From: Acidobacteria bacterium Ga0077522
GTDB lineage: Bacteria; Acidobacteriota; Vicinamibacteria; Vicinamibacterales; Vicinamibacteraceae
Direction: 5' to 3'
Assembly: GCA_001464065.1 (NCBI GenBank)
Contig: LNDN01000006.1
Location: forward strand, 1-36,505
Length of the DNA: 36,505 bases
Made by a program: the position numbers and the translations under genes. This document shows positions 1-36,505 of the stretch, one piece after another. Position 1 is the first letter of the stretch, and each line of letters starts with the position of its first letter. The notes beneath the pieces were generated by a model. The model was not told the DNA's origin. It made no database searches and saw nothing but the letters and a program-made list of their open reading frames with translations.

Positions 1-29
1 CTTCTCGTCTCCCGAGTCGCCCTCTGCGG

Positions 30-3000
30 ATGTCCTCGTCGATCCGATCCTGTCTGCTGGTGCTGAGCCTGTGGCACGCCGCGAGCGCGGTCGTCGCCGC
101 GCAACCGGCCGCGCGCCTGATCGTCGATCAGTGGCGCGTCGAGGACGGGCTGCCGCAGAACACGGTCACGAGCGTGGCCCAGGACGAGCGCGGTTACCTG
201 TGGATTGCGACCCGCAAGGGACTCGCCCGCTTCGACGGCGCACGGTTCACGTCCATCGGCCGCGTCGGTGCGCTCGACATGAGCAACCTGCGGCTCACCG
301 CCGTGCTGCCGGAGCCCGACGGTGCGCTCTGGGTCAGCACCTATGGGTCGGGGGTGTTGCGCGTGGCCCGGGGCGATGTCATCCGCTACGGGGCCGCCGA
401 GGGCGTGCCCGACCCGATCGTCTCGGGCCTGTACCGGGACCGGAGCGGGCGCGTGTGGCTGACCTCCGCCCGCGGTGCCCGCGTGTTCGATGGCCGCCGC
501 TGGCAGGCGCCGGCGCTGCCGCCGGACCTGCGGAACGAGGACGTCAACGGCGTGCTCGAGACCCGGGATGGCGCGATGTGGTTCGCCACGGCCAGCCACG
601 GGGTGATCCGGCTCGACGGCACGCAGGTCCGTCGGTACTCGATCGACGACGGGCTGACCAGCGTGGTGACCACCTCGGTGGCCGAGGCGCCCGACGGCGC
701 GGTGTGGGTGGCCGGCCCGCGTGGCGTGGCGCGCATCGATGCCGGCGGTCTCATGACGTTCGGGCCACGGGAGGGCCTGACGGCGGAGCGCGTGCTGCAA
801 GTCCTCGTGGACCGGCGCGGCCACGTCTGGCTGGCGACGCACGGAGGCGGGCTGGTCCGGTACGACGGCGTGCGTTTCCAGGCCTTCCGTCGCACCGAGG
901 GGCTGAGCAGCGACTACCTCATGTCGCTGGCCGAGGATCGCGATGGCGCGTTGTGGATCGGCACGCTCTCTGGCGGGCTGAACCGCCTGGCACCAGCCGC
1001 GCGCGAACTGCTGGATGCCCGGTCGGGACTGCCGCCGTTCCCCGTGACCACGGTCTACCAGCGCGCCCAGACCCGGCAGTGGTGGATCGGCACCTACGGC
1101 GGCGGCCTGGTCTCCCTGCGGGACGGCACACTGCGGGTGTACACGACGGCCGACGGCCTCCCGAGCAATGCCATCACGTCGGTGGCTGGAGGCCACGGGT
1201 CGAGCGTCTGGGTCGGCACCAACGGGGCCGGCGCCTTCCTGTTCGAGGAGGGGCGGGTCACGACGCGACTCGGCCCCGAGATCGTCGGACCGACCTTGCG
1301 GATGATCGAAGTCTCGCGGGGTGTCGTGTGGTTCGGGGGTGACGGCGTCGTGCGCTACGAGAACGGCACCCTCACCCGCATCGGCACGGCCCAGGGCCTG
1401 CGCAGCACGGAGGTCCGGGTCATCTACGCGGTGCCCGAGCGCATCTGGGTCGGCACGTACGGCGGCGGTCTGCAGAGCATCGAGCCCGACGGCCGCATCG
1501 TCAGCTGGGGCGACCGCGAGGGATTGAGCCACGCCTTCGTGACCTCACTGCACCACGACGGCGAGGGAGCGCTGTGGATCGGCACCTACGGCGCCGGGCT
1601 CTTCCGGTTGCGCGAGGGCCGGGTCGCCGCCATCACCACGCGCGACGGGCTGCCCGATGACGTCGTCTTCGACGTGATGGAGGACAACGTCGGCCGGCTC
1701 TGGCTGACAGGCACGCAGGGGCTGGCGGTCGTGCGCATGGCCGACGTGCATGCCCGCCTGGCGGGCCGCGGGGGCCTGCTGTCGGTGACGCAGTACGGCC
1801 GGGCAGAAGGGGTGCCCGGCAGCGATGGCACCGACGGCAACCAGCCCCTCAGCTGGCTGGCGCACGACGGACGCCTCTGGTTCGCGACCGTGGACGGGGT
1901 GGTGATCTTCGATCCGACCGAGGTCGCCGACACCCCCGCCCCGCCGGCCGTCCACATCGACACGGTGCAGGTCGACACGCGGCCGGTGTCGCTGGACGTC
2001 CTGGCGACGCCGCTGTCGTCGCGCCACATCGACATCGCGTTCAGTGCGCCGCGGCTCCGGGGCGGGCGCGCGGTGCAGTACGAGTACCGCCTGGTCGGCC
2101 TCGACGATGGTCTCGACGAGGGCTGGGTGGGCCCGACCGACGCGCACATGGCGTCGTTCACCAACCTTCCGCCCGGGGACTACCACTTCGAGGTGCGTGC
2201 CCGCACGGGCCAGGGCACTTCCGCCGGCGCCGTGCGCACCCTGTCCTTTCAGGTGGCCGCGCAGTTCCACGAGACGCGCTGGTTCCTGGCGCTGGCGCTG
2301 GCCGTCCTCGGGCTCTCGATCGTCGGCCTCGTGCGGTGGCGCGTCGGCCGGCTCCGACGGCATCAGCAGGACCTGCAGCGCCTGGTGGACGAGCGGACGA
2401 TTGCCCTCCGACACGAGATGGTCGAGCGGGAGCGGGCCGAGCGGGAGCGCCGGCTGCTCGACGAGCGAATCCAGCAGGCGCAGCGGCTCGAGAGCCTCGG
2501 CGTGCTGGCGGGCGGCGTCGCCCACGACTTCAACAACCTGCTGGTCGGCGTGCTCGGGGAAGCCAGTCTCGCGCTCACCGATCTGCCTGCCGGCGCCCCG
2601 GGGCGGCCACATGTCGAGCGCATCGAACGTGCGGCGCTGCGCGCCAGCGAGCTCACGGCGCAGATGCTCGCCTACTCCGGGCGTGGTCGGTTCATCGTGT
2701 TGCCGGTGCAGCTCGAACCGCTCGCCGAGGAAGTCCACGAACTGCTCGGATCGATCATCCCGAAGCACATCAGCGTGACCTTCGACTTCCCGCGGCACCT
2801 GCCGATGGTGGCCGGCGATCCGTCGCAGTTGCGGCAGGTGGTGATGAACCTGTTGACCAACGCCGCGGACGCCATCGGCCCCCGTGAAGGTCGCATCCGG
2901 GTGTCGGCCGGTACGCGAACCCTGCGGATCGGCGAGCCCGCCACGACGCACCAGCCCGGCGTGCTGGGCCTCGCCCCCGGCGACTACGTCTGGCTGGAAG

Positions 3001-3734
3001 TGCGAGACGACGGCGTGGGCATGGACGCCGAGACCCTGGCGCGCATCTTCGATCCGTTCTTCACGACCAAGCCGGCGGGCCGCGGACTCGGGCTGGCGGC
3101 CGTCCAGGGCATCGTGCGCAGTCATGGCGGGCGCATCCTGGTGTCGAGCCAGTCGGGCATCGGCACGACGTTCACGCTGCTGCTGCCCTGCGCACGGCCG
3201 GGCACGGGAACCGTCGACCGCGAGCGCCCCGCACCGCCTGCCCCGCAGGCCGCGACGGTCGAGTCCGCGGCGCCGACCTCACCGTCCCCCAGCGGCCCCA
3301 CGCCGACGGCGCCCGTCGGGCGAGGCGCCGTCGCCGGGCTGGCGCCGCCGCACATCCTCGTCGTGGACGACGAGCGGCTGGTGCGGGATGTGGCGCGCGT
3401 CGCCCTGCGCCGGGCCGGACGGGAGGTCACGGAGGTCTCGACCGGCGAAGACGCCCTCGCCGTGTTCGCCGAGCGACCGGCCGCGTTCGATCTGGTGGTC
3501 CTCGACCTGACGCTGCCCGGCATTCAGGGGCGGGCCGTCCTGGAGGCCATGCGGCAGCAGCGGCCGGACCTGCCGATCGTGCTCACGAGCGGGTACACCG
3601 CCGAGGAAGCCGCCGACCTGACCGCGTCGGCGCAGACCGTCTTCCTGCAGAAGCCCTGGCGCCCCGAAGAGCTCCTCCGCTGTGTGCGCGGGCTGCTCGG
3701 CGACGAGGCCGCGGTGCCCGCCAGACAGGACTGA
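30..3734 (+). CDS. Hybrid histidine kinase with two-component-regulator propeller
   Basis: Membrane sensor kinase of 1234 residues. A signal peptide (about residues 1-24) is followed by about 14 Reg_prop repeats of the type 'D..G.lWigT..Gl.r.dg' (about 35-640), enough for two seven-bladed propellers. Next come a Y_Y_Y domain (about 665-740) and one transmembrane segment (about 750-770). The cytoplasmic part has a HisKA box with phospho-acceptor His832 in AHDFNN and an HATPase domain with an N box near 940-950, DGVGMD near 995 and a GRGLGL G box near 1017. A C-terminal receiver (about 1108-1225) has acidic DD, Asp1159 as acceptor and a late Lys in LQKPW. The periplasmic propeller probably senses a ligand such as a glycan, as in Bacteroidetes hybrid systems; this is inference. 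No DNA-binding domain is present, so output must pass to another protein. ATG chosen because it opens a clean signal peptide. It ends 47 bases before lipA. Confidence 0.93.
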   Translation: MSSSIRSCLLVLSLWHAASAVVAAQPAARLIVDQWRVEDGLPQNTVTSVAQDERGYLWIATRKGLARFDGARFTSIGRVGALDMSNLRLTAVLPEPDGALWVSTYGSGVLRVARGDVIRYGAAEGVPDPIVSGLYRDRSGRVWLTSARGARVFDGRRWQAPALPPDLRNEDVNGVLETRDGAMWFATASHGVIRLDGTQVRRYSIDDGLTSVVTTSVAEAPDGAVWVAGPRGVARIDAGGLMTFGPREGLTAERVLQVLVDRRGHVWLATHGGGLVRYDGVRFQAFRRTEGLSSDYLMSLAEDRDGALWIGTLSGGLNRLAPAARELLDARSGLPPFPVTTVYQRAQTRQWWIGTYGGGLVSLRDGTLRVYTTADGLPSNAITSVAGGHGSSVWVGTNGAGAFLFEEGRVTTRLGPEIVGPTLRMIEVSRGVVWFGGDGVVRYENGTLTRIGTAQGLRSTEVRVIYAVPERIWVGTYGGGLQSIEPDGRIVSWGDREGLSHAFVTSLHHDGEGALWIGTYGAGLFRLREGRVAAITTRDGLPDDVVFDVMEDNVGRLWLTGTQGLAVVRMADVHARLAGRGGLLSVTQYGRAEGVPGSDGTDGNQPLSWLAHDGRLWFATVDGVVIFDPTEVADTPAPPAVHIDTVQVDTRPVSLDVLATPLSSRHIDIAFSAPRLRGGRAVQYEYRLVGLDDGLDEGWVGPTDAHMASFTNLPPGDYHFEVRARTGQGTSAGAVRTLSFQVAAQFHETRWFLALALAVLGLSIVGLVRWRVGRLRRHQQDLQRLVDERTIALRHEMVERERAERERRLLDERIQQAQRLESLGVLAGGVAHDFNNLLVGVLGEASLALTDLPAGAPGRPHVERIERAALRASELTAQMLAYSGRGRFIVLPVQLEPLAEEVHELLGSIIPKHISVTFDFPRHLPMVAGDPSQLRQVVMNLLTNAADAIGPREGRIRVSAGTRTLRIGEPATTHQPGVLGLAPGDYVWLEVRDDGVGMDAETLARIFDPFFTTKPAGRGLGLAAVQGIVRSHGGRILVSSQSGIGTTFTLLLPCARPGTGTVDRERPAPPAPQAATVESAAPTSPSPSGPTPTAPVGRGAVAGLAPPHILVVDDERLVRDVARVALRRAGREVTEVSTGEDALAVFAERPAAFDLVVLDLTLPGIQGRAVLEAMRQQRPDLPIVLTSGYTAEEAADLTASAQTVFLQKPWRPEELLRCVRGLLGDEAAVPARQD

Positions 3735-3781
3735 CCTGCGTGCTAGGATCATCGAGTGGGCCGCGGGTGGCCCTCTCCCTC

Positions 3782-4696
3782 ATGAGCACAGTTGCCCCCC
3801 TGCACGTCATTCGCCCGCGCCAGCCCAAGCCCGAGTGGCTGAAGGTGAAGGCGCCGGGGTCCGAGAACTACCTCCGCCTCACCAAACTGATGCGGGGCCT
3901 CGGCCTGAACACCGTCTGCGAGGAAGCCCGCTGCCCGAACATCGGCGAGTGCTGGCATCACGGCACGGCGACGTTCATGATCCTGGGCGACGTGTGCACG
4001 CGCGCCTGCGGCTACTGCGCCGTCGCGCATGGCAAGCCGGCGACGCTGGACCTCGATGAACCCCGCCGCGTCGCCGATGCGGTCAAGGTCCTCGGCCTCA
4101 ACTACGTGGTGATCACGTCCGTGGACCGGGACGACCAGCCCGATGGCGGCTCCGGTATCTTTGCCGAGACGATTCGCCGGACCCGCGAGCTCTCGCCGGC
4201 CTGCCGCATCGAAGTGCTGATTCCCGATTTCCAGGGCAAGGCCGACCAGCTCCACACGGTGCTCGATGCCCGCCCGGACGTGCTGAACCACAACACGGAG
4301 ACGGTGCCGCGCCTCTACCGCAAGGCGCGCAGTGGCGGCAAGTACCGCCGCACGCTCGAACTGCTCCAGCGCGCCAAGGCGTACGCGCCGTCGATCCCCA
4401 CGAAGACGGGCCTGATGGTCGGCCTCGGCGAGGAGAAGGCCGAGCTGGTCGAGGTGTTCCGCGACCTGCGCACCGTCGGCGTGGACATCCTCACGCTGGG
4501 CCAGTATCTGCGCCCGACCGAGTCGCATCTCGAGATGGTGCGCTACTACACCCCCGACGAATTCCGCGAGCTCAAGACCATCGCCCTCGGGCTCGGCTTC
4601 GGGCACGTGGAGGCGGGCCCCCTCGTGCGCAGTTCGTACCACGCGCACGAGCAGGCCGACAGCCTCGCCGCCCAGGCCGCCGGCGGCTGCCGCTAG
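3782..4696 (+). CDS. lipA: Lipoyl synthase
   Basis: Radical-SAM enzyme that inserts two sulfurs into protein-bound octanoyl groups to make lipoyl cofactor, for example on the E2 subunit encoded further along this window. The 304-residue product has the LipA-specific auxiliary cluster cysteines C46, C51 and C57 (CX4CX5C), the radical-SAM cysteines C72, C76 and C79 (CX3CX2C), and the C-terminal RSSYHA motif whose serine is the unusual ligand of the auxiliary cluster. Length is normal for the family. The frame is open from a GTG at 3740, but the ATG at 3782 is preferred because the extra residues are not LipA-like. No lipB is adjacent. The uracil-DNA glycosylase gene follows after 12 bases, so the two may be co-transcribed. 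Confidence 0.96.
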   Translation: MSTVAPLHVIRPRQPKPEWLKVKAPGSENYLRLTKLMRGLGLNTVCEEARCPNIGECWHHGTATFMILGDVCTRACGYCAVAHGKPATLDLDEPRRVADAVKVLGLNYVVITSVDRDDQPDGGSGIFAETIRRTRELSPACRIEVLIPDFQGKADQLHTVLDARPDVLNHNTETVPRLYRKARSGGKYRRTLELLQRAKAYAPSIPTKTGLMVGLGEEKAELVEVFRDLRTVGVDILTLGQYLRPTESHLEMVRYYTPDEFRELKTIALGLGFGHVEAGPLVRSSYHAHEQADSLAAQAAGGCR

Positions 4697-4708
4697 CGCC
4701 ACTCGCGC

Positions 4709-5431
4709 ATGGGCCGGGCGTATCCAGCGCAGACTCCCCTGCCCCGGCGTCTGGCCGCAACGCACGCACGCATCATCGCGTGTGAGGCCTGCCCGCGCCT
4801 GCGGACCTACTGCACCGCCATCGCGCAGACCCGACGCGCCGCGTTCCGCGACGAGACCTACTGGGCACGGCCCGTCCCCGGGTATGGCGACGCCCGCGCC
4901 CGGCTGCTGGTGCTCGGCCTCGCCCCCGCCGCCCATGGCGCCAACCGCACGGGGCGGGTCTTCACCGGCGATGGCGTCAATGCCTCGGGCGACTTCCTGA
5001 TGCGCGCGATGATGGCCGGCGGATTCACCAACCGCGCCACCTCGCAGCGACCCGACGATGGCCTGGTGCTCACCGATGCGTACATCGCCGCCGCCGTGCG
5101 ATGTGCGCCACCGGACAACACCCCCACGCGTGACGAGGTCGACACCTGCCTCGCCCATCTCGAGGCAGAGCTCGCTGCGCTGCCGGACGTCCGCCTGGTC
5201 GTGGTGCTGGGCCGCATCGCCTACGACGCGTGGCGCCGGCTGATGGCGCGGCAGGGCGTCACGCTGCCCGCGGCGCCCTTCGCCCATGGACACCTCGTCG
5301 ACGGCAGCACCCCGCGCGTGCTCCAGTCGTACCATCCGTCGCGCCAGAACACGCACACCGGACGCCTGACCGACGCGATGCTGGCCGACGTGTTCCTCGA
5401 GGCACGCCGGCAGATCGAGGCGGCCTCGTGA
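4709..5431 (+). CDS. udgB: Uracil-DNA glycosylase, family 5 (UDGb)
   Basis: DNA repair enzyme that removes uracil, and in this family often hypoxanthine, from DNA. The 240-residue product carries an N-terminal CxxC (C25, C28) and two further cysteines near 131 and 147 in the AAVRCAPP..TC region, which together form the [4Fe-4S] site of families 4 and 5. Motif A reads GLAPAAHGANRTGR near residue 70, followed by FTGD. The Ala in place of a catalytic Asp and the HGAN sequence are typical of family 5. The C-terminal motif YHPSRQNT.TGRLT supplies the conserved His and is also family-specific. Length is usual. The stop codon overlaps the GTG of the following permease (GTGA), suggesting translational coupling to an apparently unrelated gene. 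Confidence 0.9.
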   Translation: MGRAYPAQTPLPRRLAATHARIIACEACPRLRTYCTAIAQTRRAAFRDETYWARPVPGYGDARARLLVLGLAPAAHGANRTGRVFTGDGVNASGDFLMRAMMAGGFTNRATSQRPDDGLVLTDAYIAAAVRCAPPDNTPTRDEVDTCLAHLEAELAALPDVRLVVVLGRIAYDAWRRLMARQGVTLPAAPFAHGHLVDGSTPRVLQSYHPSRQNTHTGRLTDAMLADVFLEARRQIEAAS

Positions 5432-6145
5432 CGTTCGGGTCCGGACACGACTACACGACGCTGGCCGCTGCGGCCGTGCTCATCGGCCTGTCGAAGGGCG
5501 GCCTCGGCGGGCCGCTCCCCACGATGCTGGCGACGTTGATGCTGACGCAGCGCGGCAGCGTCGCCACGGCGGTCGCCCTCGCCACGCCGATGCTCATGGT
5601 CGGCGACGCGTTCGCGATGTACACGTACTGGCGCCTCTGGGATCGCACGCACACGCGGGCGCTGATCCCGGCCGGCGTGGTGGGCGTGCTGATCGGCCTG
5701 TCGCTGCTACGCGGGCTGCCCGACCGGTCGCTGCGTGTCGGACTCGGCCTCGCCGGACTCGTGGTGGTGGGCTACAAGATCCTGAGCCACTGGCGTGGCC
5801 GCGAACACTACCCTGTCAGGGGTCAGCTCGGGGATGCGCAACGCCGGGGGCCCGCCGATCACGTCCTACCTGCTGCTGCAGCCGATCTCGCCGGTGATGT
5901 TCATGGGCATCACGACGCTGTTCTTCGCCGTGATCAACACGCTCAAGATTCCCGGATCGCTGATGGCGGGGGTCGTGACCATCCCGGCGCTGCTGTGGTC
6001 GCTGGCGTTCTGCCCCCTGGTGGCCCTGGGCGTGTACGCGGGCCGCTTCTTCATCGCCCGCGTCCAGCCGGAGGTGTTCGACCAGATCATGACGGCGATC
6101 CTGGTGTTCGCGTGCCTCTGGCTGATCGCCACCGCGTATTTGTAG
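5428..6145 (+). pseudogene. TSUP (TauE/SafE-type) permease, frame broken
   Basis: Sulfite-exporter-family membrane protein (TSUP, PF01925), normally about 240-260 residues with two homologous halves. The first half reads from GTG 5428 and includes the GLSKGGLGGPLPTML repeat motif and several hydrophobic helices up to about position 5800. The second half, with the partner motif SSGMRNAGGPPITS and four more helices, is in the next forward frame and runs to the TAG at 6145. A one-base surplus (or two-base loss) lies in the short hydrophilic linker around 5790-5815. Neither frame alone gives a complete transporter. No homopolymer or obvious slippery site is seen there. It could be a decayed gene, a sequencing or assembly error, or two half-proteins, the second possibly starting at GTG 5795. 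The substrate is unknown; sulfite or organosulfonates are transported by some members. Confidence 0.75.
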
Positions 6146-6155
6146 CCGTCGACGT

Positions 6156-6236
6156 GGGTAGGGCCCGTTCTCCGAACGGGCCGTCATCGACAGTGATGCC
6201 GATGCTGACGGCCGGCTCGGAGAGCCGGCCCTACCC
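6156..6236. repeat. Inverted pair of REP-like hairpins (BIME-like)
   Basis: Two palindromic units face each other between convergent genes. The outer arms GGGTAGGGCC (6156-6165) and GGCCCTACCC (6227-6236) are perfect reverse complements. The left unit folds as GGCCCGTT, loop CTCCG, AACGGGCC (6162-6182). The right folds as GGCCGGCT, loop CGGAG, AGCCGGCC (6210-6230). The GTAG head next to a GC-rich hairpin is the signature of REP elements mobilised by RAYT (TnpA-REP) transposases; assignment to that class is inference. It lies between the permease stop (6145) and the peroxiredoxin stop (6249) and may serve as a bidirectional terminator, although no T-run follows. Confidence 0.8.
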
Positions 6237-6248
6237 AGCCCTGACTCG

Positions 6249-6836
6249 CTACTTCTTCTTCACCCCGAGGTCGTCGAGGTTCTTGAGCATCACCTGTCCG
6301 GCGGTGGCCGTCGTCGGGTTCTTCTCGATGTGGCGGATGCGACCGTCGGGACCGATGAAGAAGGTCCAGCGTGCGGCGAACTGCTGTTCGGGCGGGCGGT
6401 CCAGGCGGATCACGCCGTAGGCCTTCGCGGTGGCCTTGGACGGGTCGGCGAGGATCGGGAAGTCCGCCTCGTGCATCTGCGCGAACTTGGTGTTGTCGTC
6501 GAGCGAATCGACGCTCGCCATGAAGTAGGCGATGTCGTAGGTCTTCAGAATCGGGCCGCTCTCACGGAGCGACTTGCATTCGGCCGTTCAACCACCGGTG
6601 AAGGCCTTGGGGAACCAGGCGAGCACCACGGTCTTGCCCTTGTACTCCGCCAGCGAGTGCGTCTTGCCGTCGGATCCGGGCAGCGAGAAGGCCGGCGCCA
6701 CGTCGCCCACCTTCAGGTCTGCCGAGTACTGCGCGGGCGCGGCGGGCGCCTGGGCAGGTGCAGGGGCCGGACCCTGGGCCGCCACCGTCGCCACGCCGAG
6801 GCTGGCGATGGCGCAGAACGTCAGGAGTCTGGTCAT
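6249..6836 (-). CDS. Peroxiredoxin-like thiol peroxidase, probable selenoprotein (in-frame TGA = Sec83)
   Basis: AhpC/TSA-family peroxidase, 195 residues if the TGA at 6588-6590 is read as selenocysteine. An N-terminal signal peptide (about 1-20, ending VAAQG) and an Ala/Pro linker show export. The thioredoxin fold starts near residue 41 with LKVGDVAPAFSLPGSDG. The active-site segment reads WFPKAFTGG-(TGA)-TAECKSL. In relatives the position of the TGA is the peroxidatic Cys, and here it is the only stop in an otherwise continuous frame. Cys87 four residues on could be a resolving cysteine. The frame continues with DYxAYF-like and FFIGPDGRIRH segments, then KKK-TAG. Conventional gene calling would give a truncated N-terminal fragment or an ORF starting at 6521. 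A SECIS-like hairpin lies just after the TGA. Alternative: a Cys codon (TGC or TGT) mutated or mis-sequenced to TGA. ATG 6836 fits the signal peptide. selA, selB, selC and selD are not in this window. Confidence 0.8.
6554..6585 (-). promoter_or_regulatory. Candidate bacterial SECIS element
   Basis: On the minus strand, two bases after the TGA, GGCCG (6585-6581) can pair with CGGCC (6558-6554). Inside it, CTC (or GCTC) pairs with GAG (or GAGC) around a five-base loop CGTGA that starts about 21 bases after the TGA and has G as its second base. Known bacterial SECIS hairpins lie inside the coding sequence right after the UGA, with a small G-containing apical loop some 16-37 bases downstream, so spacing and loop fit. 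The 5' side has an 11-base bulge, which weakens the model. SelB binding is inferred, not shown. Confidence 0.55.
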
Positions 6837-6877
6837 GCGCCCGATGGTAGCACCGCGGTGCCCGGAGCCGGGTGCCA

Positions 6878-7768
6878 TCAGTCGGCCTTCGCCTTCGCCG
6901 TCTTCCCCAGCTGCTCGACGATACGTGTGGCTTCCTCGACGGCGCGAGCGAGCACCGAGCGGATCTTGCCGTCCTCGAGCATCAGGACGCCGCCGATGGT
7001 GCAGCCCGCCGGCGTCGTCACGTCGTCGCGCAGCGAGGCGGGATGCCGGCCGGTCTCGAGGACCATGCGGGCGGAGCCGAGCATGGTCTGCGCCACGAGC
7101 TGCAGCGCGAGGTCGCGCGGCAGGCCCACGCGCACGCCGGCATCGGCCATCGCTTCCATCATCAGGTACATGTAGGCGGGGCCACTGCCGCTCAGCGCGG
7201 TGACGGCATTGCAGTACGCCTCGTCGACGATGCGGCACTGGCCCACCGACGCGAAGATGCGCTGCGCGAGGTCCAGATGCGCGGTCGAGGCGTGCGTGCC
7301 GCCGGCCACGACGGTCATGCCGGCGCCGACCACGCAGGGGGTGTTCGGCATCGCGCGCACCCAGGGATTGGACAGATCGAGCAGCTGCTCGAGTCGCGAG
7401 GTGGTGACGCCGGCGAGAATCGAGACGAGCAACGTGTCCCGACGCACGCCGTTGCGCGCCAGGGCGTCGACAACGTCGGCGGCCTGTTTCGGCTTGACGC
7501 AGATCAGGACGACATCGGTGTCGAGCAGGCGGCGCTCGAGCCCCCCCTCCTGGGCGAGACCGAGCCCCAGGTCGGTGGCCGCGCCGGGGAAGCACGGGAT
7601 GCCGAGCTCCGACGTCACCTCGTCACAGCTGGCCTGAGAGTGCGCAGAGGCCCAGGCCTGCGATGGCTGGAGCAACTGCGCGTCGAACAAGCCGCGGAGG
7701 AGCGTGCGGCCCATGACACCGGCGCCGATGACGCCGAGCTGACGGTCGGGAGGAAGCAGCGAACTCAT
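6878..7768 (-). CDS. proC: Pyrroline-5-carboxylate reductase
   Basis: Last enzyme of proline synthesis: reduces 1-pyrroline-5-carboxylate with NAD(P)H in the cytoplasm. The 296-residue product begins MSSLLPPDRQ and then has the Rossmann nucleotide-binding motif GVIGAGVMGRTLL (about residues 12-24). VLICVKPKQAADV (about 90) is the second dinucleotide-contact strand. RAMPNTPCVVGAG (about 133) and the C-terminal signature ALSGSGPAYMYLMMEAMADAGVRVGL (two adjoining pieces, about 190-215), with TPAGCTIGG near 255, are diagnostic of ProC. Insertions relative to E. coli ProC occur around residues 35-75. The start is the ATG at 7766-7768, giving the normal ProC N-terminus; the frame remains open far upstream but that part has no homology. 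The peroxiredoxin gene lies 41 bases downstream on the same strand. Confidence 0.93.
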   Translation of the reverse strand: MSSLLPPDRQLGVIGAGVMGRTLLRGLFDAQLLQPSQAWASAHSQASCDEVTSELGIPCFPGAATDLGLGLAQEGGLERRLLDTDVVLICVKPKQAADVVDALARNGVRRDTLLVSILAGVTTSRLEQLLDLSNPWVRAMPNTPCVVGAGMTVVAGGTHASTAHLDLAQRIFASVGQCRIVDEAYCNAVTALSGSGPAYMYLMMEAMADAGVRVGLPRDLALQLVAQTMLGSARMVLETGRHPASLRDDVTTPAGCTIGGVLMLEDGKIRSVLARAVEEATRIVEQLGKTAKAKAD

Positions 7769-7797
7769 GCGCCCAGTGTAGCCGCCGGCGCGTGACG

Positions 7798-9174
7798 TCA
7801 GAGGTCCTCGAGGCGCGTGGTGGCGTCGCCGAAGCCGTCCAGACGCACGCCCATGCGGTCCATCAGCGACAGGTGCAGGCTGCACACCTTGCGGTGGGCA
7901 TCCCCCTTGTCCATGTAGTCGAGGATGCGACCGGTCTGCAGCGAGCCGCGGCCCTTGCCGGTGAGCAGCACCGGCAACTGCTCGGCGCTGTGCAGGTCGC
8001 CGTCGAACAGGCTCGACGCGCACATCAGGATCGAGTTGTCGAGCAGCGTCGTCTCGCCCTCGGAGATGGCCTTCATGCGTGCGGTCAGGTAGGCGAACTG
8101 CGCGATGTGGAACTGGTTGGTCTTCAGGTACATCGCCTCCTTGGTCGGCACGCGCCCGTTGTGCGTGAGATCGAGGTGGAGCGCGCCCGAGACGCCCTCG
8201 ACGAACTTGAAGTTCATCTGCGACAGGTCGTTGTTCAGCATGACCGTGGCGATGCGCGTCTTGTCCATCTGGAAGGCGAGCACGACGAGGTCGAGCATCA
8301 GCTTCATGTGCGCCGGCACGTCCTGTGGCAGTTCGTGCTTCGGCCGGGGCATGTCGGGCTGACTCAGCGTGGGACGCCACCCCTCGAGACGCTCCTCCTT
8401 CGAGGCGCGCGCGATGCGGGTCTCGATGTCGCGGATGCCCTCGAAGTACTCGCCGAGCTTGTGGTGATCGTCGCGACTCACGCGGCCCTTCAGGCTCGCC
8501 GCCTCGTCCTGCACGGCATCGAGGATGCTGCGATCGAGGGCCCGTCCCGTGCCATCACCGACCAGGCGGTCGAAGGTCCGGGCGGGATAGATCTCCTTGG
8601 TCGCAGGCCGTGTCGGCGAGACCCACGACAGGCTGGATCCATAGACCATCGACAGCCCGTCTTCGAGACGCAGCTCGTTGGGCTCGATGCCCAGCACCAG
8701 GCTGGGCACGGCGGTGCGATCGCCGATGGCGCCGGCGATCACCTGATCCATCGTCGTGCCGACGCGAATGACGTCGGGGTCCAGGCTGACCGGCGCGCCC
8801 GAGAGCAGGTTCATGCGCCCGAGGTGGGGGCTCGTGGACGCCAGTGCGTTCTGGCTGTAGAGGCCGCGGAGAAAGACCATGTCCTCGCGATGCGGCAGCA
8901 TCGGCGTCAGGCCAGGGCCGAGCTCCATCGCGGCCCCAGTGCCCTTCGCCCACCAATGCGCCGGCTCGACACCGTTCGAGAAGTACACGATGCCGAGGCG
9001 CAACGGCGGCCCTGTCGCGGCCTTGCCCGCTGCCGCGGCGCCGCCGAGGGCCTGGCCCGGCGTCGCCCTGGCGAAGGCGGGCATCGACTCCAGCCAGGGC
9101 AGCGCAAGCGCGACACCGACGCCACGCAGGAAGTGGCGGCGCGACGACGCAGACGACGATGAGGAAGAGCTCAT
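7798..9174 (-). CDS. DUF1552 family secreted protein (Tat signal)
   Basis: Protein of 458 residues in the DUF1552 family, whose biochemical function is unknown. A run of seven serines at the N-terminus precedes a Tat signal, [20 protein letters not shown], so it is probably exported folded. Recognisable family features are the [14 protein letters not shown] segment (about 65-80), [16 protein letters not shown] (about 100), [18 protein letters not shown] (about 395) and a C-terminal [15 protein letters not shown]. These resemble sulfatase/alkaline-phosphatase-like folds, but no function is claimed. Its ATG overlaps the stop of the upstream cytochrome gene (ATGA), so the pair is translationally coupled. 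The same pairing of DUF1552 and DUF1592-type genes is common in Acidobacteriota, Planctomycetota and Verrucomicrobiota. proC follows 29 bases downstream. Confidence 0.88.
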
Positions 9175-12100
9175 GGGGTGACTGCCCTTGCGGTGGTGCC
9201 GGAGACGACCGGCACGGGGGCGGCCTCCGGCGCGCGAGTGGGCGCGCCGGCTGACCGACTGGCGCGGAACCGGAACTGGCGACTGGTGGCGACGGCGGTG
9301 GCGAGATCGGTGAACGAGGCGTCGCCTCCGGCGGCCACCATGTCGGCGATCAGTCGTCGATCGGACGCCTGCGGATTGCGGCCGAGCGCATAGCCGATCA
9401 TCTTGCGCGACAGCGTCGTCATCACGGCGGTTTCGTTCTGCTCGAGGAACGTCAGCAGGCCGTCGGCGCCGACGATGGTGCGCCGGTCGCGGAACTCTCC
9501 CGTGAGGTCCACCGGGTTGCCGTCGGCGTAGGCGGTGCGGCGGCGTCCGACGGCATCGAACCCTTCGAGCGGGAAGCCGAGCGGGTCGATCCGCAGATGG
9601 CACGACGCACACTGCGGCCGGGACTTGTGCTGGGCGAGGCGCTGCCGCAGGGTCTGGCCCTCGAAGCTCTTGTCGTCGGCCGGCAGCGTCCCGGCATCGG
9701 CAGGCGGTGGTGGCGTCGGTGTGCCCAGGATGCGGCGCAGGATCCAGTCGCCGCGCTTGACCGGGCTCGTGCGCAGCGGCGCCGAGGTCGTGGTCAGCAC
9801 GGCGCCCAGCCTCAACGCGCCGCCGCGGTCGAAGGCGCGCGCGCCGTCGACCCGCTGCACCGGTCCCGCGGACGTGAGCGGCACGTCGATCCCGTAGAAC
9901 GACGCCAGCGGCCGGTTCACGAACACGTAGTCGGCGTGCAGGATCTCGCGCACCGGCCGGCGCTCGCGGACGATGTACTCGAAGGTCGAGACGGCCTCGT
10001 CCAGCATCGCCCGCTTGACGTCGTCGGTGAACTCGGGGAACCGCGCCGTGTCGACGCCGCGATACTGATCGAAGTGGTAGAAGCCGAGCCACTGCCCGAA
10101 GAACTCGGTCGACAGCCGGCGCGCCTTCGCATCGCCCGTCATGCGACGCACCTGACGCGCGATGGCCGCGCGCGTCCGCAGTTGGCCGGCTGCCGCCGCG
10201 CGGCGCAACTCGGCGTCGGGAATCGACGACCACAGGAAGAAGCTGAGACGACTGGCGATCTCCCAGTCGTCGAGCCGGGTCTCGGTCAGTCCGGGCGAGG
10301 CCTCGAGGCGATAGAGGAACGACGGCGACATGAGGATGCGGGCCAGCAGGGCCCGCAGGGCGCCGTCGTGGTCGAGTTGCCGCGTCGTGCGCGACGCGCG
10401 GTAGAACGCGCGCAGCGATCGGGCCTCGGCCGGCGTGACCGGACGACGCCAGGCGCGACTGGCGAAGGCGATCGCGTCGGCGAGATGCCCGGGCTCGGCC
10501 TGCCGCATCGCCTGCACGACCGCGTCGTGGTGCACCCGCAGTTGCCGGACATGCGGCTGCGCGGCCGCGGGCAGCGCCGCCACGCGTGCCGGCGTCATGT
10601 CGGCGATCGTCCGACGGTCCGTCTTCACGCCGAAGTGGTCCAGCAGCATGCCGAGATATGCATCGTGGTAGGGCCACGATCCGAACAGGTCGTTCCAGGC
10701 GTGCTCGAGGCGGGCGCGGTCGTCGCCGTCGACGATGTTGCGGGTGAAGAAGTCGTCGGTCCGCTGGTACTTGACCGTCGTGACGAAGGCGTCGTGCTCG
10801 GGACTGTTGTACGTGTTGTCGAACGGCACCGGCACGGGATCCTTGTCGGCCGGATTGGCCGCCCCGTGCGAGTTGGGGGGCAGCAGGGCGACGTACTCGG
10901 CGATCCCGGTCCGGAACGTCCGATAGCCGTCGCTCGCCGGGTCGGCGAGGAAGACGCGTTGCCCGGGCGCGCGCGCCGGTCCGGCGGCGGTATCGCCCAC
11001 CATCACGCGGACCACGGACTGGCGATCGCGTCCGAGTTCCGCCTCCATGTGGAGCTCGGCGACGAACTCGCCGACCGGCGTGTCGATCGTGAACGACGTG
11101 CCCTCGCGCGTCGCGAAGTCATCGGGCCCGAGGGGCGTCCCATCGGGGCTCGAGCCGAACCCCAGGCGGGCCACGACGTCGGCGGGCAGCACGGAGCGAA
11201 GTGGCCGGGTCTCGACGATCGGCCCCGGCACACGGGCGCGCGCGACGGCGGCCGGCTCTGGCGTGGCTGGCGGCGGGGGCGGTGGTGTGCGCAGGACGAC
11301 CCGGGCGTTGCGCCAGATCACCACCGGCGCGTCGTCTCCGGCCCGATGCAGGGCGTCGACTGCCAGGTGGACCGTCCACGGTCCCGGGATGCGGGAGGCA
11401 GGCCGCAGCGGACGACGATTGAGCGAGTGGGCGTAGCGCGCGGTCAGGGTCGCGCCGAGCGTCGTGTCGTCGAAGACCAGCGGGTTCTCGTCGCCCTGTC
11501 CCCCCGCGGCCAGGTCTCCGCGGGCAAAGAACCAGCTGGGCCACGTGACGAGCGTCTTGACCAGGGCGTCCGATGCGCGACGGGCTGCCGCGACGGCCGC
11601 CGTGCGATCCGCCCCCGGTGGCGACATCGCCTGCCACCCCGCAATCGTCGTTCGTGTGGGGTACCCCGCGCCCTGCCGGTTGACGACCTCCCAGATGTGC
11701 TCGGCGAACCGCGAGGTGATGCCCTCGCGCGCGGCCAGCGTGCGCAACGTCACCGAGGGCTCGCCAAGCGCGGCGCGATGCCGGAAGTGCCAGGCCGCAT
11801 ACAGGGCCTTGCCGTAACGATCGAAGCCGAACGGTCGTCCGCCTTCGCCGGACACCACGCGGAACCCGCGTGTCGTGTAGAGCGCTTCGATGCGGTGGAG
11901 TGCCGAAAGCTCGAGGCCCGTCTTGCCGGGATCGGGATAGAAGTCGAGCGGACCAGCGCCAATCACCGCATGGTCGGCGACCTGCCGTGCGGCTTCCAGA
12001 TACCGCTCGACGCTGGCGTCCTGCACGAACTGCACGTCGCCGAAGTTGGCAAAGCCTTCACCGCCCACCGCGTCGCTCGACGCATCGACGCCGACCGCGA

Positions 12101-12641
12101 TGTCGATGCCCGTGAGGTCGCGAATCGCATAGCCGTACTCCGCGCTCGTGAGACGACGCACCGTCACGCGTCCCGGCTCGCCCGCATGGCGGGCGTCGTA
12201 GCGATCGAAGGCCTCCCGGATCCAGCGCACCGCCTCTGCTCGTTGCGTCTCGCTCGGGAACACGTCGGCATCGTCGGGGGGCATCTGCCGTGTCTCGAGC
12301 CGATCGGCGATGGCCATCCAGTGCTGCCACTCGGCCGCCACGCCCTCGGGGGTCATGTGGTCGAGCAGGCGCGCCACGCTGACGCCACCCTTCGGCTTGC
12401 CCTTGCCGTGACAGTCGACGCAGAACTCGCCGAGCACCGCGGTGGCTGCCGTGGGATCGGGAGTCGGGAGACGGGAATCGGGAGTCGACCGGGTGGACGG
12501 CCGGGCCAGGTGCGCACCGGACATGGCCGGGGGGCGGGGGCCGGTTGCAGGCGCAGACGGGCGACTCCGCGATTGCGCGGAGATCGCCGACAGAAGCGTG
12601 ACCAGCAACAGGGCGCTCAGGCCCAGGGACTTCGCCGCCAT
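9171..12641 (-). CDS. Large secreted c-type cytochrome of the DUF1587/1592/1588/1585 family
   Basis: Protein of 1156 residues with a signal peptide (about 1-22, ending SAISAQS). It has a first haem motif C74-VDC-H78 inside a planctomycete-type cytochrome region, and a second CxxCH (CASCH, near residue 1005) followed by [17 protein letters not shown], the hallmark of DUF1588. Domain order appears to be DUF1587 (about 70-200), a central carbohydrate-binding-like or DUF1592 region, DUF1595 and DUF1592 (about 640-950), DUF1588 (about 955-1050) and DUF1585 (last 80 residues, with [12 protein letters not shown]). The role is unproven; electron transfer coupled to periplasmic degradation is a reasonable guess. 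A period-7 repeat lies in the linker at residues 53-63. ATG 12641 is used; a GTG two codons upstream (12647) is possible. The stop overlaps the DUF1552 start. Confidence 0.88.
12453..12482. repeat. Period-7 G-tract array inside the cytochrome gene
   Basis: Plus-strand GGG tracts start at 12453, 12459, 12466, 12473 and 12480, separated by ATC, AGTC, AGAC and AATC. From the second tract on the spacing is exactly seven bases, giving a G3N4 pattern that could form a G-quadruplex on the plus (template) strand. It encodes the low-complexity linker [11 protein letters not shown] between the signal peptide and the first haem motif of the cytochrome, a place likely to tolerate insertions. Confidence 0.75.
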
Positions 12642-12709
12642 GCGCACCAGGAGTGTGCGGCGGATCCTATCAGGATTCCGGGGCAGGCTGCCCGGGCGCG
12701 CCGCCGCCC

Positions 12710-13243
12710 CTAGCGGCCGTAGGTGCGGGTCAGACTCGCCTTGGCGATGGTGTTCTGCGTGAGGTAGTACCCGACCATCGCGCCCGGGACGTTGGCGTCG
12801 AGTGGAAGGCTGTCCACCTTCAGCGCATGCACGGTGAAGATGTAGCGGTGCGGCTGATCACCCGGCGGCGGGCAGGCGCCGCCGAAGCCTGGCGCGCCGA
12901 AGTCGGTCCGGCTCTGCACGGCGCCTTTCGGCGCCTTGCTGCCGCCCGGTGTGCCGGCTCCCGCCTCGAGGACCGTGGTGGCCGACGGAATGTTGAAGAC
13001 CACCCAATGCCACCACCCGCTGCCGGTCGGCGCATCGGGGTCGTACACCGTGACCGCGAAGCTCTTCGTGCCCGCGGGCGCCCCCGCCCACCCCAGGCGG
13101 GGCGACACGTTGGGCCCCGTGCAGCCGAAGCCATTGAACACCTGCGCGGCGGGCAACGGTTGGCCCGCCGGCAGATCAGGGCTCGTGAGCGTGAACGGGC
13201 TGCCCTGCACGGCAAGCAGGGCGGCGAGGACGATGGCGATCAC
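12710..13243 (-). CDS. PEBP family protein (YbhB/YbcL type), exported
   Basis: Phosphatidylethanolamine-binding-protein family member of 177 residues. A short hydrophobic N-terminus (MIAIVLAALLAVQG) suggests a signal peptide. The ligand-pocket motifs are present: GxNVSPRLGW (about 44-53), YDPDAPTGSGWWHWVVFNIP (about 67-86) and the CPPPGDQPHRYIFTVHAL segment (about 124-141). Bacterial members are of unclear function; some inhibit kinases or hydrolases, and none is proven here. The start is a GTG at 13243 with a GGAAGGA ribosome site about nine bases upstream; no ATG is available. It follows lpdA by 15 bases and so is probably the last gene of the pyruvate dehydrogenase operon. Confidence 0.87.
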   Translation of the reverse strand: MIAIVLAALLAVQGSPFTLTSPDLPAGQPLPAAQVFNGFGCTGPNVSPRLGWAGAPAGTKSFAVTVYDPDAPTGSGWWHWVVFNIPSATTVLEAGAGTPGGSKAPKGAVQSRTDFGAPGFGGACPPPGDQPHRYIFTVHALKVDSLPLDANVPGAMVGYYLTQNTIAKASLTRTYGR

Positions 13244-13258
13244 GGGCGATGTCCTTCC

Positions 13259-14671
13259 CTACTTCTTGGGCTTGTAGAAGTTCGTCGCGGTGCCGAAGTA
13301 GACCTCGGCCGACTCCATCACCGTCTCGCCGAGCGTCGGGTGCGCGTGGATGGTCATCTTCAGATCGGCGGCCGTGGCAGCCATCTCGACGGCCAGCACA
13401 CCTTCGGCAATCAGCTCGCCGGCATGCACGCCGACGATGCCGACGCCGAGCACGCGCCCGGTCCCCGGTTCGAGGATGAGCTTGGTGAGGCCGTCGTTGC
13501 GATCCACCGTCGTGGCACGGCCCGAGGCGCCCCAGGGGAACTTGGCCACCTCGACGGCGATGCCCTGCTCCTTGGCTTCGGCCTCGGTGATGCCGCACCA
13601 GGCGAGTTCCGGATCGGTGAAGACCACGGCCGGAATCGCCGCGGGCTCGAAGGCGACCTTGTGCCCGGCGATGTGCTCGACGGCGATCTTGGCGTCGTAG
13701 GTCGCCTTGTGCGCCAGCATCGGATCACCGGCGACGTCGCCGATGGCGTAGATGTGCGGCACCGTCGTGCGGCGCTGCGGGTCGACGGTGATGAAGCCGC
13801 GCGGCGTGACCTCGACGCCGGTGGAGTCGATCCCCGGGATGTTGCCGTTCGGCCGCCGGCCGATCGAGACGAGGACCTTTTCGAAGACCTGCGTCTTCGG
13901 CTCGACCTCGCCCTCGAAGGTGACGTGCACCCCGTCGGCCTTCTCCTCCATCGACACGACCTTGGTACTGGTCAGCACCTGCTTGCAGATCGAGCGGACC
14001 CGCTTGGCGAGGACGTTGACGAGGTCGCGATCGGCGCCGGGCAGGATGCGGTCGAACATCTCGACGACACTGACCTCGGTCCCGAGCGCAGCGTAGACCG
14101 TGCCGAGTTCGAGGCCGATGTAGCCGCCGCCGATGACCAGCATCGTCTTGGGCACCGAGGCCATCTCGAGGGCGCTGGTCGAGTCGAGCAACCGATCCTT
14201 GCTCACCGGGACGTTGGGCAGCGTCGACGGACGCGACCCGGTCGCGATGATCAGCTTCTCGAAGCGCACGTCCTGCTCGCCGCCCTGCGTGAGCTGGACC
14301 TTCAGCGTATGGGCGTCGACGAAGCTGGCGCGGCCCTGGATGTAGGTGATCTTGCGCTGGCGCGTCAGCTGCCCGAGGCCGCCGGTCAGGCGATCGACGA
14401 CGCCCTGCTTGAAGGCGCGCAGCCGATCGATGTCGATGTGCGGCTCACCGAAGTCGATGCCCCACGCCGAGGCATGGCGGGTTTCGCTGAGCAGCTTGGC
14501 GACGTGCAGCAGCGCCTTGGACGGAATGCACCCGCGATAGGTACACACGCCACCGGGATTGACCTCCTCGTCGATGAGGACGACCTGCATGCCGAGGTCG
14601 GCGGCGAGGAACGCGGCGGCGTGGCCGCCCGGCCCCGCCCCCAGCACGACGAGTGGTGTGGTATCTGCCAT
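13259..14671 (-). CDS. lpdA: Dihydrolipoyl dehydrogenase (E3)
   Basis: FAD-dependent disulfide reductase that reoxidises dihydrolipoyl groups of the pyruvate dehydrogenase complex and passes electrons to NAD+. The 470-residue product has the FAD motif VVLGAGPGGHAAA (about 8-20), the redox disulfide C43/C48 in GGVCTYRGCIPSK, the NAD motif GGGYIGLELG (about 180), the FAD-contact YAIGDV motif near 320, and the catalytic dyad H444/E449 in HPTLGE. CTYRGC is a variant of the more usual CLNVGC, with spacing preserved. A 109-base gap with inverted heptamer arrays separates it from aceF upstream; PEBP follows after 15 bases. Confidence 0.95.
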   Translation of the reverse strand: MADTTPLVVLGAGPGGHAAAFLAADLGMQVVLIDEEVNPGGVCTYRGCIPSKALLHVAKLLSETRHASAWGIDFGEPHIDIDRLRAFKQGVVDRLTGGLGQLTRQRKITYIQGRASFVDAHTLKVQLTQGGEQDVRFEKLIIATGSRPSTLPNVPVSKDRLLDSTSALEMASVPKTMLVIGGGYIGLELGTVYAALGTEVSVVEMFDRILPGADRDLVNVLAKRVRSICKQVLTSTKVVSMEEKADGVHVTFEGEVEPKTQVFEKVLVSIGRRPNGNIPGIDSTGVEVTPRGFITVDPQRRTTVPHIYAIGDVAGDPMLAHKATYDAKIAVEHIAGHKVAFEPAAIPAVVFTDPELAWCGITEAEAKEQGIAVEVAKFPWGASGRATTVDRNDGLTKLILEPGTGRVLGVGIVGVHAGELIAEGVLAVEMAATAADLKMTIHAHPTLGETVMESAEVYFGTATNFYKPKK

Positions 14672-14683
14672 AGGGATCCTTGC

Positions 14684-14779
14684 GGCTCAGGGTTCAGGGC
14701 TGGAGGCTCAGAGAGCATCTGCGCCTTGCACTGAAGCCGTGAGCCGCCTTGCTGAGCCCAGAGCCGTGAGCCCTGTGCC
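14684..14779. repeat. Inverted pair of period-7 repeat arrays between aceF and lpdA
   Basis: The left array reads GGCTCAG, GGTTCAG, GGCTGGA, GGCTCAG (14684-14711). The right reads CTGAGCC, CAGAGCC, GTGAGCC, CTGTGCC (14752-14779), with a further GTGAGCC just upstream. The right array is an imperfect reverse complement of the left, so the transcript of this 109-base intergenic gap could fold into a long stem. It lies within the aceE-aceF-lpdA operon and might affect relative expression of E3; that is inference. Confidence 0.7.
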
Positions 14780-14780
14780 G

Positions 14781-16496
14781 TCAGAGTGTCATCAGGAACG
14801 GCTGTTCGAGCGCCTCGGCGACGAATCGCAGGAAGCGCATGGCGTCGGCACCGTCGATGATCCGGTGGTCGTACGAGAGCGACAGCGGCAACAGGAGCCG
14901 CGGTTCGAAGCTCGTCCCGTTCCACACCGGTTCCATCGCCGACCGGGACATGCCCATGATGGCGACCTCCGGGTGGTTGACGATCGGCGTGAAGGCCGTG
15001 CCGCCGATGCCCCCGAGGTTCGTGATGGTGAAGCAGCCGCCCGACATCTCCTCGAGCGAGAGCTTGCCGGCGCGGGCCTTCTCCGCGAGCTGGGCGATCT
15101 CGGCCGAGATCTGCGTGATCGACTTGGTGTCGACGTCGCGCAGGACCGGCACGAGCAGGCCGCGCTCGGTGTCGACCGCAATGCCCACGTTCACGTACGA
15201 CTTGTGGACGATCTCCTCGGCCGCCATGTCCACCGACGTGTTGAACTGGGGGAACTTGCGCAGGCCGAGCGCGATCACCTTCGTGATGATCGAGGTCACG
15301 GTCAGCTTGCCCCCCGCCGCCTCGACCCGCGTGCCGAACTGCTTGCGCAGTTGCTCGAGCGCGGTGATGTCCACCTTCTCGAACTGGGTCACGTGCGGGA
15401 TGGTCTGCCAGCTGGTGACCATGTGCTCGGCCGTCTTGCGCCGGATGCCGCGCATCGGCTTGCGCTCGACCGTGCCGAACGGCGAGAAGTCGGGCAGCGT
15501 GGGGAAGGCGAAGCCGCCGCCCACTGCGGCGTGCCCCGCCGGCCCGGCCACCTTGCCGGTGATCACGTTCTTGGCGTGCGCCCGCACGTCGGCTTCGGTG
15601 ATCCGGCCGCTCTTGCCGGTACCGGGCACATCGGCGATGTCGAGGCCGAGCTCGCGCGCGAGCCGGCGGACCGACGGCGCGGCCGGCACGTTGGGCCGCG
15701 GCGGGGCCACGGCGCCCGTCCCCGCCCCTGGCGCGGCACTCGTCGTCGCCGCGGGAGCGGTGGCGCGACTGGCGGCCACCGCCGGCTCCTTCGGGGTCGT
15801 CCCCGGCGCCACCGATGTCGGCGCGGCCGGCGCGGCGGCAGCGGACGTGCCACTCGCTGCGGCGGCCGGCGCGGCCGTCGCCGTGCCCTCGAGCACCAGC
15901 ACGAGCTGCCCCACCGCCACGCGGTCGCCGTCCTTGACCACCACTTCCTTCACGGTGCCTGCGCTGGGCGCCGGGACCTCGACGGTCGCCTTGTCGGTCT
16001 CGAGCTCGAGGATGCCCTGGTCGACGGTGAGGACATCGCCCACCTTCACGAGCACGCGCAGGACGTCGCCGCCCTTCACGTTCTCGCCGAGCGACGGGAT
16101 GGTCACCTCGACCCGCCCGCCGCCTCCCGGGGCCGGCGGAGGCGGCACGGCGTTGCCGGTGGCCGGCGCCTGGTCCTGCGCATCGACGGCCGCGGCGGCC
16201 GCCTTGACCGGGGCGGCGTCCGCAGTGGCCTTCGCGGCGTCCGCGGCCGGGGCCGCCGCCTCACCACTCACCGTGAACACGACCTGCCCGACGTTGACGC
16301 GATCGCCGTCCTTGACCTTGACCTCGGCCACGGTGCCCGCAAGCGTCGAGGGCACTTCCACGGTGGCCTTGTCGGTTTCCAGCTCCAGCACGGGCTGATC
16401 GACGGCGATGGTATCGCCGGCCTTGATCAGCACCCGCAGGACATCCCCCGCCTTGATGTTCTCGCCCAGCGAGGGCAGCGTGAATTCGTTCGCCAT
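14781..16496 (-). CDS. aceF: Pyruvate dehydrogenase E2, dihydrolipoyl acetyltransferase
   Basis: Core subunit of the pyruvate dehydrogenase complex; transfers acetyl groups from lipoyl arms to CoA. The 571-residue product has two N-terminal lipoyl domains with lipoylated lysines K43 and K168 in ETDKATVEVP motifs, separated by an Ala/Pro-rich linker. A second long Ala/Pro linker leads to a peripheral-subunit-binding domain (about 278-318, SVRRLARELGLDIADVPGTG). The catalytic domain (about 340-571) ends in the active-site motif YDHRIIDG with H544 and D548. Two lipoyl domains rather than one or three is a common arrangement. It depends on LipA, encoded at 3.8 kb, for its cofactor. The gene starts 15 bases after aceE. 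Confidence 0.95.
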   Translation of the reverse strand: MANEFTLPSLGENIKAGDVLRVLIKAGDTIAVDQPVLELETDKATVEVPSTLAGTVAEVKVKDGDRVNVGQVVFTVSGEAAAPAADAAKATADAAPVKAAAAAVDAQDQAPATGNAVPPPPAPGGGGRVEVTIPSLGENVKGGDVLRVLVKVGDVLTVDQGILELETDKATVEVPAPSAGTVKEVVVKDGDRVAVGQLVLVLEGTATAAPAAAASGTSAAAAPAAPTSVAPGTTPKEPAVAASRATAPAATTSAAPGAGTGAVAPPRPNVPAAPSVRRLARELGLDIADVPGTGKSGRITEADVRAHAKNVITGKVAGPAGHAAVGGGFAFPTLPDFSPFGTVERKPMRGIRRKTAEHMVTSWQTIPHVTQFEKVDITALEQLRKQFGTRVEAAGGKLTVTSIITKVIALGLRKFPQFNTSVDMAAEEIVHKSYVNVGIAVDTERGLLVPVLRDVDTKSITQISAEIAQLAEKARAGKLSLEEMSGGCFTITNLGGIGGTAFTPIVNHPEVAIMGMSRSAMEPVWNGTSFEPRLLLPLSLSYDHRIIDGADAMRFLRFVAEALEQPFLMTL

Positions 16497-16511
16497 GAGG
16501 ATGCGGAGTCC

Positions 16512-19187
16512 TTACACCTTGGCCGGGTTGGGCTTGTCGGGGTTGATGCCGAGATCCTTGAAGGCCGCCTGCGCGACCTTCACGTCGATCTGCTTCTCGC
16601 GCGCCAGCAACGAGAGCGTCGCGGCCACGATGTGGCGGGCGTCGACCTCGAAGAAATCGCGCAGGGCCTCGCGGCTCTCGCTGCGGCCGAAGCCATCGGT
16701 GCCGAGCGCGATCATCGGCTGGGCGACATGGTGGTCGATGCCGCTCGGCAGGAGCTTCACGTAATCGGACGCCGCCACGACGACGCCCGGTGCGCCCTTC
16801 AGGCTCGAGGACACCCACGACGCCTTCGGCGGCTCGCCCGGGTGCAGCATGTTCCAGCGATCCACCGCCTGGCAGTCCCGCTGCAACTCGTTGTAGCTCG
16901 TCACGCTCCAGATGTCGGCGGCCACGCCGTACTTCTCGAGCATGGCGGCCGCGTCGATGACGCCGGGCAGGATGGCGCCGCTGCCGAGCAGCTGCGCGTG
17001 GGCCTTGGCCTTCTTCAGCGTCGAGGCCCGGAACTTGTACAGCCCCTTCAGGATGCCTTCCTCCACGCCCGACGGCATGGCCGGCATCTCGTAGTTGCCG
17101 TTCATCAGCGTCAGGTAGTAGAAGACCGCTTCCTTGTCGCGGTACATGCGACGGAGGCCGTCCTTGACGATGATGGCGATCTCGTAGGCGAACGCCGGAT
17201 CGTAGGCGATGCAGTTGGGCACCGACGAGGCGATCAGGTGGCTGTGGCCATCCTGGTGCTGCAGGCCCTCACCGTTGAGCGTCGTGCGCCCGGCCGTGCC
17301 GCCGAGCAGGAAGCCGCGCGCCCGCATGTCGGCAGCCGCCCAGATCAGGTCGCCGACGCGCTGGAAGCCGAACATCGAGTAGTAGATGTAGAACGGAATC
17401 GTGTTGACGCCGTGGGTCGCGTAGGCGGTGCCGGCGGCGATGAACGACGACATCGAGCCGGCCTCGGTGATGCCTTCCTCGAGGATCTGGCCGTCCTTCG
17501 CTTCCTTGTAGTAGAGCAGTTGATCGCTGTCGATCGGGTCGTACAGCTGGCCGGTCGACGAGTAGATGCCGACCTGGCGGAACAGCGCCTCCATGCCGAA
17601 CGTCCGCGCTTCGTCGGGCACGATCGGCACCACCAGCTTGCCGAACTCCTTGTCGCGCAGCATCTTGGTCAGCATGCGCACGAACGCCATCGTCGTCGAG
17701 ATGGCGCGGCCGTCCGACCCGTTGAGGAACTCGGCGAAAGCCTCGTCGAGGCCCTCGAGCGACAGCGCGTCGGTCTCGGCGCGGCGCTGGGGCAGGTAGC
17801 CGCCCAGGTGCTCGCGACGCTGCCGGAGGTACGCCAGTTCCGCGCTCTCCTCGGCCGGCTTGTAGAACGGCGTCTTGACGACGTCGTCGTCGCTGAGGGG
17901 AATGTTGAAACGGGTGCGGAAGCTGAGCACTTCCTCTTCGTTGAGCTTCTTCTGCTGGTGCGTCGGGTTCTTGCCTTCGCCCGACTCCCCGAGCCCGTAG
18001 CCCTTGATGGTGCGGGCCAGCACCACGGTCGGCACGCCCTTGGTCTCCTGGGCGGCCTTGTAGGCGGCGTAGACCTTCTCGGGGTCGTGCCCGCCGAGCC
18101 GCAGCTTCTTCAGCTGGTCGTCGGAGAGATGCTTCACGAGCTCGAGCAGCTCGGGGTACTTGCCGAAGAAGTGCGACCGCATGTAGGCGCCATCGGACAC
18201 CGACAGCCGCTGGTACTCGCCGTCGACGATCTCGCCCATGCGCTGGGCCAGGAGGCCCGACTTGTCGCGCGCGAGCAGGTCGTCCCACTCGGAGCCCCAG
18301 ATGACCTTGATGACGTTCCAGCCGGCACCACGGAACGCGCCCTCGAGCTCCTGGATGATCGACCCGTTGCCGCGCACCGGACCGTCGAGTCGCTGCAGGT
18401 TGCAGTTGATGACGAAGACGAGGTTGTCGAGCTTCTCGCGCGACGCCAGCGTCAGCGCCCCGAGCGTCTCCGGCTCGTCGGTCTCGCCGTCGCCGAGGAA
18501 CGCCCACACCGTGTTCTGGGTGGTCTTCTTCAGGCCGCGATTCTCGAGGTAACGCCAGAACCGCGCCTGGTAGATCGCCATGATCGGGCCGAGGCCCATC
18601 GCGACGGTCGGCACCTGCCAGAAATTCGGCATGAGCCACGGGTGCGGGTAGGACGACAACCCGCCGCCGTCGGCCAGTTCACGCCGGAAGTTCTCCAGAT
18701 GATGCTGGGTCAGCCGCCCCTCGAGGAACGCGCGCGAGTAGATGCCCGGCGACGCATGTCCCTGGAAGAACACCAGATCCCCACCGTCGGGATGGTCCGG
18801 CCCACGGAAGAAGTGGTTGAACCCCACCTCGTACAGGGTGGCCGACGACGCGAAGGTCGAGATGTGGCCGCCGATGCCGTCCGAGTTCTTGTTGGCGCGC
18901 ACCACCATCGCCATCGCGTTCCAGCGCACGAGGCTCTTGATGCGGCGCTCGATCTCGCGGCTGCCCGGGAAGGGCGCCTGCTGGCCGGGGGCGATCGTGT
19001 TGATGTACGGCGTGTGCGCTGCGAATGGCAGCGGCACCCCCTTGTGTCGCGCGTACGACTCGAGCGCGTCCAGCAGTTGGGCGACGCGTTCGTGCCCACC
19101 GTGCTGGATGACCCATTCGAGCGAGTCGATCCACTCCTGGGTCTCGATGGCGGTGGTGTCCTGGACGTCCTGAGGGCCGTTGGTCAT
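16512..19187 (-). CDS. aceE: Pyruvate dehydrogenase E1, homodimeric type
   Basis: Thiamine-diphosphate enzyme that decarboxylates pyruvate and reductively acetylates the E2 lipoyl arm. At 891 residues it matches the single-chain (alpha2) E1 of Gammaproteobacteria and Actinobacteria, not the alpha/beta type. The N-terminal region has GGHISTFASSATLYEVGFNH (about 107-126) and the ThDP/Mg motif starts at GDGE (232-235) and ends with NCN (261-263). Other typical segments are ARTIKGYGLGESGEGKNPTHQ (in two parts, about 387-407), TFGMEALFRQVGIYS (about 555) and the C-terminal GTDGFGRSESREALRDFFEVD. It is the first gene of the operon; the 100-base divergent region upstream also serves the M49-like gene. 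Confidence 0.96.
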   Translation of the reverse strand: MTNGPQDVQDTTAIETQEWIDSLEWVIQHGGHERVAQLLDALESYARHKGVPLPFAAHTPYINTIAPGQQAPFPGSREIERRIKSLVRWNAMAMVVRANKNSDGIGGHISTFASSATLYEVGFNHFFRGPDHPDGGDLVFFQGHASPGIYSRAFLEGRLTQHHLENFRRELADGGGLSSYPHPWLMPNFWQVPTVAMGLGPIMAIYQARFWRYLENRGLKKTTQNTVWAFLGDGETDEPETLGALTLASREKLDNLVFVINCNLQRLDGPVRGNGSIIQELEGAFRGAGWNVIKVIWGSEWDDLLARDKSGLLAQRMGEIVDGEYQRLSVSDGAYMRSHFFGKYPELLELVKHLSDDQLKKLRLGGHDPEKVYAAYKAAQETKGVPTVVLARTIKGYGLGESGEGKNPTHQQKKLNEEEVLSFRTRFNIPLSDDDVVKTPFYKPAEESAELAYLRQRREHLGGYLPQRRAETDALSLEGLDEAFAEFLNGSDGRAISTTMAFVRMLTKMLRDKEFGKLVVPIVPDEARTFGMEALFRQVGIYSSTGQLYDPIDSDQLLYYKEAKDGQILEEGITEAGSMSSFIAAGTAYATHGVNTIPFYIYYSMFGFQRVGDLIWAAADMRARGFLLGGTAGRTTLNGEGLQHQDGHSHLIASSVPNCIAYDPAFAYEIAIIVKDGLRRMYRDKEAVFYYLTLMNGNYEMPAMPSGVEEGILKGLYKFRASTLKKAKAHAQLLGSGAILPGVIDAAAMLEKYGVAADIWSVTSYNELQRDCQAVDRWNMLHPGEPPKASWVSSSLKGAPGVVVAASDYVKLLPSGIDHHVAQPMIALGTDGFGRSESREALRDFFEVDARHIVAATLSLLAREKQIDVKVAQAAFKDLGINPDKPNPAKV

Positions 19188-19287
19188 GAGAGTTCTGAGT
19201 CCTGTAGCCAGGCGGGCTGCGTCGGCAAAGTCCGCGTCCGGACGCGCCGGAGTATGAACAACGCTTTACATTATCATTCGCGACATC
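19188..19287. promoter_or_regulatory. Divergent intergenic region with perfect 14-base palindrome
   Basis: This 100-base gap separates the divergent starts of aceE and the M49-like gene. It contains the perfect palindrome CGCGTCCGGACGCG (19233-19246), 46-59 bases upstream of the aceE start, a possible operator. Next to it is the only A/T-rich patch nearby (about 19251-19278, including TTTACATTATCATT), where promoter -10 elements could lie on either strand. No convincing -35/-10 pair can be assigned by eye, and the palindrome does not match the known Pdh regulator PdhR site. Confidence 0.4.
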
Positions 19288-21006
19288 ATGGGTACCAGCC
19301 GCCTCGCTCTCGCCCGCGCCACCCTCGGCCTGACCCTCGCGATCCTCGGCAGTTTCGGCCTCCTGGGGGCCGCCCGGCGGGCCGACGACGGTGCCACACA
19401 GCCCGCCCCGGCGGCGTCCCGGCCCTCGCTGACGGCCCTGGCGGCCCGGTTCGCCCCGGCCGACATCGGCGCCGATGTGGCGGCCCTGCCGGCCTCCGAG
19501 AAGACCGCGTTGCGGCACCTGATCGAGGCCGGGCGCGTCATCGATGGGCTGTTCCTGCGCCAGGTCTGGGCCGGGAGCCCGGCGATGCTGCTCCAGTTGC
19601 AGGGCGATACCTCCCCCGAAGGCCGGGCGCGTCTGCGCTACTTCCTGCTGAACAAGGGGCCCTGGTCGCGCCTCGACGGCGACGCGCCGTTCATCGCCGG
19701 CGTCGGGGACAAGCCCGGCGGCGCCAACTTCTACCCCGCCGGCGCCACCAAGCCCGAGATCGAGCAGTGGCTGGCCACGCTGCCGGCCACGGACAAGGCC
19801 GCCGCCCTGGGTTTCTTCACGACCATTCGCCGGGGCTCGGACGGGCGCCTGCTCACCGTGCCCTACACGGTGGAGTACCAGGGCGAGCTGGCCCTGGCCG
19901 CGGCTCATCTGCGCGCTGCGGCGGCCGCCACCACGGACGCCACCCTGAAGACGTTCCTCACGTTGCGCGCCGACGCCTTCCTGAGCAACGACTACTACGC
20001 CTCCGACGTCGCGTGGATGGAGCTGGACGCCGCCATCGAGCCGACCATCGGCCCCTACGAGGTGTACGAGGACGCCTGGTTTGCCGCCAAGGCGGCGTTC
20101 GAGGCCTTCATCACGGTCCGCGACGACGCCGAGACCGCCAAGCTGGCGAAGTTCTCCAGCCAGCTCCAGGGGCTGGAGGACCGGCTGCCGATCGATCCCG
20201 CCCTCCGCAACCCGAAGCTCGGCGCCCTCTCGCCCATCCGCGTCGTCAACGTCGTCTACAGCGCGGGGGACGGCAACCGGGGCGTGCAGACGGCGGCGTT
20301 CAACCTGCCGAACGACGAGCGCGTGGCCGCCGAGAAGGGCACGAAGCGGACGATGCTCAAGAACACGCAGGAGGCGAAGTTCCGTCTGGTGCTGCAGCCG
20401 ATCGCGAAGGTCGCCCTCGGTGCCGCCGATCAAGCCGGCGTGCAGTTCGATGCCTTCTTCACGCACATCCTCATGCACGAGCTGATGCACGGGCTCGGCC
20501 CGAACACCATCACGCTCGGCGGGCAGACGACCACGGTGCGGGCGCAGCTCAAGGAGACCTACTCGACGCTCGAGGAAGCCAAGGCGGACATCTCGGGCCT
20601 GTGGGCGCTGCAGACGCTGGTCGACGACGGTGTGATCGACAAGAGGCTCGCGGACACGATGTACACGACCTTCCTCGCGTCGACGTTCCGGTCGATCCGC
20701 TTCGGCACCTCGTCTGCGCATGGACGCGGCATCGCCATTCAGCTCAACACGCTGCTGGACGCCGGCGCGTTCGTCGTCAACCCGGACGGCACGTTCCGCG
20801 TCGAGCCGACGAAGATCCGCGCCGCGGTCAAGGCGCTGACCACGGAGATCATGACCGTGCAGGCCAGGGGCGACTACGCCGGCGCGAAGGCCCTGCTGGC
20901 GCGGGCGACGATTCGCCCGCAGGTGCAGACCGTGCTCGATCGGCTCGGCGCGGTGCCGGTGGACATCGAGCCGCGCTTCGTCACCGCCGAGCAGCTGATG
21001 AGGTAG
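19288..21006 (+). CDS. Secreted M49-like (dipeptidyl-peptidase III family) zinc hydrolase
   Basis: Protein of 572 residues with an N-terminal signal or anchor segment (about 8-29). The zinc motif is HELMH (H397, E398, H401) followed by GLGP, and the third-ligand motif is EEAKAD (429-434), comparable to EECRAD in dipeptidyl peptidase III. Bacterial relatives of this group have HExxH plus GLGP where the eukaryotic enzymes have HELLGH. NFYPAG (147-152) and the ETYSTLEEAKADISGLW region support the family. The probable activity is peptide hydrolysis in the periplasm or at the cell surface; some relatives are annotated as Nudix-linked or Zn-dependent hydrolases, so the substrate is uncertain. It is divergent from aceE and followed by a repeat-rich gap. 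Confidence 0.85.
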   Translation: MGTSRLALARATLGLTLAILGSFGLLGAARRADDGATQPAPAASRPSLTALAARFAPADIGADVAALPASEKTALRHLIEAGRVIDGLFLRQVWAGSPAMLLQLQGDTSPEGRARLRYFLLNKGPWSRLDGDAPFIAGVGDKPGGANFYPAGATKPEIEQWLATLPATDKAAALGFFTTIRRGSDGRLLTVPYTVEYQGELALAAAHLRAAAAATTDATLKTFLTLRADAFLSNDYYASDVAWMELDAAIEPTIGPYEVYEDAWFAAKAAFEAFITVRDDAETAKLAKFSSQLQGLEDRLPIDPALRNPKLGALSPIRVVNVVYSAGDGNRGVQTAAFNLPNDERVAAEKGTKRTMLKNTQEAKFRLVLQPIAKVALGAADQAGVQFDAFFTHILMHELMHGLGPNTITLGGQTTTVRAQLKETYSTLEEAKADISGLWALQTLVDDGVIDKRLADTMYTTFLASTFRSIRFGTSSAHGRGIAIQLNTLLDAGAFVVNPDGTFRVEPTKIRAAVKALTTEIMTVQARGDYAGAKALLARATIRPQVQTVLDRLGAVPVDIEPRFVTAEQLMR

Positions 21007-21289
21007 CAGCGGGTCAGCGGGCGGTGCGTCGGCCTCGCGCAGACGCCTGCGGCGCGGCCGGTTCCGCGAGCCGGAAAACCACCACTCCGGCGCGGGACTC
21101 CTGCACGTGCGTGGGGACCCCCATCCCCACGCCGGTCACTCGCCTGCGCGTTGGTTTTCGTGACGCGTGACGGCTCGCTCCACAGGCCGTGCCTCCGGCG
21201 TCCACGCAATGCCGACGTGGCGCTCGACAGGAGGGCCTGCTCTCCGAGCGCGGAGGCCACGCCGACGACGGCCCGCGAGCCGTCTGCTG
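21007..21289. repeat. Intergenic gap with hairpins and a degenerate REP-like element
   Basis: No supported gene. A perfect hairpin GTGGGGA, six-base loop, TCCCCAC lies at 21111-21130, without a following T-run. The perfect arms GACGGCTCGC (21169-21178) and GCGAGCCGTC (21275-21284) bracket about 96 bases. Between them, at 21230-21258, GGAGGGCC..CTCTCCGAGC..GGAGGCC resembles a decayed copy of the hairpin unit seen at 6210-6230. The whole may be an old repeat insertion and could terminate the convergent M49-like and paralogue-1 transcripts. Confidence 0.5.
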
Positions 21290-21844
21290 TCAGAACGCGA
21301 GGGACACGAGCAGGCCCTGCCGCTTCGGGGTGAGCAGCGGCACCAGCCCCACCTCGGTGCGCTGTGGCGCGGACGTCGATCGGAAGATCTCGTGGTCGTC
21401 GCGGAACATGGCATCGATGCCGACGCCAATTCCCGCGCCGATCCCGCCGTAGAGGGCCCCGAGGAAGGGGACCCACCCCTTTTCGTTCTTGTTGTCCTCG
21501 GTTGCGGCGATGCCGCCGGCTATGCCGACCCCGCCGCCAACGGCCAGCCCGATCAGGGCACCGTTCCACAGGGAATCGCTCTTGCGCTGGCGAATGGACA
21601 CGATATCGACCTCGGTCCAGGCACGGCGCCCGGATCGGCCCGACAGCGCGAGCAGGGAGGGCGACAGCGTCTGGATCTGCCCCTGGACCTCTCGCCCTTG
21701 CGCGTCGGTCACCGTGACCGTCTCGCCGGGCCTGACGAGGAGTTGGAGTTCGCGGAGGTTGCTGGCCACGCCCTGGGCCCGGGCCGTCGAGACGCTCGCC
21801 ACCAGGGCCGTCCCAAGCAGGATGCCGCGTACGACGCTTCGCAT
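21290..21844 (-). CDS. Exported glycine-rich protein, tandem family copy 1
   Basis: Unrecognised protein of 184 residues, one of five homologous copies in this region. It has a signal peptide (about 1-25, ending STARAQG) and then a conserved N-terminal block, here RELQLLVRPGETVTVTDAQG, followed by GQIQTLSPSLLAL. These short strands resemble a small beta-barrel fold such as PRC or Sm, which is only an impression. A DSLWNGALIGLAVGGG segment begins a glycine-rich membrane-like stretch, and a second stretch reads GAGIGVGIDAM. The protein ends in Phe (LLVSLAF), as outer-membrane proteins often do. GGAGG lies five bases before the ATG. Its start is 13 bases from copy 2's stop, so the two are one operon. 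Function unknown. Confidence 0.85.
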   Translation of the reverse strand: MRSVVRGILLGTALVASVSTARAQGVASNLRELQLLVRPGETVTVTDAQGREVQGQIQTLSPSLLALSGRSGRRAWTEVDIVSIRQRKSDSLWNGALIGLAVGGGVGIAGGIAATEDNKNEKGWVPFLGALYGGIGAGIGVGIDAMFRDDHEIFRSTSAPQRTEVGLVPLLTPKRQGLLVSLAF

Positions 21845-21857
21845 GGTGTCCTCCGGT

Positions 21858-22418
21858 TCAGAACGCCAACGCCACGCGAACGCCGCCGCCATGGGGCGCC
21901 AGCAGGGGCTGCACACGCACCTGCGGGCCGGTGCCGCCGCGGCGGAACACGTCGTACTCGCGCGTGATCATCGCGTCGATGCCGACGCCGATGGCCACGC
22001 CCGCGCCGGCAAAGATCGCCGTCATCGCGACCGCATCGCCTCCGTCGATCCCGACGATGTCACCTTCTTCTCTAGCGAAGACGGCAAAGACGACGAGGGC
22101 CGAGCCCGCCCCGACCCCCAGCCCGATCAAGGCACCGTTGGCCAGCGAGTCCGGACGTCGTTGGCGGACGGCGACCACTTCTGCCTCTTCCCAACTCCGG
22201 CGGCGATCCGCAGTACCGAGCACGAGGCTCGATGCCGTGAACGACTCGACGCGTCCCTGAACGTTGTTGCCCCCGGCGTCGACCACGGTGACGGTCTCGC
22301 CCGGGCGCACCAGCAGCTGCAGGTCGCGCAGGGAAGTGGCTACGCCCTGAGCCTGGGCCATCGAGGCGCAGGACAGGACTGACGTCGTCAGCAGGATGCC
22401 ACGGATGAAGTCCCGCAT
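21858..22418 (-). CDS. Exported glycine-rich protein, tandem family copy 2
   Basis: Protein of 186 residues in the five-copy family. It has a signal peptide (about 1-24, ending SMAQAQG), RDLQLLVRPGETVTVVDAGG, then GRVESFTASSLVL and a W..AEVVAVRQRRPDSL linker into the glycine-zipper ANGALIGLGVGAG. The middle loop is longer than in copy 3 and acidic (REEGDIVGIDGGD). GAGVAIGVGIDAMITREYDVF and a terminal VRVALAF complete it. The ATG at 22418 has GGAGG five bases upstream and is preferred over upstream in-frame starts. It is divergent from the glycosidase-like gene, with 188 bases between starts. Function unknown; location in or at the outer membrane is inferred from the signal peptide, glycine zippers and terminal Phe. 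Confidence 0.85.
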   Translation of the reverse strand: MRDFIRGILLTTSVLSCASMAQAQGVATSLRDLQLLVRPGETVTVVDAGGNNVQGRVESFTASSLVLGTADRRRSWEEAEVVAVRQRRPDSLANGALIGLGVGAGSALVVFAVFAREEGDIVGIDGGDAVAMTAIFAGAGVAIGVGIDAMITREYDVFRRGGTGPQVRVQPLLAPHGGGVRVALAF

Positions 22419-22606
22419 GAGGTCCTCCGCAGCCTCTGGCAAGCACAAATGGTGCCCGAACACGAGCAGGCAGGAGGCGGGCGAATGCCGCGGAGCAGGA
22501 GCGACAGCAGGTAAATCTCCCCAGCTGCCGGGAGTATCCCGTGCTGGTGTGCGAACATGCCGGCCGCACCGACCGGGATCGTCCCGAGCATCTCAGGAGG
22601 TCGTCC

Positions 22607-23716
22607 GTGAACCGTCGCGAACTGCTTCGTACCGCCCTCGCACCCGCGCTGCTGCCCGTGGTCAGGCAGGTCCCGCGCACGCCTCCTGCCACACCAGCCA
22701 GAAGCACGACGGTGGCCATCGTCGGCGAGGCGTTCCACATCAACGGGGCGCCCACCTACCCGGGCCGCACCTATCGCGGCCATCGCGTCGAGGGCCTGCT
22801 CATGAACTCGCGGATGGTGCAGGCGACGTTCGACGACCGCAACCCGGAGACACGCGCGCGATGGGCGTACCCCGACACCGGCGCCTGGGACGCCGAGCGC
22901 AACACGCGCGAGTTCCTCGCGGCGATGCCCGAGTGGCGGCGACACGGGTTGCTGTCGTTCACCATCAACCTGCAGGGTGGCAGTCCCGAGGGCTATTCGC
23001 AGGGGCAGCCCTGGCACAACAGCGCGTTCGAGGGCGACGGATCGCTGCGTGAGGACTACCTGGCCAGGCTGCGCCGCATCCTGAATGAGGCCGATCGGCT
23101 CGGCATGGTCGCGATCGTCGGCTACTTCTACTTCGGACAGGACCAGCGGTTACACGACGAGGCGGCGGTGCGCCGGGCCACGCGTGACGCGACGCGATGG
23201 CTGCTCGCCGGCGGCTGGCGTCACGTCATCGTCGAGGTGAACAACGAGTGCGACGTGAAGGCCTACGAGCACGACATCCTGCAGCCGGGTCGCGTGGCCG
23301 AGCTGATTGCGCTCGTGAGGGACATGCGACAGGACGGACGACGCCTGCTCGTGGGCACGAGCTTCGGCGGCGGCAGAGTCCCCACCCCTGACGTGGTCCG
23401 CGCCAGCGACGTGGTTCTGATCCACGGCAATGGGGTCAAGGACCCGGCGCGCATCGCCGCGATGGTGCGCGAGACGCGCGCGCTTCCCGGCTGGACGCCG
23501 AAGCCGATTGTCTTCAACGAGGACGACCACTTCGACTTCGAGCAGCCGTCCAACAACATGACGAGCGCGATTGCGTCGTATGCCTCGTGGGGCTACTTCG
23601 ATCCCGGCGAGGGGAACTATCGCGACGGCTACCAGTGCCCGCCGGTGCAGTGGGGGATCAACACACCGCGCAAGCAGGCCTTCTTCGCCCAACTGCACGA
23701 GCTCGCGGGGGCCTGA
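22607..23716 (+). CDS. Secreted TIM-barrel glycoside-hydrolase-like protein
   Basis: Protein of 369 residues resembling the clan-A cellulase superfamily. The N-terminus MNRRELLRTALAPALLPVV looks like a Tat-type signal. Candidate catalytic glutamates are E214 in VIVEVNNECD (acid/base, preceded by Asn as in clan A) and E305 in PIVFNEDDH (nucleophile, at the end of a strand). GYFYFGQDQ (about 172-180) and SYASWGYFDPGEG (about 330) fit barrel-strand positions. The substrate is unknown. The start is GTG 22607 with AGGAGG at 22595-22600, six bases upstream. This plus-strand gene splits the minus-strand paralogue array into groups of two and three, so it was either inserted into the array or the array duplicated around it. 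Confidence 0.82.
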   Translation: MNRRELLRTALAPALLPVVRQVPRTPPATPARSTTVAIVGEAFHINGAPTYPGRTYRGHRVEGLLMNSRMVQATFDDRNPETRARWAYPDTGAWDAERNTREFLAAMPEWRRHGLLSFTINLQGGSPEGYSQGQPWHNSAFEGDGSLREDYLARLRRILNEADRLGMVAIVGYFYFGQDQRLHDEAAVRRATRDATRWLLAGGWRHVIVEVNNECDVKAYEHDILQPGRVAELIALVRDMRQDGRRLLVGTSFGGGRVPTPDVVRASDVVLIHGNGVKDPARIAAMVRETRALPGWTPKPIVFNEDDHFDFEQPSNNMTSAIASYASWGYFDPGEGNYRDGYQCPPVQWGINTPRKQAFFAQLHELAGA

Positions 23717-23734
23717 CGCCGCGGGAGCCGGCCA

Positions 23735-24283
23735 TCAGAAGGCGACCCCCACGCGCACCCCGCCGCCCCGCGCGTGCAGCATCGGCTGCACGAACACCTG
23801 CGCGGCTGAGCCGCGCTTGCGGAAGATCTCGCGCTCCTTCGTGGTCAACGCGTCGAGGCCGACGCCGATGGCTGCACCGAGGCCGGCGCCCACCGCCACC
23901 GTGAAGAACCCCCAATCGGCGTCGGAGCCTTCGAGCGACGGTCCGGCAAGCACGGCCACGGCAGCGACGCCGGCGCCGACGCCGAGGCCGATCAACGTGC
24001 CGTTGCGGAGCGAATCCTGCCCGCGGTGACGAATGCGCACGACGTCGGCCTCTTGCCAGGCGCGCTCGCGCCCGCCGCCGCCAAGGACGAGTCGCGCGGG
24101 TGTGATCGCCGTGATGGATCCGGTCACCTCGCGGCCGGATGCATCCACGACGGTGACCGTCTGCCCGAGCTCGACGAGCGCCTGCAGTTCCGTGAACGAT
24201 TCGGCCACGCCCTGCCCCCGGACGACCGACGCACAGCTCCAAAGCGCCATCGCGAGCACTACGACTCCTGCCTCTCGTCGCAT
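23735..24283 (-). CDS. Exported glycine-rich protein, tandem family copy 3
   Basis: Protein of 182 residues in the five-copy family. It has a signal peptide (about 1-23, ending VVRGQG), TELQALVELGQTVTVVDASG, then GSITAITPARLVL and W.EADVVRIRHRGQDSLRNG. LIGLGVGAG opens the first glycine-rich stretch and GAAIGVGLDALTTKER the second. It ends GGGVRVGVAF. GGAGG lies five bases before the ATG. Copy 4 ends 15 bases upstream on the same strand, and the convergent glycosidase-like gene ends 18 bases beyond its stop. Compared with copies 2 and 5 it has Lys-rich EREIFRKRG where they have EYDVFR. Function unknown. Confidence 0.85.
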   Translation of the reverse strand: MRREAGVVVLAMALWSCASVVRGQGVAESFTELQALVELGQTVTVVDASGREVTGSITAITPARLVLGGGGRERAWQEADVVRIRHRGQDSLRNGTLIGLGVGAGVAAVAVLAGPSLEGSDADWGFFTVAVGAGLGAAIGVGLDALTTKEREIFRKRGSAAQVFVQPMLHARGGGVRVGVAF

Positions 24284-24298
24284 GATGTCCTCCGTTGG

Positions 24299-24862
24299 TC
24301 AGAACACGACGGCGACGCGGATGCCCTGCGCCCGCGGCATGACGAGGGGCATGACGCGAAGGCTCGCCGTGGTCGCGCCGCCGGCCCGAAACACGACGAC
24401 GTCGTCGCGCCACGCCGCATCGATGCCCATCCCAAGGCCGGCGCCGAGCGCGCCGAAGAGCAGGAGGGCCAGCTCGTCGCCACCGCTGTCGTCGCTTGTC
24501 GTGAAGTTCGACGCCAGCGACGCCTGCCCGGCGGCCAACACGCCGACACCGGCGCCGACGCCCAAGCCAATCAGCGTGCCGTTGACGAGCGAGTCACGCT
24601 GTCGATGGCGGATCAGGCGCACGTCCCCTGCACGCCACTCCCTCGGCGTCCCATCGACGTCGATGGCCAACGACGAGGGGGACAGCGCGGTGATCCGCCC
24701 GCGCATGTCGCGCCCTTGCGCGTCGGTCACGATGACGGCGTCGCCCGGCTTCACCATCGACTGCAGGGACTCGAAAGCCGAGGCGACCTCCTGCGCCCGT
24801 GCCGTGAACGCGCAGGCCAGCAATCCGAGTGACAGCACGGCCGTGTGTATGGTGCGGATCAT
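24299..24862 (-). CDS. Exported glycine-rich protein, tandem family copy 4
   Basis: Protein of 187 residues and the most divergent of the five copies. It has a signal peptide (about 1-23, ending FTARAQE), ESLQSMVKPGDAVIVTDAQG, then GRITALSPSSLAI, followed by W.AGDVRLIRHRQRDSLVNG. The first glycine-rich stretch is LIGLGVGAGVGVLAAG and the second GALGAGLGMGIDAAWRDD. It ends QGIRVAVVF. GAGAGG lies five bases before the ATG. Its start is separated from copy 5 by a dispersed repeat at 24890-24934. Function unknown; the conserved N-terminal beta-rich block plus two glycine zippers suggests a small envelope protein. Confidence 0.84.
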   Translation of the reverse strand: MIRTIHTAVLSLGLLACAFTARAQEVASAFESLQSMVKPGDAVIVTDAQGRDMRGRITALSPSSLAIDVDGTPREWRAGDVRLIRHRQRDSLVNGTLIGLGVGAGVGVLAAGQASLASNFTTSDDSGGDELALLLFGALGAGLGMGIDAAWRDDVVVFRAGGATTASLRVMPLVMPRAQGIRVAVVF

Positions 24863-24889
24863 GATGACCTCTCACCTGGGTATTGGCAG

Positions 24890-24934
24890 GGCTGGCTCTC
24901 CCCCTCGACTTCGCTCGGGGCAAGCGAGCCGGCC
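24890..24934. repeat. Dispersed palindromic repeat (CTCGACTTCGCTCGGGG type)
   Basis: GGCTGGCTC (24890-24898) pairs, with one mismatch, with GAGCCGGCC (24926-24934). Inside is CCCTCGACTTCGCTCGGGGC, itself a small CCCC/GGGG hairpin. From memory of bacterial genomes, this core sequence recurs as an intergenic repeat and is often mistranslated into 'LRSGQA' or 'CPERSRG' peptides; copy number here cannot be checked from one window. It fills the gap between copies 4 and 5 and may terminate or process their transcript. Confidence 0.65.
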
Positions 24935-24954
24935 GTCGCACATGTCTTTCATCG

Positions 24955-25497
24955 TCAGAACGCAATCGCGACGCGCAGTCCGCCCCCCTGTGGGTGCCAG
25001 AGTGGCTGCAGCCGCACCTGCGGGCCTCGGTCGGCGGGCCGGAAGACGTCGTACTCGCGGGTGATCAGCGCATCGATGCCAACGCCGATACCGGCGCCCA
25101 CGCCCCCGTAGAAGGCGGCGGCGAGCCAGGCCCACTCCGGCTCGCCGTCCGTCCCGCCGCCGGCCAGCACCGCCACGCCGACGAGGCCGACGCCGACGCC
25201 AAGGCCGATGAGCGCGCCGTTGCCGAGTGAGTCCTGCCGGCGTTGCCGAATCGTGGCGACGTCGGTCTCCTGCCAGCGCCGGCCGGCGCCGGTGCCGAGT
25301 GCGAGCGTGTCGGCGCTGAGCAGCGTGATGCGTCCCTTCACCTCGCGGCCGGCGGTGTCGACCACCGTCACCGTCTGGCCCTCGCGCACCAGCAACCGCA
25401 GTTCGCTGAACGAGTGCGCTACGCCCTGTGCGGACAGCGACGACGCGCTACTGCAGAGCACCGCGGCCAGGACCGCCGCGCGCAAGTGGGTATGCAT
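24955..25497 (-). CDS. Exported glycine-rich protein, tandem family copy 5
   Basis: Protein of 180 residues, the first of the array in transcription order. It has a signal peptide (about 1-23, ending SLSAQG), SELRLLVREGQTVTVVDTAG, then GRITLLSADTLAL, W.ETDVATIRQRRQDSLGNG and the glycine-rich LIGLGVGVGLVGVAVLAGGG. The second stretch is GGVGAGIGVGIDALITREYD and the end is GGGLRVAIAF. GGAGG lies five bases before the ATG, exactly as in copies 1 to 3. The 749-base gap upstream with a perfect hairpin at 25549-25570 is its leader or promoter region. Function unknown. Confidence 0.85.
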   Translation of the reverse strand: MHTHLRAAVLAAVLCSSASSLSAQGVAHSFSELRLLVREGQTVTVVDTAGREVKGRITLLSADTLALGTGAGRRWQETDVATIRQRRQDSLGNGALIGLGVGVGLVGVAVLAGGGTDGEPEWAWLAAAFYGGVGAGIGVGIDALITREYDVFRPADRGPQVRLQPLWHPQGGGLRVAIAF

Positions 25498-26246
25498 GGG
25501 AACCTCCCGTCAGCCGGAGTACAGCAAGGCTCGTACCTTCGCTCACCTGCGGGATTGCATGGGATCCCGCGCAATCTCGTAAGCATGTGGTGGCAAATCC
25601 GGGTGGCGAGGGAAGGATCCCGCAGGGTGCCCGTGCCCGGCACCCGTAGATCAATATGCGGTGATTGTGATGCGCAGGCCTCTTGCGGGCGCTGCCTGCC
25701 TGGGCGTATCGTGCCATCAGAGTTCGGGCGCTCCTTTCGATGAGGGCGCCAGACAGGGTCGACCGACATGACCGAGGGTGCTCCGCCGTTCGATTCATGG
25801 CACGACAGGCGCCGTCGTTGACACCAGTCGTGCCGAGGACCGACACCGCCAGGAAGGACACGTAGCCACCGCCACATGGGCCCAGCGCCCATCCGGCTTC
25901 TGCCGATTGCGGAACGAGACACGTGCCCATCCGACGGCCCTGCAGGGCGACGAGGGACTGTGAGGTGCTGATGACGCAGAACACGCCACCGGAAGTGACC
26001 CACGGGACACGCTGACGCGGACGCCGCGACACCGAGGCCCTGACGCCTCACCGGCACCTGCCGAACGCCCATGACCTCCGCGGCAGCGCGACCCCGGACG
26101 GACCGAAACCTTCTCACACACGGCCCGACGCCCTCGACAGGCGCCGGGCCGTTCTCGTGTGGGCCGCGCCGACGCACCCGGATCGGAGCACGGCGTGAGG
26201 CCGCCCCGGCAGGCCGCGTTAGGCGTTCTGCGGCAGCGATGGCAGA
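25498..26246. other. 749-base intergenic region, no supported gene, several hairpins
   Basis: Open frames here are short, lack family motifs and have untypical composition, so none is called. Structured spots are a perfect stem GCGGGAT/ATCCCGC around TGCATGGG (25549-25570), a perfect GGGTGCC/GGCACCC stem (25625-25645), and the strong stem CGGCCCGACGCC/GGCGCCGGGCCG around CTCGACA with one internal mismatch (26121-26151). AAGG/CCTT pairing adds a small stem near 25526-25539. It may hold the promoter and leader of copy 5, the promoter of the DUF1080 gene and possibly a non-coding RNA; no tRNA or known riboswitch consensus was recognised. Confidence 0.5.
26121..26151. terminator. Strong GC hairpin, possible terminator or RNA structure
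   Basis: CGGCCCGACGCC (26121-26132), loop CTCGACA, GGCGCCGGGCCG (26140-26151). Eleven of twelve positions pair. On the plus strand it is followed by TTCTCGTG, not a run of T, so it is a weak intrinsic terminator at best. It stands about 95 bases before the DUF1080 start and no upstream plus-strand gene is evident, so it may instead belong to a leader or small RNA. Confidence 0.35.
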
Positions 26247-27101
26247 ATGCGCGCCAACGTGACTCTGTCATCAGCTCTCTCGTGTGGTCTGATCGCCCTC
26301 CTCGCACTCGTCGCGGCTCCGCACGCCGGCGCGCAGCCGCAGGCCGACGTCATCCATCTGTTCAACGGCAAGGATCTGTCCACCTTCTACACGTGGCTCG
26401 TCGACGACCGACGCAACGATCCCGATCGGGTGTTCACCGTCGTGGACCACGTGGACGGGGCCCCCGCCATCCGCATCAGCGGCCAGAAGTACGGCGGCAT
26501 CACGACGCCAGACGAGTACGAGACCTACCGCCTCGTGGTGGAGTTCCGGTGGGGCACGGTGACGTGGAAGCCGCGGGCCCAGCGCGCGCGCGACAGCGGT
26601 GTGCTGATCCACTGCCAGGGCCCCGATGGCAACACCGGGCGCACCTTCAACGGGCCGTGGATGCGCTCGATCGAGGCGCAGATCATCGAGGGCGGCATCG
26701 GCGACTTCCTGATGGTGGGCGGTACCGGCACCGATGGCTCGCGACTCTGGCCGGAGATGACGGCGACGGCGTCGCAGGACCGTGACGCCGAGTGGGTCTA
26801 CGACCCGGCGGGCACGCCGCGCACCTTCCGCAACGGCGATCGCATCAACTGGTCGGGACGCGACCCCGACTGGACCGACCGTCTCGGCTATCGCGGCGCG
26901 AAGGAGGTCGAGAAGCCGGCCGGCGAGTGGAACACCCTCGAGGTCATCGTCGAACGTGACCGGATCACGAACGTGCTCAACGGCGTGGTCGTCAACGTCG
27001 GCACCAACCCGACCTACACGCGCGGCAAGATCATGATCCAGTCGGAAGGCGCGGAGATGTTCGTGCGCCGCGTCGACATCTATCCCGGTGCCGCTCGCTG
27101 A
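26247..27101 (+). CDS. DUF1080 (3-keto-disaccharide hydrolase-like) secreted protein
   Basis: Protein of 284 residues with a signal peptide (about 1-29, ending PHAGAQP) and one DUF1080 domain (PF06439), a concanavalin-like beta-jellyroll. HLFNGKDLSTFYTWL (about 36-50) is the typical start, with YRLVVEFRWG (about 94-103), DSGVLIHCQGPDG (about 116-128), SIEAQIIEGGIGDF (about 139-152), GEWNTLEVIVERDRI (about 227-241) and GKIMIQSEGAEMFVRRVDI near the end. Some members hydrolyse 3-keto-glycosides; many are only inferred. ATG 26247 gives a good signal peptide. It is convergent with the TonB receptor gene, with 22 bases between the stops, and could act on sugars taken up by that receptor, which is inference. 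Confidence 0.88.
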   Translation: MRANVTLSSALSCGLIALLALVAAPHAGAQPQADVIHLFNGKDLSTFYTWLVDDRRNDPDRVFTVVDHVDGAPAIRISGQKYGGITTPDEYETYRLVVEFRWGTVTWKPRAQRARDSGVLIHCQGPDGNTGRTFNGPWMRSIEAQIIEGGIGDFLMVGGTGTDGSRLWPEMTATASQDRDAEWVYDPAGTPRTFRNGDRINWSGRDPDWTDRLGYRGAKEVEKPAGEWNTLEVIVERDRITNVLNGVVVNVGTNPTYTRGKIMIQSEGAEMFVRRVDIYPGAAR

Positions 27102-27123
27102 GCAGCCGTGACGTCGACGGCTG

Positions 27124-29276
27124 TCAGCGCAGCCGGCCGCGCAAGGTGACGCCGACCTGTGCCGACACGCCCGGCATCGGATAGCCGGGCCGGTAGGCGT
27201 ACGTCTCGTCGAAGAGGTTCTCCACGGCCACGAACAGATCGACAGCCCCCTGGCTGCGAGGGACCGTCCATGACGGACGGACGTTGACCACCGTGAAGCC
27301 GGCAACCCGTTCGGTGTTCGACGCGATCGGGCTCCGGGCGCGCGCCAGCACCGCCATCGACGACTGATGTTGCGCGTCGAGCGCAACACGGACTGGCCCG
27401 ATCGCGCCGGTGAGCCCGGCGACGATCGACTGTGACGGCGCATACGGCAGTGCCACGGACGTGTCCAGCCACGTCAGGCCGAGAAAGGCCTGCCATCGAC
27501 TGGCGAGGCGCTGCTGCAGCGAGGCCTCGACGCCGCGCACGACGTGCGCCCCGATGTTCGTGAACGTCGGGCGCGCCACGGCGGGCGGAAAGCCGAAGAC
27601 GTAGCGACGATCGTTGCGATCGCGGAACACGGCGACGTCGAGCGACGTGGCCGCCACCGGCGCCCACGCCAGGCCGACCTCGACGTGCTGCTGCACTTCC
27701 GGCCGCAGTTGCCGCCAGGTCTCGCCGAGCGGCGGGATCAACGACGACAGCGCGGCGACCTCCTGGCCAGGGTAGCTGACGCCCCGGGCGTAGCGGACAC
27801 GGACGGCCGCGGCCCGGGGCATGCGGACCACGACCCCGGCGTGCGGGGCCGACGTCGACGCGAACACGGAGTGCTCGTACACGCGCAGCCCCACGGAGGG
27901 CTGCAGACTCCAGCCCCTCGCCACGTCGACGACCTGCGTGAGGGCGAGGTGCGGCGAGGTCAGCGTCAGGCGCTCGGCCGTGAAGCGCGTGCGCGGGGCC
28001 GGTTGCACACGGTCGAACTGCACGTCGCCGTCGATCGTGTCCAGGTCGAGGCCGCCAGCGAGGACGGCCCCGGTCCACGGTCGCACCTGCTCGCGCCAGC
28101 GCACACCGGCGAGGGCGAAGCGGGTCAGCGTGTCGCCATCGGGCGCCGGTTGTCCGCGCCAGTCCCCTTCTCCGCGATTGGTGTAGACCTGCAGCGTGCC
28201 GGCGGCCCGGTCATGCGCGTGCGCCACCGTCGCGGTGCCGAGCGTGCCCTGCGTGCCGAACTGGCCGGTCCGCGTGGCGGGCTGCCCGATCAGCCCCGGG
28301 TCGCGCGCGATGTTGTCGGCGTGGAGGACCGCGGCGGCCATCGACCATCCGCGCCCAAGGCGGTAGCCGACACGCCCCGACACACTCGCCAGCCGCCCAT
28401 CGGCGTCGTCACGATGCCCACGGCCACGTCCCACCGGCCCAGACGCCCGCTCGCCTCGGCCTGCTGCAGCAGTGTGGCGAAGGCCCCGGCACTGACGCGG
28501 AGACTGCCATCGAGCACGTCGAGTCCGGCGCGGCGCAGGCTCAGGTCGATGGCCGAGAACGCATTGCCGAAGCGCTGGGGCTGCGGGCCCTTGTGCACGT
28601 CGACGCTGGAGAGCGCACTGACGGGCAGCAGGTCCAGGAGCGGGTGGCCCCAGATGCCCATGTAGAAGGGCACGCCCTCGATGTAGGTCTTGATCTCGCT
28701 GCCCGGTCGACTCGAACCGGCCCCACGGACGAACACGGCGCCCCCCGACTCACCACCGAAGGCACCGACGGGATTGACGCGCGAGATGGTCACGCCGGGC
28801 GTGCGTCGCAACGCGGACGCGAGATCGACGGCGTTGAGTTGCTCGATCTGCGACGCCGACACCGACGTGCTGAGCGCCCCGAATCCGTCCACGGCGGTGC
28901 TCTCCACGAGCGGGGAGACGACGGTGACGCGTTCGGACACCGGCAGCGGGGACAGGACCACGCGCAGAGGAGCGGCCGGATCGGCGTCCATCGAGACCTG
29001 TGCCACCGCGAACCCGGGCCGCCGCACCACCACGACCATCGGTGACGGTGCCGACGGCACGACGCCGAGCGAGAACCGGCCATCCCTGTCGGTCAGCGTG
29101 ACGCCGACGGGCGGAGCCCCGGCAGGTCCCACCGAGACACGCGCCTCGGCCACCGGAAGGTTGGCTTGATCGACGACGATGCCCGACACCGACCGGACCT
29201 GCGCCTGCACCGGATGCGACCAGCTCGCTACCACACACCACAGGACCCACACGCCCACCCACACGCTCTTGCTCAT
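27124..29276 (-). pseudogene. TonB-dependent receptor, single-base frame break
   Basis: Outer-membrane receptor split over two frames. The first part (29276 down to about 28400) has a signal peptide (ending HPVQAQV), a carboxypeptidase-regulatory-like domain (SVSGIVVDQANLPVAEARVS) and a plug domain with LASALRRTPGV, VFVRGAG and IEGVPFYMG. The second part (from about 28410 to 27124) is in the adjacent frame and encodes the beta-barrel, with YARGVSYPG, LRPEVQQHVEVGLAW and the late VENLFDETY motif typical of TonB receptors. The junction is around GTGACGACGCCGATGGG (about 28391-28407), consistent with one lost base. Joined, the protein would be about 717 residues, normal for the family. The frame break may be mutation or assembly error. 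Substrate is unknown. Confidence 0.85.
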
Positions 29277-29359
29277 CCGTCGATTCGCTGTCCGATGCTC
29301 GAGTCAATCGCGCACATCGACCGTGCGCGCCGCCGAGCGACAGATGATTCTACGTGTCC

Positions 29360-29430
29360 TTCACCCTTCACCCTTCACCCTTCACCCTTCGCCCTTCGCC
29401 CTTCGCCCTTCAGCATTCAGCATTCCAGCA
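29360..29430. repeat. Ten-unit period-7 tandem repeat with three unit types
   Basis: Plus-strand units are four TTCACCC (29360-29387), three TTCGCCC (29388-29408), two TTCAGCA (29409-29422) and one eight-base TTCCAGCA (29423-29430). On the minus strand this is GGGTGAA and GGGCGAA repeats, a G3N4 series able to form a G-quadruplex. Units are grouped by type, as if blocks expanded after point changes. It lies in the gap between the TonB receptor start and the MFS gene stop. Spurious translations are peptides of the HPSPFTL type. Confidence 0.9.
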
Positions 29431-29458
29431 TCTCGGCATGACGACCTGTCCCGTTCAG

Positions 29459-30631
29459 TCAGTGCCCCCTCTCCCCCAGATGCAGTCGTCGCCGGACGAG
29501 CAGGAAGTACGGCAGGGCCATCGCCGAGCAAGCCGCGGCCACCGTGAAGGCCGGTCGGAAGCCGTGACTCCTGACCAGCCAGCCGGTCGAGGCCGAGCCC
29601 ACGCCGATGCCCGTGTCGAAGGCGGCCAGGATGGCGCCGAACGCCGCGCCACGGCGGGCCATCGGGATGGAGCCCATCACCAGGGCCGCGAATGACGGCC
29701 AGACGAGCCCGAAGCCGGCGCCGAAGACGAGGCCGGCGATGACGAAGTCGAGACGTCCTCGCGCCAGCGCGAGCCACGCCAGCCCACAGAACGGAAACAG
29801 CAGGCTCACCATCAGTACGCGCCCCGCGCCCCAGGCGTCGAGACGTCGCCCCACCAGCAGACGGCCGGCGATCACCGAGAAAGCCATCGACGACAGGAAG
29901 GTGCTGCGGGGCACGATGCCGATGGCATCGGCGAAGAGGGCCGAGAACGACGTCAGGCCGCCGTACCCGAACGAGATCAGCGACAGACAGACCGCCAGCA
30001 GGATGACGCGCCACTCGATGCCGAAGCGGCGCAGCGGCATCGTCTCGATGGGCGCGCCGGCGGCGGCGGCGGCCTCCCGCTCGTCGGGCAGCATCCAGCC
30101 GACGCAGGTCATCAGCAGATTGAGCAGCGCCAGTTCGAGGCACAACACGCCCCAGCCGAAGCGATATACCCAGAATCCCAGCGACGGGGCGATACCGATG
30201 GCGAGAATGGACGCCATGCCCCAGTAGCCGAGCCCTTCCGCACGCCGGGCCGGCGGGATCGTCGAGGTGGCGTAGGCACTCGACGCGGCCATGAGGGCCG
30301 ACCACACCACGCCGTGCGCGACGACGATCGTCAGCAGCAGACGGTTGTCCCGGACGGCGGCATAGCTTGCCGTGATCAGCGTGAGGAGCGCACCCGCACC
30401 GATGAGGGCGCGTCGGTGCCCGAGACGGTCGCAGAGCGGGCCGGTGAAGGGCGCGGCGACCGCACACGAGATGGTGAGCAGGCCGAGGAACCAGCCGGCC
30501 GAGGCCGGCGTGCCCCCGAGCGCGAGCATCCGGTAGGGCGCCACCGGCAGCAGTTGGAAGACCGAGATGAAGACCAGGAAGCTGAAGACGAACATGGTCA
30601 GGAATCTCGGCGTCACGAGCGGCGGCGTCAT
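29459..30631 (-). CDS. Major facilitator superfamily transporter
   Basis: Twelve-helix secondary transporter of 390 residues. A D..GRRxAL-type A motif appears as GPLCDRLGHRRALIGAG (about 65-81) between helices 2 and 3, and its equivalent in the second half as GRLLVGRRLDAWGAGRVL. A central cytoplasmic loop (about 183-205) contains DEREAAAAAGAPIE. The subtype is drug or sugar-efflux-like; the substrate is unknown. ATG 30631 places the first helix at once (PRFLTMFVFSFLVFISVFQL). It starts 20 bases after the stop of the oxidoreductase gene, so both are one transcript, which could link detoxification of a reactive carbonyl or quinone to export. Confidence 0.88.
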   Translation of the reverse strand: MTPPLVTPRFLTMFVFSFLVFISVFQLLPVAPYRMLALGGTPASAGWFLGLLTISCAVAAPFTGPLCDRLGHRRALIGAGALLTLITASYAAVRDNRLLLTIVVAHGVVWSALMAASSAYATSTIPPARRAEGLGYWGMASILAIGIAPSLGFWVYRFGWGVLCLELALLNLLMTCVGWMLPDEREAAAAAGAPIETMPLRRFGIEWRVILLAVCLSLISFGYGGLTSFSALFADAIGIVPRSTFLSSMAFSVIAGRLLVGRRLDAWGAGRVLMVSLLFPFCGLAWLALARGRLDFVIAGLVFGAGFGLVWPSFAALVMGSIPMARRGAAFGAILAAFDTGIGVGSASTGWLVRSHGFRPAFTVAAACSAMALPYFLLVRRRLHLGERGH

Positions 30632-30651
30632 GTGCCACCAGTATCGCCGGC

Positions 30652-31803
30652 CTACGGCATGACGACCACCACCTTGCCGCGCGCGCGCCCCGCCTCGAGG
30701 TACCGGATGGCGTCGACGGCCTGCGCCAGTGGCACCGTGCGATCGATCTGCGACCGCAGCGTACCCGCGGCCAGCGCCTGCTGCAGGGACGCGAGGTCGG
30801 CCGGCGTCGCGTCCGCCACGAACGTCGTCATCGACGAGGCCCCGACCAGCGAGCGCAGGGCCATCGCCGCCACGCGCGGCAGCGGGCCGAGCCAGCGCTG
30901 CGTGTGCGGGCTCCCTCCGCCGATGCCGATGTAGCGTCCCTGCGGCGTGAGCAGGCTGCGCATCGCACCGAGGGCGTGATTGCCGACCGTATCGAAGATC
31001 ACGTCGTAGCGATCGGGCAGACGCGTGACGTCGGTGGTGGTGTAGTCGATCACGCGGTCGGCGCCAAGGGCGCGGACCATGGCGAGATTGCGCGTGCTGC
31101 ACACGCCGGTCACCTCGGCGCCCAGCACCTTGCCGAGCTGCACCGCGTAGGTGCCGACCCCACCCGAGGCCCCGTTGATGAGGACCCTCTGCCCGGGGCG
31201 CACCTGACCGTGATCCCGGAGCCCCTGCCATGCCGTGATGGCCGCCAGTGGCGCGGCGGCTGCCGCCTCGAACGACACCGACGCGGGCTTGGGCTGCAGG
31301 AGGCCGTCGGCGGGCACGACCACGAACTCGGCCAGCGCGCCCCGGCGCAGGCCGAACACCGCGTCGCCGACGGCGACGCGGGTCACACCGCTCCCTGTCG
31401 CGGCGACCACGCCCGCGAAGTCGACGCCGACGCGGATGTCGGCGGGTTTCCGCAGTCCGCTCGCCAGTCGCATCACCCGCGGCACGCCGCGCATGTAGTG
31501 CCAGTCGAGGGGATTGACCGACGCGGCCCGCACCTGCACCAGGACCTCCCCGGCCCCAGGACTCGGCCGCGGGACGCGTGCGATGCGCAGCACCTCGGGG
31601 CCCCCATAGTCGCAGTGGACCACGGCCATCATCGGCGTCGGGCCCGCGACGAACGGCCCCTGGTCACAGAGATTGCCGGAGCGCACGTAGGCGACGACGA
31701 ACGCGGCCCCGAGCAGTACCACGCTCGCCACCAGGCCCCGGCGAAGCCACTGGCCACGCCGTCGACGTCCCGAGGCCACGCGGCGGGTCTGCCTGATGTC
31801 CAT
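30652..31803 (-). CDS. Membrane-anchored zinc-independent alcohol dehydrogenase/quinone reductase-like protein (MDR)
   Basis: Medium-chain dehydrogenase/reductase of 383 residues. The catalytic part starts near residue 58 and has the typical VQVRAASVNPLDWHYMRG (about 90-107), DFAGVVAATGSGV (about 127-139), the GASGGVGTYAVQLGK nucleotide motif (about 210-224) and ALGADRVIDYTT (about 245-256), ending GRARGKVVVVMP. No structural or catalytic zinc cysteines are seen, as in quinone-oxidoreductase-type members. Unusually, a basic N-terminus followed by a hydrophobic segment (about 23-41, LVASVVLLGAAFVVAYV) suggests a membrane anchor. Substrate unknown. ATG 31803 is chosen because it includes this segment; a start at ATG near residue 58-59 would give the usual cytosolic form. 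Confidence 0.85.
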   Translation of the reverse strand: MDIRQTRRVASGRRRRGQWLRRGLVASVVLLGAAFVVAYVRSGNLCDQGPFVAGPTPMMAVVHCDYGGPEVLRIARVPRPSPGAGEVLVQVRAASVNPLDWHYMRGVPRVMRLASGLRKPADIRVGVDFAGVVAATGSGVTRVAVGDAVFGLRRGALAEFVVVPADGLLQPKPASVSFEAAAAAPLAAITAWQGLRDHGQVRPGQRVLINGASGGVGTYAVQLGKVLGAEVTGVCSTRNLAMVRALGADRVIDYTTTDVTRLPDRYDVIFDTVGNHALGAMRSLLTPQGRYIGIGGGSPHTQRWLGPLPRVAAMALRSLVGASSMTTFVADATPADLASLQQALAAGTLRSQIDRTVPLAQAVDAIRYLEAGRARGKVVVVMP

Positions 31804-31976
31804 GTGAGCCGGAAGACGAGACTGCTGGCCCGCCAGTTCCACGGCCCCCCTCGCCCTCGCGGGTCCGCGCCACGGGCGTGCGCGCCAGACTGCCGGATTT
31901 CCGGCGTGAGTATCAGAATCGTCTGACAGACTCCGGAACGTCGGCGGTGCTAACGTGCGACGCTGAGAGGTCCACC

Positions 31977-32201
31977 ATGACCAGTCGCACAGCCGTCGAA
32001 GGCGTGCTCGCGCGCGTCCGGCCATTTCTCGTCGCCGACGGCGGCGACATCCAGTTGGTGGCCGTGGACGGCGACGAGGTCCGCGTGCGGCTGCTCGGGG
32101 CCTGCGCCGACTGTCCGACCTCCCACATGACCCTGCACGTCGGTCTCGAGTCCGCGCTGCGTCGGCTGAGCCCGGCCCTTCGCATCATCCAGGTGGCGTG
32201 A
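31977..32201 (+). CDS. Minimal Nfu-type iron-sulfur carrier domain protein
   Basis: Small protein of 74 residues consisting only of the NifU C-terminal (Nfu) domain, which assembles or carries [4Fe-4S] clusters for transfer to apo-proteins. The sequence has [17 protein letters not shown] (about 14-30) and the CxxC cluster ligands C43 and C46 in GACADCPTS, followed by [13 protein letters not shown]. The start is ATG 31977 with GAGAGG about five bases upstream. It has no scaffold N-domain or A-type partner. The next gene begins one base after its stop, so a sigma-54 activator is translated directly behind it, an unusual pairing. Possible clients in this window are LipA, the uracil glycosylase and CcoG; this is speculation. 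Confidence 0.88.
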
Positions 32202-32202
32202 C

Positions 32203-33318
32203 ATGTCCGCGCCCGACCGCGTGCCGTTCACCCTCGAGTCGATCGTGGTGGGACGCAATGCGCGGATGCGCGCCATCTTCCGCTATCTGTCACTGGTCGG
32301 CCCCGGGCAGGGCACGATGCTCGTCACCGGCGAGAGCGGTACCGGCAAGGAAGTCGTCGCCAACGCGCTGCACCTGCACAGTCCCCGCCGCGACAAGCCC
32401 TTCGTCGCCGTCTCGTGCGCCCAGTTCTCCGAAAGCCTGATCGAGTCCGAACTGTTCGGGCACGAGCGCGGCGCCTTCACGGGCGCCATGACCAGCCGCC
32501 CTGGGCGATTCGAGCGTGCCGACGGCGGCACGCTCTTTCTCGACGACATCGACGATGTGCCGCTGTCCATGCAGGTCAAGCTGCTGCGCGCCCTGCAGCA
32601 GCGCACCATCGAACGCCTCGGCGGCACCCGTCCGATTCCCGTCGACGTGCGTGTGGTGGCCGGCACGAAGCGTGACCTGCAGCACCTGAGCGCGGCGGGG
32701 CGCTTCCGCGAGGATCTCTACTACCGCCTCAACGTGCTGTCGGTGACCCTGCCGCCGCTGCGGGAGCGCCGCGAGGACATCCCGCTCTACGTCGCGCACT
32801 TCCTCGACCGCTTCTTCGCGCGGCGCGGCGTGCCGCCGGTGCCGCTGTCGGCCGGCGTCGTGCAGGCCCTGACGTCGTACGACTGGCCGGGGAACGTGCG
32901 CGAACTGGAGAACGCCTGCGAGCGCATGGCCGAGAGCTGCACGTGCGGCCAGGTGCGCATCGGCTGCCTGGGCGCCACCGTGCTGTTCAACGAGCGCGGT
33001 CTCGCGCTGGGACCGCGCACAGACGCGTTTGGCACCGCCCTGGCCCCGGTGTGGGACGACCTCGCGGGCGGCCCGCTCGACGCCCCGTCGGACGAGGGCG
33101 TCGCCGCCGCCGACAGCCCACCTGTGGCCCCGACCCCGGGCCACCTCGGCGGGCTGTCGCTCGACGAGTATCTCCGGCGCGTCGAGGCCGAGTGCATTGC
33201 GTCGGCCCTGTCGGCCAGCGGTGGCAACAAGTCACGCGCGGCTCGCCTGCTCGGCATCAAGCGATCCACCCTCGGCGATCGCATCGTCCGCTGCGGGCTC
33301 GAACGGGCGGACGTGTAA
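32203..33318 (+). CDS. Sigma-54-dependent activator, AAA+ and Fis domains only
   Basis: Enhancer-binding protein of 371 residues that opens sigma-54 promoter complexes by ATP hydrolysis. The AAA+ domain (about 11-235) has Walker A GESGTGKE (43-50), the sigma-54-contact loop GAFTGA (90-95), Walker B TLFLDD (110-115) and the sensor region [20 protein letters not shown] (about 175-194). A C-terminal Fis-type helix-turn-helix (about 340-366, with [21 protein letters not shown]) binds DNA. There is no receiver, GAF or PAS domain, so activity must be controlled by a partner protein or by expression, as for PspF or HrpR-type proteins. The upstream Nfu gene is translationally linked (one-base gap). 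Target promoters are not evident here. Confidence 0.92.
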
Positions 33319-33387
33319 GACCACGTCAACGGGACCCACGGCGGCGTGGACGGGCCACCGCACACCTGGCCCGGAGTTCGGCGACGG

Positions 33388-34125
33388 TCAGTGGAGGTGG
33401 GCGGGCGGCGGAGTCACGGTCGGTGTGGCCGCCGTCGATGGCGCGTGGCCCGCGTGTGGCGCCGACACGCCGCGCATGATCAACAGGGCGCCGACAATGG
33501 CGAGCGCGACCGGTGCGGCACGACGGATGCCTGGTGGCACGTGAGCCGTCAGCGAACCTCCCGCCATCCCCACCATGGCGAGCACCGGGGTGGTGCCCAG
33601 CGCGAAGGCCCCCATGAAGAGCAGCGCCGCGCCCAGATCCCCGAAGCCGGCGGCCGCCGTCAGTGCCGCGTAGAGCAGGCCGCACGGCAGCAGGCCGTTG
33701 AGCGCGCCGAAGAGCACCGGCCCCTGCACGCGATGGGTGCGCATCCAGGCGCCGGTACGGCCGAGGGCGCCCGTCACATGCGCCGCGATGCCGGCCGAGC
33801 CAATTCGCCCGGTCACGAGACCCGTGGCGGCCAGCGCCTGCACCAGCAGCGCCAGGCCGGCCAGCACGGCCAGGCCGCGGCCGAACCCGAGTTGCGCCAT
33901 CGTGTCGCCCGCCAGCCCCACCAGCGCGCCGAGCGTCAGGTAGGTGAGGGCGCGGCCGCCGTGATAGAGCGCCGTGTGGGACGCCAGGCGCCACCACGAG
34001 GCCGTCGCGTGCGATCCCAGCCCCGGAGACTTCGGGTTGGCCAGCAGCACGAGCGGACCGCACATCGCCGCACAGTGGCCGCTGCCCACCAGACCGAACG
34101 CAAGACCGGCGAGCAGTGCCGTCAT
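33388..34125 (-). CDS. SafE/TauE-like or DsbD-type membrane protein of the cbb3 cluster
   Basis: Integral membrane protein of 245 residues with about six helices, matching the sulfite-exporter-like/DsbD_2 type (PF13386). FGLVGSGHCAAMCGPLVLL (about 9-28) with GxGHCxxMCGP is the family signature, with cysteines that may bind copper or form a thiol pair. GLLPCGLLYAALTAA (about 148-162) is the matching second-half motif. A His-rich C-terminus (SAPHAGHAPS...AHLH) may bind metal. Members of this group sit beside ccoG and ccoH in many bacteria and are linked to cytochrome oxidase assembly or copper handling; the specific role is unproven. Its ATG overlaps the ccoH stop (ATGA). Confidence 0.85.
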   Translation of the reverse strand: MTALLAGLAFGLVGSGHCAAMCGPLVLLANPKSPGLGSHATASWWRLASHTALYHGGRALTYLTLGALVGLAGDTMAQLGFGRGLAVLAGLALLVQALAATGLVTGRIGSAGIAAHVTGALGRTGAWMRTHRVQGPVLFGALNGLLPCGLLYAALTAAAGFGDLGAALLFMGAFALGTTPVLAMVGMAGGSLTAHVPPGIRRAAPVALAIVGALLIMRGVSAPHAGHAPSTAATPTVTPPPAHLH

Positions 34126-34568
34126 GGCAGCCGGATGTCGCGCTCGGCGTAGTAGTCGCGCCCGTCGGCCGACCAGACCAGCTTCACCCGCCACCGCCCG
34201 GAGGCCAGGCCCGTGGTCGGGATCACCACCGTCCCGTCGGCAGCCGGCACGAGGGCGATGGTGCGATCGGCGGCCGCGTCGGCGGCGCGGTAGAGCGTGG
34301 CGGTGCCGCGCACCAGGCTCGCCATGTCCGGTGGCACGCGGACGAGCACGTGGCCCTCGGCCACCGTCGCCGTGACGGCGCGACCGAGGGCATCGCCGTT
34401 GGCCTGCGCCTGCATGTGCCCGTCGTGCTCCAGCGCGCGCGCGTAGTAGTCCTCGCTGACCAGTTCGACGTCCCGACTCATCGCGAAGACGACGAACCCG
34501 ACGGTGCTGAGCGCGAAGACGGTATAGAAGACCGCAACGGCAACGCCCCAATGAACTCTTGGCGCCAT
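34122..34568 (-). CDS. ccoH: FixH/CcoH, cbb3 oxidase assembly protein
   Basis: Single-pass membrane protein of 148 residues, needed for stable assembly of cbb3 oxidase. One N-terminal helix (about 8-30, VAVAVFYTVFALSTVGFVVFAM) is followed by the FixH signature VSEDYYARALEHD and a periplasmic immunoglobulin-like domain ending VKLVWSADGRDYYAERDIRLP. The ATG at 34568 is preferred; an in-frame GTG at 34580 sits directly against the ribosome-binding AGAGGAG, too close to use it. Its stop overlaps the start of the SafE-like gene. It follows ccoG by 69 bases. Confidence 0.88.
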   Translation of the reverse strand: MAPRVHWGVAVAVFYTVFALSTVGFVVFAMSRDVELVSEDYYARALEHDGHMQAQANGDALGRAVTATVAEGHVLVRVPPDMASLVRGTATLYRAADAAADRTIALVPAADGTVVIPTTGLASGRWRVKLVWSADGRDYYAERDIRLP

Positions 34569-34637
34569 GATCTCGATCACTCCTCTTCCCGCCTATCGGT
34601 CTGGCCACCAACCGGACCGCGGCAGCGGGGACCGTGT

Positions 34638-36137
34638 CTACTCGTCCTGTCGGTCGCGCCGTGGTTCGTCGCGTTTGCGCTCATCGCCATCGCCGTGATG
34701 CTCGCGCTCTTCCTGGTTGCGAATCCCCAGGAAGGAGGTCTCCACGATCTCGACCAGTGTGCCGCCCTGAGTCACCTCGATGCGCACGGGCGTACTGGTC
34801 CCGGCCAGCGTCGAGGCCGGCAGCCGGAGCAGGAACCGGCTCTGCACGATGCCGTACGGCGCTACGTCACCGATCGGACCAAGCGGCGTGATGCTGCCGC
34901 CGGCCGGCTCCAGGACGCGATAGACGAGGGTGAACGGCGTGTTGGTCCGGTTGATCACCTGGACGTTGTAGAAGTTCGACACCGTGCCGTCGTCCAGGGT
35001 GGTCTGCAACGTGCCTGGCTGGCGCAGGATCAGCACGTCCATGTCGGGCCGGCGCGCGATGAGCGTGACCGCCGTCGAGAACAGCACGAGCCAGACCACC
35101 GCATAGGCCTTGACGCGCCAGCTGAGGGTGTTGGGCTGCCCGGTGCGGACGGCCTCCTCCGAGGTGTAGCGGATCAGACCCGTCGGCCGACTCACGCGGG
35201 TCATGACGTCGTCACACGCATCGGCGCACGCCGTGCAGGCGACGCATTCGAGCTGGATGCCGTTGCGGATGTCGATGCCGGTCGGGCAGACGGTGACGCA
35301 CTGGCCACAGTCGATGCAGTCGCCCCTGCTCGACTGGGGCGCACCGCGGACGATCTTGCCGCGCGGCTCGCCGCGCGTGCGGTCGTAGGTGATGGTGATG
35401 GTGTTCTGGTCGACCAGCGCGCCCATGACCCGCCCGTACGGGCAGGCCAGCGTGCACGCCTGCTCGCGGAACCGGGCGAACACCGCGTAGAACACGAGGC
35501 TGAAGACCGTGATGGCGAACAGGCCGGCGACGTGCTCGCGCGGCGGGTCGGTGATGATCGTCCAGAGCGTGTCCGCGCTGATGATGTAGGCGAGGAACAC
35601 GTTGGCGATGAGGAACGACAGGGTGAAGAAGATGGCGTGCTTGAGGATCTTGCGCCACAGCGTGTCGAAGGTCAGCGGCGCCTTGTCGCGGCGGACCTGC
35701 TGCTGGGCCGACCCGTCGATCAGCCACTCGATCTTCCGGAACAGCATCTCGAGGAAGATCGTCTGGGGGCACAGCCAGCCGCACCAGATGCGGCCGACCG
35801 CCGAGGTCACCAGGGCGATGCTGACGAACCCGGTCAGCACGCAGAGCACGAGCAGGTAGAAATCCTGCGGCCAGAAGACGATGCCGAAGATGATGAACTT
35901 GCGCTCGAGGATGTTGAGCAGCAGGATCGGCTGCCCGTTCAGCTTGACGAACGGACCGAAGAACAGCAGCGCCAGCAGCACGTAGCTGACGAGCGTCCGG
36001 GCGGAGTAGAACCGCCCGGACGGCTGGCGTGCGTAGACCCACTTGCGCCGGCCATCGGTGTGGACGCTGGCCAGTTCGTTGCGGAACGACTCGTGATCCT
36101 CGTCGAACCCATGTGGCGCCTGGGTCTGGGTGGTCAT
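34638..36137 (-). CDS. ccoG: CcoG, cbb3 oxidase accessory protein with two [4Fe-4S] clusters
   Basis: Membrane ferredoxin-like protein of 499 residues, linked to cbb3 cytochrome oxidase and to copper reduction during its assembly. Several helices, with RIWCGWLCPQT (about 116-126) and FREQACTLACPYGRVM (about 223-238) as conserved membrane-side cysteine motifs, precede two ferredoxin motifs: C274, C277, C280, C284 and C298, C301, C304, C308. The C-terminal IgG-like domain (about 365-480) has FYNVQVINRTNTPFTL. The last 30 residues are highly charged. Length is normal. It follows the ccoP stop by eight bases. Confidence 0.95.
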   Translation of the reverse strand: MTTQTQAPHGFDEDHESFRNELASVHTDGRRKWVYARQPSGRFYSARTLVSYVLLALLFFGPFVKLNGQPILLLNILERKFIIFGIVFWPQDFYLLVLCVLTGFVSIALVTSAVGRIWCGWLCPQTIFLEMLFRKIEWLIDGSAQQQVRRDKAPLTFDTLWRKILKHAIFFTLSFLIANVFLAYIISADTLWTIITDPPREHVAGLFAITVFSLVFYAVFARFREQACTLACPYGRVMGALVDQNTITITYDRTRGEPRGKIVRGAPQSSRGDCIDCGQCVTVCPTGIDIRNGIQLECVACTACADACDDVMTRVSRPTGLIRYTSEEAVRTGQPNTLSWRVKAYAVVWLVLFSTAVTLIARRPDMDVLILRQPGTLQTTLDDGTVSNFYNVQVINRTNTPFTLVYRVLEPAGGSITPLGPIGDVAPYGIVQSRFLLRLPASTLAGTSTPVRIEVTQGGTLVEIVETSFLGIRNQEEREHHGDGDERKRDEPRRDRQDE

Positions 36138-36145
36138 GACCGCCT

Positions 36146-36505
36146 CTAGCTGCAGGCCTTCTCGCGCTCGGGGTTGACCGCGCGCGGGTTGGCGGGGTTG
36201 GTCCCCTGCTTGGAGATGATGTAGCTCACCACCTGCAGGAGTTGTTCATCGGAGAGCTTCTGGCCACTGCCATAGGGCAGCATGCCGAGCGGCGGGAACC
36301 CGGTCGTGACGTTCTTGACCATCTCGGCCGGTGAGCAGCCGTGGATCCACAGGTTGTCGGTGAGATTGGGGCCGACCATGCCGCCGAGGTCCTTGCGATG
36401 GCAGGCGTGGCACAGGTTGGCGCCCTCGAAGATCTCCTGGCCCTTCTTCAGGCTCTCGGCATCGGTCAGGGCCACGAGGGCCGTCGACGGACCGGCCGCC
36501 TTCGG
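36146..36505 (-). CDS. ccoP: CcoP, cbb3 oxidase dihaem cytochrome subunit, C-terminal fragment
   Basis: The 5' end lies outside the window; the frame stays open to base 36505, so a complete start is not seen. The visible 119 residues form one cytochrome c domain with haem motif CHACH, GPNLTDNLWIHGCSPAEMV and a methionine ligand in LGMLPYGSGQKLSDEQLL, all typical of the second haem domain of CcoP. This subunit passes electrons to the CcoO/CcoN core of the high-affinity oxidase. Identification rests on these motifs and on the following ccoG and ccoH. The protein ends PEREKACS. Confidence 0.82.
   Translation of the reverse strand, partial: PKAAGPSTALVALTDAESLKKGQEIFEGANLCHACHRKDLGGMVGPNLTDNLWIHGCSPAEMVKNVTTGFPPLGMLPYGSGQKLSDEQLLQVVSYIISKQGTNPANPRAVNPEREKACS

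Follow-up and report, generated by a model that had tools for sequence, protein, structure and literature searches.

A putatively exported acidobacterial peroxiredoxin with an in-frame UGA predicted to encode selenocysteine at its peroxidatic position

Does a reading frame interrupted by a single TGA in this acidobacterial contig encode one selenocysteine-containing peroxiredoxin, or is it a broken gene? The DNA analyzed (the window, 36,505 nucleotides) is contig C6 of a 5.44 Mb genome that is assembled in 429 contigs and rated 100% complete. On its minus strand, a frame of 195 residues runs from an ATG at 6836 to a TAG at 6249 (6249..6836) when TGA is read as selenocysteine (Sec, U), and its sole internal stop is the TGA at 6590-6588 (6588..6590, minus), which is codon 83. 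A sequence-only reading had placed a probable exported selenoprotein peroxiredoxin at 6249-6836 with one in-frame TGA at residue 83; both the coordinates and the residue are correct, and the strand, which it did not give, is the minus strand. In its main points that reading is supported. Translation table 11 breaks the frame into two ORFs, one of which begins at a GTG far upstream and stops at the TGA (6588-7595), while the other has 90 residues (6249-6521). We assign a probability of about 0.9 to the reading that the gene encodes an exported peroxiredoxin whose UGA is decoded as selenocysteine. Its basis, all on the side of sequence, is a UGA at the peroxidatic position, a covarying hairpin, a full Sec gene set in the genome, homologues with only Sec or Cys at this residue and a predicted peroxiredoxin fold.

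The TGA falls within the active-site stretch PKAFTGG-U-TAEC, and its earlier placement at the peroxidatic position of FTGG-x-TAEC thus reads as claimed. With U replaced by C, the Pfam domain AhpC-TSA matched residues 43-170 (3.7e-30). Because this match spans the TGA, both flanks form one domain and a frameshift is unneeded, as had been proposed. The genome holds 13 matches to this family (PF00578), and the window gene is the only one with a TGA. The ATG at 6836 agrees with the start of four same-genus homologues (MSRLL...); an alternative in-frame ATG lies 14 codons upstream. A pyrroline-5-carboxylate reductase-like gene (6878..7693, minus; Pfam P5CR_dimer, 2.5e-39; start chosen by us) is located 41 nt upstream on the same strand, and from this arrangement co-transcription of the two genes is possible. 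The promoter and terminator scan gave nothing informative, and no Rfam family matched the window at gathering scores.

Just past the 3' end of the peroxiredoxin gene lies an inverted pair of GTAG-headed palindromes (GTAGGGCCSGNTCTCCGANCSGGCC), at 6158-6182 on the plus strand and 6210-6234 on the minus strand. This palindrome has 153 exact copies (71 + 82) in the genome, against none of the backward control pattern, and among the matches listed many stand in facing pairs. These elements resemble a REP/REPIN family. Two Y1-transposase-like matches (PF01797), a possible RAYT, are also found in this genome.

Homologues of the close family were collected from 60 genomes, namely the source genome and 59 relatives. 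Among 66 matches of at least 118 bits, 64 frames were counted and smaller fragments excluded; outside the 64 are the match in G044, read separately as a Cys form, and a contig-edge match (G022:C60) flagged with one TGA. At the position of residue 83, 47 of the 64 frames have TGA and the other 17 TGC, that is, only U or C, which agrees with the expectation set out beforehand for an alignment of homologues. The Sec form occurs in 42 of the 60 genomes sampled from the same order. A second collection, of named genomes, yielded 82 frames from 80 loci with TGA in 72, TGC in eight and TGT in two. The proportion 72/82 is not a rate, since 544 loci were scored for similarity to an alignment made up mostly of Sec forms and the 80 that scored best were kept; this collection also overlaps with the set of 60. 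According to the depositors' titles, which are not reliable labels, 69 of the 80 loci come from Acidobacteria or a group within them and 11 carry other names. In a draw of 149 genomes from the phylum, 41 gave a match at E 1e-20 or better, and close-family TGA forms, one frame each, were seen in nine "same phylum" genomes (G064, G077, G079, G102, G117, G145, G157, G170, and G186).

A quick unrooted tree, with 56 Sec and 18 Cys rows (74 in all), requires four changes of the Sec/Cys label, compared with 16.2 in shuffles; Sec is thus inherited over long spans. On the same tree, 14 Cys rows form one group (support 88) amid Sec rows. At one locus (L038, G008:C174), a Cys and a Sec form stand in tandem on one strand, with the Cys copy upstream.

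These data bear on three other explanations, a sequencing error at the TGA, a pseudogene, or two separate genes, as the split into 6588-7595 and 6249-6521 under table 11 could suggest. The same TGA is present in 47 close-family frames, including those of the single-contig assemblies G001 and G002 (the latter, of the same genus, has 6,468,984 bases), and this speaks against an error of sequencing. In same-genus gene pairs, changes past the TGA fall most often on third codon positions: over the 110 codons after the TGA, L001 and L024 differ at 11 first, 11 second, and 36 third positions, and the most distant same-genus pair at 18, 17, and 35, respectively. The 42 codons upstream of the TGA in one pair show 5, 3, and 5 changes, too few to be clear. 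Given the recurrent TGA, the third-position changes and the covarying hairpin described below, the sequencing error and pseudogene readings were rejected, and we regard this whole group of explanations as extremely improbable.

The preferred reading, decoding of UGA as selenocysteine, calls for a recoding signal, and a SECIS-like hairpin (6555..6573, minus) was located by covariation, folding and the published bSECIS limits. Its 7-bp stem pairs positions +18 to +24 with +30 to +36 from the TGA, and its loop, CGUGA (6562-6566) in the window gene, lies 21 nt past the Sec codon. Covariation was counted on 41 of the 47 TGA forms, excluding six with a shifted or variant stem, five of which (L051, L052, L056, L061, and L064) have a 7-bp stem and an 8-base loop with the 3' side shifted and one (L057) a 7-bp stem and a 6-base loop. 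In the stem, 97.9% of the cells are paired (90.2 in shuffles), both sides have changed in 19 cells (2.7), and covariation scores 0.244 (0.094); for all three measures none of 500 shuffles was as high and the true register exceeded all six slides, with the caveat that related sequences can exceed shuffles without structure. Two further counts are weaker. Pairs with a double change number three, as against four in the +2 slide, and 14 of 500 shuffles are as high; additional pair types number nine, the same as in the +3 slide, and 42 of 500 shuffles are as high. RNAalifold, unaided, returned the identical seven pairs, and the pair 18-36 is seen as GC, CG, AU, GU, and UA with one mispair. These compensatory changes lend support to the selenoprotein reading first made from the window.

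The bSECIS limits, taken from the available part of the source (PMC13188914) and coded by us for unbroken stems, are a loop of 3-9 bases, a stem of 4-16 bp, a G in the first two loop positions, a spacing of 16-37 and an MFE of at most -7.5. The window hairpin falls within them (loop CGUGA, 7 bp, spacing 21, -9.6 kcal/mol), as do 108 of 752 TGA triplets in the window. Across homologues, 45 of 53 TGA forms (47 close family and six of a second family) lie within the limits and eight fail, compared with 2 of 18 Cys forms. These sets include seven low-scoring homologues excluded from the 64, six of which have TGA at residue 83, a proportion that is not a sample because the seven were selected for a flagged TGA. 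In the named set, by listing, 65 of 72 TGA forms and one of ten Cys forms fall within the limits. The longest stem differs between the 47 Sec and 17 Cys forms (p 6e-9), and folding energy separates them weakly (p 0.04). Taken by itself, the window hairpin does not exceed shuffles in stability (z -0.73 and -0.31), so that the case for a SECIS element rests on covariation and on the contrast between Sec and Cys forms.

The second, more distant TGA-peroxiredoxin family mentioned above (L087-L092, in G017, G018, G038, G045, G033, and G023) has the TGA at the same place within AFSPG-U-TxE[M/L], without a Cys at +4. Most of its members have signal-like N-termini by eye, and the hairpin is a different, short one of the GUCUCG-GUAU-CGAGAC type. 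Matches elsewhere in the phylum with 41-46% identity that carry a TGA flag may belong to this family.

The sequence-only reading had tied its fate to the sel genes, and selA, selB, selD and tRNA-Sec are all present in the source genome. The tRNA-Sec scores 67.1 bits and is called tRNA-SeC, anticodon tca, by ARAGORN, which gave SeC for 20 of the 20 best tRNA-Sec loci. SelA scores 501 bits; SelB scores 312 bits over positions 2-341 of 581, and SelB-wing_2 and wing_3 are found in the same 640-residue stretch. SelD (330.7 bits; L098, G000:C86:10360-11277) has an in-frame TGA in CAG-U-ASK and is predicted to be a selenoprotein itself; its TGA is followed by a candidate hairpin with loop GGUGC and spacing 32, among other stems.

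Since searches for tRNA-Sec and SelB also match other tRNAs and elongation factors in control genomes, cut-offs were set across the 60 genomes, at 56 bits for tRNA-Sec and at the family value for selB. By hand tally, selB is present in 41 of the 42 genomes with a TGA peroxiredoxin and in 9 of the 18 others (Fisher p 2.8e-5), and tRNA-Sec in 36 of 42 and 9 of 18, respectively (Fisher p 0.007). Six TGA genomes are without a strong tRNA-Sec (G017, G022, G028, G040, G047, and G049), and one (G037, rated 97% complete) has a tRNA-Sec match of 61.7 bits and no selB over the cut-off. As selB is found in G054, of the same genus, its absence from G037 is possibly an assembly gap. Such missing genes are likely gaps in general, considering that most of the exception genomes are fragmented and that the tRNA search applies stricter filters. 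The ten genomes without selB comprise six that have Cys forms only (G015, G032, G044, G056, G057, and G059), three without a close-family match (G010, G012, and G027) and G037 with its TGA form.

No formate dehydrogenase over the cut-off was found in the source genome, which has three weak matches. A limited search (PF00578, formate dehydrogenase and SelD) gave SelD and the window peroxiredoxin as its only selenoprotein genes, and upkeep of the latter could be a main reason for these bacteria to retain the Sec machinery.

Reassignment of UGA to another amino acid, or chance readthrough, has nothing in its favor apart from the open frame. Several family members end in TGA (e.g., L027, L032, and L040), which means that UGA still stops; in addition, residue 83 aligns with Cys only, and the tRNA with a tca anticodon is a tRNA-SeC by ARAGORN. 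Reassignment was rejected on these grounds, and this pair of explanations is hardly credible next to selenocysteine insertion.

Conservation of the active site was read from two alignments, A2 (49 of the 64 frames) and A3 (the window protein and 50 of the 82 frames). P76 and T80 of the active-site motif PxxxTxxU (P76-U83; 6588..6611, minus) are at least 90% conserved, and residue 83 is C or U in all rows of both alignments. Arg156 (6369..6371, minus), which is the same in every row of A2 (49) and A3 (51), is a candidate for the active-site Arg of peroxiredoxins. Cys87 (6576..6578, minus), the candidate resolving residue in a UxxxC motif, is kept in 64 of 64 close-family and 82 of 82 named-set frames and is invariant in A2 and A3. 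From residue 41 on, 62 of the 64 members have no Cys or Sec besides residues 83 and 87, so Cys87 is the sole internal resolver available there, and we infer that it is the resolver. An AlphaFold2 model built from the window protein and 50 homologues (pLDDT 91.3, pTM 0.81) places residue 83 near the start of a helix (81-92) and Cys87 one turn on. The closest PDB folds found by Foldseek are Bcp1 of Sulfolobus (E 1e-15), AhpE and PrxQ.

Two close-family paralogues, L082 (G040) and L084 (G026), which are in neither alignment, retain both the TGA and the +4 Cys, and their hairpin still folds. Their motifs are odd (ANTKT-U-TREC and VFAKL-U-VIDC), L084 being without T80, and their function may have changed.

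If Sec is inserted, the enzyme might nevertheless not be mainly a peroxidase, with UxxxC serving a thiol-disulfide oxidoreductase, a chaperone or another redox role in the envelope. Such a role would suit a motif that differs from the CxxxxC of PrxQ, together with matches to the ResA model that are weak (40.8 bits, cut-off 170) and recur in all 51 A3 members. PxxxTxxU and Arg156 are kept, however, and the top sequence and fold matches are peroxiredoxins, which makes a non-peroxidase function unlikely.

Export of the peroxiredoxin is probable from its N-terminus. Residues 1-20 (6777..6836, minus) form a putative signal peptide by sequence and a hydropathy heuristic, with cleavage between VAA and Q proposed by eye. 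By the same heuristic, applied to rule-chosen start codons, 62 of the 64 members have a hydrophobic N-terminus, followed in 61 by a small-x-small site. The model has low confidence at residues 1-20, which is what a free signal would give. The protein might instead stay in the cytoplasm, or be anchored in the membrane by an uncleaved N-terminus; one homologue (L067) is apparently without a signal or hydrophobic N-terminus, and the argument for export leans on a heuristic. Against the breadth of the pattern in the family and the low confidence at the N-terminus, we consider either location quite unlikely. The gene had earlier been read as coding for an exported version of a kind that is less usual. 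A signal-like N-terminus is indeed suggested by the sequence; however, FdnG of E. coli is an exported selenoprotein with a Tat signal peptide, according to the consulted portion of PMC3636253, and export is therefore less unusual than had been suggested.

Taking the exported selenoprotein peroxiredoxin as the working reading, SelB with Sec-tRNA would recognize the hairpin and insert Sec83, and the N-terminal signal would export the protein. Once in the envelope, the selenolate of Sec83 would reduce peroxide and be converted to a selenenic acid, with which Cys87, one helical turn on, would form a selenenylsulfide to be recycled by a thiol reductant. The gene neighborhoods of 80 loci name no such reductant: a conserved redox partner was not found in them, and the commonest neighbor cluster is present in 15 of 80. 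If selenium or SelB were lacking, translation would end in a fragment of 82 residues. In its widest form, the proposal is of an uncharacterized, extracytoplasmic peroxiredoxin branch in which Sec is peroxidatic and a Cys one turn away (UxxxC) is resolving, and which is present in the majority of the order's genomes sampled here and also in further families of the phylum; we advance this only tentatively and think it rather doubtful in full.

For Acidobacteria, a phylum described in the part of PMC8852301 at hand as abundant in soils and little characterized, this locus adds a selenoprotein family with a well-supported SECIS element and a putative envelope role. Ten NCBIfam models match the window protein at E 0.001 or better and none reaches its own cut-off, so that annotation may well take such genes for truncated or broken ones. 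Sec and Cys orthologues coexist, in tandem at L038, and thus allow the benefit of Sec in a peroxidase of this type to be tested directly.

Selenoproteins of this general kind have been described before. In the available sections of the respective sources, Sec-peroxiredoxins are frequent in marine metagenomes (PMC2398784, PMC1088965), a 2006 survey counted 12 of them and gave three families with four selenoproteins for Acidobacteria (PMC1794560), and deep-Sep was tested on one acidobacterium with three known genes (PMC12013277). A Sec-peroxiredoxin of Vicinamibacteria or Luteitalea, or an exported one, was not found in the titles and abstract beginnings of the papers listed from an open-licence library, and may be in print elsewhere.

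The window protein has the common features of both groups to which it would belong. As in peroxiredoxins, there is an AhpC-TSA domain and fold with PxxxT/SxxC and a conserved Arg (P76, T80, C/U83, and R156); as in bacterial selenoproteins, a UGA stands at a redox position where homologues have Cys, with a bSECIS element and selA, selB, selC, and selD. A Sec peroxiredoxin named "Prx TxxU" (PF00578/COG1225) is listed as experimentally verified in a review (PMC13188914), and it shares with the window protein the AhpC-TSA domain, Sec at the peroxidatic TxxU position and a UGA with a SECIS hairpin. TxxU Sec-peroxiredoxins being already known, the window family is no new class, although the description of "Prx TxxU" in the accessible portion of that source names no exported member, UxxxC motif or Acidobacteria. 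Selenoproteins of the peroxiredoxin-like thiol:disulfide oxidoreductase type have the same Pfam domain (PF00578) and Sec, but with UxxC or UxxU (the same portion of PMC13188914) in place of TxxU with UxxxC.

As to the individual classes, the sequence-only reading had offered PrxU as the type for the window protein. PrxU (NCBIfam NF040737), presumably the Sec peroxiredoxin of the Eubacterium acidaminophilum type, has the domain in common with it, but the score of 45.7 bits is far below the cut-off of 270, and the protein is not PrxU-type. PrxQ/BCP (thioredoxin-dependent thiol peroxidase, NF006960) is its best NCBIfam match and a fold neighbor, at 78.9 bits against a cut-off of 140. The peroxidatic/resolving pair of PrxQ is CXXXXC (PMC6590489, in the part available), as in a paralogue from the source genome (L002, CTTEAC), whereas the window family has UxxxC or CxxxC. 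PKAFTGGU fits the AhpE-group active site, given as PxAF(T/S)xxC in the available text of PMC5302317, and AhpE of Mycobacterium tuberculosis and archaeal Bcp1 are the closest solved folds to the model; AhpE, however, is titled a 1-Cys peroxiredoxin, while the second Cys is invariant in the window family, which in addition has Sec and a signal-like N-terminus. The UxxxC spacing is matched by no peroxiredoxin class in those portions of the descriptions that were compared. By its sequences, this is a conserved and putatively exported family of Sec-peroxiredoxins that carries a UxxxC motif and belongs neither to PrxU nor to canonical PrxQ; it is set apart from them by PrxU and PrxQ scores below cut-off, by UxxxC instead of CxxxxC and by apparent export.
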